This document shows, one piece after another, positions 1 through 55,176 of a stretch of DNA of 55,176 nucleotides. A program made the translations under genes and the position numbers. The stretch's first letter is position 1; each line of letters starts with the position of its first letter. The DNA is from Varibaculum cambriense (GTDB lineage: Bacteria > Actinomycetota > Actinomycetes > Actinomycetales > Actinomycetaceae), in NCBI RefSeq assembly GCF_022133705.1, contig NZ_JAKNHJ010000017.1, positions 1 through 55,176 on the forward strand, given 5' to 3'. The notes beneath the pieces were generated by a model. The model saw only the letters and a list, made by a program, of their open reading frames with translations. It was not told where the DNA came from and did no database searches.

Positions 1-54
1 CCCCGAACCCTCTGATTAAGAGTCAGATGCTCTAGCCAGTTGAGCTAGTGGCGC
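1..54 (-). tRNA. tRNA-Lys (anticodon CTT), 3' part cut off by window edge
   Basis: Reading the minus strand from position 54, the first 54 nt are identical to the complete tRNA-Lys at 79-152: acceptor 5' arm, D arm and anticodon arm with loop CTCTTAA, so anticodon CTT. The T-arm and acceptor 3' side lie before base 1. It is the downstream member of a tandem pair in the direction of transcription. Confidence 0.9.
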
Positions 55-78
55 AGGTAAAAGCCAAAATGACTTTCG

Positions 79-152
79 TACGCCACCGGGGACTCGAACC
101 CCGAACCCTCTGATTAAGAGTCAGATGCTCTAGCCAGTTGAGCTAGTGGCGC
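79..152 (-). tRNA. tRNA-Lys (anticodon CTT)
   Basis: A 74-nt cloverleaf folds on the minus strand: acceptor GCGCCAC with GTGGCGT (G1-U72 wobble), D stem GCTC/GAGC, anticodon stem TCTGA/TCAGA around loop CTCTTAA (anticodon CTT), 5-nt variable loop, T stem CGGGG/CCCCG with loop TTCGAGT, discriminator A. No CCA is encoded. A second, identical gene begins 24 nt downstream (partial at 1-54), so the two are probably co-transcribed and serve AAG codons. Confidence 0.95.
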
Positions 153-264
153 ATCGCTGCTAAACGCAACGAATAAACTCTAACCCGCCAGGTGCGTCCT
201 CGCGAAACCAATACCGGCATTGGGAGCAGTTTCACACGTGGAAGAAACAAAGTTGGCGCCAGGC

Positions 265-270
265 TAAACT
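265..270 (+). promoter_or_regulatory. -10 box of dnaE (possible leaderless transcript)
   Basis: TAAACT ends 7 nt before the ATG at 278, which would start transcription at or near the start codon. A GGGGG run lies in the gap and could alternatively act as a weak, close Shine-Dalgarno. No clear -35 box was found. Confidence 0.4.
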
Positions 271-277
271 GGGGGAC

Positions 278-3200
278 ATGGCGCCAGCGAATGATTTTGT
301 TCATCTTCATGTTCACACTGACTATTCCATGTTGGATGGTGCCGCCCGGATCGGAAAACTAGTGGAGCGGGCGGTAGAAATAGGCCAACCAGCCGTAGCC
401 ATCACCGACCATGGCTATCTTTTTGGCGCCTACGAGTTCTATGCTGCTGCCCGCAAAGTAGGAATAAAACCCATAGTTGGCCTCGAAGCCTATATCACCC
501 CCGGAACCTCCCGTTTTGACCAGACCCGGCAGCGTTGGGGAGAAGAAAGTCAGCGGGCAGATGACGTATCAGCACGCGGTGCCTACACCCATATGACCCT
601 GCTATCGCGCACCACCGAGGGGATGCACAATCTGTTCCGCTTAGGCTCGCTCGCCTCCATCGATGGACAGATGCAAAAGTGGCCGCGCGCTGACCGAGAC
701 CTGCTGGAACGTTACTCCACCGGGTTAATCGGAACCAGTGGGTGCCCCTCGGGAGAAATCCAAACCCGCCTGCGCCTAGGACAGTGGGAAGAAGCCAAAA
801 AAGCCGCAGGGGAACTACAAGACATTTTCGGTAAAGAAAACTTCTTTATCGAACTGATGGATCACGGGCTGCGAATCGAACGGCGGGTGCGCAACGAGCT
901 ACTAAAACTGGCAAAAGTTATCGATGCCCCCCTGGTAGCTACCAACGACTCCCACTACGTCCTCGAAAGTGACCAACCCACCCAAGATGCTCTGCTGTGT
1001 ATCAACTCAGGTTCGCGTCTCAACGATGCTGACCGCTTCCGTTTCGAAGGCTCCGGGTATTACCTGAAAACAGCAGAGCAAATGCGCGAACTCTTCTCCG
1101 AATTCCCTGAAGCCTGTGATAACACCCTGAAAATCGCGGAAATGTGCGAAGTGCATTTCAAAACCACTGCCGAGGGCGCCGACTATATGCCCCAGTTTGA
1201 AGTACCTGCCGGAGAGGACACCACCAGCTGGTTCGTAAAAGAAGTCCAACGTGGCCTGCACCGGCGCTACCCGCAAGGCATACCCGAAAAATCTCAAAAA
1301 CAAGCCGACTATGAATGCGGGATCATCACCCAGATGGGATTCCCCGGATACTTCCTGGTGGTAGCCGACTATATTAACTGGGCGAAAGCGCAAGGAATCC
1401 GGGTAGGGCCAGGGCGCGGATCGGGAGCCGGATCCATCGTGGCGTACGCGATGGGGATTACCGAACTTGACCCCCTCGAACATGGGTTAATGTTCGAACG
1501 TTTCCTTAACCCCGAGCGGGTATCCATGCCCGATATTGACGTAGACTTCGATGAGCGCCGGCGCGGAGAAGTAATCGATTACGTGACCGAAAAATACGGG
1601 AAAGACCGGGTCGCGCAGGTAGTCACCTACGGCAAAATTAAAGCCAAACAGGCCTTAAAAGACTCTTGCCGGATCATGGATAAGCCCTATGCGCTGGGCG
1701 ATCAGCTCACCAAGAAAATGCCGCCCGCGATTATGGGTAAAGATATTCCGCTCTCGGGAATCTACGATGACAAGCATCCGCGCTACGGGGAAGCCAGCGA
1801 GTTTCGCCAATACGTTTCCGATAACGCGGGCGAGGTAAAGCCAGTTATCAAAATGGCGCAGGGGCTAGAGGGCATCACCCGGCAATGGGGAGTGCACGCC
1901 TGCGCGGTAATCATGTCCAGCCATGATTTAACCGATATCGTGCCGATGATGAAACGACCCGCTGACGGGGCGATTATCACCCAATTCGACTATCCCACCT
2001 GTGAAACCTTGGGACTGTTGAAGATGGATTTCCTGGGGCTACGCAACTTGACCGTAATCTCGGACGCCCTCGACAATATCGTGGCCAATGGGAAAGAAGC
2101 CCTAGATTTAGAGCAAGTTCCCCTAGATAACCGCCCCACCTATGAACTACTTTCCCGGGCGGAAACCCTGGGGGTATTCCAGCTAGATTCTGCGGGGATG
2201 CGGTCGCTGATGCGGCTAATGAAACCCACCGAGTTCTCCGATATTTCCGCGGTCGGCGCCCTGTATCGTCCTGGCCCTATGGGGGCGAACTCGCACACCA
2301 ACTATGCTTTGCGTAAAAATGGACGCCAAGAAATCGAGCCCATTCACCCCGCCCTCTCGGAAGCCCTAGCCGACATTTTGGACGAAACCTACGGCCTAAT
2401 CGTCTATCAAGAGCAGGTAATGGCAATCGCCCAAAAAGTCGCTGGCTATTCCCTGGGGCAAGCAGATATTTTGCGGCGCGCCATGGGCAAGAAAAAGAAA
2501 AAGGAGATGGATAAACAGTATTCGCGCTTCCATGACGGGATGATCGAACGCGGATACCCCGAGGACGCAGTCAGTAAACTATGGGAAATCCTGGTGCCGT
2601 TCTCCTCCTACGCTTTCAATAAATCGCACTCTGCCGCCTACGGCCTGGTTTCCTATTGGACGGCGTATCTAAAAGCCAACTATCCCACCGAGTATATGGC
2701 GGCGCTGCTGACCTCCACCAAAGACAACAAAGATAAACTGGGGCTTTACCTGCGAGAATGTCGTCGGATGAATATTGCGGTGTTACCTCCGGACGTTAAT
2801 GCCTCCGCCTCGGATTTCACGGCGGTTGGCGAGTCTATCCGTTTCGGCCTGTCGGCGGTGCGCAATGTCGGTGTCAACGTGGTTGCCGAAATCGTTAAAA
2901 CGCGCAAAGAAAAAGGCGACTACACTTCCTTCCATGATTTTCTGGACAAAGTGCCCATCGAGGTTTGCAATAAACGAGTAGTCGAATCCTTGATTAAAGC
3001 GGGGGCTTTCGATTCCTTAGGGCACGCTCGCCGCCCCCTCGAGTCTATCCATGTCGAGGCCGTCGACTCCGTAATCGACGTGAAACGCAACGCCGCCATG
3101 GGGCAAGAAGATCTCTTCGGGATGATGGATGCCGATGAAGGAGTTACCTTCACCGTGCAAATCCCCGATCTTCCCGAATGGGATAAACAACAAAAACTAA

Positions 3201-3826
3201 AATTTGAACGCGACATGTTGGGGCTTTATGTTTCTGACCACCCCTTACAGGGGATGGAGACGATCCTTGCCCACAATAGTGACACTGAAATCGTGGATCT
3301 TTCTACCGAAGATGGAGTCCGGGATGGCCAAATGATTCAAATATGTGGCCTGATAACTGGGGTGCAAAGTAAAACCACCAAGCGAGACGGGAACCTGTGG
3401 GCGATCGCCACTATCGAAGATATTTCTGGTTCCACCGATGTGCTCTTTTTTCCGCAGACCTACCAGAAGTACTCCCAAGATTTGGTGACGGATGAAATCG
3501 TGAGTGTGCGCGGGCGGGTGCGGATTCGAGACGAAGAAGCTTCCCTCTATGCGCAAGAAATGACGCTGCCCGATATTAGCCAAGTCTCTAACGGTCCGTT
3601 AAATATCTATATCGCCGCCAATCGCCTTACCGAAGATATCGCGGAGCAATTGCGAGACATCCTGGGTTCCAGTCCGGGACAAAGCGAAGTCCGGATGCAT
3701 CTGCGTGGTTCTAAAGGCGTAACTATCGTGCAGCTGGGTGATGATTTGCGGGTAAATCGCGGCTCCGGTTTAGCCGGCCAGCTAAAAACCCTACTCGGCC
3801 TGCACTGTCTAGAAAAGCGGAAATAA
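278..3826 (+). CDS. dnaE: DNA polymerase III alpha subunit, replicative
   Basis: Catalytic polymerase subunit of the replicative holoenzyme. The 1182-residue protein has the usual length of the DnaE1 class. The N-terminus shows the PHP domain signature HLHVHTDYSMLDG (about residues 8-20). The polymerase core carries the catalytic acidic motif PDIDVDFDERRR near residue 417, preceded by the glycine-rich GPGRGSGAGS segment, and later has the conserved VYQEQVM and FNKSHSAAYG blocks. The C-terminal third contains an OB-fold region (about residues 1010-1110) for single-stranded DNA or clamp contacts. ATG at 278 is chosen because the PHP motif begins right after it. It stands alone, downstream of divergent tRNA-Lys genes and followed by a structured intergenic region. 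Nothing suggests a DnaE2 mutasome type. Confidence 0.97.
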   Translation: MAPANDFVHLHVHTDYSMLDGAARIGKLVERAVEIGQPAVAITDHGYLFGAYEFYAAARKVGIKPIVGLEAYITPGTSRFDQTRQRWGEESQRADDVSARGAYTHMTLLSRTTEGMHNLFRLGSLASIDGQMQKWPRADRDLLERYSTGLIGTSGCPSGEIQTRLRLGQWEEAKKAAGELQDIFGKENFFIELMDHGLRIERRVRNELLKLAKVIDAPLVATNDSHYVLESDQPTQDALLCINSGSRLNDADRFRFEGSGYYLKTAEQMRELFSEFPEACDNTLKIAEMCEVHFKTTAEGADYMPQFEVPAGEDTTSWFVKEVQRGLHRRYPQGIPEKSQKQADYECGIITQMGFPGYFLVVADYINWAKAQGIRVGPGRGSGAGSIVAYAMGITELDPLEHGLMFERFLNPERVSMPDIDVDFDERRRGEVIDYVTEKYGKDRVAQVVTYGKIKAKQALKDSCRIMDKPYALGDQLTKKMPPAIMGKDIPLSGIYDDKHPRYGEASEFRQYVSDNAGEVKPVIKMAQGLEGITRQWGVHACAVIMSSHDLTDIVPMMKRPADGAIITQFDYPTCETLGLLKMDFLGLRNLTVISDALDNIVANGKEALDLEQVPLDNRPTYELLSRAETLGVFQLDSAGMRSLMRLMKPTEFSDISAVGALYRPGPMGANSHTNYALRKNGRQEIEPIHPALSEALADILDETYGLIVYQEQVMAIAQKVAGYSLGQADILRRAMGKKKKKEMDKQYSRFHDGMIERGYPEDAVSKLWEILVPFSSYAFNKSHSAAYGLVSYWTAYLKANYPTEYMAALLTSTKDNKDKLGLYLRECRRMNIAVLPPDVNASASDFTAVGESIRFGLSAVRNVGVNVVAEIVKTRKEKGDYTSFHDFLDKVPIEVCNKRVVESLIKAGAFDSLGHARRPLESIHVEAVDSVIDVKRNAAMGQEDLFGMMDADEGVTFTVQIPDLPEWDKQQKLKFERDMLGLYVSDHPLQGMETILAHNSDTEIVDLSTEDGVRDGQMIQICGLITGVQSKTTKRDGNLWAIATIEDISGSTDVLFFPQTYQKYSQDLVTDEIVSVRGRVRIRDEEASLYAQEMTLPDISQVSNGPLNIYIAANRLTEDIAEQLRDILGSSPGQSEVRMHLRGSKGVTIVQLGDDLRVNRGSGLAGQLKTLLGLHCLEKRK

Positions 3827-3892
3827 TCTAAATAATCTACCGTGCGGGTCGGGCGCGGGGAATTATTTTTTCCTCCTGCATTCGGCCGCGTA

Positions 3893-3993
3893 CAGGGGCG
3901 GATTTTACCGCCCGCCCCGAAATCCGGAAAATGCTCTGGCATTTTCACGGATTTAGTGCCCGGAGCCTACCCTGCGGCATAAATCCGCCCCTG
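3893..3993. repeat. nested-palindrome intergenic element, copy 1 (101 nt)
   Basis: The outer ends CAGGGGCGGATTT (3893-3905) and AAATCCGCCCCTG (3981-3993) are perfect 13-nt inverted repeats. Inside lies a second hairpin, 3920-3954, in which AAATCCG + GAAAATGC pairs with GCATTTTC + CGGATTT with one bulged A. The same layout, with different paired sequences but similar unpaired blocks (GCCCGCC, CCTACC..GCGGCATAAA), recurs at 48220-48320 and 54842-54942. It lies between the convergent dnaE and S4-protein genes, so it could also end transcription. No coding potential. Confidence 0.7.
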
Positions 3994-4258
3994 CACGCTA
4001 GTTGCGTACCTTATGGGAATCTCGCAAAGCTGTCCCCCCTTTGCGTGGGGGAAAAGTTTTTCCTTCCACGCTCGTTGGCATCACCTACGTAAGGGGCGCC
4101 TCCCAAACAAGAGTATCGCCAAGCAGGTGCTAAAAGCGCACCAGCGGATTTTTACCGAAATAATAAAAATTCATTATTGAGAGCATCGGATACTCACCAA
4201 ACAGGTGACCCACTGAATAGTCTTTTTTTCAAGGTGATGCGGAAATGGCTCCCGCTTA

Positions 4259-4355
4259 CGGGTTGGGGGCGGTAAAAGATGCGAGAGGGGGCTTGAGCCG
4301 AGCGAAGCAAGGCTCACCGGGGTCCCCGGAGCGCTTTTACCGCCCCCAACCCGTC
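4259..4355. repeat. nested-palindrome intergenic element, copy 2 (97 nt)
   Basis: Perfect 20-nt inverted ends, ACGGGTTGGGGGCGGTAAAA (4259-4278) and its reverse complement (4336-4355), enclose a smaller hairpin TGAGCC/GGCTCA and a CCGGGG-T-CCCCGG palindrome. Short CCCGC/GCGGG arms outside (4252-4256, 4360-4364) extend the outer stem after an internal loop. The overall size and plan match the other elements of this family, read in the opposite orientation. It ends 14 nt after the stop codon of the S4 gene on the minus strand. The sequence between copy 1 and copy 2 (3994-4258) shows no gene, only a CGTGG/CCACG-flanked imperfect palindrome around 4042-4070. Confidence 0.7.
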
Positions 4356-4369
4356 ATTCGCGGGCAAGA

Positions 4370-4612
4370 TTAACGGGAGACTTGGGCTCCGGTAGTACCG
4401 GTGGGCAGATCTATTTGCACGATATCGCCAGGGGAGAGGGCACTGCCACGTCGGGTTTCTACCTCGCCATTGACCGTAACTTCACCGGCTTGGATGAGCA
4501 TGCGCGCCTCGGCACCGTCCTCTACCAGGTTCGCTAGCTTCAGGAACTGTCCTAGCTTTATGGTTCCTCGCACTGGAATCGTCGGAAAAGACACGCTGTT
4601 ATTATCTGCCAC
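4370..4612 (-). CDS. small S4-domain RNA-binding protein
   Basis: An 80-residue protein consisting of little more than one S4 RNA-binding fold: KLGQFLKLANLVEDGAEARM, then IQAGEVTVNGEVETRRG and GDIVQI. This is the pattern of the YbcJ/RlbA-like stand-alone S4 proteins thought to bind structured RNA in ribosome or translation quality control; the exact target is unknown. The start is a GTG at 4610-4612. No clear Shine-Dalgarno precedes it. A TAGTAT hexamer (4623-4628 on the minus strand) would give a leader of only a few nucleotides. It is transcribed divergently from the membrane protein at 4674 and convergently with dnaE. Confidence 0.85.
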   Translation of the reverse strand: MADNNSVSFPTIPVRGTIKLGQFLKLANLVEDGAEARMLIQAGEVTVNGEVETRRGSALSPGDIVQIDLPTGTTGAQVSR

Positions 4613-4673
4613 GCGATAAATGATACTAAACTGTTAGCAGTATGGCTTTATTGACGCACGTTGGAGGAGCTAG

Positions 4674-5444
4674 ATGAGCAACCCCGAACCGCACGGATTC
4701 CCGCAAGGAGACCAGCAAAGCGGAGCAAACTGGCCTTTTCTAAGATCTGAGCAGGCACAACCGGTCGGCCAGCCGGTTGGATCCCAGCCGCAACCGGCTT
4801 TCCCGGCTCCTAGTGCACCCAAGGCGCCAGAGGTTCCCCAATATAATCAGCAGTTCCCGCAGGCGGCAGCACCGGTGCAACCTGTGCAGGCGCAAACAGC
4901 TCCGCTTTCTGAAGAGGCAGCGGTTCCGCAGGCTGCCAGTGAGAATCCGCTTCCCGCGTCCGCGAATGAGGACGCCGTGCCGGCTAAAACCGGTGCGGGA
5001 AGCGTAAGTGCGGAAGATGATTCCCGGGTCTCTGCTGCAGAGATTCAGCAATCTTTGCAGCAGCAGGCCTTGACACCGTGGTGGTTGGATGCCTTGATGG
5101 CCTTGTCCTTGGCCGGAGTAATGGTTTTCAACGGTTTCGGAATGTCGATGGGGCTGCGGATCGGTTCGCTGATCGCGATGGTGATCGCCCTGATTCTGGT
5201 GACTTGGTATCAAGGGGACGCCCAAGAAAAGTCGAACGCCTTCCTTACCAGCACCCTGCTGGGGGTGGTTTGTGGCTTCTTAGCTGGGCTGATCGTGGTA
5301 GCTGCCTCCCTATATCTGGTGTCCCCGATTCCTGGCTGGTATCCCTGGGTGCTGTGGCTGGTCAGTGCGGTACTCCTGTACTTGACCTATCGCGGTTTCC
5401 GGGATTGGGTAATGCGTAACTTGCAGAAGAAGCACCGGAAGTAA
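4674..5444 (+). CDS. membrane protein with long Pro/Gln-rich N-terminus, function unknown
   Basis: I do not recognise a named family. The first ~130 residues are low-complexity and rich in Pro, Gln and Ala, so probably disordered and cytoplasmic. The remaining ~120 residues contain about four hydrophobic helices (from WWLDALMALSLAG through LGVVCGFLAGLIVVAASLYL to WVLWLVSAVLLYL) and a basic tail ending KKHRK. The start ATG has a strong GGAGGAG Shine-Dalgarno 5 nt upstream. It ends 78 nt before hisD and may be a separate unit, because hisD has its own -10 box. Similar disordered-plus-membrane proteins are common in Actinomycetaceae. Confidence 0.75.
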   Translation: MSNPEPHGFPQGDQQSGANWPFLRSEQAQPVGQPVGSQPQPAFPAPSAPKAPEVPQYNQQFPQAAAPVQPVQAQTAPLSEEAAVPQAASENPLPASANEDAVPAKTGAGSVSAEDDSRVSAAEIQQSLQQQALTPWWLDALMALSLAGVMVFNGFGMSMGLRIGSLIAMVIALILVTWYQGDAQEKSNAFLTSTLLGVVCGFLAGLIVVAASLYLVSPIPGWYPWVLWLVSAVLLYLTYRGFRDWVMRNLQKKHRK

Positions 5445-5510
5445 TTTCACTATATAAGTCAATAGGTTTTATTTACTGGACTAGTCTGCGGTTTATTTTC
5501 GCAAAACTAA

Positions 5511-5516
5511 TAACAT
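5511..5516 (+). promoter_or_regulatory. -10 box of hisD (leaderless geometry)
   Basis: TAACAT is followed by 6 nt (ATCCCC) and then the hisD ATG, with no Shine-Dalgarno. This spacing places the transcription start at the start codon. No good -35 box is visible. Confidence 0.45.
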
Positions 5517-5522
5517 ATCCCC

Positions 5523-6848
5523 ATGCTGTCAATTACTGATTTCCGCACGACCATGCCTACCGGGATGGAACTGCGGCAGGCGCTACCTCGCGCCCAAATG
5601 AATATTGAGGACGCGGCAGAAAAAATCCTTCCCGTTATGCAGGCGGTGAAAACGCGCGGCGCCGCTGCCCTGCGGGAGCTGTCTGAACAGTTCGATGGGG
5701 TTAGGCCAAAGAATCTGCGCGTGCCAGCAGAAGAGCTCGCCCAAGCGTTGGAACAGCTAGATCCTGCCGTACGTGAAGCGATGGATATTTCTATCGCCCA
5801 CAATCGCGCCGGTCATCGCGCTCAGGTTCCCAGTGAGCGAGTGACCGAAATAATGCCTGGCGGGATCGTTAGGCAGCGTTGGGTCCCAGTTGAGCGGGTA
5901 GGTCTTTACGTTCCTGGCGGGTTAGCTGTCTATCCGTCCTCGGTAATCATGAATGTAGTAACCGCCCAGGAGGCCGGAGTAAGCCAGATTGCAGTAGCTT
6001 CCCCGCCGCAAACTCGTTTCGGGGGTAAGGTACATCCCACTATTTTAGCTGCCTGTCAGCTGCTCGGAGTTAAAGAGGTTTACGCGGTGGGCGGGGCGCA
6101 AGCGATCGCCATGTTTGCCTATGGGGCTAGCGGGGAAGAGGGCGTAGATCCCGATCCGCTTTGCCAGCCAGTAGATGTGATTACCGGACCGGGGAATATT
6201 TATGTGGCGGCTGCGAAACGACTAGTGCGCGCAGTTTGCGGAATCGATGCCGAAGCCGGCCCCACGGAGATCGGAATTATCGCCGATCAAAGCGCCAATG
6301 CTACCTTGGTGGCCGCAGATATGATTTCGCAGGCTGAGCATGATCCTAACGCTGCTTCCGTGCTTTTTACCGACTCGCCCGAGCTGGCCAGTGCCGTAGA
6401 AAAAGAGATTGTTCCGGCCGCGCAGCGGACTAAACATTCGCAGCGGGTTTGCCAAGCCCTAAGTGGACCCCAATCGGGGATCGTGCTGGTAGCCGATATC
6501 GATAGCGCGATTGCCGCAGTCAATGCCTATGCGCCTGAACATCTAGAGATTCATACTGTAGAAGCAAAGGTAGTAGCGGAAAAAATCCGTAACGCCGGCG
6601 CGATTTTTGTCGGTCCCTATACCCCGGTTCCCCTAGGAGACTACCTGGCAGGCTCCAATCACGTACTCCCCACCGGAGGTACTGCCCGTTATGAGGGTGG
6701 ATTGTCAGTAATGGCGTATCTCAAGCCGATGCAACAAATTGAATACCAGCGCGCCGCGCTAGAAACCATGGCACGTCCCTTGACTGCCTTTGCGGACGCC
6801 GAAGATCTTCCGGCACACGAAGAAGCTGTGAACTGCCGATTTAGTTAA
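5523..6848 (+). CDS. hisD: histidinol dehydrogenase
   Basis: Catalyses the last two steps of histidine synthesis, histidinol to histidine, using two NAD+ and a zinc ion. The 441-residue length is typical. Family blocks are all present: GGLAVYPSSVIMN, VGGAQAIAMFAYG, DVITGPGNIYVAAAKR, EAGPTEIGIIAD, and SQAEHDPNA, which supplies the zinc ligands Gln270 and His273. The C-terminal GPYTPVPLGDYLAGSNHVLPT block is intact. It opens the histidine cluster and is followed after 16 nt by a symporter gene. There is no ribosome-binding site before the ATG, consistent with leaderless initiation from the -10 at 5511. Confidence 0.96.
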   Translation: MLSITDFRTTMPTGMELRQALPRAQMNIEDAAEKILPVMQAVKTRGAAALRELSEQFDGVRPKNLRVPAEELAQALEQLDPAVREAMDISIAHNRAGHRAQVPSERVTEIMPGGIVRQRWVPVERVGLYVPGGLAVYPSSVIMNVVTAQEAGVSQIAVASPPQTRFGGKVHPTILAACQLLGVKEVYAVGGAQAIAMFAYGASGEEGVDPDPLCQPVDVITGPGNIYVAAAKRLVRAVCGIDAEAGPTEIGIIADQSANATLVAADMISQAEHDPNAASVLFTDSPELASAVEKEIVPAAQRTKHSQRVCQALSGPQSGIVLVADIDSAIAAVNAYAPEHLEIHTVEAKVVAEKIRNAGAIFVGPYTPVPLGDYLAGSNHVLPTGGTARYEGGLSVMAYLKPMQQIEYQRAALETMARPLTAFADAEDLPAHEEAVNCRFS

Positions 6849-6864
6849 AAAGATAGGAACAAGT

Positions 6865-8115
6865 ATGGCTGACTCTAAAGAACGTATCCCCAGCGTGTTT
6901 AAACAACTGCTGTTTTGGGTGTTGGTGGCGATCGTGGCCGGGGCGTTCATCGGTCTGATCCCGGGACTTCCTAAAGGATTTATTTCTCCTTTCGCCACTT
7001 TTAACGATATTTTTGGTAAATTCTTGAGTTTTTGTATTCCTTTGATCATTTTGGGGCTGGTAGGGCCGGCTTTAGCAGACCTGGGGCGGGGAGCCGGTAA
7101 ATGGCTGCTGGCCACAGTCGCGATCGCCTACGGTTCAACCCTGTTTGCGGGGTTCGGCACCTACGGGATTGCGTCGGTGGTTTTCCCGCGGATCCTGACC
7201 GAATCGGCTCCTGAACTAAAAGAACCTAAGAACGCGGTAGGATCCCTGCTAGGCGATAACCTGAACATTACCCCGGTGCTAGACGTTACCGGTGCGTTGA
7301 TTTTGGCGTTTATTCTTGGTATTTGCATGGCGGCTCTGAACACTCCCACTTTGCATCGCGCCTACGCGGAGTTCCGGGACATTACCATGTTGATGATTAA
7401 ACGGGCGATTGTTCCGCTGCTACCACTATTTATTTTCGGCACCTTCCTAAACATGTCCTATTCGGGGCAGATTGCCTTGGTTATCAAAGTGATGATCAAA
7501 GTGATTCTGGTGTCGGTGATTCTGACCGTGGTGCTACTGCTAATCCAATATGCGATAGCAGGTGCGATTGCGAAGATTAACCCCTTTACGGCGCTAGGTA
7601 GGATGGCGAAAGCCTATTTCACCGCGCTGGGTACTGCCTCTTCGGCAGCCACCATTCCGGTGACCTATCAGTGTGCCCGCAACAACGGGGTCTCTGAAGA
7701 AATCGCTGGTTTCACGGTTCCGCTGTGCGCCACCATCCATCTGGGTGGTTCCACGGTTAAAATCACTGCTTTTGCTCTGGCAGTTATGCAGATGACGGGG
7801 CAGCCTATTTCCTTCGGCAAAATGGCGATGGCCATCATTATCTTGGGGATTACCATGGTGGCGGCACCGGGGGTTCCCGGCGGCGCAATCGCGGCTGCGC
7901 AAGGCGTTTTAATGGGCTTCTTGGGATTCTCTCCCGAACTGTATTCGCTGATGGTTGCGCTGTACGTGGCAATTGACTCGATCGGTACTGCCACTAACGT
8001 GACCGGGGATGGCGCGATCGCCATAGTGGTGAATAAGCTGGCGGGTGGCTCGCTGGGTAATGAAAAAGGTAAAGCCATGGCCACCGCCGAAACCATGGTT
8101 TCGGCCTCTGACTAA
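6865..8115 (+). CDS. dicarboxylate/amino acid:cation symporter (DAACS family)
   Basis: Secondary transporter that uses a sodium or proton gradient to import an acidic or small neutral amino acid. The 416-residue protein has about eight hydrophobic helices plus re-entrant hairpins. Family marks are FCIPLIILGLVGPALADLG near the N-terminus, the Ser-rich hairpin TALGTASSAATIPVT, and the C-terminal PGVPGGAIAAAQGVLMG and DSIGTATNVTGDG with the substrate-binding Asp/Thr/Asn residues. A Shine-Dalgarno AGGAAC precedes the ATG. It lies 16 nt after hisD, inside the his cluster and before hisC. Substrate cannot be read from sequence: serine/threonine, glutamate or aspartate are all possible. Glutamate is the amino donor for HisC, which would make sense of the location, but this is inference. 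Confidence 0.9.
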   Translation: MADSKERIPSVFKQLLFWVLVAIVAGAFIGLIPGLPKGFISPFATFNDIFGKFLSFCIPLIILGLVGPALADLGRGAGKWLLATVAIAYGSTLFAGFGTYGIASVVFPRILTESAPELKEPKNAVGSLLGDNLNITPVLDVTGALILAFILGICMAALNTPTLHRAYAEFRDITMLMIKRAIVPLLPLFIFGTFLNMSYSGQIALVIKVMIKVILVSVILTVVLLLIQYAIAGAIAKINPFTALGRMAKAYFTALGTASSAATIPVTYQCARNNGVSEEIAGFTVPLCATIHLGGSTVKITAFALAVMQMTGQPISFGKMAMAIIILGITMVAAPGVPGGAIAAAQGVLMGFLGFSPELYSLMVALYVAIDSIGTATNVTGDGAIAIVVNKLAGGSLGNEKGKAMATAETMVSASD

Positions 8116-8127
8116 GTAAGTGCCTAT

Positions 8128-8194
8128 TTTGCCCTCGCTGTTATTGGTCGGTTTCGTCCTTAGAAAACGAAATCAGCTAATCGGCGAGGGCAAA
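8128..8194 (+). terminator. stem-loop between symporter and hisC (partial terminator, attenuator or processing site)
   Basis: TTTGCCCTCGC (8128-8138) pairs perfectly with GCGAGGGCAAA (8184-8194). Inside, TTTCGT pairs with ACGAAA. The outer stem is followed by AGCATTATC rather than a T-run, so it is not a textbook intrinsic terminator. In the middle of an operon it may reduce read-through or stabilise a processed end. Confidence 0.45.
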
Positions 8195-8246
8195 GCATTA
8201 TCTGGGTATTGCCTTTAGAATGGGAGCCAGAAAGGAACGATTATTT

Positions 8247-9371
8247 ATGGAACAGGCTCCCTTGCTGCCACTGCGGGAAGAACTTGCGCAGGTCACCCCG
8301 TATGGGGCGCCGCAATTGGATGTGGCTGCCCGGTTAAATGTAAACGAAAATCCCTATCCTCCCAGTTCTAAGATGATCGCCGATATTTCTCGCGCGGTTA
8401 GCGAAGCGGCGGCAGGTCTCAACCGTTACCCCGATCGAGATTTCACTGCCCTGCGGAAAGCTCTAGGCGGCTATATAAAGCGCGAATCTGGTCTGGACTT
8501 TCCGGTAGAACAAATCTGGGCAGCTAATGGCTCCAATGAAGTGATGTCGCAGCTACTGGGAGCCTATGCGGGGCCAGGGCGCACAGTGTTGGGAACCGAT
8601 TATTCCTACTCGATGTATCCGGAATACGTGCGGGGTGCACACTCGAAATATGTGACGGTGCCCCGGCAAAGTGATTGGAATATTGATGTTGCTGCCCTGC
8701 TTCAGGGACTGCGAGAAGTCCGTCCCAGCGTATTACTGCTGGCGAATCCCAATAATCCGACCGGGACTGCCAGTAGCCAAGCTGAACTAGTGCAGATTTT
8801 GCAGAAAGCTAAAGAAACCGGGCCGGTGATTTCCGGTAGGTCCACTGCTACCGTGGTGGTAGTTGACGAGGCCTACGGGGAGTTCCGGGATCCGGATCAG
8901 CCCAGCGCCCTCGCCCTCTTAAAGGAATTTCCACACCTGGTGGTATCGCGCACTATGTCGAAATCTTTTGGGATGGCGGGACTGCGCCTAGGATACCTGG
9001 TGGCGGCCAAGGAAGTAATCGCCGATATTATGCGGGTGCGTTTGCCCTATCACCTGTCTGCGCTTACTCAGGCGGCGGCGATTGCGGCCTTGGGGCATGC
9101 CGAAGAACAGCTCCAACAGTTAGCGCAGTTGCGTGAGCGCCGCGATAACTTGGCGTCATGGCTGGAGGGTAAAGGATACACGGTACCTAAAACCCAGGCT
9201 AACTTTGTGCTATTTGGTCCCTTCCCGGATCGACATCAAGTGTTCAGTGATTTATTGGAGCGCGGGGTGTTGATCCGCGAGGTAGGTCCGGCAGGATTCT
9301 TGCGGGTAAGTATTGGCACCGCCACAGAAGATCAAGCATTTCGTGAAGCATTCGAGGAGGTAACCAAATGA
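8247..9371 (+). CDS. hisC: histidinol-phosphate aminotransferase
   Basis: PLP enzyme converting imidazole-acetol phosphate and glutamate to L-histidinol phosphate and 2-oxoglutarate. The reading frame is open from an ATG at 8220, but the ATG at 8247 (MEQAPLLPL) is chosen because GAAAGGAA lies just upstream of it while the earlier ATG has no ribosome-binding site; this gives 374 residues. Fold-type I blocks are seen: [30 protein letters not shown] and [18 protein letters not shown], where Lys239 should bind PLP. The C-terminal Arg motif (GFLRVSIGT) that binds substrate carboxylate or phosphate is present. Its last 4 nt overlap hisB. Confidence 0.95.
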
Positions 9372-9967
9372 GCCGCAGCGGGAAAGTCACCCGGAAAACC
9401 GCGGAATCAGATATCACGGTAGAAATAAAACTAGATGGCACTGGAAAAAGTCAGATTAGTACCGGCGTGCCTTTCTATGACCATATGCTCACCGCGCTTT
9501 CCAAGCATTCCTTGATAGATATGAATATTGCTGCTCGCGGCGATATTGAGGTGGATGTGCATCACACGGTGGAAGATACCGCTATTTGCCTGGGAATAGC
9601 TCTGCGTGAGGCTCTGGGGGATAAAGCGGGGATCCGCCGTTTCGCTGATGCCACCGTGCCCCTCGATGAAGCGCTAGCGCGGGCAGTGGTTGATGTGGCC
9701 GGACGCCCCTACTGTGTGCACCGCGGAGAGCCAGCTGGCCAGGAATATCACCTGATTGGCGGACATTTCACCGGTTCGATGACCCGCCATGTGTGGGAGT
9801 CTTTTGCCTATAATGCCGGGATCTGTCTACATGTGGAGGTACTTGCGGGGCGCGACCCGCACCATATTGTAGAAGCACAGTTCAAAGCAGTAGCGCGGGC
9901 GCTGCGGGGCGCGGTAGAAACCGATCCGCGGGTTAGCGGTGTTCCTTCCACTAAGGGTGCGCTGTGA
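9368..9967 (+). CDS. hisB: imidazoleglycerol-phosphate dehydratase
   Basis: Dehydrates imidazole-glycerol phosphate to imidazole-acetol phosphate, the substrate of HisC. The 199-residue protein is the monofunctional dehydratase without the phosphatase domain found in enterobacterial HisB. The two manganese-binding signatures are visible: [15 protein letters not shown] and its internal repeat [15 protein letters not shown], along with GVPFYDHML and AGRPYCV. The ATG overlaps the hisC stop codon (ATGA), showing translational coupling. A gap-free GTGA overlap joins it to the next gene. Confidence 0.96.
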
Positions 9968-10731
9968 ACGCCGCGAACTTTCCCAATCAGGATGATCCGC
10001 GCGATAAAGAACCCCGCGAGGAAAATTTGGCGGGCGATAATGAATCCTCCTCTAAGCCAGAGGATTACTTTGACCAGGTAATCGCGCAATCGGGCATTAG
10101 TGGGGAAGAGCTCGATGGGTTCAGCGAAGAAGTTGACCAGGATCTGCAGGCCTGGCAGCATTTAGAGGCGCTCCCTCCGGAGGCCGGAGATGTGGCGCTA
10201 GTGCTCACCAACCTGCTAGAGGCAGTACCGCTAGCCACGATGATGGCCGCTCACGAGATTGATGCCCGGATCGTGGAAACTGAGTCCGGGTGTGTAGTGT
10301 GGAAACGCCTGACTCCTACTCCCGATGATGAGTTAGAAGCGCTCCTAGGGGAGGAGCGGCCAGTTTGCCCAGAGGCGGAGGAACTCGCCCTCGCGGTTTC
10401 AAAAATTACTCCCTATGGAGCAGTCCTGTTTGTTTCTACTTTGCGTTCGGATCGTGATGATGACCCGGGGGTACAGGGGCAGATTACCGCGCGCGTGTAC
10501 TATGACGGACGGTTTGACCGTACTATTCCAGCCGGCCCGCTAGTTTCTTGCGCTGATGAACGGGTAGAAGATCTGCTACTCGGGCGGACTTCCCCCGAAG
10601 ATTATCCCGAGATCCGTCCCCCCCGCCTGCGTGATTTACCGGGGATTTTGCTGCGACAATTACGGGGACTGCAAGAAGATACTAATCGCGGGGAAGACCC
10701 CGATAGGCGGGAGGCTAAGGGCGGTGACTAA
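9964..10731 (+). CDS. acidic protein of unknown function inside the his operon
   Basis: I do not recognise a family for this 255-residue protein. The start is GTG in a GTGA overlap with the hisB stop, and the end overlaps hisH by 8 nt, so it is tightly coupled into the operon. Residues 1-65 are very acidic and hydrophilic (probably disordered). The central part is a compact alpha/beta-looking region, including [31 protein letters not shown] and [15 protein letters not shown]. The C-terminus is again charged. There is no signal peptide or membrane helix and no catalytic motif that I can name. The location suggests a regulator or assembly partner of the histidine enzymes, but that is only guilt by association. 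Confidence 0.8.
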
Positions 10732-11362
10732 ACAGGTAGCGGTGTTCGACTATGGCTCCGGCAATGTGCGCTCGGCGGTTAACGCCTTAAAGCGCGTTGG
10801 GGTCAAGGTTATCCTGACCAGCGACTTTTCTACCTGCCTGGAGGCTGATGGGTTACTTGTTCCCGGGGTAGGGGCATTTGCGGCAGTGATGAAGGATCTG
10901 CATGCTCGCCGCGGTGACACCCTAATTGACCGGCGCTTAGCGGGCGGGCGTCCGGTGCTCGGAATCTGTGTGGGGATGCAAATCCTATTTGAACGCGGCC
11001 TTGAGCACGGCGAAGACACCGCCGGGATGGGGGAATGGCCAGGAATCGTAGAAAAACTACGTGCCCCGATTCTGCCCCATATGGGCTGGTCAAAGATCAA
11101 GGTAGGTCAGGGTTCGCAGCTTTTTTCCGGGATTAAAGATGAGCGTTTTTACTTCGTGCACTCCTACGGGGTAACGGCTGATCCTTCCGGGCATTATCGG
11201 CAATCCTCGCGGATGAAACCCCCGATTTTTTCTTGGGGCACCCACGGAACCCCTTTTATCGCCGCGGTTGAAAACGGTCCCCTTTCGGCTACTCAGTTCC
11301 ATCCCGAAAAATCCGGCGACGCCGGCATGGAACTGCTTCGTAACTGGACACAAAGCTTCTAA
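10724..11362 (+). CDS. hisH: imidazole glycerol phosphate synthase, glutaminase subunit
   Basis: Glutamine amidotransferase subunit that makes ammonia for HisF. The frame is open from further upstream, but the GTG at 10724 is chosen: GGGAGG lies about 10 nt before it and the protein then begins [14 protein letters not shown], the normal HisH N-terminus, giving 212 residues. The class I triad is present: Cys82 in [11 protein letters not shown], His193 and Glu195 in QFHPEKSG. The oxyanion-strand motif PGVGAF is also seen. It overlaps the preceding unknown gene by 8 nt and is followed by priA after 9 nt. Its partner hisF is not in this window. Confidence 0.95.
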
Positions 11363-11371
11363 GGGAGAAAA

Positions 11372-12097
11372 ATGCTAGAACTTTTACCGGCAGTAGATAT
11401 AGTTTCTGGCCAAGCCGTACGCCTACATCAAGGCAAAGCGGGCAGCGAAAAAGTTTATGGGGTGCCCTTAGAAGCTGCCCGCAGCTTCGAAGAGGCCGGA
11501 GCTCGCTGGCTACACCTGGTGGATTTAGACGCCGCCTTTGGGCGGGGGAATAACACCCAAGTGGTGCAAGAAATCGTTGAACAGGTGAATCTGCAGGTAG
11601 AGGTATCCGGGGGGATCCGTGACGACGAATCTTTGGAACGGGTACTTTCGGCGGGAGCCCGCCGGGTAAATCTGGGTACCGCCGCGATTGAAAACCCCGA
11701 GTGGACTTGCCAGGTGATCTCCAAATACGGTGACCAGATTGCGGTGGGGCTGGATGTGCGCGGACATACGCTGTCGACTCATGGCTGGACCAAAGACGCC
11801 GGTGACCTCTTTGAAATGATTGAACGGCTCAATGCGGCCGGTTGCACCCGCTATGTAGTCACTGATGTAATGCGCGATGGCACCTTGACCGGCCCGAATA
11901 CCCAATTGCTGCGCGAAGTGTGCGAGGCAACTTCCGCGAAAGTGGTAGCCAGTGGGGGAGTGAGCACCCTGGATGATTTACGTACTTTGCGCGAGCTCAC
12001 CGGTATCGGGGTGGAGGGCGCGATTGTAGGCAAAGCGCTTTATTCCGGGCAGTTCACCATAGAACAAGCCCTGGCGGTTGCTAGCGGGAGAGCCTAG
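11372..12097 (+). CDS. priA: phosphoribosyl isomerase (HisA / PriA type)
   Basis: (beta/alpha)8 isomerase converting ProFAR to PRFAR in histidine synthesis; in many actinobacteria the same enzyme (PriA) also performs the TrpF step of tryptophan synthesis. The 241-residue protein has the catalytic aspartates Asp9 (LPAVDIVSG) and Asp169 ([10 protein letters not shown]), the phosphate-binding VSGGIRDD and VASGGVS loops, and the GWTKDAG loop. In M. tuberculosis PriA this loop reads RGRGW, with Arg143 and Trp145 alternating between the two substrates. Here it is STHGW (His137, Trp139), so the arginine used for the TrpF reaction appears replaced. A single-function HisA (SubHisA-like) is therefore possible. 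GGGAGAAAA precedes the ATG. Confidence 0.92.
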
Positions 12098-12098
12098 C

Positions 12099-12887
12099 TT
12101 GGAGCTTACAGGCCGCGCCAACGCGGAATCTAGCGGCAGCAAATCTCTGCCCGCCAAACAAGAAAACGCGATTTTACGTGCCCTGGCTCGTAATAATAAT
12201 TCCGCCGATAAAGGCGAGATAGAACCGGCTATGGCCGCGGCTTTGAAGCTTAGCGGTCTAAGGCAGCGCCTGGTAGCAATAGCGGCGGCTTTAGGGGATG
12301 GACGCGTAATCTTGCCAGTATTACCCCATGCAGCCTCTTCGGAGGGCGATTGCCCCAGCGGGCAGCTGCCCCAGATTCACCTAAAAGGTACCTCCGCTGC
12401 GCTGGCAGTTCCCGTTTATTCGTCGCTTGCAGCTATGAATGAGGCCGTGGCTGCGGGTTTGGGCAGCAAACTCGACCCCTCGGCGGGCACGGAGAAACTG
12501 CCGCGACCCTTACCAGTGGGCGCCCGCGCCCTCGCGATTGCTGCGCTTGATTCTCCCGGAAGAATGCTGCTAGATGAAACTTACCTGTTGCCGCGCCCAC
12601 TGCTAAATGCTTTGGCCTGTGCAGATACCTGGGTTCCCAGCTGGGAGAATCCCGCTTTACTGGCTGGAATCTCCCGGGTGATCGGGCAGGTGCTGCCGGG
12701 AGCCGATTGGGAAATTGTTCCGCAAATCGCTGGGCCAGATCGACTATTGCTAGCAGTAGACCCTAATCGCCCGGGGCTGGCGGCAGCTTTTCAAGCGCTG
12801 CAAAGAGGAATAAACGCCTTAGACAATTTAGAGGCCGCCGCGGATTTATTGGAAGTAACTCCGGTGCCAGCTCGTGGTGGAAACTAG
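12099..12887 (+). CDS. SseB-family protein downstream of priA
   Basis: The start TTG at 12099 follows the priA stop after one base and has GGGAGAG 7 nt upstream; an in-frame TTG at 12078 inside priA lacks this support. The 262-residue protein is alanine-rich and resembles the SseB-family proteins that often follow priA in actinobacteria: an N-terminal segment (NAILRALARNNN...), a central VILPVLP / LAVPVYSSLAAMN fold, and a C-terminal half with RPLLNALACADTWVPSWENPALL and VPQIAGPDRLLLAVDPNRPG. The biochemical role is unknown. It is the last gene of the his unit and converges with the zinc importer. Confidence 0.7.
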   Translation: MELTGRANAESSGSKSLPAKQENAILRALARNNNSADKGEIEPAMAAALKLSGLRQRLVAIAAALGDGRVILPVLPHAASSEGDCPSGQLPQIHLKGTSAALAVPVYSSLAAMNEAVAAGLGSKLDPSAGTEKLPRPLPVGARALAIAALDSPGRMLLDETYLLPRPLLNALACADTWVPSWENPALLAGISRVIGQVLPGADWEIVPQIAGPDRLLLAVDPNRPGLAAAFQALQRGINALDNLEAAADLLEVTPVPARGGN

Positions 12888-12895
12888 TTTAGATC

Positions 12896-12911
12896 CCAGG
12901 TATTGACCTGG
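12896..12911. terminator. short hairpin between convergent genes
   Basis: CCAGGT and ACCTGG pair around ATTG in the 29-nt gap between the SseB-like gene and znuB. There is no T-run on either strand, so termination activity is uncertain. Confidence 0.3.
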
Positions 12912-12916
12912 CAGGA

Positions 12917-13936
12917 CTAATGATGTCCACAGTCAGCGGGTTCTTGCGGGGTTTGAAGATGGCGGCGATATACCAGGGGACGCAGCGCTGCCGCCAGTGC
13001 GTACAGGATTATCAGCCCCATCACGATCGCCGATCCAGAGGCGGCGGCCGTGAAGTAAGAAAAGACTAACCCCGCAATACACATCACTACCCCCAGCAGC
13101 ATTGCCCATCCCATAGTGGCGCTGAAAGAGCGAGCATAAATCTGGGTGATGGCTACCGGCACGATCATCAGCGCCGAAACTAGGAGCACTCCCACTACCC
13201 GCATCGCAGTCGATACCGTCAGGGCGCTAACTACCGCTAAGCAGGTGGTCAGCAGTCTTACCGGAATCCCGGAAGCGAGGGCGAACTCCTCATCGTTGCA
13301 GATAGAGAAGAGTTCTCGGCGCATCCCCAGGCCAAACACTAGGATCAGCAGCGACAGGGCGATCGTGAGGTAAACGTCTGACCAAGAAACGGCGGCGATT
13401 GAGCCAAATAGGTAGGAATTTAATTGGTTGGTGGTGCCCCCGGCCAGGGAAATCACCAGCACCCCGGAAGCGATCCCTCCATAAAAAAGTAAAGCCATCG
13501 CCACGTCTCCGCTGGCTCCACCTTTGGCACGTACCAATTCAATAATCACCGCGCCTACGATTGAGGCGATTACTGCCCCCGGGATCGCTAAAGTATCTCC
13601 GCCCGCAATTTCCGTTAGATTACCCACTACCCAACCTAGCGCCACTCCGGTAAGAGCTACGTGTCCGATCCCATCCCCTAGTAACGATAGGCGGCGTTGC
13701 ACCAGGTAGGTGCCGATAATGGGGGCGCTCAGTCCCACCAGTACGGCCACGATTAGGGAACGGAGAAAGAAAGGAGAGGCCAATAGACTTGCCCAATCGG
13801 CTTCAAAGCTCGGTAAGGGCGCGAGAGCGCCGCGGCTAGCGGAGGACGCAAGCTGGCTGGCGGAGGGCGCGAAACTAAGTTGCAGGCTGGAGGAGGCTAG
13901 AGCCGGGTAAGAAATACTGGTGGTGGCAGTAATCAT
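12917..13936 (-). CDS. znuB: zinc/manganese-type ABC transporter permease
   Basis: Membrane subunit of an ABC-3 family metal importer. The 339-residue protein starts with a ~55-residue Ser/Ala-rich extension before the first helix (FFLRSLIVAVLVGLSAPIIGTYLVQRRLSLLGDGIGHVALTGVALG), which is the family signature, and has about eight hydrophobic helices. The ATPase-contact region (SGIPVRLL) is present. The C-terminus carries HLQTPQEPADCGHH, a short His/Cys tail. It overlaps znuC by 4 nt, so permease, ATPase and binding protein are one operon in the order znuA-znuC-znuB. Start choice is the ATG in the overlap. Confidence 0.9.
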   Translation of the reverse strand: MITATTSISYPALASSSLQLSFAPSASQLASSASRGALAPLPSFEADWASLLASPFFLRSLIVAVLVGLSAPIIGTYLVQRRLSLLGDGIGHVALTGVALGWVVGNLTEIAGGDTLAIPGAVIASIVGAVIIELVRAKGGASGDVAMALLFYGGIASGVLVISLAGGTTNQLNSYLFGSIAAVSWSDVYLTIALSLLILVFGLGMRRELFSICNDEEFALASGIPVRLLTTCLAVVSALTVSTAMRVVGVLLVSALMIVPVAITQIYARSFSATMGWAMLLGVVMCIAGLVFSYFTAAASGSAIVMGLIILYALAAALRPLVYRRHLQTPQEPADCGHH

Positions 13937-14670
13937 TCTTCGTTCCCCTCTGCTCCCGGAAGCGGAGACAGAGCCTCTCTGGGGTTATCGCTGGCGATCT
14001 GTCCGGAAACTAAAGTTATGGTGCGGTCGATCAAGGGAGCTAAGGATCCATGTTCATGCAGCACAATCAACATAGTCTTCCCGGCTGTTTTTGCCTCCGC
14101 AATGGTTGCAGCTAGACTCTTTGCGCTTTGCCGGTCAATCCCGGCCAAGGGCTCATCCATAATTAAAAACTCCGGATCGCGCACTAGGGCGCGGGCAATT
14201 AAAACCCGTTGCTGCTGGCCGCCCGACATAAACTGAAACTTTTTGTTCTCCGATCCAGCTAACCCCACTTTTGCTAGCGTCTGGCGGGCGCGTTCCCGGT
14301 CGGAGCGTTTGGGGCCTACTCGTCCTTTTCGCAATAGCCCGGAGCGGACTACTTCTAGGGCAGTAGCCGGAACGGTACCGAGGGCGCTTTTGCGTTGAGG
14401 AACGTACCCCACTTTTGCGAGGGCTTTCGCATAGTTTTTATCGCCCACTCGGGCACCAAAAATCTCTAAGCTCCCCGAGCTGACTGGATTCAGTCCCACT
14501 GCGGCGCGCACCAAAGTGGATTTTCCGGAGCCGTTTTCCCCGCACAGCGCCACGGTAGTTCCGGGGGTGATCTGCAAATTGATATTTTCCAGGATCAAAT
14601 TGCCCTGTAGGGCGACAGATAAATCCGTCGCCCTAAAAGGTAGAGATGTTTTGGTCTCAGTTACTGACAT
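13933..14670 (-). CDS. znuC: zinc-type ABC transporter ATP-binding protein
   Basis: ATPase subunit driving metal uptake. The 245-residue protein has Walker A GENGSGKST (about residues 44-52), Q-loop in YVPQRK, the ABC signature FMSGGQQQRV, Walker B FLIMDEPLAGID and the switch His in IVLHEHGS. Its length and motif spacing match the ZnuC/MntB class. It begins inside the 3' end of znuA (10-nt overlap) and ends in a 4-nt overlap with znuB, indicating translational coupling. Confidence 0.93.
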   Translation of the reverse strand: MSVTETKTSLPFRATDLSVALQGNLILENINLQITPGTTVALCGENGSGKSTLVRAAVGLNPVSSGSLEIFGARVGDKNYAKALAKVGYVPQRKSALGTVPATALEVVRSGLLRKGRVGPKRSDRERARQTLAKVGLAGSENKKFQFMSGGQQQRVLIARALVRDPEFLIMDEPLAGIDRQSAKSLAATIAEAKTAGKTMLIVLHEHGSLAPLIDRTITLVSGQIASDNPREALSPLPGAEGNEE

Positions 14671-15635
14671 TTCATCGCTTTGCTCAATTTTTCCAGGTTA
14701 TCCTGCATTACCTGCAGGTAATCTCGGTTCTTATCTACTTGGATTTCCAAGGGGTCGAGTACTTCAGATTTGATCCCGAGTTGCTCGGCTAAAGTCTTAG
14801 TGTCTTTATCTCCGAGGGCGCTCTCCGAAAACAATACGTTGACTTTCTTGTCCTTGGCAATATTTGCCACTTCCTGTAGGCGAGTCAGTGAGGTTTCCGC
14901 TTCCGGATCCACCCCTTTTACCCCTACTTGTTCGAATCCGTAGCGATCTGCCAGATAGCCGTAGGCTTCGTGAGCGGTAACTGCGGTAGGGGTGGCGCAT
15001 TTATTCAGGCCAGCGCGATATTTTTTATCCAGGTCAGCTAGTTTGTCTTGCAGCGCTTTCCCGTTTTTCTGGAAAGTGTCGCCATGATCCGGATCGGCCT
15101 GAGTAAGGGTGGCAACTACTTGCGGTACCACTTGGGATAGCCGCTGAGGATCTAGCCAGAAGTGAGGGTCGAAACCGCCGTGATGATGGTCGTGAGCGGC
15201 TTCTTTATGTTCGCCCTCGTGATCGTGTTCTGCTTCGTGTTCGGATTCGTGCTCCGCCGCTTCTTCGGCAGATAGTTTCTTCAGCTTGGCGGCCTTGGCT
15301 ACATCCAAAGTGTTCTTCGGGGCTGCTTCTTTTACCGCGTCGTCAACGGCGGCTTGGAATCCCGATAGGTAGATTAGGGCATCCGCCTGCGAGATGGTGG
15401 TGAGGTCTTTCGCGGATAGCTCTACTTCGTGGGCTTCACCCGAGGGCGTCAGGTTGGTTACGTCCACTTGCTCTCCACCAACTTGGCTGGTTACGTAAGC
15501 CAGGGGGTAAAAGGAGGCTACGGCCTCGACTTTCCCGCCGTCCTCTTTCCCGCTTTTTGCGCTCGTGGAGCATCCGCCCAGAGCTAGAGCGGCAATCGCT
15601 GCGGCGCAAACTATTTTTTTCATTCTTTGCTGCAT
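14661..15635 (-). CDS. znuA: zinc ABC transporter substrate-binding lipoprotein
   Basis: Extracellular metal-binding lipoprotein that feeds the ZnuB-ZnuC importer. The signal peptide ends in the lipobox LALGGC, so Cys22 should be lipidated. The cluster A-I fold is seen: EAHEVELSAKDL with the first His ligand, then a long His/Glu loop (about residues 125-152, many HxHxH-like steps ending HDHHHGGFDPHFWLDP), HEAYGYLADRYGF with the third ligand, and a distal Asp/Glu motif. A His-rich loop of this kind is typical of zinc rather than manganese binding proteins. The ATG at 15635 sits 7 nt after a TATATT box. A second in-frame ATG (MKKIV) is four codons on and is an alternative start. Confidence 0.92.
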   Translation of the reverse strand: MQQRMKKIVCAAAIAALALGGCSTSAKSGKEDGGKVEAVASFYPLAYVTSQVGGEQVDVTNLTPSGEAHEVELSAKDLTTISQADALIYLSGFQAAVDDAVKEAAPKNTLDVAKAAKLKKLSAEEAAEHESEHEAEHDHEGEHKEAAHDHHHGGFDPHFWLDPQRLSQVVPQVVATLTQADPDHGDTFQKNGKALQDKLADLDKKYRAGLNKCATPTAVTAHEAYGYLADRYGFEQVGVKGVDPEAETSLTRLQEVANIAKDKKVNVLFSESALGDKDTKTLAEQLGIKSEVLDPLEIQVDKNRDYLQVMQDNLEKLSKAMKCQ

Positions 15636-15642
15636 AGCTCAT

Positions 15643-15648
15643 AATATA
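15643..15648 (-). promoter_or_regulatory. -10 box of znuACB
   Basis: On the minus strand TATATT is followed by 7 nt and then the znuA ATG, fitting a leaderless transcript. It abuts the palindromic operator at 15649-15661. Confidence 0.5.
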
Positions 15649-15661
15649 AACGATAACCGTT
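15649..15661. promoter_or_regulatory. putative metal-repressor (Zur-like) operator of znuACB
   Basis: AACGATAACCGTT is an inverted repeat (AACG-N5-CGTT) directly upstream of the znuA -10 hexamer, a position where a bound repressor would block RNA polymerase. Zur is the expected regulator of a zinc importer. The sequence is similar in style but not identical to published actinobacterial Zur boxes, so the assignment is an inference. Confidence 0.5.
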
Positions 15662-15865
15662 CTCAAGACCAAGGTGCGCGAAGCTAGCCTAGAGTGCTAA
15701 AAACTCCAGGTAAAAGCAAATTTCTGGGATTTTTCGGCGGATTAATCCAGCTTTTAGAGTTGTAAGTCACGCTCTAGCGCTCCGGTTCTGGAAAGTGCAG
15801 GCAACCCGGTAGAATCTGGGGTGGTAGCGCCTTGGCGCAGCAAGTTGAGCTTAAGGAGAAATATA

Positions 15866-17260
15866 GTGGCTGAAACGCCCTCGAAGTTGGATAGTGTCAT
15901 CAATCTAGCAAAGCGACGCGGCTTTGTTTACCCCTGTGGGGAAATCTACGGTGGAACCCGTTCTGCCTGGGATTACGGCCCGCTAGGGGTAGAGCTGAAA
16001 GAAAATATTAAACGGCAGTGGTGGAACCGGGTAGTGCGCTCACGCTCCGACGTGGTCGGCCTGGATTCTTCGGTCATCTTACCGTCAAAAGTCTGGGAAG
16101 CCTCCGGACATCTGAAGGCTTTCACTGACCCGTTGATTGAATGCACCGCCTGCCATACCCGTCACCGTGAAGATGACCTGCAGGAAGCATACGCGGAAAA
16201 ACACCAGTTGCCTTCAGCAGATGAGGTGTCCATGGAAGATGTGCCGTGCCCGGCTTGTGGTAAACGCGGACAGTGGACCGAGCCGCGCGCCTTCTCCGGG
16301 CTACTAAAGACTTTCCTGGGGCCAGTTGACGATGAAAAAGGATTGCACTTCCTGCGTCCGGAAACCGCGCAAGGGATTTTCATCAATTTTGCAAATGTGA
16401 TGTCCTCTGCCCGGATGAAACCGCCCTTCGGGATCGGGCAGATCGGGAAATCTTTCCGTAACGAAATCACCCCCGGAAACTTTATTTTCCGTACCCGCGA
16501 GTTCGAACAGATGGAACTAGAGTTCTTCGTAGAACCGGGAACCGATGAGCAGTGGCACCAGTACTGGATTGATGAACGCCTAGCTTGGTATCAGGACTTG
16601 GGGATAAGCGAAGATAACCTGCGCCTATATGAGCATCCGCAAGAAAAGCTCTCTCATTACTCCAAGCGCACTGTCGATATCGAGTATGCCTTCGGCTTCC
16701 AGGGATCGAAGTGGGGCGAACTTGAGGGGATTGCTAACCGTACCGACTATGACCTGGGCGTTCACCAGCAGGCTTCGGGCAAGAATTTGGATTACTTTGA
16801 TCAATCAAAAGGTGAGCGCTGGACGCCCTACGTGGTAGAGCCCTCTGCGGGACTTACTCGCTCGCTAATGGCCTTTATGGTAGAGGCCTATAACGAGGAC
16901 GAAGCTCCCAACGCCAAGGGAGGGGTCGACAAGCGGACGGTACTGCGCCTAGATCCGCGCCTCGCTCCCGTTAAGGCTGCGGTGTTGCCGCTTTCTCGTA
17001 AAGACGAACTGACCGGCCCGGCGCAAGAGATTGCCCAGGAACTGCGGGCGAACTGGAATGTCGAGTATGACCAGGCAGGACAGGTTGGCCGCAGATATCG
17101 CCGTCAGGATGAAATCGGCACGCCGTTCTGTATCACCTATGACTTCCAATCCGGTGATGACCAGTGTGTGACTGTGCGTGAACGGGACTCGATGGAGCAA
17201 GAACGGGTAAAGATCGCGGAGCTTACCTCCTACTTGGCGACCCGCTTGGTGGGCTGCTAA
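15866..17260 (+). CDS. glyS: glycyl-tRNA synthetase (homodimeric class II type)
   Basis: Charges tRNA-Gly. The frame is open from a GTG at 15821, but the GTG at 15866 is chosen because AAGGAG lies 8 nt upstream; the protein is then 464 residues, normal for the single-chain GlyRS. It begins [23 protein letters not shown], the family's N-terminal block. Class II motif 2 is seen around [26 protein letters not shown] and motif 3 around [14 protein letters not shown] cysteine cluster ([10 protein letters not shown] and CPACGKRG) looks like a zinc-binding insert. The C-terminal anticodon-binding domain ends [14 protein letters not shown]. The next gene follows after 12 nt. Confidence 0.96.
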
Positions 17261-17272
17261 GGCAGGACGCGT

Positions 17273-18619
17273 TTGCATCAGCACCTAAGTTCTTCGCGTA
17301 GGGCTCGCCCGGACTCGCGAGCCCTACGTCGGGCTAGACGCATTTTAACCGCGCTGATAGTACCAGTTTTACTGGCGATTATTATCGGTATTGTCGCTCT
17401 TTACAGCCCGAAACCTATAGGGGATGCCCAGCAGGATTGGTCTGAGCAAGCACCTAACCGTTTGAGCGGTCAGGTGACGGGCTTGAACGGGGAAAAATGT
17501 CTGATTGCGGGACTGAAAATGCCCAAAGGGGCTGCTGATCCCACTAATGGCTTACCAGAACGCCAACCTTTGGTGTGCGTAAAAGTGCTGGAAGGACAGT
17601 GGAAGGGCAAGGTTGTCCCCGTTAGAGTTCCCGAAGAGTCTAAATCTGCGATCCGAATCGGCACCGCGGTGTGGATGATCTATGACACCGATGCCATGGC
17701 TACTGGTACCCCATTCTTGTTCACCGACATAAAACGGGGGAACGCCTTAGCTATTATGGGGCTGCTCTATGTGATCATCGTGGTAGCGGTGGCAGGCAGA
17801 CGTGGCTTCCTAGCGCTATTGGGGCTGGCAGCCTCGACTCTGGTAATCGTATTCTTTATCCTCCCAGCTCTAATGGCGGGCAAACCCCCCATGTTGGTGA
17901 CCTTAGCGGGGGTAGGGGCGATTATGTTCCTATCGGTCTACTTGGCGCACGGGATTACTATCCGCACGACTACCGCGCTCCTGGGAACCTTGTTAGGGCT
18001 GATAGTGACGGTGTTACTCGCCTATGCCGGTACTCGGGCAGCCGGGCTAAGTGGAGCTAGTGACGAGGATGCCCTGATTTTGGGAACCCAGCTACCCGCC
18101 CTGGGGCTGCCCTCGTTATTTATTTGCGGGATCGTGGTAGCCGGTTTGGGGGCTTTAAATGATGTGACCATTACGCAGGCTTCTGCCGTTTGGGAACTTG
18201 ATGAGACTGATCCGCAAATGCCGCGAAGAAAACTGTTTTCACGGGCGATGCGGATTGGGCGTGACCATATTGCGTCTACGGTTTATACTCTGGCTTTCGC
18301 CTATGTAGGTACGGCGTTGCCAACTTTGATTTTGGCGATGTTATCGCAGCGGCCTTTCTTAGAGCTGCTCACAGTTTCCCAGATTGCCGAGGAAATCGTG
18401 CGCACTCTGGTGGCCTCGATCGGGTTGGTACTGGCGATTCCCGCCACTACGGCGGTGGGGACCTTCCTCGTAAAATTTGTGCGGGCTTCCTCCCCGTCCC
18501 TGGGGTCTCACTCTGCTTCCGCGGATAATCTAAAGTCAGATGAGCCGGTAGGTGGGTATCTAGCAGGGGAGGATACGATAACAACAACGCTTAAAGGAGG
18601 CGGTCGGGATGCCAACTAA
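17273..18619 (+). CDS. YibE/F-family membrane protein
   Basis: A 448-residue integral membrane protein with an N-terminal anchor (residues ~24-45), a ~110-residue extracytoplasmic domain and about seven further helices. The block AIMGLLYVIIVVAVAGRRGFLALLGLAAS and the GALNDVTITQASAVWEL segment are characteristic of YibE/F proteins, which are widespread in Firmicutes and Actinobacteria and have no established function. The start is TTG at 17273 with GCAGGA just upstream, only 12 nt after glyS; no better start exists nearby. Its 3' end overlaps dus by 11 nt, so the three genes are probably co-transcribed. Confidence 0.85.
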   Translation: MHQHLSSSRRARPDSRALRRARRILTALIVPVLLAIIIGIVALYSPKPIGDAQQDWSEQAPNRLSGQVTGLNGEKCLIAGLKMPKGAADPTNGLPERQPLVCVKVLEGQWKGKVVPVRVPEESKSAIRIGTAVWMIYDTDAMATGTPFLFTDIKRGNALAIMGLLYVIIVVAVAGRRGFLALLGLAASTLVIVFFILPALMAGKPPMLVTLAGVGAIMFLSVYLAHGITIRTTTALLGTLLGLIVTVLLAYAGTRAAGLSGASDEDALILGTQLPALGLPSLFICGIVVAGLGALNDVTITQASAVWELDETDPQMPRRKLFSRAMRIGRDHIASTVYTLAFAYVGTALPTLILAMLSQRPFLELLTVSQIAEEIVRTLVASIGLVLAIPATTAVGTFLVKFVRASSPSLGSHSASADNLKSDEPVGGYLAGEDTITTTLKGGGRDAN

Positions 18620-19823
18620 ACTCGGGGAAGTAACGGTTGGCACCCCCATCGCCCTGGCGCCGATGGCGGGGGTAACTAATGCTCCCTTTCGGCGCCTGTG
18701 TCGTGAGCAGGCCGTTCAAGCATTAAAGGACTTAAGGATCACCCCCACGAGCGGGGCAGCCAGTGGGCTCTATGTTTGCGAAATGATTACAGCCCGCGCC
18801 TTAGTGGAAGGCAATTCGCGCACTCTAGCTTTGATCAAACCAGACCCGGAAGAGACCTTTCGCTCCGTCCAACTGCACGGGGTAGACCCGGAAACTATGT
18901 ATCAAGGTGCCCGGATGTTGGTGCGTCAGGGCCTGGCTGATCACTTGGATATTAACTTTGGTTGCCCGGTGCCTAAAGTGACCCGCAAAGGTGCCGGGGC
19001 GGCGCTACCTTGGAAAACAGAGCGTTTTGGACAGATAGTGGCGGCAGTGGTCGCTGGAGCCGAGGCCGGCGAAAAAGATTCTCCGCGCGCTACTCCTGTG
19101 CCGGTCACCGCCAAGATTCGCATCGGGATCGACGCCGAACACGAAACCTATCGGGAAGCCGGAAAACTGGCACAAAAAGTAGGGGCGAGTGCCGTGGTGC
19201 TGCATGGTCGCAGCGCTAACCAATACTATTCGGGCAGTGCTAATTGGCAAGCCATTGCCCAGTTGCGACAAGATTTAGAAATCCCGGTTTGGGGTAACGG
19301 CGATATTTTTTCTGCCGAGGACGCCCTAGCAATGCTGGCACAAACCGATTGTGCGGGGGTAGAGATTGGGCGTGGTTGCCAGGGGAGGCCATGGTTATTC
19401 TATGACCTGGCCAGTGCGCTTAACGGCTCAGCTAATCGCGCTCGCCCTAACCTGGGACAGGTATGTGAAATGGCGCTGCGGCACACGCAGATGCTTAGTT
19501 CTTGGATGGGCAACCAAGAACGTGCCCTGCGGGATATGCGTAAACACTTGGGTTGGTATTTTAGAGGCTTCGCTGTCGGAGGTGACTTCCGCCGCGCCCT
19601 CACCAGTGCTAATAGTATCCAAGAGCTGGAGCAATTGTTTTCTACCCTGGATCCGTCTTTGCCTTACCCCCCGGCCGCCGAGGGCAAACGCGGGCGGCGG
19701 GGTAACCCCCGCAAAACTCATTTGCCGGAAGGGTGGTTAGCTACCCGAGAGGTAGATGCGGCGGCTGCCCGCGTCCTTCAGGCAGCCAAGCTCGATACTT
19801 CTCTAGATCAGGGCGGATATTAA
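18609..19823 (+). CDS. dus: tRNA-dihydrouridine synthase
   Basis: FMN enzyme reducing uridine to dihydrouridine in the tRNA D-loop. The 404-residue protein has the family start LAPMAGVTNAPFRRLCRE, the catalytic-cysteine block HLDINFGCPVPKVTRKGAGAALP (Cys near residue 119), the TAKIRIG strand, LHGRSANQYYSG, the WGNGDI loop and GVEIGRGCQGRPWLFYDL. It is of the DusB/NifR3 type that actinobacteria carry. An excellent AAAGGAGG ribosome-binding site lies inside the 3' end of the YibE/F gene. The C-terminal ~70 residues are more variable (KRGRRGNPRKTHLPEGW) as usual in the actinobacterial branch. Confidence 0.93.
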   Translation: MPTKLGEVTVGTPIALAPMAGVTNAPFRRLCREQAVQALKDLRITPTSGAASGLYVCEMITARALVEGNSRTLALIKPDPEETFRSVQLHGVDPETMYQGARMLVRQGLADHLDINFGCPVPKVTRKGAGAALPWKTERFGQIVAAVVAGAEAGEKDSPRATPVPVTAKIRIGIDAEHETYREAGKLAQKVGASAVVLHGRSANQYYSGSANWQAIAQLRQDLEIPVWGNGDIFSAEDALAMLAQTDCAGVEIGRGCQGRPWLFYDLASALNGSANRARPNLGQVCEMALRHTQMLSSWMGNQERALRDMRKHLGWYFRGFAVGGDFRRALTSANSIQELEQLFSTLDPSLPYPPAAEGKRGRRGNPRKTHLPEGWLATREVDAAAARVLQAAKLDTSLDQGGY

Positions 19824-19845
19824 ACGCAAATACTTGCGCACAGGC

Positions 19846-19851
19846 TAGAGT
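19846..19851 (+). promoter_or_regulatory. -10 box of dgt (leaderless geometry)
   Basis: TAGAGT is followed by 7 nt and then ATG at 19859. No strong Shine-Dalgarno precedes the ATG. Confidence 0.4.
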
Positions 19852-19858
19852 GAAATAT

Positions 19859-21112
19859 ATGAAAACCGCGCCCTATTCTCCCCGTGACCGCGAACGCTGT
19901 CAGGAGGAGCCGCCCAAATCATCGCATCGCACCGAATTTGCTCGGGATCGCGCCCGGATTATGTATTCTTCGGCGCTGCGGCGTCTGGGGGCTAAAACCC
20001 AGGTGCTCGGGCCGGCCACCGATTCTTTTATTCGTACCCGCCTGACCCATTCGATAGAGGTTTCCCAGGTAGGCAGGTCAATCGCGCAAGAAATGGGATG
20101 TGACCCCGATATTGTAGATGCCGCTTGTCAAGCCCATGATCTGGGGCATCCCCCTTTTGGGCATAACGGGGAGCGCGCCCTCGACGAAGTTGCCCAAGAT
20201 ATTGGCGGTTTCGAGGGGAACGCCCAAACTTTCCGGTTGCTGACCCGCTTAGAACCTAAAGTTATGAGCACCGAGGGGCGCCCTCTGGGACTAAATCTGA
20301 CCCGTGCCACTTTGGACGCGGTGTGTAAATATCCCTGGCTTAAAGGGCAAGGGGCGAACAGCGAGTATTCACGCAAGAAATATAATTGCTACCGCGAAGA
20401 TGCCCCGGTCTTTAACTGGATGCGCAAATTTTCTCCCCCGCATCAACGCTGCCTAGAGGCACAAATCATGGATATTTCTGACGATATCGCTTATTCCGTG
20501 CATGACATCGAGGACGGTGTCCAAACCGGAGAGCTAGATCCGGCCACCTTGGGGGAAAATAAATCTTTAGAGCTGGTGTTTGAAACAACAGTTAACTGGT
20601 ACGGAGATGCCCCGGGCAATGAGCTTCAAGACGCCTGGGAACGGATTCGTTCCCTGCCCCAGTGGCTAGCTAGTTTCGATGGTTCCTATCGGGATATGGC
20701 GCGGCTAAAGAATATGACGTCCCAATTGATCGGGCGTTTCTGTTCTGCGGTTTCGTCCGCTACTTTGCAAGCGGCAGGAACCGGTCCCTTGCGCCGCTAT
20801 GATGCTGATTTAGTTATTCCGGATGCGACCCTCGCCGAAATTAAACTTTTGAAGGGGATAGCTGCCGCCTACATGATGGCGCCGCGAGAAACCGAACCTA
20901 TTTATCTTGCGCAACGTACCACTATCTATGAACTTGCCGACGCCCTCTGGGAACGCCCAGAGGAGCTGGAAGAACCGCATCGCAGTACTTGGCGGGAAGC
21001 CTCGGGAGATGACGGCCGGTTGCGAGCGCTAGTTGATCAAATCGCTTCTTTGACCGACACTACTGCTAACCAGTGGCATGCCCGCCTATGCGGCATGTTC
21101 CGTTCGCTGTAA
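19859..21112 (+). CDS. dgt: deoxyguanosinetriphosphate triphosphohydrolase-like protein
   Basis: HD-domain enzyme that removes triphosphate from dNTPs (dGTP in the best-studied members), adjusting nucleotide pools. The frame opens at 19733 inside dus, but the usual family N-terminus (SPRDRERC...HRTEFARDRARIMYSSALRRL) begins after the ATG at 19859, giving 417 residues. The HD metal-binding motif is present as HSIEVSQVGRSIA, then AHDLGHPPFGHNGERAL, and MDISDDIAYSVHDIEDG. dgt next to dnaG is a conserved actinobacterial arrangement. The gap to dus is 35 nt and to dnaG 49 nt. A GTG at 19850 is an alternative start. Confidence 0.93.
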   Translation: MKTAPYSPRDRERCQEEPPKSSHRTEFARDRARIMYSSALRRLGAKTQVLGPATDSFIRTRLTHSIEVSQVGRSIAQEMGCDPDIVDAACQAHDLGHPPFGHNGERALDEVAQDIGGFEGNAQTFRLLTRLEPKVMSTEGRPLGLNLTRATLDAVCKYPWLKGQGANSEYSRKKYNCYREDAPVFNWMRKFSPPHQRCLEAQIMDISDDIAYSVHDIEDGVQTGELDPATLGENKSLELVFETTVNWYGDAPGNELQDAWERIRSLPQWLASFDGSYRDMARLKNMTSQLIGRFCSAVSSATLQAAGTGPLRRYDADLVIPDATLAEIKLLKGIAAAYMMAPRETEPIYLAQRTTIYELADALWERPEELEEPHRSTWREASGDDGRLRALVDQIASLTDTTANQWHARLCGMFRSL

Positions 21113-21149
21113 GATTCGGAACCCGTATCCCGGCCGCGCCGCCCTCGCC

Positions 21150-21155
21150 TATGAT
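21150..21155 (+). promoter_or_regulatory. -10 box of dnaG (leaderless geometry)
   Basis: TATGAT is followed by TAAGAC and the dnaG ATG, a 6-nt gap and no Shine-Dalgarno. The same TATGAT plus 6 nt arrangement precedes the gene at 49773. Confidence 0.55.
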
Positions 21156-21161
21156 TAAGAC

Positions 21162-23180
21162 ATGGCTGGGTTAATTCGACGCGAAGATATTGATCAGGTG
21201 CGCGAGCGTGCCCGCATTGATGAAATCGTGGGCGAACAGGTAGCGTTGCGCCCCGCCGGGGTCGGCGCCCTAAAAGGGCTTTGTCCTTTCCATGATGAAC
21301 GCACTCCTTCCTTTCATGTGCGCCCCGCGCAGGGGTACTATCACTGCTTTGGGTGTGGTGAAGGTGGGGACGTGATTAAGTTTGTTGAAAATGTTCATCA
21401 CCTTTCTTTTACCGAAGCGGTGCAATACCTGGCAGATAAAACTGGTGTTACCCTGCATTATGAAGACACTGGGGCTGCAGAAAAGAAGGATCCGAATCGG
21501 GTTTCGCGCTCACGGATATTGGAAGCCAACCGCAACGCCGCCCAGTTTTTTCGTTCTCAGCTGGGTAGTAAAGAAGCGGTAGGGGCACAAAAGTTTTTGA
21601 GTGCCCGCGGTTTCGATGCCGACATAGCGGCCAGGTTCTCATTGGGATATGCTCCCGACTCCTGGGATGCGCTGCTATCATTTTTGCGTAAACGCGGATT
21701 CACCGAGCCGGAATTGGCGGCATCAGGACTGTTTTCTAGGGGACAACGCGGTCCCTATGATCGTTTTCGAGGACGGTTAATCTGGCCTATCGCGAATTTG
21801 ACAGGCGAAGTAGTAGGTTTTGGGGCGCGTCGGCTAGGTGAGGACGATAAAGGACCGAAGTATCTGAATACTCCCGAAACTGCGGTTTATAAGAAATCGA
21901 AAGTGCTGTACGGGATTGATAGAGCAAAGAAAGCGATCAGCAAGCAGCGCCGCATCGTGGTGGTGGAAGGCTATACCGATGTGATGGCTGCCCACTTGGC
22001 GGGAGTCGAATGTGCGGTTGCGACCTGCGGTACTGCTTTTAGCTCTGATCATGTGCAGATTGTACGCCGCCTGCTAGGGGATAACGCCGACCCGGCAGCC
22101 GGAGTGTTGCTGTCTTCGGGCAAGGCACGCGGCGGGGAAGTGATCTTTACTTTCGATGGTGATGAGGCCGGGCAAAAAGCGGCTCTACATGCTTTTGGGG
22201 AAGACCAGGCTTTCGCTTCCCAAACTTTCGTGGCGATTGAACCCTCGGGGAAAGATCCTTGCGATTTGTGGCAAGCACAGGGAGCCGGTGCGGTGCGAAC
22301 CCTGGTGGATTCGCGGCGTCCCCTTTTTGAGTTTGTTTTGCGCACCACTTTGAAAGCCCATAACTTGGATACTTCTGAAGGCCGAGTGGCCGGTTTGCGG
22401 GCGGCGGCCCCGATAGTGGGACGGATCCGGGATGTGGCATTGCGTTCGGAATATACTCGCCGCCTAGCTGGGTGGGTGGGGATGCCAGAGAATGAGGTGC
22501 GCCAGATTGTGCATAATGCTTCCCGGGCTCAACCTAGAAGCCCTCAAGGAGCAGGAAATGGCGCTGCTGCCAGCCCCTATGGGGTCAGCGAAGCCGCCAG
22601 ATCGGGAGCGGGCGGAGACTCTGCCGCCCCCGGTGTGCCCGGGGCAATCAGCTTGCCGGACAGCTCCGATCCAGTTGCCAATCTGGAAAAACAAGCTCTG
22701 GAGTGCTTATTACAACTGCCAGCCAGCCTATTTGGGCTCGGAGTGGAAACGGTGTCTCCTGTTGCTTTTCGGGTACCCATGTTTAGCGCCCTTTTTGCGG
22801 CATTATCCTCCCTGGGGGGATTAGATAAATACGCGGAGCTTTGGCGGGGTGCCGAGGACGAGCTGGGGGTCAAAGGGCAGCGGGCGATCCTGCTAGCGAA
22901 TAAACGGTGGGTGGAACTTGTGGGATCGAGTGTCTCTGCGCAACTAAAAAGTTTGGTGTCGGCGCTGGTAGTTTCGCCGCTTCCGCAAGATGATCCCGCG
23001 CGCCTAAATGACTACGCCCGCGGGGTGTGGGGGGCGATGATTCGCGGTGATCTTGCCCGCCAAATCGCTGATACTAAGGCACGGCTGCAACGCTGTGATC
23101 CGCAAGATGAACGCTATCAACAGATTTTTGCCGAATTAATGAGCTTAGAAAATCGCCGTCGCCAGTTAACCCAAAACTAG
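21162..23180 (+). CDS. dnaG: DNA primase
   Basis: Makes RNA primers for replication. The 672-residue protein has the N-terminal zinc ribbon with Cys41, His44, Cys62 and Cys65 (CPFHDERTPSF...HCFGCGEGGD). Next comes the catalytic core with RFRGRLIWPI and FGARRL, and the TOPRIM motif VVVEGYTDVMAAHLAG near residue 266. The second acidic TOPRIM motif is FTFDGDEAGQKA. After a Gly/Ala/Pro-rich linker (about residues 450-510) comes a C-terminal helical domain for helicase contact. Between the two TOPRIM motifs is a short insertion (DNADPAAGVLLSSGKARGG) typical of actinobacterial primases. The start is the leaderless ATG at 21162. Confidence 0.96.
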   Translation: MAGLIRREDIDQVRERARIDEIVGEQVALRPAGVGALKGLCPFHDERTPSFHVRPAQGYYHCFGCGEGGDVIKFVENVHHLSFTEAVQYLADKTGVTLHYEDTGAAEKKDPNRVSRSRILEANRNAAQFFRSQLGSKEAVGAQKFLSARGFDADIAARFSLGYAPDSWDALLSFLRKRGFTEPELAASGLFSRGQRGPYDRFRGRLIWPIANLTGEVVGFGARRLGEDDKGPKYLNTPETAVYKKSKVLYGIDRAKKAISKQRRIVVVEGYTDVMAAHLAGVECAVATCGTAFSSDHVQIVRRLLGDNADPAAGVLLSSGKARGGEVIFTFDGDEAGQKAALHAFGEDQAFASQTFVAIEPSGKDPCDLWQAQGAGAVRTLVDSRRPLFEFVLRTTLKAHNLDTSEGRVAGLRAAAPIVGRIRDVALRSEYTRRLAGWVGMPENEVRQIVHNASRAQPRSPQGAGNGAAASPYGVSEAARSGAGGDSAAPGVPGAISLPDSSDPVANLEKQALECLLQLPASLFGLGVETVSPVAFRVPMFSALFAALSSLGGLDKYAELWRGAEDELGVKGQRAILLANKRWVELVGSSVSAQLKSLVSALVVSPLPQDDPARLNDYARGVWGAMIRGDLARQIADTKARLQRCDPQDERYQQIFAELMSLENRRRQLTQN

Positions 23181-23188
23181 TAGCCGGC

Positions 23189-23252
23189 TGCTGCCCGCAG
23201 CGGAAGTGATGTGGTATCGCTGCGGGCAGCACCACTTAACAGTGCTGCCCGC
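23189..23252. terminator. three-copy GC-rich hairpin after dnaG (mutually exclusive stems)
   Basis: TGCTGCCCGCAGCG (23189-23202) pairs perfectly with 23218-23231. That right arm can instead pair with GTGCTGCCCGC at 23242-23252 (via 23222-23232). It lies between convergent dnaG and ddh, so a bidirectional terminator is the simplest reading, although there is no T-run. Confidence 0.6.
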
Positions 23253-23284
23253 AAAGCTGACTGCAAATAATTTGCTGCCTGAAT

Positions 23285-24259
23285 CTACAACAATTGGGCA
23301 CGCAAGCCCTCAGGGGAGGACGGGGAATACCAAGCGGGAGGCAGGTCTAGGACGCTGGCGGCTCCGCGATGTCCATGCTGGTGTAGGCGAACTAGCGCGC
23401 GAGCACTAGCAGCCACCATAGACCCGGTGAAATCGGGGTTGGAATCTAGTTGCAGCTGGAAGCGCACCAGATGTTTAACGCCCTCTTGAGTGTGACCGAG
23501 ACGGAGGACTTGCCCTCCGTGGGGCATGCCGGCGTGATCGCGTGCCAGTTCCTGGGCAGAAATAAAGTTGACGGTGGTTTCATAGTCCGAAAAATATTTC
23601 GGCATTTCTTTAATTTCGCGGGTAATCCGCTCTTTATCGGCGCCTTCAGCGGCAACTACATAGCACAGGCGCGAGTGCTTATCTGCCGTGCTCAGCTGGG
23701 GGTTTTCTCCGCTTTCTACCGCCTTGATTGCCGCTTGGTTGGGGACAGTGTATTGCACTGCGCCCTCGACCCCTTCGATCCGGCGAATCGCGTCCGAGTG
23801 TCCTTGAGATACTCCGCGCCCCCAGAAAGTTTGGGTATAGCCGGCCGGGAGCACCGCCTCGGTGAGGGTGCGCGCAATCGAGAACAGACCCGGATCCCAG
23901 CCGGTAGAAATCAGGGCAGAATGTCCCGCTTCCTTGGCGGCAGCGTCCATATCGGCAAAATAGGCGGGAATATCGGCGTGAGTATCAAAAGAATCAACAG
24001 TGTTAAAGTATTTAACCGCTGCCGGTCCTTGGGTGCGCAGGTCCGTGGCGCTGCCTCCACAACAAATGCACACATCAACTTCTCCAGAAAAATCCGCCAT
24101 CTGCGAGACAGAATAAACCGGGGTGCCGGCAGTTTCTAAGTCTTTAGGATCTCGGCGAGTAAATACCGCCACCGCCTGCATATCTTCAGCGGTATTAACT
24201 GCTCTTTCAACCGCGCGTCCTAGATTGCCATATCCATTAATTGCCACTTTTATAGTCAT
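23285..24259 (-). CDS. ddh: meso-diaminopimelate D-dehydrogenase
   Basis: NADPH-dependent enzyme that makes meso-diaminopimelate from tetrahydrodipicolinate and ammonia in one step, bypassing the four-enzyme route to lysine and peptidoglycan. The 324-residue protein has the nucleotide-binding start KVAINGYGNLGRAVERA, the VAVFTRRDP motif that contacts NADPH phosphate, CGGSATDL, and the substrate region STGWDPGLFS, TFWGRGVSQGHSDAIRRIEGV and QYTVPNQ. It is close in length to the Corynebacterium enzyme (about 320 residues). A TAGTAT box 6 nt before the ATG suggests leaderless expression. It lies downstream of nagB on the same strand, but a strong terminator separates them. Confidence 0.94.
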   Translation of the reverse strand: MTIKVAINGYGNLGRAVERAVNTAEDMQAVAVFTRRDPKDLETAGTPVYSVSQMADFSGEVDVCICCGGSATDLRTQGPAAVKYFNTVDSFDTHADIPAYFADMDAAAKEAGHSALISTGWDPGLFSIARTLTEAVLPAGYTQTFWGRGVSQGHSDAIRRIEGVEGAVQYTVPNQAAIKAVESGENPQLSTADKHSRLCYVVAAEGADKERITREIKEMPKYFSDYETTVNFISAQELARDHAGMPHGGQVLRLGHTQEGVKHLVRFQLQLDSNPDFTGSMVAASARALVRLHQHGHRGAASVLDLPPAWYSPSSPEGLRAQLL

Positions 24260-24265
24260 AGCCAG

Positions 24266-24271
24266 ATACTA
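24266..24271 (-). promoter_or_regulatory. -10 box of ddh (leaderless geometry)
   Basis: On the minus strand TAGTAT is followed by CTGGCT and the ddh ATG; there is no Shine-Dalgarno. Confidence 0.5.
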
Positions 24272-24298
24272 CAAGTTGCACCCTGTTAGATGTGAAAA

Positions 24299-24340
24299 CT
24301 GCCCAAAACCTAGACAGGGAAACGTCTAGGTTTTGGGCAG
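24299..24340 (-). terminator. intrinsic terminator downstream of nagB
   Basis: CTGCCCAAAACCTAGAC (24299-24315) pairs perfectly with GTCTAGGTTTTGGGCAG (24324-24340), a 17-bp stem. It lies between the nagB stop and the ddh promoter on the minus strand and so should insulate ddh from nagB transcription. Confidence 0.75.
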
Positions 24341-24361
24341 GACGGCAGTTAGGTATGTCGC

Positions 24362-25147
24362 TTAGTAGCTGAGCGGCAAATCGGGGTATTCGGCTTGCCA
24401 AGTTTGCCGATAGTAATCGGTCAGTTGCAATTTGCTGGCGGCAGCTTCATCAGCGATGATGATCGCATTTAGGTGGTACTGCAAAATGGAGGCGGGCCAA
24501 AAAGCGCTGACCGCGCCCTCTACCGTTGCGGCAACGGCATCGGCTTTTTGGGAGCCGAAAGCCAACAAGACTGCTTGACCCGATTTCATAATGGTGGATA
24601 GCCCCTGCGTGACTGCCTGCTTGGGGACATTAGCTTCATCGTTATCAAAGAAGCGGGCGTTGTCGGCAATAGTTTGGGCGGTCAAGGTCACCACATTGGT
24701 GGGGTTAGCTAGGCTGCCGGTCGGTTCATTAAAACCGATATGGCCATCGGCACCGATTCCTAGAATCTGTAAATCAACTCCGGGAGCGATTTCTGCTTCA
24801 TAATCGCGTGCTGCCTGGTGCGGATCGGCGGCAGTACCATCGGGGGTGTGCAGATTTTCGTCCTTTAGCCCGGTCTTTTCGCTGCCAACCAGTTCACGGC
24901 GCAATACGTTACGGTAACGTTCGGGGTGGTCGGGAGCGATTCCTACATATTCATCTAGAGCCCAGGCGGTGCATTCTTCCAGACTGAACTGTCCTTGCGC
25001 ATGGGCGGCGCGGAGCTCAGCGTATAGTCCTTCCGGGGTAGAGCCAGTTGCTACCCCCAACCTAAATCCCGATTTTACTTGGGGAATAATAATTTTTGCC
25101 GCTAGCTTAGAGGCATCTTCGGGGGTGGGGGTAATCGCAATATGCAT
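24362..25147 (-). CDS. nagB: glucosamine-6-phosphate deaminase
   Basis: Converts glucosamine 6-phosphate to fructose 6-phosphate and ammonia, the entry of amino sugars into glycolysis. The 261-residue protein has the family blocks LGVATGSTPEGLYAEL, ALDEYVGIAPDHPERYRN, ILGIGADGHIGFNEPTGSL with the active-site Asp/His, and VTQGLSTIMKSGQAVLLAFG. Length is standard. The ATG has AAGGAGATCTAC upstream. It is divergent from a LacI-family regulator, but no nagA or sugar transporter is adjacent, so it stands alone here. Confidence 0.95.
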   Translation of the reverse strand: MHIAITPTPEDASKLAAKIIIPQVKSGFRLGVATGSTPEGLYAELRAAHAQGQFSLEECTAWALDEYVGIAPDHPERYRNVLRRELVGSEKTGLKDENLHTPDGTAADPHQAARDYEAEIAPGVDLQILGIGADGHIGFNEPTGSLANPTNVVTLTAQTIADNARFFDNDEANVPKQAVTQGLSTIMKSGQAVLLAFGSQKADAVAATVEGAVSAFWPASILQYHLNAIIIADEAAASKLQLTDYYRQTWQAEYPDLPLSY

Positions 25148-25319
25148 GTAGATCTCCTTTGGTAGGACTACTCCATCGTTGGCTATTGAAAGTCCCTTCC
25201 ATTATTTCACACCTGCTAACTCGGAAAGGATTGCTAGCGGCTAAGGTTAAGATTTCCGGTTTTCCCGTTACCGAGGTTGAACGTGAGAAAATAGGGTTAG
25301 ACGCTAGTAGGAGGACGAA

Positions 25320-26363
25320 ATGGCGCAGCGCAAAAGAGTTACGTTAAAAGATGTTGCACGAGAAACTGAGTTATCAATATCTTCAGTTTCGCTTGCATTG
25401 CGCAATGACTCGCGAATCTCCGAACCGGTGCGTGAACGGGTTAAGGAAGTTGCCCACCGTTTGGGGTATCAAGTGGATTTGTCGGGGGCGATGCTTCGCA
25501 GTTCTAAACCTAAGATAATTGGAATAGTTGCCCAGCTAGATCAAGAGTTACATAACAAATATGTCGAGAATATTAACCGTTGCGCCCAAGAAGCTGGCTA
25601 TCGTACGATCACTCAAAACGCTTCCCTATTTAATGATTATCGGCAGGGATTAGAGGCTCTGTCTCAGCTGCGGATTAACACTTGTGTAGCGATTAATCCT
25701 GTTTTTAGCGGTGAGGAACTCCCGGCAAACTTAACTCCCGCAGTAGTGGTGGGGCAAAGCGCTCTGGCGGGCGCTGACTTGGTGCGTTCTTCCAACTATA
25801 GCGGGCTGCATGAACTGGTTTTGCATCTAAAATCTTTAGGTCATGCAGAAATAACTTACTTGGATGGTCCAAAAAGCTATTCATCTAAAATTCGTCGCCA
25901 GGCATTAATGCGAGCTGGCGAGGAAGCGGGCTTAAAAGTCCATCCGATTTTGGCAGGTAACACTGTCGATGATGGCTTTAAAGTCGTGCAGCAACTTTTG
26001 ACTGATTCTTGGAGTTGCCAAAAATCTCGTAATGATTTAACCCGGGTTGCTTTATTGGGGGTCACCGCGCTGGCTTGTTATAACGATCAGGTGGCGCAGG
26101 GGGCTATGGTGGCTTTATATCGAGCTGGTTTTTCTATTCCCGCTGATATTTCGGTGAGCGGGTTCGATAACTCTCTGGGGGCGTCCTCCCTGGCTTTTAA
26201 TTTAACCACTGTGGATAGGGGGGCGGCGAAAGTTGCTGAGCACGTGACTTCGCTGGCGATTAGAAGAGCTTCCGGTCAGGTGGCAGCGGCGCAAGAGCTC
26301 ACTGTGGAGAGTTCTTTGGTAATTAGGCGCTCTACCGGTACAGCTTTCTTCCTGCAGAACTAG
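25320..26363 (+). CDS. LacI-family transcriptional regulator
   Basis: DNA-binding repressor (or activator) controlled by a small ligand. Residues ~5-50 form the LacI helix-turn-helix VTLKDVARETELSISSVSLALRNDSRISEPVRERV with hinge helix. The rest (IIGIVAQL..., VVVGQSAL, LGHAEITYLDGP, VSGFDNS) is the periplasmic-binding-protein-like sensor domain. The 347-residue length is typical. ATG with GTAGGAGGAC upstream. It stands 184 nt before the MFS gene, whose promoter carries a TCAAACGTTTGA palindrome, so that operon is the likely target. A weaker half-match TTGAACGTGAGA at 25277-25288 may allow autoregulation. Codon use looks slightly more AT-rich from here to 29554. Confidence 0.93.
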   Translation: MAQRKRVTLKDVARETELSISSVSLALRNDSRISEPVRERVKEVAHRLGYQVDLSGAMLRSSKPKIIGIVAQLDQELHNKYVENINRCAQEAGYRTITQNASLFNDYRQGLEALSQLRINTCVAINPVFSGEELPANLTPAVVVGQSALAGADLVRSSNYSGLHELVLHLKSLGHAEITYLDGPKSYSSKIRRQALMRAGEEAGLKVHPILAGNTVDDGFKVVQQLLTDSWSCQKSRNDLTRVALLGVTALACYNDQVAQGAMVALYRAGFSIPADISVSGFDNSLGASSLAFNLTTVDRGAAKVAEHVTSLAIRRASGQVAAAQELTVESSLVIRRSTGTAFFLQN

Positions 26364-26378
26364 GAGGGGAAAAGATAT

Positions 26379-26390
26379 TAAAACGTTAAA
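26379..26390. promoter_or_regulatory. upstream LacI-type operator (imperfect)
   Basis: TAAAACGTTAAA matches 9 of 12 positions of the perfect site at 26456-26467. Its centre is 77 bp upstream of that site, a distance that could allow DNA looping by a LacI-family protein. Confidence 0.45.
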
Positions 26391-26455
26391 GCAAAAAAAT
26401 CTAAAAATAGCGTTTTTGTACTCTTTTGGAAATTAAGACTGCTGATAAAACATAT

Positions 26456-26467
26456 TCAAACGTTTGA
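26456..26467. promoter_or_regulatory. LacI-family operator overlapping the MFS promoter
   Basis: TCAAACGTTTGA is a perfect 12-bp palindrome with the central CG typical of LacI/GalR-family operators. It overlaps the -35 box (TTGACT, 26464-26469), so binding should block transcription of the operon at 26548-29554. Confidence 0.75.
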
Positions 26468-26492
26468 CTTAATGTGAGGGATATTTTATTGT
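26464..26492 (+). promoter_or_regulatory. promoter of the MFS / PI-PLC / IMPase operon
   Basis: TTGACT (26464-26469) and TATTGT (26487-26492) are separated by 17 bp, a good sigma-70-type promoter about 50 bp before the MFS start codon. Confidence 0.65.
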
Positions 26493-26547
26493 ATGGCTAT
26501 GTGCTAAAGCACATCTAGGAATTATTTGCAGCAAAGGAGCTACGAAT

Positions 26548-27912
26548 ATGCGTTCAAAGTTGAATAACCTGGGATTCACGGCGACTTCATTCCTGTCGCT
26601 GGTGCTAATCACAGTAAATGCGCAGTTAATTTATGCTTTTTGGGACATTAGGAACACCATTCCCAAAGATTTTCCTACCGCCATGGGGGTAACCGACGCT
26701 CAGGCAGGGAACCTATATTCAATGCAAGGTTTAGTTATTATCCTGGGAACCATTGCCTTGGGCTGGGTAGGCGATCGTTTCGCGATTCGTACTATCATGC
26801 TGATTTCTTCTCTGGGTGCGGGAGGGATTTCCCTATTCATCACCGTATTCTCACCTAATCTCTCCCTGGGGACGCTGCTCGTATGCTTCTTCTTGATGCT
26901 GCTGTTTACCGAGGTATTATTCAAACCAGCCAACTTCAAAGCAGTTAGCCTCTCAACCACTGAAGAACATCAAGGCACTGCATTTGGCTTTTTCGAGTTT
27001 GGACGCGGTCTGCTCGCGTTCCTGGTTTCTTTGCTTTGGACCTTGATGCTGGCATCGGGAGCCAGTGCTCGAACCATCATGTACACTTCCTCGATAATCG
27101 TCCTGGTAGCCGGGCTAATGGTGTTCTGGGCGGTACCAAAAGGGCAAAAAGTCGGCAGTGAAGACACCCAAGCAGCTAACACTGTAGAGGCAATCAAAGG
27201 GGTTGGGAAAGTAGCTAAACTGCCGATAGTCTGGCTCACCGGTATCAACGTTTTTTGTATCTATGGCACTTTCGTAGCTGCCGGAACTTATTTTGCCCGC
27301 TTCTTACAAGCCGGATACGGAACTTCGGCAGTGGCTGCCGCCGTGTTTGCAACTACCGTAATCGGCTTGCGTATGTTGCCACTGGTTTCAACGATTCTGG
27401 TAGAAAAAGTATTTAAATCAACGGTAAAGTTCATGAGAACTATGGAGATAGTTCTGGTAGTTCTACTGTCGCTGATTGCGGCAATCTTCTTCACTAACAG
27501 CCCAGCTATCAGCTCTTATCCAGCTGGTCAAGTACCGGGGAACCTGATATCTAGTGGAATGTTCTGGGCGCTAATCGTGATGATGCTCTTGGCATCTGCC
27601 ACCACCTTTATGATTCGGGGTGTCTACTACGCTCCCATCGGAGAGTTCGGCATTGCCAAGAAGAATTCTTCAGCTGCTATGTCTTTCGCAATCACTGTCG
27701 GATATATCCCGGCGTTATTAGCCCCCATTGTGCTCGGTGGTCTGATTACCCCCTCCATTACTGATAGCAACGGAAAAGTAATAACCGAAGTGCTAACCTC
27801 CACCAATGTACTGGGGTCTGCATTCTTAGGATTGGCAGCTTTAGCTCTGGTTGCAGCGGTAATGTCACACCTCATGGTGAAAATGCAGCGCCGCCAAAAA
27901 CAAATGAACTGA
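26548..27912 (+). CDS. major facilitator superfamily transporter of a presumed phosphoinositol/inositol compound
   Basis: A 454-residue protein with about twelve membrane helices. The loop between helices 2 and 3 carries the MFS motif GWVGDRFAIRTIM. A conserved-looking RGVYYAPIGEFG segment lies near helix 10-11. General fold points to organic-anion or sugar-type MFS carriers; the substrate is not visible in the sequence. The strong AAAGGAG site precedes the ATG. It is the first gene of a three-gene operon (7 nt to the PI-PLC-like gene), directly behind the LacI-type operator. The context suggests uptake of a soluble phosphoinositol such as glycerophosphoinositol or an inositol phosphate, but that is inference. 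Confidence 0.85.
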   Translation: MRSKLNNLGFTATSFLSLVLITVNAQLIYAFWDIRNTIPKDFPTAMGVTDAQAGNLYSMQGLVIILGTIALGWVGDRFAIRTIMLISSLGAGGISLFITVFSPNLSLGTLLVCFFLMLLFTEVLFKPANFKAVSLSTTEEHQGTAFGFFEFGRGLLAFLVSLLWTLMLASGASARTIMYTSSIIVLVAGLMVFWAVPKGQKVGSEDTQAANTVEAIKGVGKVAKLPIVWLTGINVFCIYGTFVAAGTYFARFLQAGYGTSAVAAAVFATTVIGLRMLPLVSTILVEKVFKSTVKFMRTMEIVLVVLLSLIAAIFFTNSPAISSYPAGQVPGNLISSGMFWALIVMMLLASATTFMIRGVYYAPIGEFGIAKKNSSAAMSFAITVGYIPALLAPIVLGGLITPSITDSNGKVITEVLTSTNVLGSAFLGLAALALVAAVMSHLMVKMQRRQKQMN

Positions 27913-27919
27913 GGGCAAA

Positions 27920-28765
27920 ATGAAAGCAACTGTTAAACACGCAGATTGGATGGCTCATCATCCAGATTCAGTTCCCATCGGTAACCTGACTATCCCAGGA
28001 ACTCATGATTCTATGACCGCAACCTGTCCGCAAAGATACTATAAAACTCAGACTCTCCTGCTTGCAGAACAATTAGATATAGGGGTCAGGTTTTTAGATT
28101 TGCGGATTCGCTCTAGCCTGGTTGCAGCTCACCGCGAGTGGATAAGCACGATTAAAGCTACGGAGATATTGCAAACTATCCGAGAGTTTCTAAAGAATCA
28201 TCCACAAGAGTTCCTCTTGGTTAGATTCCAAAACGCAAATGAAAATAAGGATGATTTTCCGCAGTATTGCCAGCAAATTACGAAACTGATTGCTGAAAAT
28301 CGAGATTTATTCTTCCTATGGAAGAAAGAAAGTCAGATTCCCATCAGTGAGCTAACTTTGGGGCAGTTACGCGGAAAAATCCTGGCATTGGAATGTGCCC
28401 CCAGCCAGTATGAATCGACGTATTTACCAGACTGTGTTTGGGCATATCCCTGGCATGAAGCCGAGAAAATACGGCTACAAGACTTATGGGATGGTCCCAG
28501 TTTAGAAGCTAAACAGCAGGCAATCTTGCAACTAGGGGAACAGGCTGGAACTGGTGAGCTACGTTTGAATCATATTAGTGCTACCAATGGACAGTTAGGA
28601 TTCCCCGATGCCTATGCCGCTCAGCTAAATCCGTGGATTTTAGATATTTATACCAAGGACGAAGCTAGATGCAAGCAAAGGGCGCAGGTGCTAATTTTTG
28701 ACTATCTTACCCCTGAGATTGCTCAAACTTTGATAGATGCTGGGCTAAGTAACTGCCAGAACTAG
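27920..28765 (+). CDS. phosphatidylinositol-specific phospholipase C-like protein, apparently cytoplasmic
   Basis: The 281-residue protein has the PI-PLC X-box: IPGTHDSMT (His29, Asp30), FLDLRIR (Asp60, Arg62) and AAHREW (His71). These line up with the catalytic His32, Asp67, Arg69 and His82 of the Bacillus cereus enzyme, which cleaves the phosphodiester of phosphatidylinositol and then its cyclic phosphate product. Unlike secreted bacterial PI-PLCs, this one has no signal peptide: the N-terminus MKATVKHADWMAHHPDS is hydrophilic. It should therefore act inside the cell on an imported soluble substrate or on the inner membrane leaflet. GAGGG lies before the ATG, 7 nt after the MFS gene, and the next gene follows after 9 nt. 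Confidence 0.88.
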   Translation: MKATVKHADWMAHHPDSVPIGNLTIPGTHDSMTATCPQRYYKTQTLLLAEQLDIGVRFLDLRIRSSLVAAHREWISTIKATEILQTIREFLKNHPQEFLLVRFQNANENKDDFPQYCQQITKLIAENRDLFFLWKKESQIPISELTLGQLRGKILALECAPSQYESTYLPDCVWAYPWHEAEKIRLQDLWDGPSLEAKQQAILQLGEQAGTGELRLNHISATNGQLGFPDAYAAQLNPWILDIYTKDEARCKQRAQVLIFDYLTPEIAQTLIDAGLSNCQN

Positions 28766-28774
28766 GTGAGGAAC

Positions 28775-29554
28775 ATGGAAAAGCCGGAATTACTGAAACT
28801 ATTGGATTATGCAGTAGCTACCGTTAAAAAAGCCGCAGCTATGGCGCTTGAACCGGGAATGGAACTAAATATTACCGCTAAAAGCAGCCGTAATGATTTA
28901 GTTACCGATGTTGATAAAGAAATAGAGCAGTTTATTGCGAATCAACTACTGGAATTTAGTGGCTACCCAGTGCTCGGAGAGGAAGGACACCAGGTTGATT
29001 CTTTCGAGGGACGGGTATGGCTAGTAGATCCCATTGATGGGACGATGAATTACATAGAAACCAAGCGAGATTACGCAATTTCCTTGGCATTATGTGAAAA
29101 CGGAGTCCCGGTTCTGGCAGTAGTGCAAGATGTAGTGGCTGATAAGACCTATACCGCGACTTTAGGGGGAGGGGCTTATTGCAATGACCTTCCCTTAGGG
29201 GCGGTGAATTCGGATATAGATTACCGCCAGGTAGTTCTGCTAACCGATTTAAAGGAAATCCGAGCGCTTCCTCGCTTAGCTCAAGTTTTAGAGGAATCGC
29301 GGGGACATCGCCGATACGGTTCTGCCGCCTTAGAAATGGTGGAAGTAGCAGCCGGTAGGGCAGGGGGATTTATTCATCTTTGGGTATCCCCCTGGGATAT
29401 AGCAGCGGCGACTTTAATCTGTCGGGAAAGTGGATGCATAGTGTCCCGCTTTGATGGTACCAGCATGGATGTGCGCCAGAAAGGTTCCGTTTTGGCAGCA
29501 TGGCCTACCGTACATTCCGGGCTGCTATATCGGTTGGTGCAAGCTCCTGCCTAG
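28775..29554 (+). CDS. inositol monophosphatase family protein
   Basis: Magnesium-dependent phosphatase. The ATG at 28775 is chosen because GGTGAGG precedes it; an in-frame GTG three codons earlier abuts the previous stop. The 259-residue protein has the metal-binding signature GEEGHQ (Glu69, Glu70), WLVDPIDGTMNYI (Asp85, Asp88) and VSPWDIAAATLICRESGC. In context it is the natural last step, inositol phosphate to inositol, after a PI-PLC-type cleavage. Members of the family also include HisN (histidinol-phosphate phosphatase) and CysQ-type enzymes, so HisN is an alternative, though the gene is far from the his cluster. It is followed by a terminator. Confidence 0.9.
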   Translation: MEKPELLKLLDYAVATVKKAAAMALEPGMELNITAKSSRNDLVTDVDKEIEQFIANQLLEFSGYPVLGEEGHQVDSFEGRVWLVDPIDGTMNYIETKRDYAISLALCENGVPVLAVVQDVVADKTYTATLGGGAYCNDLPLGAVNSDIDYRQVVLLTDLKEIRALPRLAQVLEESRGHRRYGSAALEMVEVAAGRAGGFIHLWVSPWDIAAATLICRESGCIVSRFDGTSMDVRQKGSVLAAWPTVHSGLLYRLVQAPA

Positions 29555-29633
29555 CGGGTTAGCGCAGCCGAATGCCAGGATGAAACCTGGTGGTAAGGCA
29601 GCAGATTTGTCCTGGGAAAACCGGATAGAAAAA

Positions 29634-29674
29634 TAGTCGCGGGGTGGAAGAATCCTTCTTCCACCCCGCGACTA
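29634..29674. terminator. bidirectional terminator between the IMPase operon and glgP
   Basis: A perfect 19-bp stem, TAGTCGCGGGGTGGAAGAA, TCC loop and its reverse complement, sits between the two convergent units. A-rich and T-rich flanks are modest. Confidence 0.8.
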
Positions 29675-29712
29675 TTAGCTATTGACTTATCGCCAAGAAT
29701 CGGCTTCGGCAG

Positions 29713-32082
29713 CTAGATTTTTTGCGCCTGTATCTTCCAAACGTCTTTAGCGTAATCAGCTATGGTGCGATCAGCGCTGAAGCGTCCAGATTCACAGATG
29801 TTGATCCAGCATTTACGCGCCCATTCAATTTGGTCAGCGTATTCGAGGGCGGCGCGATCACGCACTTCCCGGTAATCAGCGAAATCACCCAGTACGTAGT
29901 AGACGTCCGCAGGTTCGTAGCCGTTGGAATCTAGTAGCGAACCCAAAAGATCATGGAACAGGCCAGTACCGCCATCATCTAAAGTGCCATCAACAAACGC
30001 ATCCAGAGTCCGTTTTAGTCCCGGCACGGTTTCATAGAGCTTGCGCGGATCGTAAGTGCGTCGCAGCTCCGGTAGTTCCTCTTCCTTGGCGCCGAAAATA
30101 TAGGCGTTTTCTTCCCCCACTGAATCCACGATCTCTACATTCGCACCGTCTAGAGTACCCAGGCAAAGTGCTCCATTCATCATGAACTTCATATTGGAAG
30201 TTCCCGATGCCTCTTTACCAGCAGTAGAAATCTGTTCGTGAATATCGGCAGCAGGAATAATATGTTCCGCCGGGGAAACATTGTAGTTTTCGACAAACAC
30301 TACTTGGATAACTTTAGAAACCTCAGGGTCACTAGCGACCAGTTCCCCAATAGTGTTAATCAGTTTAATAATCGCTTTGGCTCGCACATATCCGGGAGCA
30401 GCCTTAGCCCCGAAAATGAATACTCGATGTGGCCAAGGCTTTTGCGGATTATCTTTGATCCGGAAATACAGATCCAAAATATATAGCGCGTTTAACAGCT
30501 GCCGTTTGTATTCGTGCAACCGCTTGATCTGCACATCGAAAATCGCAGACGGATCAATCTTTTGTCCAGAGCGTTGCTCCAGCCACTGGGCAAAGTCCCG
30601 TTTATTATCGGCCTTTACCCCCAGTAGCTGCGCCATTAGATCCGAGTCATCAGCCAGCTTACGTAGGCTCTTGAGCTGATCCATATCGGTAACCCAATCA
30701 GTAGAACCCAGCTTTTCAGTAAGCAGGTTAGCTAGACGAGGATTACACTGTTTGAGCCAGCGCCGGGGCGTAACTCCATTAGTCTTGTTATTAAACTTTT
30801 GTGGCCAAATCTCGTACCAGTCTTTCAAGGTCTGCCGTTTAATGATTTCGGTGTGCAGGGCAGCCACCCCGTTAATCGAAAATGCTGCGTAGCAGGCAAT
30901 CCAAGCCATATGGATACGGCCACCATGAATCGGAGACATATAGTCAATCCGGGCAGCGTCAAAGCCCAGTGCCTCTAGTTCCATCCGGAAACGACGGTCA
31001 ATCTCGGCTACGATCTCCAGGATCCGGGGGAATAGGCGCTGGAAAATTGCGTATTCCCAGGTTTCTAGAGCTTCAGCGAGCACCGTGTGGTTGGTGTAGG
31101 CAAAAGTGTTCTGTACGATTTGCCAGGCATCTTCCCAATCCATCCCGTGATCGTCAAGCAGAATCCGCATCAATTCCGGAATCGCCAATACCGGGTGGGT
31201 GTCATTTAGCTGGATACAATTGTATTTCGCGAAATCACGCAGGTCATCACCGTGATGGTTGATGTAGTTCTCTACCATGTCCTGCAGAGAGGCAGATACA
31301 AAGAAGTACTGTTGACGTACCCGCAACACTTTGCCTTCGAAAGTAGTGTCATTGGGGTACAGAACCCGACACAGGTCAGCCACCCGTTCCCGCTCAATAA
31401 TAGCATCGGTGAACCGCTGCGAATTGAAAGCCTCATAGTCGAACTCTTCCATCGGTTCTGACTTCCACAGGCGCAAAGTATTTACGTTATCGGTGCCATA
31501 ACCGGTAATCGGCATATCGTAGGGAATCGCCCGCACTTGCATATCTGCGAAGTTAATAAAGCAGGGCTCTTCCTCGCGGCGAATAACGAAAGGATAACCT
31601 TCCTCCATCCACGGATCCGGATGCTCACGTTGGTTACCGTTTTCAAAGGCCTGCTTAAATAGGCCGTAGCGGTACAAGATTCCATATCCGCGCACTGGCA
31701 GGTTCATAGTGGCGCAAGAATCCAAGAAGCAGGCAGCTAGGCGTCCCAAGCCTCCATTACCGAGGGAGGCATCGTGTTCGGCTTCCAGAACGTCGGTGAG
31801 ATTCATGCCGAAGGTGTTTGTAGCTTCTTTCGCCTGTTCTAACAGTTCCAGGTTATCCAGGTTGTTGAGCAGGGCTCTGCCCATTAGGAACTCAGCCGAG
31901 AAGTAATGCTCTTGGCGTCCCGCGGCATACTTTTTTGTGGTTGCTTCCCAGTTTTCTGCGATACGTTCTACAATCGCTTGCGACATTCCTGTCCAAAACT
32001 CCATAGGGGTGGAGTCTTCGGCGCGGCGTCCAGAAATAGAACGAGTAAATGAACCTAAAGAATGGGTAAGGTTGTCTGCCAT
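29713..32082 (-). CDS. glgP: glycogen/maltodextrin phosphorylase
   Basis: Releases glucose 1-phosphate from alpha-1,4-glucans. The ATG at 32082 is chosen since AAGGAG ends 8 nt upstream (an in-frame TTG is two codons earlier); this gives 789 residues, normal for the family. Seen are EAEHDASLGNGGLGRLAACFLDS, the glucan region, KNNTNGVTPRRWL-like FNNKTNGVTPRRWL, IKRLHEYKRQLLNAL, and the PLP-lysine block GKEASGTSNMKFMMNGALCLGTLDGANVEI. It converges with the IMPase operon and is followed upstream (165 nt away) by an alpha-glucosidase on the same strand, a plausible glycogen/maltodextrin breakdown pair. The 165-nt gap shows nothing clear. Confidence 0.95.
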   Translation of the reverse strand: MADNLTHSLGSFTRSISGRRAEDSTPMEFWTGMSQAIVERIAENWEATTKKYAAGRQEHYFSAEFLMGRALLNNLDNLELLEQAKEATNTFGMNLTDVLEAEHDASLGNGGLGRLAACFLDSCATMNLPVRGYGILYRYGLFKQAFENGNQREHPDPWMEEGYPFVIRREEEPCFINFADMQVRAIPYDMPITGYGTDNVNTLRLWKSEPMEEFDYEAFNSQRFTDAIIERERVADLCRVLYPNDTTFEGKVLRVRQQYFFVSASLQDMVENYINHHGDDLRDFAKYNCIQLNDTHPVLAIPELMRILLDDHGMDWEDAWQIVQNTFAYTNHTVLAEALETWEYAIFQRLFPRILEIVAEIDRRFRMELEALGFDAARIDYMSPIHGGRIHMAWIACYAAFSINGVAALHTEIIKRQTLKDWYEIWPQKFNNKTNGVTPRRWLKQCNPRLANLLTEKLGSTDWVTDMDQLKSLRKLADDSDLMAQLLGVKADNKRDFAQWLEQRSGQKIDPSAIFDVQIKRLHEYKRQLLNALYILDLYFRIKDNPQKPWPHRVFIFGAKAAPGYVRAKAIIKLINTIGELVASDPEVSKVIQVVFVENYNVSPAEHIIPAADIHEQISTAGKEASGTSNMKFMMNGALCLGTLDGANVEIVDSVGEENAYIFGAKEEELPELRRTYDPRKLYETVPGLKRTLDAFVDGTLDDGGTGLFHDLLGSLLDSNGYEPADVYYVLGDFADYREVRDRAALEYADQIEWARKCWINICESGRFSADRTIADYAKDVWKIQAQKI

Positions 32083-32253
32083 ATTCAATCTCCTTACAAG
32101 GCTTACGATTCCAAGGCTATCGGTTAAAGGGAAAATGACCGACTTAAATCCACTATTTTGTCAGTGGCATTAGTTACACCGGTTTCATGCGGATAAATGG
32201 CCCGGTTTTCCCAGCTTTTCGGGGGAGTTGGCGCAGTTAAGTCCAGAAAACCC

Positions 32254-33987
32254 TTAGATTTCGATCCAGAGAGTTTGTTCGGGCGCGATTTTATCTTCGC
32301 TACTGTCACCCAAGTTATGGGAGGAACCGATTCCTGGGGTTGACAGGAGGGTTTTTGCCGAATCTGTTACTGCGACCTCCGGTAAGGGACGCGAACCCGC
32401 CCCCAGGTTGGTTACTACCACTACCTGACGCCCGTTCGCTCCGGTAACCTGTAAAGCCAGTACCTCCGGATCGCTTTCTAACCAGGTAGATTCGCCCATT
32501 CCCAGGCCGAGGTCGCGGCGAACCGTAAGCATTTTGCGGTAAAAGTTTAACGGAGAGTTCGGGTCTGAATCTTGTGCCTTAACCGACAGCTCGCCCCAAT
32601 CATCTGGTTGTGGCAACCAGGCGGGGCTAGCGCCTGCAGGAGAAAACCCAAAGTTAGAACCGGGTTCATCCGACCAGGGGAGCGGTACCCGGCAGCCGTC
32701 GCGTCCTCGTACCCTAAAGCCGGAACGCTGCCAGGTGGGATCTTGTCGTGCCTCATCCGGAAGCTTAGTGGCATCAGGTAGCCCCAATTCTTCCCCGTTA
32801 TACAGGTAGATAGAGCCGGGCAGCCCCGCGAGGAACGCGGTTGCCGATAGCGCCCGAGTTAAACCGATTTCTCGATCCGGTTGCGGGTCACTTGCCCCGA
32901 TCCCGTTATCGGTATTCGCTCCGTTGGGGTAGCCAAAACGGGTGGCATGACGGACTTTGTCGTGGTTAGACAGTACCCAAGTGGGGGGAGCGCCCACCGA
33001 GGCCGAGGCCTCTTGGGTGCGCCGGATTACTTTCCGCAGAGCGGCTGGCTCCCACTGGCAGTTAACTACCGAAAAGTTGAAGGCCTGGGACATTTCGTCC
33101 TCGCGCACATACATAGCTTCTTGCTCCGGGGTATTGACCCAGGCCTCGGCTACTAGCATCCGGTCACGGCCATATTCATCTAGCACCTGGCGCCATTCGC
33201 GATAAATATCGTGGACTCCCGGCTGGTTAAAGAACGGTCCCACATCGAGGGCACGTCCATTATCGCTATTTGGGCCTTCATAGTTAAGGCGATCCGGCCC
33301 CACCAAGTCATCGGGCAGCGCGGGATCCTTGACCAGGCCGTGAGCCACATCCACTCGGAAACCATCTACGCCGCGGTCCAACCAAAAACGTAGGTAGGAC
33401 CGGAAAAAGTCGTGAACTTTCGGGTTTTCCCAGTTGAAGTCGGGTTGGGAGGCATCAAAAATATGTAGGTACCACCAGTCCCGGTCGCTAGCTTTACCAG
33501 TTAGGGGCTCCACTTTTGACCAGGCAGATCCGCCGAACATAGACCCCCAGTTGTTGGGAGTGGTATCCGCGCATTTGCGGAACATATACATATCGCGTGC
33601 CGGATCGCCCGGCTCCGCGGCTAGCGCCTGCTTAAAGAGGGGGTGATCCCAAGAGGAATGATTAGGAACCACATCGATGATGGCTTTCATTCCGCGCTCA
33701 TGCAGCTCAGCGAGAACTTTATCGAAAGTCTGTAAGTCCCCATATTCGGGATTAATATCCAGATAATCGGCTACGTCGTAACCGGTGTCGTGTTGAGGGG
33801 AAGGATAGAAAGGGGAAAACCAGACGGCATCGATTCCCAGTTTTTCTAGGTAGTCAATTTTTTCTAACACCCCGGCCAGATCGCCGATCCCATCACCGTT
33901 GGAATCGGAAAAAGAACGGGGATAAATCTGATAGATAGCGGCACTACGCCACCACTGATCCCAGTCACCTCGCTGAACGCGGTTCAT
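32254..33987 (-). CDS. GH13 alpha-glucosidase (oligo-1,6-glucosidase/maltase type)
   Basis: Hydrolyses terminal alpha-glucosides from short oligosaccharides in the cytoplasm; there is no signal peptide. The 577-residue protein has the four GH13 regions: DVVPNHSS, GFRVDVAHG with the nucleophile Asp (about residue 210), LVAEAWV with the acid/base Glu (about 279), and LSNHDKVRH with the third Asp (about 339). The start QWWRSAAIYQIYPRSFSDSNGDGIGDL is the hallmark of the MalL/AglA subfamily. AAGGAG precedes the ATG. It lies 30 nt downstream of the rhlE-like gene, so read-through from that gene is likely. Confidence 0.93.
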   Translation of the reverse strand: MNRVQRGDWDQWWRSAAIYQIYPRSFSDSNGDGIGDLAGVLEKIDYLEKLGIDAVWFSPFYPSPQHDTGYDVADYLDINPEYGDLQTFDKVLAELHERGMKAIIDVVPNHSSWDHPLFKQALAAEPGDPARDMYMFRKCADTTPNNWGSMFGGSAWSKVEPLTGKASDRDWWYLHIFDASQPDFNWENPKVHDFFRSYLRFWLDRGVDGFRVDVAHGLVKDPALPDDLVGPDRLNYEGPNSDNGRALDVGPFFNQPGVHDIYREWRQVLDEYGRDRMLVAEAWVNTPEQEAMYVREDEMSQAFNFSVVNCQWEPAALRKVIRRTQEASASVGAPPTWVLSNHDKVRHATRFGYPNGANTDNGIGASDPQPDREIGLTRALSATAFLAGLPGSIYLYNGEELGLPDATKLPDEARQDPTWQRSGFRVRGRDGCRVPLPWSDEPGSNFGFSPAGASPAWLPQPDDWGELSVKAQDSDPNSPLNFYRKMLTVRRDLGLGMGESTWLESDPEVLALQVTGANGRQVVVVTNLGAGSRPLPEVAVTDSAKTLLSTPGIGSSHNLGDSSEDKIAPEQTLWIEI

Positions 33988-34017
33988 CTATTTCTCCTTC
34001 GTGGTTGTTTAAATAGC

Positions 34018-35607
34018 CTAGTCTTCACTGCCTTTGCGACGACGCCGGCGCGCACGCCGAGGACGCGGCTGACGCTGGGTACCCGCCCCTTGGTGACTAT
34101 CGCGTTCCCGACGCCGATCCCGTCCGCCCCGAGAGCCTTTACTCCGTCCGCCTCCTGAGCGACCGCGAGAATTATTTCCGCGCCCTGAACGTCCGCGCCC
34201 CCGACCGCGACCTCCGGTCTCCCCGAGATCTTCAAGTTTTTCGGCGGCCAGTCCGGCGCGTTTACGCATCGAACGCGGTAAGCGCCCGCCGGCATCCTCG
34301 GGAATATCCAAATCGGTATAAAGGTGCGGGCTGGTGTGATAGGTTTCCACCGGTTCGTCCGCCCCCAGCGATAACTCTTTGTTGATCAGCTTCCAGCGGG
34401 GAACGTCATCCCAGTCCACGAAGGTGATCGCGGTTCCCGAATTCCCGGCGCGGCCAGTGCGCCCGATGCGGTGAATATAAATCTTGGCGTCCTCGGGGCA
34501 CTGATAGTTGATTACGTGGGTGACGTCATCAACATCAATGCCGCGCGCTGCCACATCGGTGGCTACCAGGACATCGACTTTCTCGTGTCTAAAAGCTCGC
34601 AGCGCCTGCTCGCGAGCACCTTGCCCTAAATCGCCATGTAAGGCTGCGGTTGCGAAGCCGCGTTTGCCAAGATCTTCTGCTACCCGGGCAGCAGTGCGTT
34701 TAGTGCGCGTGAAAATAATGGTGAGGCCGCGTTCGCGAGCCTGCAAAATCCGCGCCAGTACCTCAACTTTATTAAGGGCGTGGCAGCGGTAAATCACTTG
34801 CCGAGTGGTTTTCACCGTGGCGCCTTGATCATCGGGATCTTGCGCCCGAATATGGGTGGGATGTTCCATATAGCGGCGGGCTAGCGCCACAACTTCTCCG
34901 GGCATAGTGGCGGAAAACAGCATCGTGTGGCGATTGGCGGGGGTGCGCGAAAGGAGTACCTCTACGTCGGGAAGGAATCCCAAATCTAGCATTTCATCGG
35001 CTTCATCTAGCACCATAGTGCGCACTGACGACAAGCTCAAATGCCCTTGTTTCATGAGGTCAATCAGGCGACCGGGGGTGCCGACTACAATTTCGACTCC
35101 TCGTTTCAGATCCGCTATTTGGGGCTCGAAAGCCCGTCCCCCATAGATTTCGCAAATACGCACTTTGCGGCGGGCAGCTGCCTGCGCGGTTTCCCTCGCT
35201 ACCTGGATGGCGAGCTCCCGGGTGGGCAAGACGATTAAGGCTTGCGGATGGCCAGGGTCTAGCAGGTCTTCGTAGCCGTCCTCATCTGGAGCCACCACGT
35301 CCTCCAAAACCGGGAGCGCAAACCCCAAAGTTTTACCAGTACCGGTCTTAGCTTGGCCGATAATATCGTGGCGCCCGAGCGCTACCGGCAAAGTGAGGGC
35401 TTGAATCGGGAAGGGGTGGATGATTCCGGCATCTTCAAGAGCCTGGCATTGCGGAGCAGAGACCCCGAAATCAGCAAAAGTTTTTTCGGAAAGATCTATA
35501 GAGGAATCGCCCACTACATCGGCTTGCGCCTGCTCAATCTGTGGCTCGTGTGCTGCGGAAGTGTCAGCAATTCCACTGGTTGCTTGTGTATTTTCTTCAG
35601 TTGTCAA
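34018..35607 (-). CDS. DEAD-box RNA helicase, RhlE-like
   Basis: ATP-dependent RNA helicase for rRNA or mRNA remodelling. Motifs in order are the Q motif (FADFGVSAPQCQALEDAGIIHPFPIQ), AKTGTGKT, PTRELAIQ, VLDEADEMLDLGF, FSATMP, IIFTRTKR, DVAARGIDVDD and HRIGRTGRAG. The C-terminal ~75 residues are Arg/Gly-rich and should bind RNA. The frame opens with a GTG at 35622, but the TTG at 35607 has AAAGG 7 nt upstream and gives MTTEENTQATSG (529 residues); the GTG has no ribosome-binding site. Its position beside the ferritin-like protein, DUF3107 and adnAB mirrors mycobacterial gene order (Rv3211 region). Confidence 0.9.
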   Translation of the reverse strand: MTTEENTQATSGIADTSAAHEPQIEQAQADVVGDSSIDLSEKTFADFGVSAPQCQALEDAGIIHPFPIQALTLPVALGRHDIIGQAKTGTGKTLGFALPVLEDVVAPDEDGYEDLLDPGHPQALIVLPTRELAIQVARETAQAAARRKVRICEIYGGRAFEPQIADLKRGVEIVVGTPGRLIDLMKQGHLSLSSVRTMVLDEADEMLDLGFLPDVEVLLSRTPANRHTMLFSATMPGEVVALARRYMEHPTHIRAQDPDDQGATVKTTRQVIYRCHALNKVEVLARILQARERGLTIIFTRTKRTAARVAEDLGKRGFATAALHGDLGQGAREQALRAFRHEKVDVLVATDVAARGIDVDDVTHVINYQCPEDAKIYIHRIGRTGRAGNSGTAITFVDWDDVPRWKLINKELSLGADEPVETYHTSPHLYTDLDIPEDAGGRLPRSMRKRAGLAAEKLEDLGETGGRGRGRGRSGRGNNSRGRSGGGRSKGSRGGRDRRRERDSHQGAGTQRQPRPRRARRRRRKGSED

Positions 35608-35886
35608 TCGAATACCTTTCACGGGGATTGTCCCCTGGAACTATGGAGGTAGCCGATCGCAAAAAATCTTGGCTCTGCACATGAGAGGCCGGGGCGAGAT
35701 GCCCTATTAAAAATACTTCGTTTACGAAAACGATCGGTCAACCCGTCTTCTTCTCTTCCATCCTAACCCACCGTCTGGGAGGGGAAACAATATGGGTAAC
35801 GCAACTTACAGTTATTTAGAAGCAACTTTGAACGCTAGAAGCGACTGGAGCCTGTTCAAAAGCGAGAATCAAACCCCAAGGCGCGT

Positions 35887-35892
35887 TAGTCT
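35887..35892 (+). promoter_or_regulatory. -10 box of the ferritin-like gene (leaderless geometry)
   Basis: TAGTCT is followed by 6 nt (AAGAGG) and the GTG start. The AGAGG is too close for normal Shine-Dalgarno spacing. Confidence 0.45.
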
Positions 35893-35898
35893 AAGAGG

Positions 35899-36504
35899 GT
35901 GAGTGACGCACAGAGACTGGGACTTATCGGATACTTCACCCTGGCTATGCAGCAGCGGCTAGCAAAAGACGCTTCGCTATGCCCCACGGTGGATCAAGAA
36001 ATCGCCTTAGGGGGCATGTCGGCTCGGGCTTGGGAAAACTATCAAAAAGTAGCCCAGGTTAGCCAAAACCTCGGGGTTGATCTACCAGAAGAGATGAAGC
36101 AATATATGGGACTGACCGTCCAGCTAGAGGAACGTTTGCGTCCTACTGACTGGTATGAACGCCTCGTCAAAAGTTACGTAACGATTGGAGCCATGTCCGA
36201 TTTCAACCGTAGCTTAACTGCGGGACTCTCCTCGCCAGCACAAGCAGAGCTTTCCGAGGTCTCCTGGGACTGCGGGCAAGAAGCTTGGGCGGCGCCGGTA
36301 ATCACTCAGGCGTGTGCTACTCAGGTGACGGTACCGGCCAGGCTGTCCCTGTGGGGACGGCGGGTGCTCGGAGATGTGCGTTCTACTTTCCGTCAGGCCA
36401 TTGTGGGCTATCCCGAATTAACGGCTGAGGACGGGGAAGATATTCCCGAGGCGATCAAGGAACATCACCGGGCTCGAATGGAGCGTACCGGACTGAAGGC
36501 TTGA
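35899..36504 (+). CDS. ferritin-like fold protein (MiaE-like family of actinobacteria)
   Basis: A 201-residue helical protein matching in size and context the actinobacterial ferritin-like proteins related to the tRNA hydroxylase MiaE. It is mostly helix: LIGYFTLAMQQRLAKDA, RAWENYQKVAQVSQNLG, DWYERLVKSYVTIGAMSDFNRSL, GRRVLGDVRSTFRQ. The Glu/His ligands of a di-iron site are sparse: I see Glu in DQEIALGGMSARAWE but no clear second EXXH pair, so metal binding is doubtful. It is divergent from the rhlE-like helicase and convergent with DUF3107. The start is a GTG at 35899; function is unknown. Confidence 0.7.
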   Translation: MSDAQRLGLIGYFTLAMQQRLAKDASLCPTVDQEIALGGMSARAWENYQKVAQVSQNLGVDLPEEMKQYMGLTVQLEERLRPTDWYERLVKSYVTIGAMSDFNRSLTAGLSSPAQAELSEVSWDCGQEAWAAPVITQACATQVTVPARLSLWGRRVLGDVRSTFRQAIVGYPELTAEDGEDIPEAIKEHHRARMERTGLKA

Positions 36505-36521
36505 TAGCTGCAGAAATATAA

Positions 36522-36544
36522 CGCCCGGGTAGGCCGGGTGTTTA
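36522..36544 (+). terminator. terminator after the ferritin-like gene
   Basis: CGCCCGG and CCGGGTG pair (one G-U) around GTAGG, followed by TTT. It partly overlaps the stop codon of the convergent DUF3107 gene. Confidence 0.55.
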
Positions 36545-36769
36545 GCCGATTCCGAAACCCACCCGCTGCGGTTGTGTTTCGCTTATCTGGCAATAGGCGA
36601 TTAGACGCGGGTTGATCAGTACCTGCTGACCCTGCTTATTAGTTAGCGATAGCAACTCTTCGGGCTTATCTAAAGCTGCCTGTAAAGTGGTTTTAATCTG
36701 GTCAGCATCCATAGCTACTTCCAGCTCTAAAGTTTTAGCTACACCTTTAAGTCCCAGTGAGATATTCAC
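36542..36769 (-). CDS. DUF3107 domain protein
   Basis: A 75-residue protein that begins with a strand-rich segment (NISLGLKGVAKTLELEVAMDADQIKTTLQAALDKPEELLSL), continues QQVLINPRLIAYCQI, and ends GFGIG. This matches the small actinobacterial DUF3107 family (M. tuberculosis Rv3208A type), whose role is unknown. The start is GTG with GGAGGAAAAC upstream. It is divergent from adnA and sits in the same neighbourhood as in mycobacteria, which supports the assignment. Confidence 0.85.
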   Translation of the reverse strand: MNISLGLKGVAKTLELEVAMDADQIKTTLQAALDKPEELLSLTNKQGQQVLINPRLIAYCQISETQPQRVGFGIG

Positions 36770-37015
36770 GTTTTCCTCCGTTTTACAATCGTCTAGCCTT
36801 ATCCTACCTGCTTGCCACCGGGCGCTGCCCGCTTGCTAGCTAATAGCTAAAGCTTTGGATACGCTTTCCAATCCTAGCTGCCACCTACTACGCAAAATCC
36901 TGCCTGCGTGTTGGGAGTTGAGGGCGAGTTTCCGGGGTACCTGCAGTGGATCCGAATCGGGTAGCGGGAAATCGCGCCAGAGCAACCAACCCACTACCGG
37001 AACTGAAGTTTTTCC

Positions 37016-37021
37016 TATAAT
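37016..37021 (+). promoter_or_regulatory. -10 box of adnAB (consensus TATAAT, leaderless geometry)
   Basis: A consensus TATAAT is followed by 7 nt and ATG at 37029. This decides the adnA start against an upstream in-frame ATG at 36855. Confidence 0.65.
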
Positions 37022-37028
37022 TATTTGT

Positions 37029-40000
37029 ATGTCTTTTAGTCTGCACGCCGTTCCTTTCCCTGCCGAATTGGAGATTCCGAAGCTAGGAGAAAAGGAAAAG
37101 CAGTTACTTGAACAGCTGCAATCGCCTAGTTCGCTAATAGTGCGGGGGCCAGCTGGCAGCGGGAAAACCATTTTGGCTCTGGCAGCTATGGAGTTACTTC
37201 ACCGCCACCACAAACAGATAATAGGAATAGCTCCTTCCCGCGCGCGAGCAGAATACTTAAATACCGCGCGGGCGAGTCGAAAACTTCCTATCTCTCGTCC
37301 ATTCATTACCCCTACTGCCTTGGCTTTCCAGGTACTTACAGATTTTGCTAGCGCGCGGCGCGAACAACTCCCCGAACCGGTATTGCTGACCGGATCACAA
37401 GAAGACGCCCGGATTCAGGAACTATTAAAGCAGGTAGATGCGCCTTGGCCGGAATATATCACCCCTGAGGTCAGGCAAACTGATTATTTCTGTTCAGAAA
37501 TGCGTGCCCTGTTTGCCACCTGTGCCCATTGGGGAATCAGCGCGCAACGTCTAGATGAGTTAGGTAGCGAACTCGCGGTTGCCGAGTGGCAGGCGGCGGC
37601 GGTATTGCTTAGTCAATACGAGCCCTCTTATAAAGACAACAGCTGGGATGCGGCGCGGATGCAAGATCGCGCTGGTCAAGTCTTAAACGGCTGGGAACGC
37701 GACGCCGCATTACTATCACCGCCCCAGCTTCCTGACTGGGTGGTAGTTGACGACCTGCAAGATTGCCCGGCCTCTACTGTGCGTCTGCTAACAGAAATGG
37801 GAAAGAGAGGCACGAAAGTTTTTGCCCTCTACAATCCGGAGGTGGCGGTGGAAACCTTCCGTGGGGGTTACCCCCACGGCGGTAGTTACCTGGCCGAGCA
37901 GCTGAAATGCCCTCTGGTCACGCTAGAAGAGTCTTTCCGGGAAACTTCGGGAGGGTTGCAGCTTTTAGATCCCCTCAGCGCTAAGGCGGACTGCGATAGT
38001 AAGCGCGAACAAAAATTTGCGGAGTTTTCTACCGTTTCCTCCCAAGCTCGGGCGATCGCGGAATATCTCCGCTATCAGCACCTAATTCGGCAAGTCCCGT
38101 GGGCAGATATGGCGATTATTGCGCGGAACCGCTCCCAGCTAGACGAAATAGTTTCGCTTTTACGGGGCCTGGAGATTCCCGTAAATGAGCGGCAAAGGCC
38201 GATACTTTTCAAAGCGAACCAAGTTACGGGCGCCATATTGTCACTTTTTACTCTGCCGGGACAAAGCGAGCTCGCAAAACAGAGGAGTAAATATAGCCCC
38301 ACTCCTTCCAGCTCAGATAATACTTCTTGGTCTACCTCGCAGTATCTACTTGATGACAAGCTAGTTTCTCCGCGAGGTAAAGCAATTCGACACCTGTTGC
38401 GCTCTCCGCTTTTCGCTTTGGATTCCCTGCAGATGCTGCGCTTGGAACGCGCGTTAGTGGGCGCCGATATCGCTGTAGAAGCAAAAATAGAAGACTTTTA
38501 TGCTTCCATCGGCACCCCCCGTTTCCCACTTACCCAGGTGGAAATGGTAGGGGGCGGACAGATCTTTATTCTCTGTCACCAAGTTTTAACTGCAGCATTA
38601 TCCAAGTTGGAAGAGCCTCCGCTAGTGGTTCTAGAAAAAATTTGGGATTTGCTGAATCTTGAAGATTCTTGGTGTCAGCGCGCCCTTTCTGGAGACGAGT
38701 TTGCTGATCAAGCCTTAGATGCGGTTATTGCCTTGGTTCGCCACGCCGAGATTTGGTCACAGCGCCACTTAAATGCCGATATGCGGGCATACTGCCAGGT
38801 GCTCTTGCGACAAACCCAAGCCGAGGACGTGCTAACCGGCACTCATGGGATAGGTTCGGCGGTAGCTTTGGAAACCGTGTTTTCTGCGGCCGGACGCACC
38901 TGGGATACCTGCGCAATCATTGGAATGCAGGACGGGCAATGGCCGGCTATTTCCGAGCGCGGTTCCCTACTGCGCTCTGGGGAAATCTCGGATCTGCTCC
39001 ATGCCACCGCTCTGCTTAGTCCCACTGGAAAGCTACAGTTTGCTCCTGGGGAATCTCGCAGTCGTGCCTTAGAGAGGGAACGATGCCTGGCAAGATCCGC
39101 CCTCAGTCGAGCTCGCAGCAAAATGTTGGTTACCGTGTGCAGCGACGCTGAGGAAAACCCTTCAATATTTTTTGATAATCTGCATGCCCGCTTGGAAACT
39201 AGCAATTTTTCTGTCGCGCAATACCTGGGCAGTGATTGGGATCAACAGCTGGGAGCCGGCGAGAATCTGCAAACCGAAAACCGCGGTGATCATCAGTTAT
39301 TCCCTTCATTGCGTTCCCTGGTGGGACACCTAAGGGGAGTGCTCGCCAGTAACACGGATGGGGAAACTCGCCAAAAAGCAGTGGAAACTTTAGCGTTTCT
39401 AGCTTCTAAAGGAGCTCGGTTCGCCAATCCTGATACTTGGCGTCAGGTAGGAATAGATAGTGACTGGTGGACGAATCCCGCCGGACTAAAATCTACTGGT
39501 AGCCGGGCAGTAATATCGCCCTCTGCTTTAGAAAATCTGAACGAATGCGAATTCCGCTGGCTGCTCTCACGGCGGGGAGGGGAAAAAGTCGAGGCTACCG
39601 GTCACGCCGCTTGGGGAACTCTCGTGCACCAGATTGCTGAAGAAATGACTAACAGTAGCTTGTCAGAGCGTTTGGCGTTCTTCTACGCCCACTGGCCACA
39701 AGAAACAGAAGCCTTCTTTTCGCGCCAAGACGGGAAAAAACGAGAAGAAATGGTGCGCCGCCTCAGCCGCTATCTAGATGATCATAAAATGCCGGCGGTA
39801 ACCGAAATTAGCTCCTATGCGGTGGTATCCGACGCAGCGATGGTGGCCGCCCGACTAGATCGTTTAGAAGCTGGCGAGGACGGGATAAGAATAGTCGATT
39901 TTAAGACGGGCAAGACGGTTCCTAGCGAAAAGGAACTAGCGGAACATTTGCAGCTTGCCTGCTACCAATTGGTTTTAGAAGCTGCGCTGCTAGGAGGAGA

Positions 40001-40310
40001 TAGCCGGTCCCGCCAGATGCTGGCACCAGTGCTAGCCAGGTCACCAGAACAGATTCAAAGCGCAAGTTTGATCTATCTTTCCAAGCATAAACGGAAAGCT
40101 AGGGGAGAAACTGACTATGAAGAAATCGCGAAAGAAATGGTGCAAGCGCCGTTAACTGATGAGCAAAAAGGATTATTGCTCGACAATATTATCCAGGCGG
40201 CAAAAGTGGTTTCCGGGTCGGTATTTCGGGCGGTGGAAAACCCGCGATGTGACCGTTGTTCCCTGCGTTCTAGTTGTCCCCTAAAAGCTGAAGGAGAACA
40301 AGTGCTATGA
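37029..40310 (+). CDS. adnA: ATP-dependent helicase-nuclease subunit AdnA
   Basis: One subunit of the heterodimeric AdnAB motor-nuclease that resects double-strand breaks in actinobacteria. The 1093-residue protein starts MSFSLHAVPF; the open frame extends upstream to 36855 but without homologous-looking sequence. Walker A is GPAGSGKT (residues 40-47). The motif II equivalent is VVVDDLQD (about 240), slightly off the UvrD DExQD pattern. The C-terminal nuclease has DFKTGK (about residue 956) with upstream ARLDRLE, and four cysteines for an Fe-S cluster: NECEFRW (about 839) and CDRCSLRSSC at the end. ATGA overlap with adnB shows translational coupling. Confidence 0.9.
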   Translation: MSFSLHAVPFPAELEIPKLGEKEKQLLEQLQSPSSLIVRGPAGSGKTILALAAMELLHRHHKQIIGIAPSRARAEYLNTARASRKLPISRPFITPTALAFQVLTDFASARREQLPEPVLLTGSQEDARIQELLKQVDAPWPEYITPEVRQTDYFCSEMRALFATCAHWGISAQRLDELGSELAVAEWQAAAVLLSQYEPSYKDNSWDAARMQDRAGQVLNGWERDAALLSPPQLPDWVVVDDLQDCPASTVRLLTEMGKRGTKVFALYNPEVAVETFRGGYPHGGSYLAEQLKCPLVTLEESFRETSGGLQLLDPLSAKADCDSKREQKFAEFSTVSSQARAIAEYLRYQHLIRQVPWADMAIIARNRSQLDEIVSLLRGLEIPVNERQRPILFKANQVTGAILSLFTLPGQSELAKQRSKYSPTPSSSDNTSWSTSQYLLDDKLVSPRGKAIRHLLRSPLFALDSLQMLRLERALVGADIAVEAKIEDFYASIGTPRFPLTQVEMVGGGQIFILCHQVLTAALSKLEEPPLVVLEKIWDLLNLEDSWCQRALSGDEFADQALDAVIALVRHAEIWSQRHLNADMRAYCQVLLRQTQAEDVLTGTHGIGSAVALETVFSAAGRTWDTCAIIGMQDGQWPAISERGSLLRSGEISDLLHATALLSPTGKLQFAPGESRSRALERERCLARSALSRARSKMLVTVCSDAEENPSIFFDNLHARLETSNFSVAQYLGSDWDQQLGAGENLQTENRGDHQLFPSLRSLVGHLRGVLASNTDGETRQKAVETLAFLASKGARFANPDTWRQVGIDSDWWTNPAGLKSTGSRAVISPSALENLNECEFRWLLSRRGGEKVEATGHAAWGTLVHQIAEEMTNSSLSERLAFFYAHWPQETEAFFSRQDGKKREEMVRRLSRYLDDHKMPAVTEISSYAVVSDAAMVAARLDRLEAGEDGIRIVDFKTGKTVPSEKELAEHLQLACYQLVLEAALLGGDSRSRQMLAPVLARSPEQIQSASLIYLSKHKRKARGETDYEEIAKEMVQAPLTDEQKGLLLDNIIQAAKVVSGSVFRAVENPRCDRCSLRSSCPLKAEGEQVL

Positions 40311-43300
40311 ATGATACCCCAAATATTCGCTACTCTCCAGCGCAGATTGCGGCAGCCATTGGACAGTATTCGCCGAATGAAGATCAAGAAAAAGTTATTA
40401 CTGCCCCTGTTGATCAACCAATGATGGCTATTGCTGGTGCCGGTGCCGGAAAAACTGCCACCATGGCGTTTCGAGTAGTATATCTGGTGGCCAACGGCTT
40501 AGTCGCTCCCGATCGGGTGCTGGGGCTTACCTTTTCAAATAAGGCGGATGCAGAACTGGCTAGCCGCCTGCGAGATAACCTGCAGGTCTTAGCAGCTAAC
40601 CCCGACTTTTCTGAGGTAGCAGAGGTATTAACCGATCCGGAGACCGGCGGGACGATCCTGCCGGTAACCTCTACCTATAATGCTTTTGCAAACCAGATTG
40701 TGCACCAATATGGTTCGCGTTTGGGGATTTCTCCGGCAAGCATGCTATTAGATGAGGCGCGTCGCTGGCAGATTATGTACGAAATTGTCAGTACCTGGCC
40801 GGGAGATTTAACTACTGATAAAACTGTGGCTACTACGGCAGGTAGGGCTCTAGCTATCGGTTCCCAGGTACGCGACCAGCTATTAGACATCGCAAAGGTG
40901 CGAGCCGGGTTAGAGCAGATGCGGGAACTTTATAGCTTAGGCAAGCCGAAAGGAAGGTCGCAGAAACCGAATGCTAAGATGCAAGAATTCTTGGATTCAT
41001 TAACTCATCGCAGTGAGCTACTAAATATTTTTGAAAGCTACGAGGAATACAAAAAAGAAAATGGTTACCTCGAATATGCTGATCAAATCTACTATGCGGC
41101 TATGCTAGTTTCCCGTTTCCCCGATATACGGGGTGCGCTGCGCCAACGCTATGACGTGATATTGCTGGACGAGTTTCAAGATACTTCCGTAGCGCAGCTA
41201 AAACTATTTTCTACTATTTTTACTGGTAAAGGCGCGATGGCAGTAGGTGACCCCAACCAGGCTATCTACGACTGGCGGGGTGCCTCTGAGCTTTCGATGC
41301 AAAATTTCTTAACCGAATTCGGGGTTGCCCCTCAAGAAATGACCAATCATATCCAGGATATGCCGGTCACCTATCGCAACCGGGAAGAGGTTTTAAAGGT
41401 AGCAAATCAGGTGGTATTGCCTTTAAGTAAACTTGCGGACGGAGAAAGCGCCCAGCAGGTTGAGCAGCAAATTCGCTTCTTGACTCAGGTTCCTAACCCG
41501 GAATATAAGCTAGATCCCGCTCCTGCTCCCGATGTTTTTGCCGCTCCCGCGTCCTCGGTAAAAGCTAAAGAACTGATTACCTGTCCGCAAAAGCGGGACG
41601 AGGCCGGAAAAGTCCATTTCTACTTTGCAAAAGACTGCGAAGAAGAAGCCGAACTGGTGGCGGATTTTTTTGCTGAGCGCTGGAGGAAACGCGACGAGAT
41701 AGCTCTCAAAAATAAGCAGCTTCCACCGCAAAAGCAGGAAAGCCTGCCTACGGGGGCAGTGTTACTGCGCAAGCATTCCCAAGGTCCGCTAATCACTCAG
41801 GCGCTACGCCGACGGGGACTTCCAGTAGAGGTCACCGGGGTGGCAGGACTCATCTATGATCCGGCAGTTGCCGACGTGATTGCGGCACTGCAAGTATCCG
41901 CAGATGCCGGACAAGGGGATTACCTGATGCGGCTAATTACCGGGTGCGGCATAAGCCCGGCAGATATTGACCTGCTGTGGAGATGGGCAAGGTATTTGGC
42001 CAATCCTGATGAAAACCCCGATATTAATCCCCAAGCCTTCCTAATGGATGCGCTAGATAAACTCCCGGAAGTGGGATGGACGTGCCCGGGAGCTGGCAGC
42101 GCCTTTAGCGCCGAAGCGCATCGGCGCCTGAGTATTCTCCGCACCCAGTTGGCTACTGTGCGTCGTCATATCCATGACCCCCTCGGTTTGCTAGTACAAC
42201 GCACGATTTTTGCTTTACGTCTGGACTTGGATGTAAAAATCCGCCCAGACGGGGGAGTGTCCGAGCGTTGCCTAGAAAGCTTTGTCAAAATCGCCCGCGA
42301 ATATGAATCCAGTGGAGTCAGCGCGAATCTGCACAGCTTTTTAGACTGGCTCCGGCTCGCGGATGAACAAGGCTCTGGCCTCGACATGCCCTTACAGGAG
42401 CCTGATCCGAACGCTATTCAACTAATGACTATTCACGCCGCCAAAGGCCTGGAATGGACTTGGGTCGCAATTCCGGGCCTAGATGAAAGCCGCACCCACC
42501 AGGGAAACCTTCCCAAAGCTCCCTTTAAAGCGGGGAACGGTAAATGCAGTGAATCATCTTGGATTACCGATGTCGCGATGATTCCCTATGACTTACGCCC
42601 AGATAAGGAAGTACTACCAACTATCGAGCGCGGCCTGGAAAAAAGCGGTTATGACTTTGCAGAACAGGCCTATTCCGATAATCCCAAAGTTATAGAAAGC
42701 TATAAATGTGCTTTGGGATTTACCTCGCAGTTAGCTGACCGGCGCCTGGCCTATGTGGCTTTTACTCGCGCGGAGTCGGAACTATTAATTGGCGGCAGCG
42801 CGCACACCGCTACCACCAGCACTGAACGGGTACCCTCCCAGTTCTTAGTGGAGATAGATCCCAGTGGGAAAATGCGGGAATTGCGAAACCGGAAACCGGC
42901 GGAAGAAGATGACTGGATGCCACTACCCAGCGAAGTCCTCTGGCCGACGCCTCCATCTGTACAGCTATCGCGGCTTTCCAGTGCCGCCAATGAACTGAGG
43001 ACGCTAATAGCAGGCGCGCAAGATGATCGCTGGCTCCATAGTTTATTGTCTGCCGAAGATCCCGAAGAACTATTAACTATCGCAGCTAAACATTCCGATT
43101 GGATGCTTCAAGCAGTACAGCTAACTCGGGATGAACAAGCGGAAAAGGAAAAGCAGGGTCAAGTGGAGCTTCCGGTTTCAAGTGGGGTTACGCGGGCGCG
43201 CAAATTACAGGAGGATCCGGAGGGGTTTGCGTTGAGCCAACGGCGTCCACTGCCAGCATTTCCTTCCGGAGGCGCTACGGTAGGTACCTTGTTCCACCAG

Positions 43301-43792
43301 TGGGTTGATCAAGAACTGCGCGGTTGTGTGTATTCGGTTCCCCAGGATCTAGATAAAGGGCTGCTTAAATCGCTGCAGAGACTACAGCAAAAATGGAAAT
43401 CTGGAATCGTGCACCCTGATCGCGGTTGGGAGTATCTGGAGTCCGAGATTGAATTCGCGGCGCCGATGGCGACCAAATTAGTGGCACGCATCGATGCGAT
43501 TATGCGCAATCCCGCTACCGGCAAGCCTACGATTATTGACTGGAAAACCGATGCCTTAACCTTTGATAGTTCCGGCAATATAAGCGCAGAAAACGAAGAT
43601 GCGGTAGCGAACTATATGCGCCAAATCAATACTTATCGCCTGGTTTACGCCGATTCGCTGGGACTGAACTTGGAAGAGGTAGAGGCGGCACTTTATTTTG
43701 TGCGCTATGACTTAGTATGCAATCTGGACGAATGGAGTGAGCGCTTAAGCCTTCCCCAAAAACTCGAAGAGCTATTCCCACATCTGGTCTAG
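40307..43792 (+). CDS. adnB: ATP-dependent helicase-nuclease subunit AdnB
   Basis: Partner of AdnA and, in mycobacteria, the main translocating motor. The 1161-residue protein has a complete UvrD-type motor: Walker A IAGAGAGKTATM (about residues 42-53), LGLTFSNKAD, LLDEFQDTS (286-294), GDPNQAIYDWRGA, TYRNREE, LMTIHAAKGLEW and VAFTRAESELL. The C-terminal PD-(D/E)XK nuclease shows EFAAPMATKLVARIDAI and IDWKTDALT (about residue 1077), followed by a QINTYRLVY helix. The start ATG overlaps the adnA stop. It converges, 13 nt apart, with a phosphotransferase-like gene. Confidence 0.93.
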   Translation: MNDTPNIRYSPAQIAAAIGQYSPNEDQEKVITAPVDQPMMAIAGAGAGKTATMAFRVVYLVANGLVAPDRVLGLTFSNKADAELASRLRDNLQVLAANPDFSEVAEVLTDPETGGTILPVTSTYNAFANQIVHQYGSRLGISPASMLLDEARRWQIMYEIVSTWPGDLTTDKTVATTAGRALAIGSQVRDQLLDIAKVRAGLEQMRELYSLGKPKGRSQKPNAKMQEFLDSLTHRSELLNIFESYEEYKKENGYLEYADQIYYAAMLVSRFPDIRGALRQRYDVILLDEFQDTSVAQLKLFSTIFTGKGAMAVGDPNQAIYDWRGASELSMQNFLTEFGVAPQEMTNHIQDMPVTYRNREEVLKVANQVVLPLSKLADGESAQQVEQQIRFLTQVPNPEYKLDPAPAPDVFAAPASSVKAKELITCPQKRDEAGKVHFYFAKDCEEEAELVADFFAERWRKRDEIALKNKQLPPQKQESLPTGAVLLRKHSQGPLITQALRRRGLPVEVTGVAGLIYDPAVADVIAALQVSADAGQGDYLMRLITGCGISPADIDLLWRWARYLANPDENPDINPQAFLMDALDKLPEVGWTCPGAGSAFSAEAHRRLSILRTQLATVRRHIHDPLGLLVQRTIFALRLDLDVKIRPDGGVSERCLESFVKIAREYESSGVSANLHSFLDWLRLADEQGSGLDMPLQEPDPNAIQLMTIHAAKGLEWTWVAIPGLDESRTHQGNLPKAPFKAGNGKCSESSWITDVAMIPYDLRPDKEVLPTIERGLEKSGYDFAEQAYSDNPKVIESYKCALGFTSQLADRRLAYVAFTRAESELLIGGSAHTATTSTERVPSQFLVEIDPSGKMRELRNRKPAEEDDWMPLPSEVLWPTPPSVQLSRLSSAANELRTLIAGAQDDRWLHSLLSAEDPEELLTIAAKHSDWMLQAVQLTRDEQAEKEKQGQVELPVSSGVTRARKLQEDPEGFALSQRRPLPAFPSGGATVGTLFHQWVDQELRGCVYSVPQDLDKGLLKSLQRLQQKWKSGIVHPDRGWEYLESEIEFAAPMATKLVARIDAIMRNPATGKPTIIDWKTDALTFDSSGNISAENEDAVANYMRQINTYRLVYADSLGLNLEEVEAALYFVRYDLVCNLDEWSERLSLPQKLEELFPHLV

Positions 43793-43805
43793 GTACTTTT
43801 GATAC

Positions 43806-44900
43806 CTATGCGTTCTCGTTAGCTACTGAGTTATCAGTGACTATCCCGTCCTCGTCCTCGGCTACGGATTCTTCCCTAGTCGCTAGTGGCTCGCTGGCAG
43901 AGGAATCTCCCGGATTAGCGGTGGCGTCTTCTTCGCGGGAGTCATGATGCTTCTGGGTAGAGTCATCGCGGAGGGCGGGTAGCAGCCCGGTACTATCTAG
44001 GGTGTCTGCTAACTGGGTAATTAACTCGCGAGCATCAGTGATGATTTCTTTACTGTTTTGGTGCACCCCGTGCATAAGCCATTCCAAGAGTACTAACTCC
44101 GAATTAAGCTCAATTCGCGTGTTAAGTTCCGGGTCTTCGTAAAGCCGGAGTTTTCGATACTGCTCTAGGACTGCTTTGGCGAACTCATCGGAGGATGAGG
44201 AAACCACCCAGGCTAAGTCACGGGCAGGATCACCAAATCGAGCCTGTCCGAACCCGGTGATGCCACTGATAGTTTCTTTATCTATATATAGGTAGCTTTC
44301 TTGCAAATCTGCGTGGATAAAGGCACTAGCGAAACGCCAGAGGGAAATATCTTCTAAGCGTTCCTCCCAACGTTGCCACAGCCGGGGCGGTACGGCCTGG
44401 GTAGGGGCAGCTTCATCAAGTAGGCTTAGCCAAGGCCGGCGAATCTGGTCGGCAGAAAAGGTGGGACGCTCACTGGCTTGCAAAACCCGGGCGGGTAGCT
44501 CGTGCAGCGCAGCTAGCGCTTCCCCTAGGGAGGCAGCAAGCTTATCGGAAACCGTAAAATCTTCTGATTGAGCAGGCCTTCCGGGGAAAGCGGGATGGAC
44601 GAGGGCATGTTTTCCTCCCACTATTCGCACTGTGTGGGATGGCCAGGGGAGGTGGAAGGGCAGGCGCGCGCCGTCGTGGGAGAGCTCCTGCATAATCTGG
44701 GTTTGGGTTAGTAGCTGCTTGTCCGCGTGTTCAGTGGTAGGACAGTTCACTAGCCACTTGCGTTCAGCGGTATCTTTGACTGCGCATACGCGCAGATCTT
44801 CGGTTTCAAATCGAGGCGAGCATAGCGAAACGAAGTCAGTTTCGGGTAGCGCGGCAGCGGCCATTGCAGCTAAGGGAAGGAAATTATCCATGTCATTCAC
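43806..44900 (-). CDS. aminoglycoside/macrolide phosphotransferase-fold protein, probably degenerate
   Basis: A 364-residue protein with the APH/choline-kinase fold: an N-lobe, then FIHADLQESYLYIDKETISG and ITGFGQARFGDPARDLAWV. The catalytic loop HxD is present as HAD, but the downstream Asn expected a few residues later is replaced (ESYL). The metal-binding Asp of the usual IDFG/IDW motif is Gly (ITGFG). Magnesium-ATP catalysis is therefore doubtful. The last ~70 residues are an acidic Ser/Glu-rich tail. The start GTG at 44900 follows a TAATCT box after 6 nt (leaderless). Phosphotransferase-like genes often sit beside adnB in actinobacteria; the substrate is unknown. Confidence 0.75.
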   Translation of the reverse strand: MNDMDNFLPLAAMAAAALPETDFVSLCSPRFETEDLRVCAVKDTAERKWLVNCPTTEHADKQLLTQTQIMQELSHDGARLPFHLPWPSHTVRIVGGKHALVHPAFPGRPAQSEDFTVSDKLAASLGEALAALHELPARVLQASERPTFSADQIRRPWLSLLDEAAPTQAVPPRLWQRWEERLEDISLWRFASAFIHADLQESYLYIDKETISGITGFGQARFGDPARDLAWVVSSSSDEFAKAVLEQYRKLRLYEDPELNTRIELNSELVLLEWLMHGVHQNSKEIITDARELITQLADTLDSTGLLPALRDDSTQKHHDSREEDATANPGDSSASEPLATREESVAEDEDGIVTDNSVANENA

Positions 44901-44906
44901 GGTTTT

Positions 44907-44912
44907 AGATTA
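44907..44912 (-). promoter_or_regulatory. -10 box of the phosphotransferase-like gene (leaderless geometry)
   Basis: On the minus strand TAATCT is followed by AAAACC and the GTG start at 44900. Confidence 0.5.
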
Positions 44913-45142
44913 TCAACTATGCCGCGCTTGTGGGTTGAAGTAGCCGGGCAAGCTCGGTTTTCTGCGCACTCTATATATACGTAGAGAGCGAATCCCGAGA
45001 GGATGTACTTAGGTGCCTGGGCGAGGGTAGCTCTTCTGGTGGAAGTAATGCGGTAGGTGCATAGAACACTTTATGTGAGCGCGGGCACTAAAAGATTTGA
45101 AGTGATGAAAAAGTTATTAAATCTAGGTCACAGTTCAATGGT
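44913..45142. other. gene-free first half of a 500-nt intergenic region
   Basis: No coding frame, tRNA or strong hairpin beyond CTCTATATATACGTAGAG at about 44970-44987. The second half of this gap (45143-45401) contains the structures and promoters listed separately. Confidence 0.5.
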
Positions 45143-45198
45143 TTTTAGGGAGAAAACCCTAAAAATTGCCAATACTTACCGGATGGTAAGTATTGGCG
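45143..45198. other. two back-to-back perfect hairpins
   Basis: TTTTTAGGG/CCCTAAAAA (45143-45151 with 45158-45166) is followed after 2 nt by GCCAATACTTACC/GGTAAGTATTGGC (45169-45181 with 45186-45198). Both stems are perfect with 4-6-nt loops. There is no T-run after the second. They may be operators or part of an untranslated RNA. Confidence 0.6.
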
Positions 45199-45207
45199 TT
45201 ATCAGTT

Positions 45208-45235
45208 TGTTACAATCCATAAAGTGTCTATAATG
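45208..45235 (+). promoter_or_regulatory. upstream promoter P1 of the small secreted protein (or an unannotated RNA)
   Basis: TTGTTA (45208-45213) and consensus TATAAT (45230-45235) are 16 bp apart. The transcript would begin about 160 nt before the coding start. Confidence 0.5.
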
Positions 45236-45295
45236 GCTGATAGAGGCATTAATTCTAAAACTGGCCTACTTTCCACTACATAAGTTTTTGCGAAT

Positions 45296-45311
45296 CGTGA
45301 CGTAGATCACG
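45296..45311. promoter_or_regulatory. CRP/GlxR-type binding site
   Basis: CGTGACGTAGATCACG is a perfect CGTGA-N6-TCACG palindrome, one base per arm away from the cAMP-receptor consensus TGTGA-N6-TCACA used by actinobacterial GlxR/Crp. It lies between P1 and P2, upstream of the -35 box at 45332. Confidence 0.65.
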
Positions 45312-45331
45312 CATAAATTAGAGCAATTAGC

Positions 45332-45359
45332 TTGCTTTCATTTGACCGGGTGGTAATAT
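45332..45359 (+). promoter_or_regulatory. proximal promoter P2 of the small secreted protein
   Basis: TTGCTT (45332-45337), 16-bp spacer, TAATAT (45354-45359). The predicted start is about 35 nt before the ATG at 45402. Confidence 0.5.
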
Positions 45360-45401
45360 TAATACCAACAAGAAAGAATTCAGGTCGTGAGGGAGACTGA
45401 A

Positions 45402-45725
45402 ATGAACAAGGGAACTTCGATCAAGAAGATGGCCGCTTGCGGAATCGCTGCGGCAGCGTTGATTCCTGCTGGCGTGCTGACCGCACAGGCTGCCGAGGGG
45501 CTGTCCAATGAGGGCGTTCAGACCACCGTTCAGATTCAGGCTCGTACGACCGAAGTTAGCGGCAACCTAACCGCTAACGATGTTGATGCTACGGCTTATG
45601 CGGCCAACAATCTCTCCGCGATTGACCGCATGGGCGGCGCCGGTTCCCTCGCCGGAATCGTTATCTTGGGTGGCATCGGTGCAGCCGGTGCTATCAGCCT
45701 TACACGTTCCTTTATGATCGGGTAG
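45402..45725 (+). CDS. small secreted protein with C-terminal hydrophobic helix, function unknown
   Basis: The ATG at 45402 is chosen because GGGAG lies 8 nt upstream; an in-frame start five codons earlier has none. The 107-residue protein has a clear Sec signal peptide (MNKGTSIKKMAACGIAAAALIPAGVLTAQA, cut probably after residue 30). A polar, Thr/Asn/Ala-rich middle of ~45 residues follows, then a Gly-rich hydrophobic segment GSLAGIVILGGIGAAGAISL near the C-terminus. It has no cysteine after the signal peptide and no sorting motif. It could be a membrane-anchored exported protein or a pore-forming peptide precursor; I do not recognise a family. Two promoters, a CRP-type site and a strong terminator mark it as a regulated single-gene unit. 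Confidence 0.8.
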   Translation: MNKGTSIKKMAACGIAAAALIPAGVLTAQAAEGLSNEGVQTTVQIQARTTEVSGNLTANDVDATAYAANNLSAIDRMGGAGSLAGIVILGGIGAAGAISLTRSFMIG

Positions 45726-45741
45726 ATCCTCTTACTACCTG

Positions 45742-45780
45742 AAAAAACCCCGGGCATCCCTCAACTGCCCGGGGTTTTTT
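45742..45780 (+). terminator. intrinsic terminator of the small secreted protein gene
   Basis: AAAAAACCCCGGGCA pairs with TGCCCGGGGTTTTTT around a 9-nt loop: a GC-rich stem followed by a T6 run, the textbook form. It is by far the strongest terminator in the window. Confidence 0.95.
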
Positions 45781-45985
45781 GTGCCCAAAAATGTGTTCAA
45801 AATAAGCAAACACTAAAAAGGACAGTAGTCCTTAACAAATGGGCAATAGCCTGGCGCTATCTATAGGTCTTCTGCGAGGGCAAGCGTCAAAGGGGCGCTG
45901 GCTCCGTGTCAATGGGAGAGATTAATGCCCCCGCTCTGAGTGCTGAGAATGGTGCTGATAGGATAAAAGCAAAAAAGGACATTAG

Positions 45986-46486
45986 ATGGTTTCCTCTCAG
46001 TTAGATCCATTCGCACCGGCAGGGGTGAAGTTTCGTCCGGTTTCCCTGGAACTTATTAAGGTACGTTTGGCAGCAGTAGCATTTTTTCTACTTTGCTTCG
46101 CAGCAGTAGCGATAATTCTATTTTTAGCCCTCCCCGAAAAATGGATCGGTCTGGGGGTGATCGCACTGGTGCTGGGAATAGCTCTTTGGCTGCTATGGCT
46201 AATTCCGCGACAAGTGCGCGCTATGGGCTGGGCAGTTACCGGAACGGACTTGCAGATTCGCAAGGGGATAATGTTCAAATCCTTAACTGTGGTTCCCTTG
46301 GGCAGGCTGCAATATGTGGACGTAGAAGAAGGACCGGTTGCTCGTCATTTCGGGATTGCACAGGTAAAACTGCATACCGCTTCGGCAACTACCGATGCAC
46401 AGCTGCCGGGAATTCCTCGCGAAGAGGCCGCGCAATTGCGGGAAGAAATTTCGGAACTTGCTGAAACCAATCTTGAGGGTATTTAG
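45986..46486 (+). CDS. PH-domain membrane protein, YdbS-like
   Basis: A 166-residue protein with two membrane helices (LAAVAFFLLCFAAVAIILFLAL and IGLGVIALVLGIALWLLWLI) followed by a bacterial PH domain (WAVTGTDLQIRKGIMFKSLTVVPLGRLQYVDVEEGPVARHFGIAQVKLHTA). This is the YdbS pattern. An AAAGGA site precedes the ATG. It abuts the next gene (TAG directly followed by ATG). In Bacillus the YdbS-YdbT pair has been linked to resistance to a circular bacteriocin; the role here is unknown. Confidence 0.88.
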   Translation: MVSSQLDPFAPAGVKFRPVSLELIKVRLAAVAFFLLCFAAVAIILFLALPEKWIGLGVIALVLGIALWLLWLIPRQVRAMGWAVTGTDLQIRKGIMFKSLTVVPLGRLQYVDVEEGPVARHFGIAQVKLHTASATTDAQLPGIPREEAAQLREEISELAETNLEGI

Positions 46487-48166
46487 ATGGGCGATCAATA
46501 CCACGAAGTAACAAATGAAAACTCTTCGGGATATTCCGAGGAGACCGCTGCCACAACTGCTGACAGACAGCATTCCCTGACCGTGGCCGATTCTGTTAGT
46601 GCCCCCGCTGGTCGGGTAGCAGAATCTGCTTGGCGACGAGTACACTGGCTCACCCCGCTGCTACAAGTGTGGCAGGCTCTGGTGATCATAGTGGTAGTCG
46701 TCCTAACCCAGTCGCTTAATAACGTGATCATGCTGATCAAGAACCTCCGGGAAAACGTACCGGGACATCCGGGAATATTGCTGCTAGTGATTGCGGTACC
46801 GCTGGCGATGCTAACGCTGTTAATCATCTACCTGTATTTCGCCTGGCGAGCGACCTCTTGGATAGTAACCGCTACCGATGTGCAGTATCGCCGCGGGATT
46901 TTCTTTAAAAAACACCGGAAGATTCCCCTAGATCGCGTGCAATCAGTAGATGTCTATCGACCCTTAGCTGCTCGTATATTTGGATTGGGAGCCTTGCGTG
47001 TGGAGTCGGCAGGTGGGCAAGGCTCGCGGGTAGAAATCCAGTTTCTGGCCAATAAATATTTAGATCAAGCCCGCCGGGAAGTAGTAGCCCGGATAGCGGG
47101 GCGCCCCCTCCCTAGTGAGCATTCCCCACAGCAGCGTGGCCAAGGTTTGGCGGGGACTGCGCTTTTTGCCGAGGACGATTACCACTTAGCTGCAGACGAA
47201 TACGAAGTTTATCGGGTTTCCCCAGGACGCCTGATCGCCTCTGTGCTGTTGACTTCCCAAACAGTCTGGTTGCTACTAATGGCGCTGATCGTGGCGGTTG
47301 GCGCCATCGTACTGTTCATCATGGCGGATCTAACTGTGCAGGGGATAGTCGCGGGAAGCATCATCCCCACCATTATTTCCATTGGAATTATTCCCCTGAT
47401 GATACTGTCTTATGCCTGGTCGCGTTTTAACTCCGGTTTCAATTTCAGTGCCAATATTACGCACGACGGTATCCGGGTCACCTCGGGTCTGCTTGCGCTC
47501 AAATCCCAGACCTTGCCGCCGGGACGGATTCACGCAATTCGCTTTCTGCAACCTTTATTGTGGCGACCTTTTGGATGGTGGCAAGCAGAAGTTACCCTCG
47601 CCGGGCATGGGGTGGAAACCAGTGGCGACCAAAAGAAGCAAGCTGCCGATAACCTGCTTTTACCAGTAGGAACTTTGGAGCAAGCAAAAATTATTTTAGA
47701 CATGGCGATTCGAGATTTAGGGATTAACGAGGGCGCAGAAAGTGAAAAACTGCTACAGACGGCTTTCAACGGTAAGAACTCGGATTCGGTGGGTTCTTTC
47801 ATTTCCATTGGTAAAAAAGCCAAGTTGCTAGATCCCTTTGCCCGTTTGCGCCGCGCCTTTGCTGCTACCGATACCGTGCTTATCTATCGTGATGGGTGGC
47901 TTAGACGCAAAGTTACCTTTGCGCCTCATGAGCGAGCCCAATCGGTGACTACCAGTGCCGGTCCCCTGCAGCGGCATCTGGGACTGGCCGGGGTGCGCCT
48001 GGATTTGGTACCCGGCACTGCCACCATGAAGGTTCCGCACCTAGATGCACAGGTAGCAGCTCAGCTCGCCAGTGATGAACTGGCGGCCTCGAAAGTGCGC
48101 TCTAAAGTGGAGCCGAATGCCCAGTGGGCAGAGCGCATGCTGCAAACCCTGCGTCCTAGCATGTAG
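46487..48166 (+). CDS. multi-PH-domain membrane protein, YdbT-like
   Basis: Partner of the YdbS-like protein. The 559-residue protein has an N-terminal hydrophilic segment (~65 residues), paired membrane helices, a first bPH2 domain (WIVTATDVQYRRGIFFKKHRKIPLDRVQSVDVYRPLAARIFGLGALRVESAG), a second helix pair (LLLMALIVAVGAIVLFIM and IIPTIISIGIIPLMIL), a second PH domain (ITHDGIRVTSGLLALKSQTLPPGRIHAIRFLQPLLWRPFGWWQAEV) and a third PH-like domain near the C-terminus (VLIYRDGWLRRKVTFAPHERAQSV). It lacks a ribosome-binding site of its own apart from GAGGG in the upstream gene, so translation is coupled. No enzyme motif is seen. Confidence 0.87.
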   Translation: MGDQYHEVTNENSSGYSEETAATTADRQHSLTVADSVSAPAGRVAESAWRRVHWLTPLLQVWQALVIIVVVVLTQSLNNVIMLIKNLRENVPGHPGILLLVIAVPLAMLTLLIIYLYFAWRATSWIVTATDVQYRRGIFFKKHRKIPLDRVQSVDVYRPLAARIFGLGALRVESAGGQGSRVEIQFLANKYLDQARREVVARIAGRPLPSEHSPQQRGQGLAGTALFAEDDYHLAADEYEVYRVSPGRLIASVLLTSQTVWLLLMALIVAVGAIVLFIMADLTVQGIVAGSIIPTIISIGIIPLMILSYAWSRFNSGFNFSANITHDGIRVTSGLLALKSQTLPPGRIHAIRFLQPLLWRPFGWWQAEVTLAGHGVETSGDQKKQAADNLLLPVGTLEQAKIILDMAIRDLGINEGAESEKLLQTAFNGKNSDSVGSFISIGKKAKLLDPFARLRRAFAATDTVLIYRDGWLRRKVTFAPHERAQSVTTSAGPLQRHLGLAGVRLDLVPGTATMKVPHLDAQVAAQLASDELAASKVRSKVEPNAQWAERMLQTLRPSM

Positions 48167-48219
48167 CAAGTTTGGCAAATGTGGGCAGGGAGGCTAGGTT
48201 TTTCCTCTCTCTCCGCCCA

Positions 48220-48320
48220 GCACGGGAATAAGTTTTTCCTCCTGCCCAAAATCCGAAAAGGCGTTGCCTTTTCGGATTTAACGCCCGCCTAACCGACTCG
48301 GATAAAACTTATTCCCGTGC
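48220..48320. repeat. nested-palindrome element, copy 3 (101 nt)
   Basis: Outer 17-nt perfect inverted ends (48220-48236 GCACGGGAATAAGTTTT, 48304-48320) enclose a 14-bp hairpin AAATCCGAAAAGGC/GCCTTTTCGGATTT with loop GTT (48249-48279). Unpaired internal blocks TCCTCCTGCCC and CGCCCGCC..ACTCGGAT are shared with other copies. Near-identical to 54842-54942, and the same architecture as 3893-3993. Confidence 0.8.
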
Positions 48321-48409
48321 ATAGTGGTGGGGCGGGCAAGTTTTGCAGGAACCGATCTTATTTCGCGTTTATTACCTGCGCGCCGAGCGCTGACAGTGAC
48401 ATCGCGGGG

Positions 48410-48506
48410 AGGCTGGGTTTTATCCGAGTGGGTGCGGTGGGCATAAGAATTCGGAAAACGTCGCTACGTTTTCCGAATTTCTTGGGCGGGAGGAAAAACC
48501 CAGCCT
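48410..48506. repeat. nested-palindrome element, copy 4, inverted orientation (97 nt)
   Basis: Outer ends AGGCTGGGTTTT (48410-48421) and AAAACCCAGCCT (48495-48506) are perfect. Inside, AATTCGGAAAACGT pairs with ACGTTTTCCGAATT around CGCT. Read on the minus strand it keeps the TTTTTCCTCC-GCCC and ACTCGGATAAAA blocks of copy 3, while the paired arms have different sequence. 48399-48472 is identical to 55103-55176 at the window end. Confidence 0.8.
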
Positions 48507-48528
48507 TCCCGCACACCGGACTAGCCTA

Positions 48529-48547
48529 GGCAGGAGGAAAAACTTAT
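48529..48547. repeat. fragment of the same repeat family
   Basis: GGCAGGAGGAAAAACTTAT is the reverse complement of 19 nt at the left inner edge of copy 3. A further relic (CACGGGGTCTCCGGAGTGCTTT, 48595-48616) resembles CACCGGGGTCCCCGGAGCGCTTT at the right side of copy 2. The rest of 48167-48750 shows no gene. Confidence 0.6.
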
Positions 48548-48724
48548 CCCCCGCCCCCAGGCAGGTGAGAGGCGGAAACCAGCCTGCGTGGACTCACGGG
48601 GTCTCCGGAGTGCTTTCATAGCCCGTCTCGTATCGTCAGTTACTGGTAGTGACAGTCGGGAGGCTAGGTTTGACCGGTTGTTGGGGGCGCTAAAGTTCCC
48701 GGAATCAGGTACTATGGCAAGCCG

Positions 48725-48730
48725 TATGAT
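48725..48730 (+). promoter_or_regulatory. -10 box of the patatin-like gene
   Basis: TATGAT lies 20 nt before the ATG at 48751, leaving room for a short leader with GGGGTGAG as ribosome-binding site. This gene is thus a leadered contrast to the leaderless genes. Confidence 0.4.
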
Positions 48731-48750
48731 TGTTTTTGGGGTGAGACGGT

Positions 48751-49638
48751 ATGGAACAGTTTGAGAATAATGTCTTTGACACTGCATTGCTGCTCGAAGG
48801 TGGGGGAATGCGGGGTAGCTACACTGCGGGGGCAATAAATATGCTCTTGGAGTCAGGAATCTACTTGAATTATGTCGCCGGAATTTCCGCAGGTGCTACC
48901 AACTTGGTGAACTATTTGGCGCGTCTTCCACAGCGTTCTAAACGCTGCTTCATTGATATTAGCACCGACCCCGATTTTGGCGGATGGAAAACAGCAGTAA
49001 AAGGTAAAGGGGTTTTCGACACTCACCACATGTACTACGACCTGACCGAACCTGGGGGAATGCTCGAGCTGGACTACGGGCGTTTTACAGCAAATCCCGC
49101 CGAATGGCGGGTAGGGGTATATAACGCGCAGCGTGGAGAGGAACTATATTTCTCACGCAATCAGGTGGATTCGGAGCAAAAGCTGACCCACGTATGCAAG
49201 GCCTCGGGATCGATGCCTATAGCTACCCGAGTCACTTATATTGCCGGTGAGGCCTGCATGGACGGGGCAATAGGTCCCAGTGGCGGAATTCCTTTGGACG
49301 TGGCGCAGGCAGATGGATACGAAAAGTTCCTGGTTCTGCTGACCCGTCCGCGGGAATATGTTAAAGAAAACCGCTTACCTGATTTGGCATACCGCTGCTT
49401 GCTAACTCGTTACCCGAAGGCTGCTAAGGCGGTCATTGAACGCCCTATCAATTACAACCGGACCCGAGCCGAACTAGAGAGGTTGGAATCGGAAGGTAAA
49501 GCTTATGTGTTTTATCCGCAGCATATGGGGGTGGCGAATTTTGAAGATAATCCCGCCAAGCTGGAAGAGAATTTTTCCGCTGGCTACCAGCAGATGCAAA
49601 GTGAACTCCCAAAGGTCAAAGAGTTTTTAGGACTCTAA
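48751..49638 (+). CDS. patatin-like phospholipase family protein
   Basis: A 295-residue cytoplasmic alpha/beta serine hydrolase. The oxyanion loop is LLLEGGGMRGSYTAG (about residues 11-25), the nucleophile elbow GISAGA (Ser near 49), and the catalytic Asp in CMDGAIG (DGA in place of the common DGG; about residue 171). No signal peptide. The family cleaves acyl esters of lipids (YjjU/RssA-like bacterial members); the natural substrate is unknown. GGGGTGAG lies before the ATG. It stands alone between the repeat-rich gap and the YhgE/Pip pair. Confidence 0.9.
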   Translation: MEQFENNVFDTALLLEGGGMRGSYTAGAINMLLESGIYLNYVAGISAGATNLVNYLARLPQRSKRCFIDISTDPDFGGWKTAVKGKGVFDTHHMYYDLTEPGGMLELDYGRFTANPAEWRVGVYNAQRGEELYFSRNQVDSEQKLTHVCKASGSMPIATRVTYIAGEACMDGAIGPSGGIPLDVAQADGYEKFLVLLTRPREYVKENRLPDLAYRCLLTRYPKAAKAVIERPINYNRTRAELERLESEGKAYVFYPQHMGVANFEDNPAKLEENFSAGYQQMQSELPKVKEFLGL

Positions 49639-49760
49639 AATCGGGCAGGTTTACTGACCTAAATCTGGTGGTGAACGCGCAAAACTCTGTGGCACCGGGA
49701 TTCTTCCAGGGGCGAATACTAAGGGGCGCAGCGGGAACTGTCAGAATTCTAACGTGAGGT

Positions 49761-49766
49761 TATGAT
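49761..49766 (+). promoter_or_regulatory. -10 box of the YhgE/Pip operon (leaderless geometry)
   Basis: TATGAT is followed by TAGACG and the GTG start at 49773, the same arrangement as in front of dnaG. Confidence 0.5.
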
Positions 49767-49772
49767 TAGACG

Positions 49773-52445
49773 GTGAGAGATAGTTGGCGGGTGTTCACTC
49801 GGGACTTGAAGCGGATTATTGCGGTTCCGCTTTCCCTAATTATCGTATTCGGTATCTTGGTTACCCCAGCCCTTTATACCTGGCTGAACATTTTGGCTTT
49901 TTGGAACCCCTATGTGGAAACGGGAAATCTGCCTATTGCGGTAGTGAATAACGATGCGGGAGCCTCCTCTGCGCTGACCGGTAAGCTCAATGTTGGTGAC
50001 CTCGTAGTCGAACAATTATCAGACAATGACCAGCTCGGCTGGCAGTTTACCGATCAAGACACTGCCGATCACAAAATCAGAACCGGGGAAGTGTATGCAA
50101 CTTTAGTTATCCCGAAAACCTTTAGCGAAGACTTAGTCGATATTTTTAGCGGCAAACGTAAACAGCCGACTGTTGAATACTGCGTCAATGAAAAGAAAGG
50201 CGCTATTGCGCCCAAAATTACCGATGCCGGAGCAAATGAACTCGATATTCAAATCACCTCAGCTTTCCGGGGAAAAGTCGGTGAAGCCATTGCGCAGGCT
50301 CTGCGTGAGGGTGGTTTAGAGATCGACGCGAGTATTCTTGGCGCTGAAGGAAGCACTCTGGATGCCTTGGGCGGTATCAACCGGGATCTCAATGATGCGC
50401 AAGGTGCCTTGGACTCCGCCAATACCTCTTTGGCGGGTTCCTTACAGACTATGAAAAAAGTCCGGTCTGCGCTTTCTGCAGCTGATCCGGCATTGGCTGA
50501 TGTTTCGGCGGCTTTGCAGGATGCCCAAGGCATTCTAGGAACGGTGGTATCCGATGCTTCCGAATTTGCTGTTAAGGCGGGACAAGCCAGTATTAACGCT
50601 CAAAAGGCGCTAAATGAGTCCTCGGCGGCGGCTAATTCAGCGGTGTCTAATGCAGCGAATAAACTCACCGAAATGGATTCGCAGCTGCAGTCAGGAATTA
50701 AGAGGGCGAATGATTCAATAACGAAAATGCGTGATCAGATTGCGGTTTTGGAAAGATTCCCGCAGACGCAAAAGCTTGCTACCAAGCTGAAAACCCAGCT
50801 GGATGAGATGGAGAATCTGCTCGCTGTGGTCGGGAAAACCGGGTCAGACGCGGCAAAGACCGCCGAGGATTTAAAAACGCTGATGAAATCCTTTGACCAG
50901 TCTCTATCCGATGCGCAACGCAACGCCACTGGTCTACGTGAACAGTCCGCTAAGGCTGCCTCTGCGCTAAATGCCCGGGTGACGCAGCTGTCACAACAGC
51001 TGGGAGCCATTAAATCCGCGGTGAGTGTTGCGCGGATTTCTCTTAGAGAGATTTCGGCGCTGACCCGCGGCGTTGATGAGCAGATTGTTAACACGCAAAA
51101 TGTGCTTGACCAGGTGCAGGGGGACCTAAACGGGTTGTCTACTACGGCTCGCGGAGCGCAAACCGATGTGGCCGCGCTGGCAACCGCCCTCCGGACAGGC
51201 ACTTTGAAAACAGTTATAGGCCTGGATTCAACTAATATTGGGCGCTACCTGACCGCGCCGGTGAAATTCGACCAAAAGACACTGTTCCCCATCAACTCTT
51301 ATGGCTCGGGAATGGCAGCTATGTTCATCAATCTTTCTATGTGGATTGGTGCACTTATTCTGGTCATTATTTTCCGAGTAGAAGTCGATAAAGACGGCTT
51401 TGACTGGTTGAGTTTGCGCTCGGCTTATCTGGGACGATTTATGCTCTCCGGTGCGTTGTCTATCGGGCAGGGGTTGATCGTTAGCGTGGGCAGTTTACTG
51501 TTGGGAGTGAAAGCGGCCAGCGCTCCCGCTTTCATTGCTACCTCCATGCTGATTGGGCCGTGTTATTTGGCAATTATCTATGCCTTGGCCGCTGCATTCA
51601 GTCACGTGGGGCGAGCGCTGGCAATCTTGCTGGTAGTGTTGCAGATTCCCGGTGCCTCGGGTATTTATCCGATCGAGCTCATGCCCAGATTCTTCCGCCA
51701 GCTTTCCCCGATACTCCCATTTTCTTACGGCATTGATGCAATCCGAGAAACTATCGGCGGGTTCTATCACGGGCGTTACTGGCATGTTATATCCGTTCTA
51801 TTACTCATGAGCGTCACGATGTTCCTCCTGGGGTATTTGGGCAGGCGGCGTTTCGGTTACTTCACCCAATTGTTCTACGACGATTTGGCTCGCACTGAAC
51901 TGGTAGTGAATGAAGACGTTCAGCTGCAAAGTCGCGGTTACCGTTTGAGTAACATCATTGCGCTTCTGGCTAACCGGAAAGAGTTTTCCACCCGGATTAA
52001 GCTGCGTCAAGAGGGGTTCAATGCCCGTTATCCCGCTTTGATTAATGGGCTGAGTATCGTGGGGATATTAGGACTGGTAGTACTAGGGATGATTTCCTGG
52101 ATAACCTCCGCCAGTAAGTCCGTGCTCCTGGGAATACTAGCTATTTGGGGAGTCGCTATTATTGGAACCTTAGTTGGCGTAGCCGTGCTGAAAAGCTCCA
52201 TAGAACGAGCAGAGAGGCTGTCGCATTTGACGCAAGATGAACTGTTCGAATCTCTGGCTCGCCAGCGACAAGTAAACGCAAGCAAAACTGCGGGTAGCTC
52301 CAAGGGTCTGAGCGGCGGAAAAAACTGGGGTAGCGGGGAACATCGCCTCACAAGAGCAACACCAGCGGCAGAGACGACGGATCAAAGCGGAGACAGGTCG
52401 GTGAGCGAAACCGATGCCTCGGCAAGTAGCGAGGAGACACGATGA
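49773..52445 (+). CDS. YhgE/Pip-domain membrane protein (first of tandem pair)
   Basis: An 890-residue protein of the YhgE/Pip (phage infection protein) family, related to ABC-2-type permeases. An N-terminal helix (VPLSLIIVFGILVTPALYTWLNI) is followed by the typical WNPYVETGNLPIAVVNNDAG block. A long extracytoplasmic region (about residues 50-500) is rich in Ala/Gln/Leu and probably coiled coil. A C-terminal set of about six helices with GAALSIGQG-like and PIELMPRFFRQLSPILPFSYGIDAIRETIGG blocks follows. The cytoplasmic tail (about residues 825-890) is charged and Ser/Thr-rich. The start is GTG at 49773. The last 4 nt overlap the second gene (ATGA). Function in actinobacteria is not established; lactococcal Pip is a phage receptor. 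Confidence 0.88.
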   Translation: MRDSWRVFTRDLKRIIAVPLSLIIVFGILVTPALYTWLNILAFWNPYVETGNLPIAVVNNDAGASSALTGKLNVGDLVVEQLSDNDQLGWQFTDQDTADHKIRTGEVYATLVIPKTFSEDLVDIFSGKRKQPTVEYCVNEKKGAIAPKITDAGANELDIQITSAFRGKVGEAIAQALREGGLEIDASILGAEGSTLDALGGINRDLNDAQGALDSANTSLAGSLQTMKKVRSALSAADPALADVSAALQDAQGILGTVVSDASEFAVKAGQASINAQKALNESSAAANSAVSNAANKLTEMDSQLQSGIKRANDSITKMRDQIAVLERFPQTQKLATKLKTQLDEMENLLAVVGKTGSDAAKTAEDLKTLMKSFDQSLSDAQRNATGLREQSAKAASALNARVTQLSQQLGAIKSAVSVARISLREISALTRGVDEQIVNTQNVLDQVQGDLNGLSTTARGAQTDVAALATALRTGTLKTVIGLDSTNIGRYLTAPVKFDQKTLFPINSYGSGMAAMFINLSMWIGALILVIIFRVEVDKDGFDWLSLRSAYLGRFMLSGALSIGQGLIVSVGSLLLGVKAASAPAFIATSMLIGPCYLAIIYALAAAFSHVGRALAILLVVLQIPGASGIYPIELMPRFFRQLSPILPFSYGIDAIRETIGGFYHGRYWHVISVLLLMSVTMFLLGYLGRRRFGYFTQLFYDDLARTELVVNEDVQLQSRGYRLSNIIALLANRKEFSTRIKLRQEGFNARYPALINGLSIVGILGLVVLGMISWITSASKSVLLGILAIWGVAIIGTLVGVAVLKSSIERAERLSHLTQDELFESLARQRQVNASKTAGSSKGLSGGKNWGSGEHRLTRATPAAETTDQSGDRSVSETDASASSEETR

Positions 52446-54793
52446 ACGAAATATTTTTTATCATTCGTGACGACTTCCGTCAGATTCGCAGCAGTATCAT
52501 GGTTCGGATTTCCATAGTTCTATTGATTGCCGTGCCTTTGTTCTTCACCTGGTTCAACGTGCTGGCCACCTGGAATCCCTTCTCAAACTCGGGAAGATTG
52601 CAGATTGCCGTTGCCAGCACCGATGAGGGTTACACCAGCAAAATCCTGAACGTAAAAGTCAATGTGGGAGACACCGTACTCAAGGAACTGGCGGTAAATG
52701 ACCAGTTTGATTGGGTATTAACCAGCGAAGATAAGGCATTGGAAGGGGCGCGCTCGGGAGAGTATTACGCGGCAATTGTATTGCCCAAGGATTTTTCTCA
52801 CTCCATGTTCACGTTCTATGCTGGCGGGGCTGCCCCCGCAAATATCACGCTGTACACCAACGAAAAGAAGAACCCGCTTTCAGCAAATCTCACCAACCAA
52901 GGCGCGCAAGGCGTCACCGCGAAAATTAACACAACTTTTTCGCAAACCTTGGCTGAAGTAACCGTAGGAATCGCTGAGGACGTGTCCGATTACCTAGACA
53001 CTGCCGACACTCAGGTAGCTCTGGATCGGTTGAGCAACCACCTCGAAACCCTTTCTGCACAGTTAAATTCGGGGGCGAACACATTCAGTTCTTTGTCTAC
53101 CTTGATAGGTTCGGCAGTGCCGCTAGCTACCGGAGCCAAACAACTGGCTGCAGGGGTACAAGACTCTTTCGAGGGGGCAATAGGGTCCACCCTCGATTCC
53201 GGGGGCAAAAGTGCCCAGGGCAGCGCCAATCCCTTCGCGGCCATCTCCTCTGAGCTGGATGATGCGGTGAAGTTGGCAGGAAGTAATCTTGCCAATCTGC
53301 AAAAACAGTTGGATAAATTGCTGGATTCCGCCAATAGCACCACCCAAAGCAGTGCTGCCACCATCGAAGAGTTGCAGACTCTGCTAGATAAACAAATCGC
53401 TGGCTTCCAACGTACGCGGGACGCCCTTGAGCAGGTACTGAGGCCAGGAGGGGCAGATTGGCAGGGGGACAAGCCTGCGGTTGACCGGTTGCTGGCAGAT
53501 ATGGACGCGGCGATTGCGCGCCAACAAGTACTTTCGGAACAGCTGGGCGCTATAGCCGCTGACCTGCGTCGAGGAGGAACTCGCGATTGGGAGCTGAGGC
53601 AGACGGCTAAACGTTCCATAGCAGAAGCAAAACAGGCTATTGACACCGCTCGATCCAATTATGAGAAAAACTTGCAGCCAAAAATAAAAAGCCTACGGGA
53701 GAACCTAGAATCTGCCGGAGAGAATGTGGAGGTTTTCCGTTCGCATCTGCAGGCGGTGCAAGCCGACCTGTCGGAAAGTTCAGGTGGGATGATCGAGACT
53801 ATGCGCCGCTCTCAAAAAACCTTGGACAATACCGCTAAAAAGATGCGGGACGGTGCCAGTCGCTTGAACCAAGCGCATGAGCAGATTACGTCCGCCCGGG
53901 CAAAAGGAGGCTTGAACCAAATTGCCACCACCTTGGGAGCTGACCCCGAAGGTTTTGCCCGTTTGATTTCTTCCCCCGTAGCGGTAGAACGTAAGGCGGT
54001 GTTCCCAGTCGCCACTTTTGGGGTAGGTATGACTCCACTCTTTACCGTGATCGCCCTGTGGGTTGGGGCGCTCCTAGCCGGGGTTTTTCTGCGCACTGAC
54101 GTTTCTGCGAATGTAGGTAAACGCTACCTGGACACGATTGCAGCCCGAAAACCTGCAGATACTTCCGATGATCCAGAAACGGATGAGGGCGAATCGTCTC
54201 GCTCAGAAGAGGCAGACACGAAACCTGACGAACCAGAACCGACTTCGGGTGCGAAAGCGACCACGAAAGCCACCGCAAGAAAACCTCTATTCACCGGAGC
54301 TCAAGAGTACTTGGGACGTTACTTTATGTTCTGGATGATTGGGATGGCTCAATCCACATTGCTTATGCTCGGGCTGATTGTATTCGTGGAAATCGAACCA
54401 GCGCACCCCTTCCTGCTGATTATGGCGGGATGGGTAATTTCTACCGTCTTTACCAATATCGTTTATACCCTGGTGGTAGCACTTGCCAATGCCGGTAAAG
54501 CCTTAGCAGTCTTACTGTTGGTACTACAGATTTCTGCAGCTGGCGGAGCCTATCCGCTGGAACTTTTGCCGCAATGGTTTCAAAACATCAGCCCCTTGCT
54601 GCCCGCCACTTATGCGATTAACCTGATGCGTTCGGCTATCGCTGGGATTTATGCAGGGGACTTTGCCTATAACCTGCTGATAATCCTGATATTCCTAATT
54701 CCGAACCTGGCTCTCGGGGTGGTTTCGCGGCATACGATTGCGGGACGGATCCACGACACCGCCCAGAAAATCGAAAAAACGAAAGTCATGTAA
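52442..54793 (+). CDS. YhgE/Pip-domain membrane protein (second of tandem pair)
   Basis: A 783-residue paralogue of the preceding protein with the same plan: N-terminal helix (ISIVLLIAVPLFFTWFNVLATWNPFSNSGRLQIAV), a long Ala/Gln/Ser-rich extracytoplasmic region, and a C-terminal helix bundle with YPLELLPQWFQNISPLLPATYAINLMRSAIAGIY. Unlike its partner it has a ~50-residue acidic insertion (ADTSDDPETDEGESSRSEE..., about residues 570-615) between the first two C-terminal helices, on the cytoplasmic side. Start by ATGA overlap, so the two are translationally coupled and probably form a heteromer. Confidence 0.87.
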   Translation: MNEIFFIIRDDFRQIRSSIMVRISIVLLIAVPLFFTWFNVLATWNPFSNSGRLQIAVASTDEGYTSKILNVKVNVGDTVLKELAVNDQFDWVLTSEDKALEGARSGEYYAAIVLPKDFSHSMFTFYAGGAAPANITLYTNEKKNPLSANLTNQGAQGVTAKINTTFSQTLAEVTVGIAEDVSDYLDTADTQVALDRLSNHLETLSAQLNSGANTFSSLSTLIGSAVPLATGAKQLAAGVQDSFEGAIGSTLDSGGKSAQGSANPFAAISSELDDAVKLAGSNLANLQKQLDKLLDSANSTTQSSAATIEELQTLLDKQIAGFQRTRDALEQVLRPGGADWQGDKPAVDRLLADMDAAIARQQVLSEQLGAIAADLRRGGTRDWELRQTAKRSIAEAKQAIDTARSNYEKNLQPKIKSLRENLESAGENVEVFRSHLQAVQADLSESSGGMIETMRRSQKTLDNTAKKMRDGASRLNQAHEQITSARAKGGLNQIATTLGADPEGFARLISSPVAVERKAVFPVATFGVGMTPLFTVIALWVGALLAGVFLRTDVSANVGKRYLDTIAARKPADTSDDPETDEGESSRSEEADTKPDEPEPTSGAKATTKATARKPLFTGAQEYLGRYFMFWMIGMAQSTLLMLGLIVFVEIEPAHPFLLIMAGWVISTVFTNIVYTLVVALANAGKALAVLLLVLQISAAGGAYPLELLPQWFQNISPLLPATYAINLMRSAIAGIYAGDFAYNLLIILIFLIPNLALGVVSRHTIAGRIHDTAQKIEKTKVM

Positions 54794-54841
54794 CCGGTGC
54801 AAAGCGCGCGGAGAGGCTAAGTTTTTCCTCCCGCTTCGCAA

Positions 54842-54942
54842 GCACGGGAATAAGTTTTTCCTCCTGCCCAAAATCCGAAAAGGCGTTGCCTTTTCGGATT
54901 TAACGCCCGCCTAACCGACTCGGATAAAACTTAGTCCCGCGC
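54842..54942. repeat. nested-palindrome element, copy 5 (101 nt)
   Basis: Nearly identical to copy 3 (48220-48320). The inner AAATCCGAAAAGGC/GCCTTTTCGGATTT hairpin is unchanged, but the right outer arm (54926-54942) has two changes that break pairs of the outer stem. It directly follows the YhgE/Pip operon (48 nt). Confidence 0.8.
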
Positions 54943-55020
54943 ATAGGGGTGGGGTGGGCAAGTTGTACAGGAACCGGTCTTTTGTCCCGCTTAATACCTA
55001 AGCGCCCAGCGCGCTCGGCT

Positions 55021-55049
55021 AGCTATAGAACCGTGTGAAAGGTATAGCT
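55021..55049. repeat. small hairpin between copies 5 and 6
   Basis: AGCTATA pairs with TATAGCT, extended by CC/GG after a bulge. It belongs to ~80 nt that are present here but missing from the otherwise parallel array at 48321-48409. Confidence 0.45.
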
Positions 55050-55113
55050 GAAGCGAGATGATGTGCCAGGTGGGAGCGGGGCGCGGCTGGGCACTGGCGG
55101 TAACATCGCGGGG

Positions 55114-55176
55114 AGGCTGGGTTTTATCCGAGTGGGTGCGGTGGGCATAAGAATTCGGAAAACGTCGCTACGTTTT
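55114..55176. repeat. nested-palindrome element, copy 6, cut by the window edge
   Basis: Starts with AGGCTGGGTTTT and is identical to copy 4 from 55103 to the last base (74 nt). The right half lies outside the window. No gene is seen in 54794-55176. Confidence 0.75.

Follow-up and report, generated by a model that had tools for sequence, protein, structure and literature searches.

We describe a four-gene region of the human-associated bacterium Varibaculum cambriense that probably constitutes a LacI-controlled salvage operon, by which a soluble inositol phosphodiester would be taken up, cleaved in the cytosol and its inositol passed on to the iol pathway. The region lies in the window, the whole 55,176-nucleotide stretch of DNA that was analysed, and its conserved core, an MFS carrier gene next to a gene for a PI-PLC-like enzyme (PLC), recurs at 28 loci in three phyla (Actinomycetaceae, Pasteurellaceae and Selenomonadaceae).

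In the scheme we propose, LacI would control the salvage operon through a putative effector, and the MFS carrier would import the diester, most likely glycerophosphoinositol, that is, deacylated host phosphatidylinositol. PI-PLCs act by attack of the inositol 2-hydroxyl followed by ring opening, and the cytoplasmic PI-PLC-like enzyme would cut the diester into inositol 1-phosphate and glycerol; myo-inositol would then be freed by the IMPase-family enzyme and degraded by the iol pathway, whose genes lie in another part of the genome. The sequence-only reading had named glycerophosphoinositol (or a cyclic inositol phosphate) as the substrate; this is not supported as stated, no sequence evidence proving it to be glycerophosphoinositol.

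Operon layout and regulatory sequences

The LacI, MFS, PI-PLC-like and IMPase genes of this Actinomycetaceae window occupy one strand in that order, as first read from the letters, with four plus-strand ORFs at 25320-29554 (Table 1). The close spacing reported at the same time, 7-9 nt, also holds: the MFS and PLC genes are 7 nt apart, and the PLC and IMPase genes 9 nt apart if IMPase starts at ATG 28775, which is preceded by GAGG, or 0 nt apart if it starts at GTG 28766. Scores for Peripla_BP_3/LacI, MFS_1 (PF07690; 65.1 versus 33.4 bits) and Inositol_P (PF00459; 183.2 versus 27 bits) all exceed the Pfam cut-offs. A LacI homologue is present in 16 of the 20 Actinomycetaceae MFS-PLC loci. Divergent from LacI, a NagB-like gene is found in all four operon-bearing Varibaculum; it was rejected as a member of the system, as it adjoins the operon only in that genus (0/24 other loci, as fetched).

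Table 1. Features of the operon region, with positions in the window
Feature	Position	Strand	Basis or remark
LacI-family regulator, 347 aa	25320..26363	+	Pfam LacI 39 bits, Peripla_BP_3 84 bits
LacI-type operator ATTCAAACGTTTGACTT, palindromic core TCAAACGTTTGA at 26456-26467	26454..26470	.	Conserved in Varibaculum
Candidate promoter TTGACT-17-TATTGT, weak, overlaps operator	26464..26492	+	Promoter pattern search
MFS transporter, 454 aa, uncharacterised, very conserved subfamily	26548..27912	+	MFS_1 65 bits
PI-PLC X-like phosphodiesterase, 281 aa, cytoplasmic by sequence	27920..28765	+	1aod match, fold, catalytic residues
Inositol-monophosphatase-family phosphatase, 259 aa from ATG	28775..29554	+	Inositol_P; GTG start possible at 28766
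20-bp hairpin between convergent operons	29632..29676	-	T-run on minus strand

Upstream of the MFS gene, the operator ATTCAAACGTTTGACTT is identical in all four operon-bearing Varibaculum species and overlaps a TTGACT -35-like box (26464-26469, inside the operator span), in agreement with the earlier claim of a LacI-type operator over the -35 box. Promoter-like matches in the region are no more frequent than chance (4 observed versus 5.8 expected), so that the conserved operator is all that speaks for a promoter. When the core TCAAACGTTTGA was sought with at most one mismatch within 400 bases upstream of the carrier gene at 49 loci, it was present at 12/20 Actinomycetaceae MFS genes, 7/21 UhpT genes and 0/8 MFS genes in the other two phyla; the reversed control pattern gave 0/49 loci (1/49 at up to two mismatches), and base shuffles a mean of 0.01-0.02 loci per set. 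Genome-wide, at up to one mismatch, the backwards control equals or exceeds the operator 13-mer in each genome (6 versus 3 in the organism's own), and the evidence for the operator is therefore its position. An operator link to the organism's own iol cluster, on another contig, was ruled out, there being no operator site in that stretch.

The strong terminator once thought to end the operon stands as a hairpin and falls as a terminator of these genes: its T-run is on the opposite strand, which makes it an intrinsic terminator for the convergent minus-strand gene at 29713-32088. On the plus strand no terminator was called there, and for this operon the hairpin is at best a T-less one.

A recurrent MFS-PLC pair near inositol genes

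The conserved unit is the MFS-PLC pair and not, as had been suggested, the MFS/PI-PLC/IMPase trio: of the 28 loci, 12 have IMPase with the pair and 8 have a PfkB kinase; another 8 have neither, and no locus has both. A carrier at least 64% identical to that of the window adjoins PLC in 26/28 loci (window included), and a 32-34% relative does so in the other two. Searches with MFS only were positive in 5/140 Pasteurellaceae and 3/189 Selenomonadaceae genomes, and PLC adjoins MFS in 8/8 of these; five of the eight were already known through PLC, so that the independent test of adjacency amounts to 3/3. At E ≤1e-60, the carrier was found in 1/394 of the Actinomycetes sample, the window's own genome, and in 1/398 of the Bacillota sample (the centre genome); at E ≤1e-50, no MFS relatives were found on plasmids. 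PLC relatives in viral contigs were likewise absent (5 pattern matches, 0 confirmed).

The carrier itself is 65-99% identical to 25 homologues from the three phyla, with a mean column identity of 75%; two loci with a distant MFS (L044, L045) were left out of this alignment (A2) and of the MFS tree. No solved relative in the PDB was reached by sequence, with single or profile searches, and the only NCBIfam matches are TIGR00897 (29 versus 375 bits) and TIGR00886 (15 versus 312 bits), the UhpT, GlpT and TIGR00881 models giving none at E ≤0.1. Its structure model is of moderate confidence (pLDDT 72), and an assignment of substrate from the fold was abandoned as too generic, with SPNS2, sialin, DgoT and G6PT taking the top ten at 12-19% identity.

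Genes of inositol catabolism directly adjoin the pair in three loci and lie 9-15 kb away in three more. Directly adjoining and over cut-off are iolD, iolB and iolG in G152, iolB with methylmalonate-semialdehyde dehydrogenase in Histophilus, and an iolC-aldolase fusion in Aggregatibacter; the more distant cases, all Selenomonadaceae, comprise iolC, iolD and iolE over cut-off in L087, iolC and iolE homologues in L085 and an iolC homologue in L086. In the window's own genome, a 20-kb stretch of another contig (L079) encodes iolB (292 versus a curated cut-off of 205 bits), iolC (357 versus 300) and iolD (877 versus 715), with no iolE or iolG among its scanned proteins. This cluster, together with a published prediction for V. 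cambriense (in the excerpts of PMC4177395), favours use of inositol as a carbon source, one of the uses proposed at the outset.

Inositol synthase, scored with PF01658, was detected in 0/6 Varibaculum, 0/5 Pasteurellaceae and 0/3 Selenomonadaceae carriers, with a positive C. glutamicum control; PF07994 gave 0/27 but missed that control. It is present in 6/30 genomes, all six of them PLC carriers. The IolB/KduI family is found in all of the 27 genomes examined for it. Two of these are Varibaculum without PLC, in which the synthase is also absent, so that neither gene tracks the operon within the genus.

The window IMPase reaches no NCBIfam equivalog cut-off, and its best solved relative is an IMPase (3t0j, E 2.4e-39). 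It occurs in two unrelated settings, in 8 further Actinomycetaceae loci at 57-98% identity and in 3 Pasteurellaceae at about 30%; in these three, a GlpT/PgtP-like carrier that scores under every curated cut-off also adjoins MFS-PLC. Furthermore, 41 close IMPase matches have no adjoining PLC; in the 21 inspected (those left out being 3 at 55-59% and 17 at 47-52% identity), the same IMPase adjoins a UhpT-type organophosphate antiporter in 21/21 and LacI in 20/21. These loci, and the operator core present ahead of many operons of either kind, suggest that two import modules, one for a monoester and one for a diester, converge on IMPase. Against the scheme, 16/28 loci are without IMPase, and it leaves unexplained the PfkB kinase that eight of these carry.

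The PI-PLC-like enzyme and competing readings

Although the PLC scores narrowly under the PI-PLC-X Pfam cut-off (PF00388; 21.8 versus 23.1 bits), a single-sequence phmmer search matched the Listeria PI-PLC 1aod at E 3.8e-26, and a profile built from its own family does so at 4.3e-53. Its AlphaFold model (pLDDT 93.9) has the TIM-barrel PI-PLC fold, with a TM score of 0.84 to 1aod in Foldseek, where all 47 matches at E ≤0.001 are bacterial or eukaryotic PI-PLCs. The PLC alignment (A1) and both trees exclude one locus (L046), in which PLC is split over two frames and whose genome is 82% complete. H29, D30, D60, R62, H71 and D261 are unchanged in 27/27 aligned sequences, the window's included, which bears out the catalytic His29, Asp60, Arg62 and His71 of the sequence-only reading; H29, D30, R62, H71 and D261 correspond to H32, D33, R69, H82 and D274, the catalytic residues of B. 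cereus PI-PLC. Gln104 and Ala106 stand in 27/27 sequences in place of the inositol contacts Lys115 and Glu117 of the B. cereus enzyme, so the ligand pocket differs from that of B. cereus PI-PLC. Asp188, aligned to B. cereus Asp198, is invariant across the 27 sequences, and the signature QNANExKDD is specific to this family.

Judged from its reading frame, the PLC is cytoplasmic: an in-frame stop lies 4 codons before the ATG in the window, which upholds the reported lack of a signal peptide. The distance from stop to homology is 2-13 codons in 14/28 loci, with no room for such a peptide; in the remaining 14 the open frame is longer. The overall proposal of a cytoplasmic PI-PLC with an importer and a phosphatase freeing inositol thus survives in part, carried by the pair in three phyla, the iol genes near six loci and these short frames; the trio as a unit, the terminator and the named substrate are the parts that do not stand as stated.

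Other substrates have to be weighed against the diester. PI-PLCs perform ring opening of cyclic phosphates as their second half-reaction, and with its catalytic residues intact the PLC could be a cyclic phosphodiesterase only, acting before IMPase on imported inositol 1,2-cyclic phosphate from neighbours' secreted PI-PLCs or host enzymes. The altered pocket could favour that step, but no sequence feature favours the cyclic phosphate over the diester, and such compounds are considered less abundant in hosts than glycerophosphoinositol; we consider this unlikely. The invariant pocket differences from solved PI-PLCs would equally fit a substituted inositol, in which case the cargo would be a larger phosphodiester such as a glycosylated phosphatidylinositol head group (glucosaminyl- or mannosyl-inositol phosphate). 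That is improbable: the NagB-like gene of the four Varibaculum, which would speak for it, is beside the operon in that genus only, and MFS carriers usually move small molecules.

Two further readings depart from import of an inositol phosphodiester. Loss of the Lys115/Glu117 equivalents in 27/27 sequences and the PfkB kinase in 8 loci could mean that the PLC has left inositol chemistry and cuts another phosphodiester; the UhpT that adjoins the sister IMPase is a hexose-6-phosphate antiporter equivalog (684.6 versus 497 bits), so a different sugar phosphate may be what IMPase, with UhpT, acts on. This reading has little probability in view of the iol genes close to the pair in three phyla and the invariance of Asp188 and of all catalytic residues. 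A cytoplasmic PLC would also have access to the inner leaflet and might turn over the cell's own phosphatidylinositol, with MFS exporting a product; this is very improbable, given that the pair also occurs in Pasteurellaceae and Selenomonadaceae without detected inositol synthase (0/8), that it lies near catabolic iol genes and that the LacI-type operator is common to UhpT operons.

Relation to known systems

Salvage of a soluble inositol phosphodiester, our preferred reading, draws on parts familiar from elsewhere. Bacterial PI-PLC is known as a secreted enzyme. The window PLC shares the fold and the catalytic His, Asp and Arg of the secreted forms from Listeria, B. cereus/thuringiensis and S. 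aureus (1aod, 1ptd, 3v16), but differs in lacking a signal peptide, in its importer and regulator, in Gln/Ala for Lys115/Glu117 and in its signature. The proposed product would end in the iol pathway, whose genes adjoin the pair or lie up to about 15 kb from it in six loci; known iol clusters import free inositol, whereas a phosphodiester would be imported here. In relatives, the window's IMPase subfamily and operator occur together with UhpT, and a GlpT/PgtP-like carrier is found beside MFS-PLC in three Pasteurellaceae, but the window MFS matches neither antiporter model. Yeast Git1 and mammalian Glut2 are MFS-type carriers. Both transport glycerophosphoinositol, according to the excerpts of PMC3725514, and the window MFS, with no solved relative by sequence, is set beside them by description only. 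The same excerpts describe GDE3, which cuts glycerophosphoinositol into inositol phosphate and glycerol; its overall reaction is like the one proposed, but GDE3 belongs to the glycerophosphodiesterases and is a membrane ectoenzyme, as opposed to the cytosolic PI-PLC fold here.

The words phospholipase, phosphatase and glycerophospho are absent from the main text of an iol survey (PMC9430895), and among the matches listed from the open-access literature, as represented by excerpts, none describes an operon for glycerophosphoinositol in bacteria. It is possible, if somewhat doubtful, that the mobile pair of a new MFS carrier family and a cytosolic PI-PLC is the first described bacterial uptake of intact glycerophosphoinositol into inositol catabolism, shared by host-associated bacteria of three phyla, and that a parallel UhpT-plus-IMPase module, controlled through a related LacI operator, handles inositol monophosphates. 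Mammalian cells use deacylated inositol lipids as signals (PMC3725514, in excerpt). If the proposal is true, a cytoplasmic branch of PI-PLC tied to an importer would give this enzyme a nutritional role, an uncharacterised but highly conserved MFS carrier would gain a named substrate, and host-associated bacteria would compete for deacylated inositol lipids.

The operon in the window and its phospholipase

Judged by its sequence, the reported operon of a LacI regulator, an MFS carrier, a PI-PLC X-like protein (PLC) and an inositol-monophosphatase-family enzyme (IMPase) is real, conserved and mechanistically coherent, with a substrate that we infer. PI-PLC, MFS, IMPase and LacI are components already known, and the system is a variation on them, not a new kind. 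In the window, from a 2.23-Mb Varibaculum genome, MFS and PLC are 7 nt apart, and PLC and IMPase 9 nt apart with the ATG start or 0 nt with a GTG start. The strong terminator that the sequence-only reading placed at the end of the operon does not hold up, given the orientation of the hairpin found there.

Features of the operon and its flanks in the window
Feature	Position	Strand	Remark
LacI	25320-26363	+	reported operon
AACGTT core	26382-26387		some 76 bases before the operator
MFS	26548-27912	+	reported operon
PLC	27920-28765	+	reported operon
IMPase	28775-29554	+	reported operon, ATG start
Hairpin, 20-bp	29632-29676		T-run on the minus strand alone; common to two convergent operons

The PLC scores narrowly under the Pfam cut-off (21.8 versus 23.1 bits). 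Listeria PI-PLC is matched by the window protein at 3.8e-26 (phmmer) and by a profile of its family at 4.3e-53, and the AlphaFold model (pLDDT 93.9) superposes on 1aod with a TM-score of 0.84, all 47 structure matches at E ≤0.001 being bacterial or eukaryotic PI-PLCs. The catalytic residues, described earlier as intact, are so: an alignment of 27 PLC sequences shows no variation at H29, D60, R62 and H71, nor at D30 and D261. Equally invariant are a Gln and an Ala at the two positions that align with the inositol contacts Lys115 and Glu117 of the B. cereus enzyme, and the signature QNANExKDD is particular to this branch. In a low-quality genome, G125, the gene is split over two frames (L046 7581-8383), by possible decay or sequencing error.

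The proposed lack of a signal peptide is upheld in the window, where an in-frame stop four codons before the ATG leaves no room for an overlooked one. Among the 28 MFS–PLC loci, such a stop lies 2-13 codons from the start of PLC homology in 14; in the other 14 the upstream frame stays open for 18-637 codons, so the start is not fixed there by the stop-codon test. In up to 60 residues viewed per locus in these 14, a hydrophobic run occurs in L044 alone, about 45-50 codons upstream in the 637-codon frame; in L045, a close relative, the upstream frame is open for just 25 codons and shows no such run.

Distribution of the MFS–PLC pair

PLC is present in 20 of 213 Actinomycetaceae genomes, including four of six Varibaculum, and an MFS gene adjoins it in all 20 carriers, window included; 17 of these MFS proteins are 66-99% identical to the window's MFS and two (G106, G110) 32-34%. 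A contig scan for PLC, which confirmed nine loci among 21 stretches, added Aggregatibacter kilianii, Histophilus somni, Mitsuokella and two Selenomonas carriers. With MFS alone as the query, five of 140 Pasteurellaceae genomes and three of 189 Selenomonadaceae genomes were positive, each with PLC beside MFS; five of these eight were already known through PLC, so three were new. At E ≤1e-60, MFS was found in none of 393 other Actinomycetes and none of 397 other Bacillota genomes sampled.

Compared with the other phyla, MFS is much better conserved (64-69% identity) than PLC (45-48%). Pasteurellaceae and Selenomonadaceae cluster in both the MFS and PLC trees (support 100/100 and 95/95); the MFS tree strongly supports a placement of Selenomonadaceae among the Pasteurellaceae, and the Pasteurellaceae grouping is weak in the PLC tree (79/74). 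We infer that the pair was transferred between phyla. A record titled Tissierella sp. Marseille-P2918 (FQLW01000006.1, L047) encodes a PLC that shares 97% identity with that of the window, as does G005, a genome of the window's genus; the record's title looks wrong.

Variable partners and a sister operon

The unit proposed earlier, the trio, needs correction: the MFS–PLC pair is the conserved unit, and IMPase is not a fixed third member, occurring in 12 of 28 loci (nine Actinomycetaceae including the window, 57-100% identity; three Pasteurellaceae, about 30%). In eight loci, all Actinomycetaceae, the gene between MFS and PLC encodes a PfkB kinase; eight others have neither enzyme and none has both. 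This kinase is diverged (42 bits; L043 6621-7583 and seven other Actinomycetaceae loci, group g4), and two copies scanned matched no NCBIfam model at 1e-10. The three Pasteurellaceae loci run IMPase, a GlpT/PgtP-like carrier, MFS and PLC; Selenomonadaceae clusters too contain such a carrier, and those scanned fell under the models' curated cut-offs. An approximately 970-aa protein follows PLC in three Selenomonadaceae loci (L054 8822-11725, homologues in L051 and L053), with calcineurin-like phosphoesterase and Laminin_G domains in L054; it might supply soluble substrate outside the cell. In G650, a 135-aa IMPase-like remnant (L090 9956-10363) beside an intact pair may reflect decay or sequencing error.

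An unplanned control came from the Varibaculum genome G004, which lacks PLC and MFS yet has the same operator, beside LacI, UhpT (684.6 versus 497 bits) and the same IMPase (64% identity), a sister operon at L096 7718-11146. A family search (E ≤1e-60) turned up 50 close IMPase matches, spread over 49 of the 213 genomes. Nine belong to PLC loci, and 21 of the remaining 41 were inspected: G004 and 20 picked from higher scores (L128-L147). UhpT adjoins IMPase in all 21 and a LacI is present in 20, so IMPase belongs with phosphate-ester importers. PLC accompanies the other MFS as importer rather than UhpT, as expected if UhpT imports a monoester and MFS a diester.

The operator core TCAAACGTTTGA, sought within 400 bases upstream at ≤1 mismatch, precedes 12 of 20 Actinomycetaceae MFS genes, 7 of 21 UhpT genes (15 with ≤2 mismatches) and none of eight MFS genes of other phyla. 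Reversed-pattern controls gave 0/49 (1/49 with ≤2 mismatches) and base shuffles 0.01-0.02 loci per set. The second AACGTT core in the window, identical in four Varibaculum species, is possibly a second operator for looping.

A putative route to inositol

In three loci, genes for inositol catabolism (iol) are immediate neighbours of the pair: G152 (iolD 863, iolB 308 and iolG 386 bits, each over its cut-off; an iolE-like gene under its own), Histophilus (iolB 341 and methylmalonate-semialdehyde dehydrogenase 661 bits, both over; a Gfo/Idh/MocA enzyme and a sugar ABC importer under equivalog cut-offs) and Aggregatibacter (an iolC-aldolase fusion, 892 bits versus a cut-off of 600, plus genes homologous to the Histophilus neighbours). 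The distance from the pair is 9-15 kb in three Selenomonadaceae: L087 has iolC (405), iolD (947) and iolE (426 bits), each over cut-off; genes homologous to the L087 iolC and iolE occur in L085, and one homologous to the L087 iolC in L086. In the genome that contains the window, iolD, iolB and iolC score over cut-off on a different contig, and an earlier genome study predicts myo-inositol degradation in V. cambriense (PMC4177395). PF04962 (IolB/KduI) occurs in all 27 genomes tested, PLC-less ones included, so its presence is not discriminating. Inositol synthase (PF01658; positive control detected in C. glutamicum) was found in none of six Varibaculum, including the two that lack PLC, and none of eight Pasteurellaceae/Selenomonadaceae carriers; overall, 6 of 30 genomes have it, all with PLC.

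The mechanism draws on the conserved operator, cytosolic PI-PLC fold, intact catalytic residues and a repeated association with one carrier, which IMPases often join and, in six loci, iol genes; the altered PLC pocket and the loci with PfkB instead of IMPase are its main loose ends. The named bacteria that possess this pair are host-associated. Glycerophosphoinositol is, according to PMC3725514, ubiquitous and diffusible in eukaryotic cells and can be released outside. On these grounds it is the best substrate candidate: the MFS carrier would import a soluble inositol phosphodiester, PLC would cleave glycerophosphoinositol via a cyclic intermediate to glycerol and inositol 1-phosphate, and IMPase would then yield inositol.
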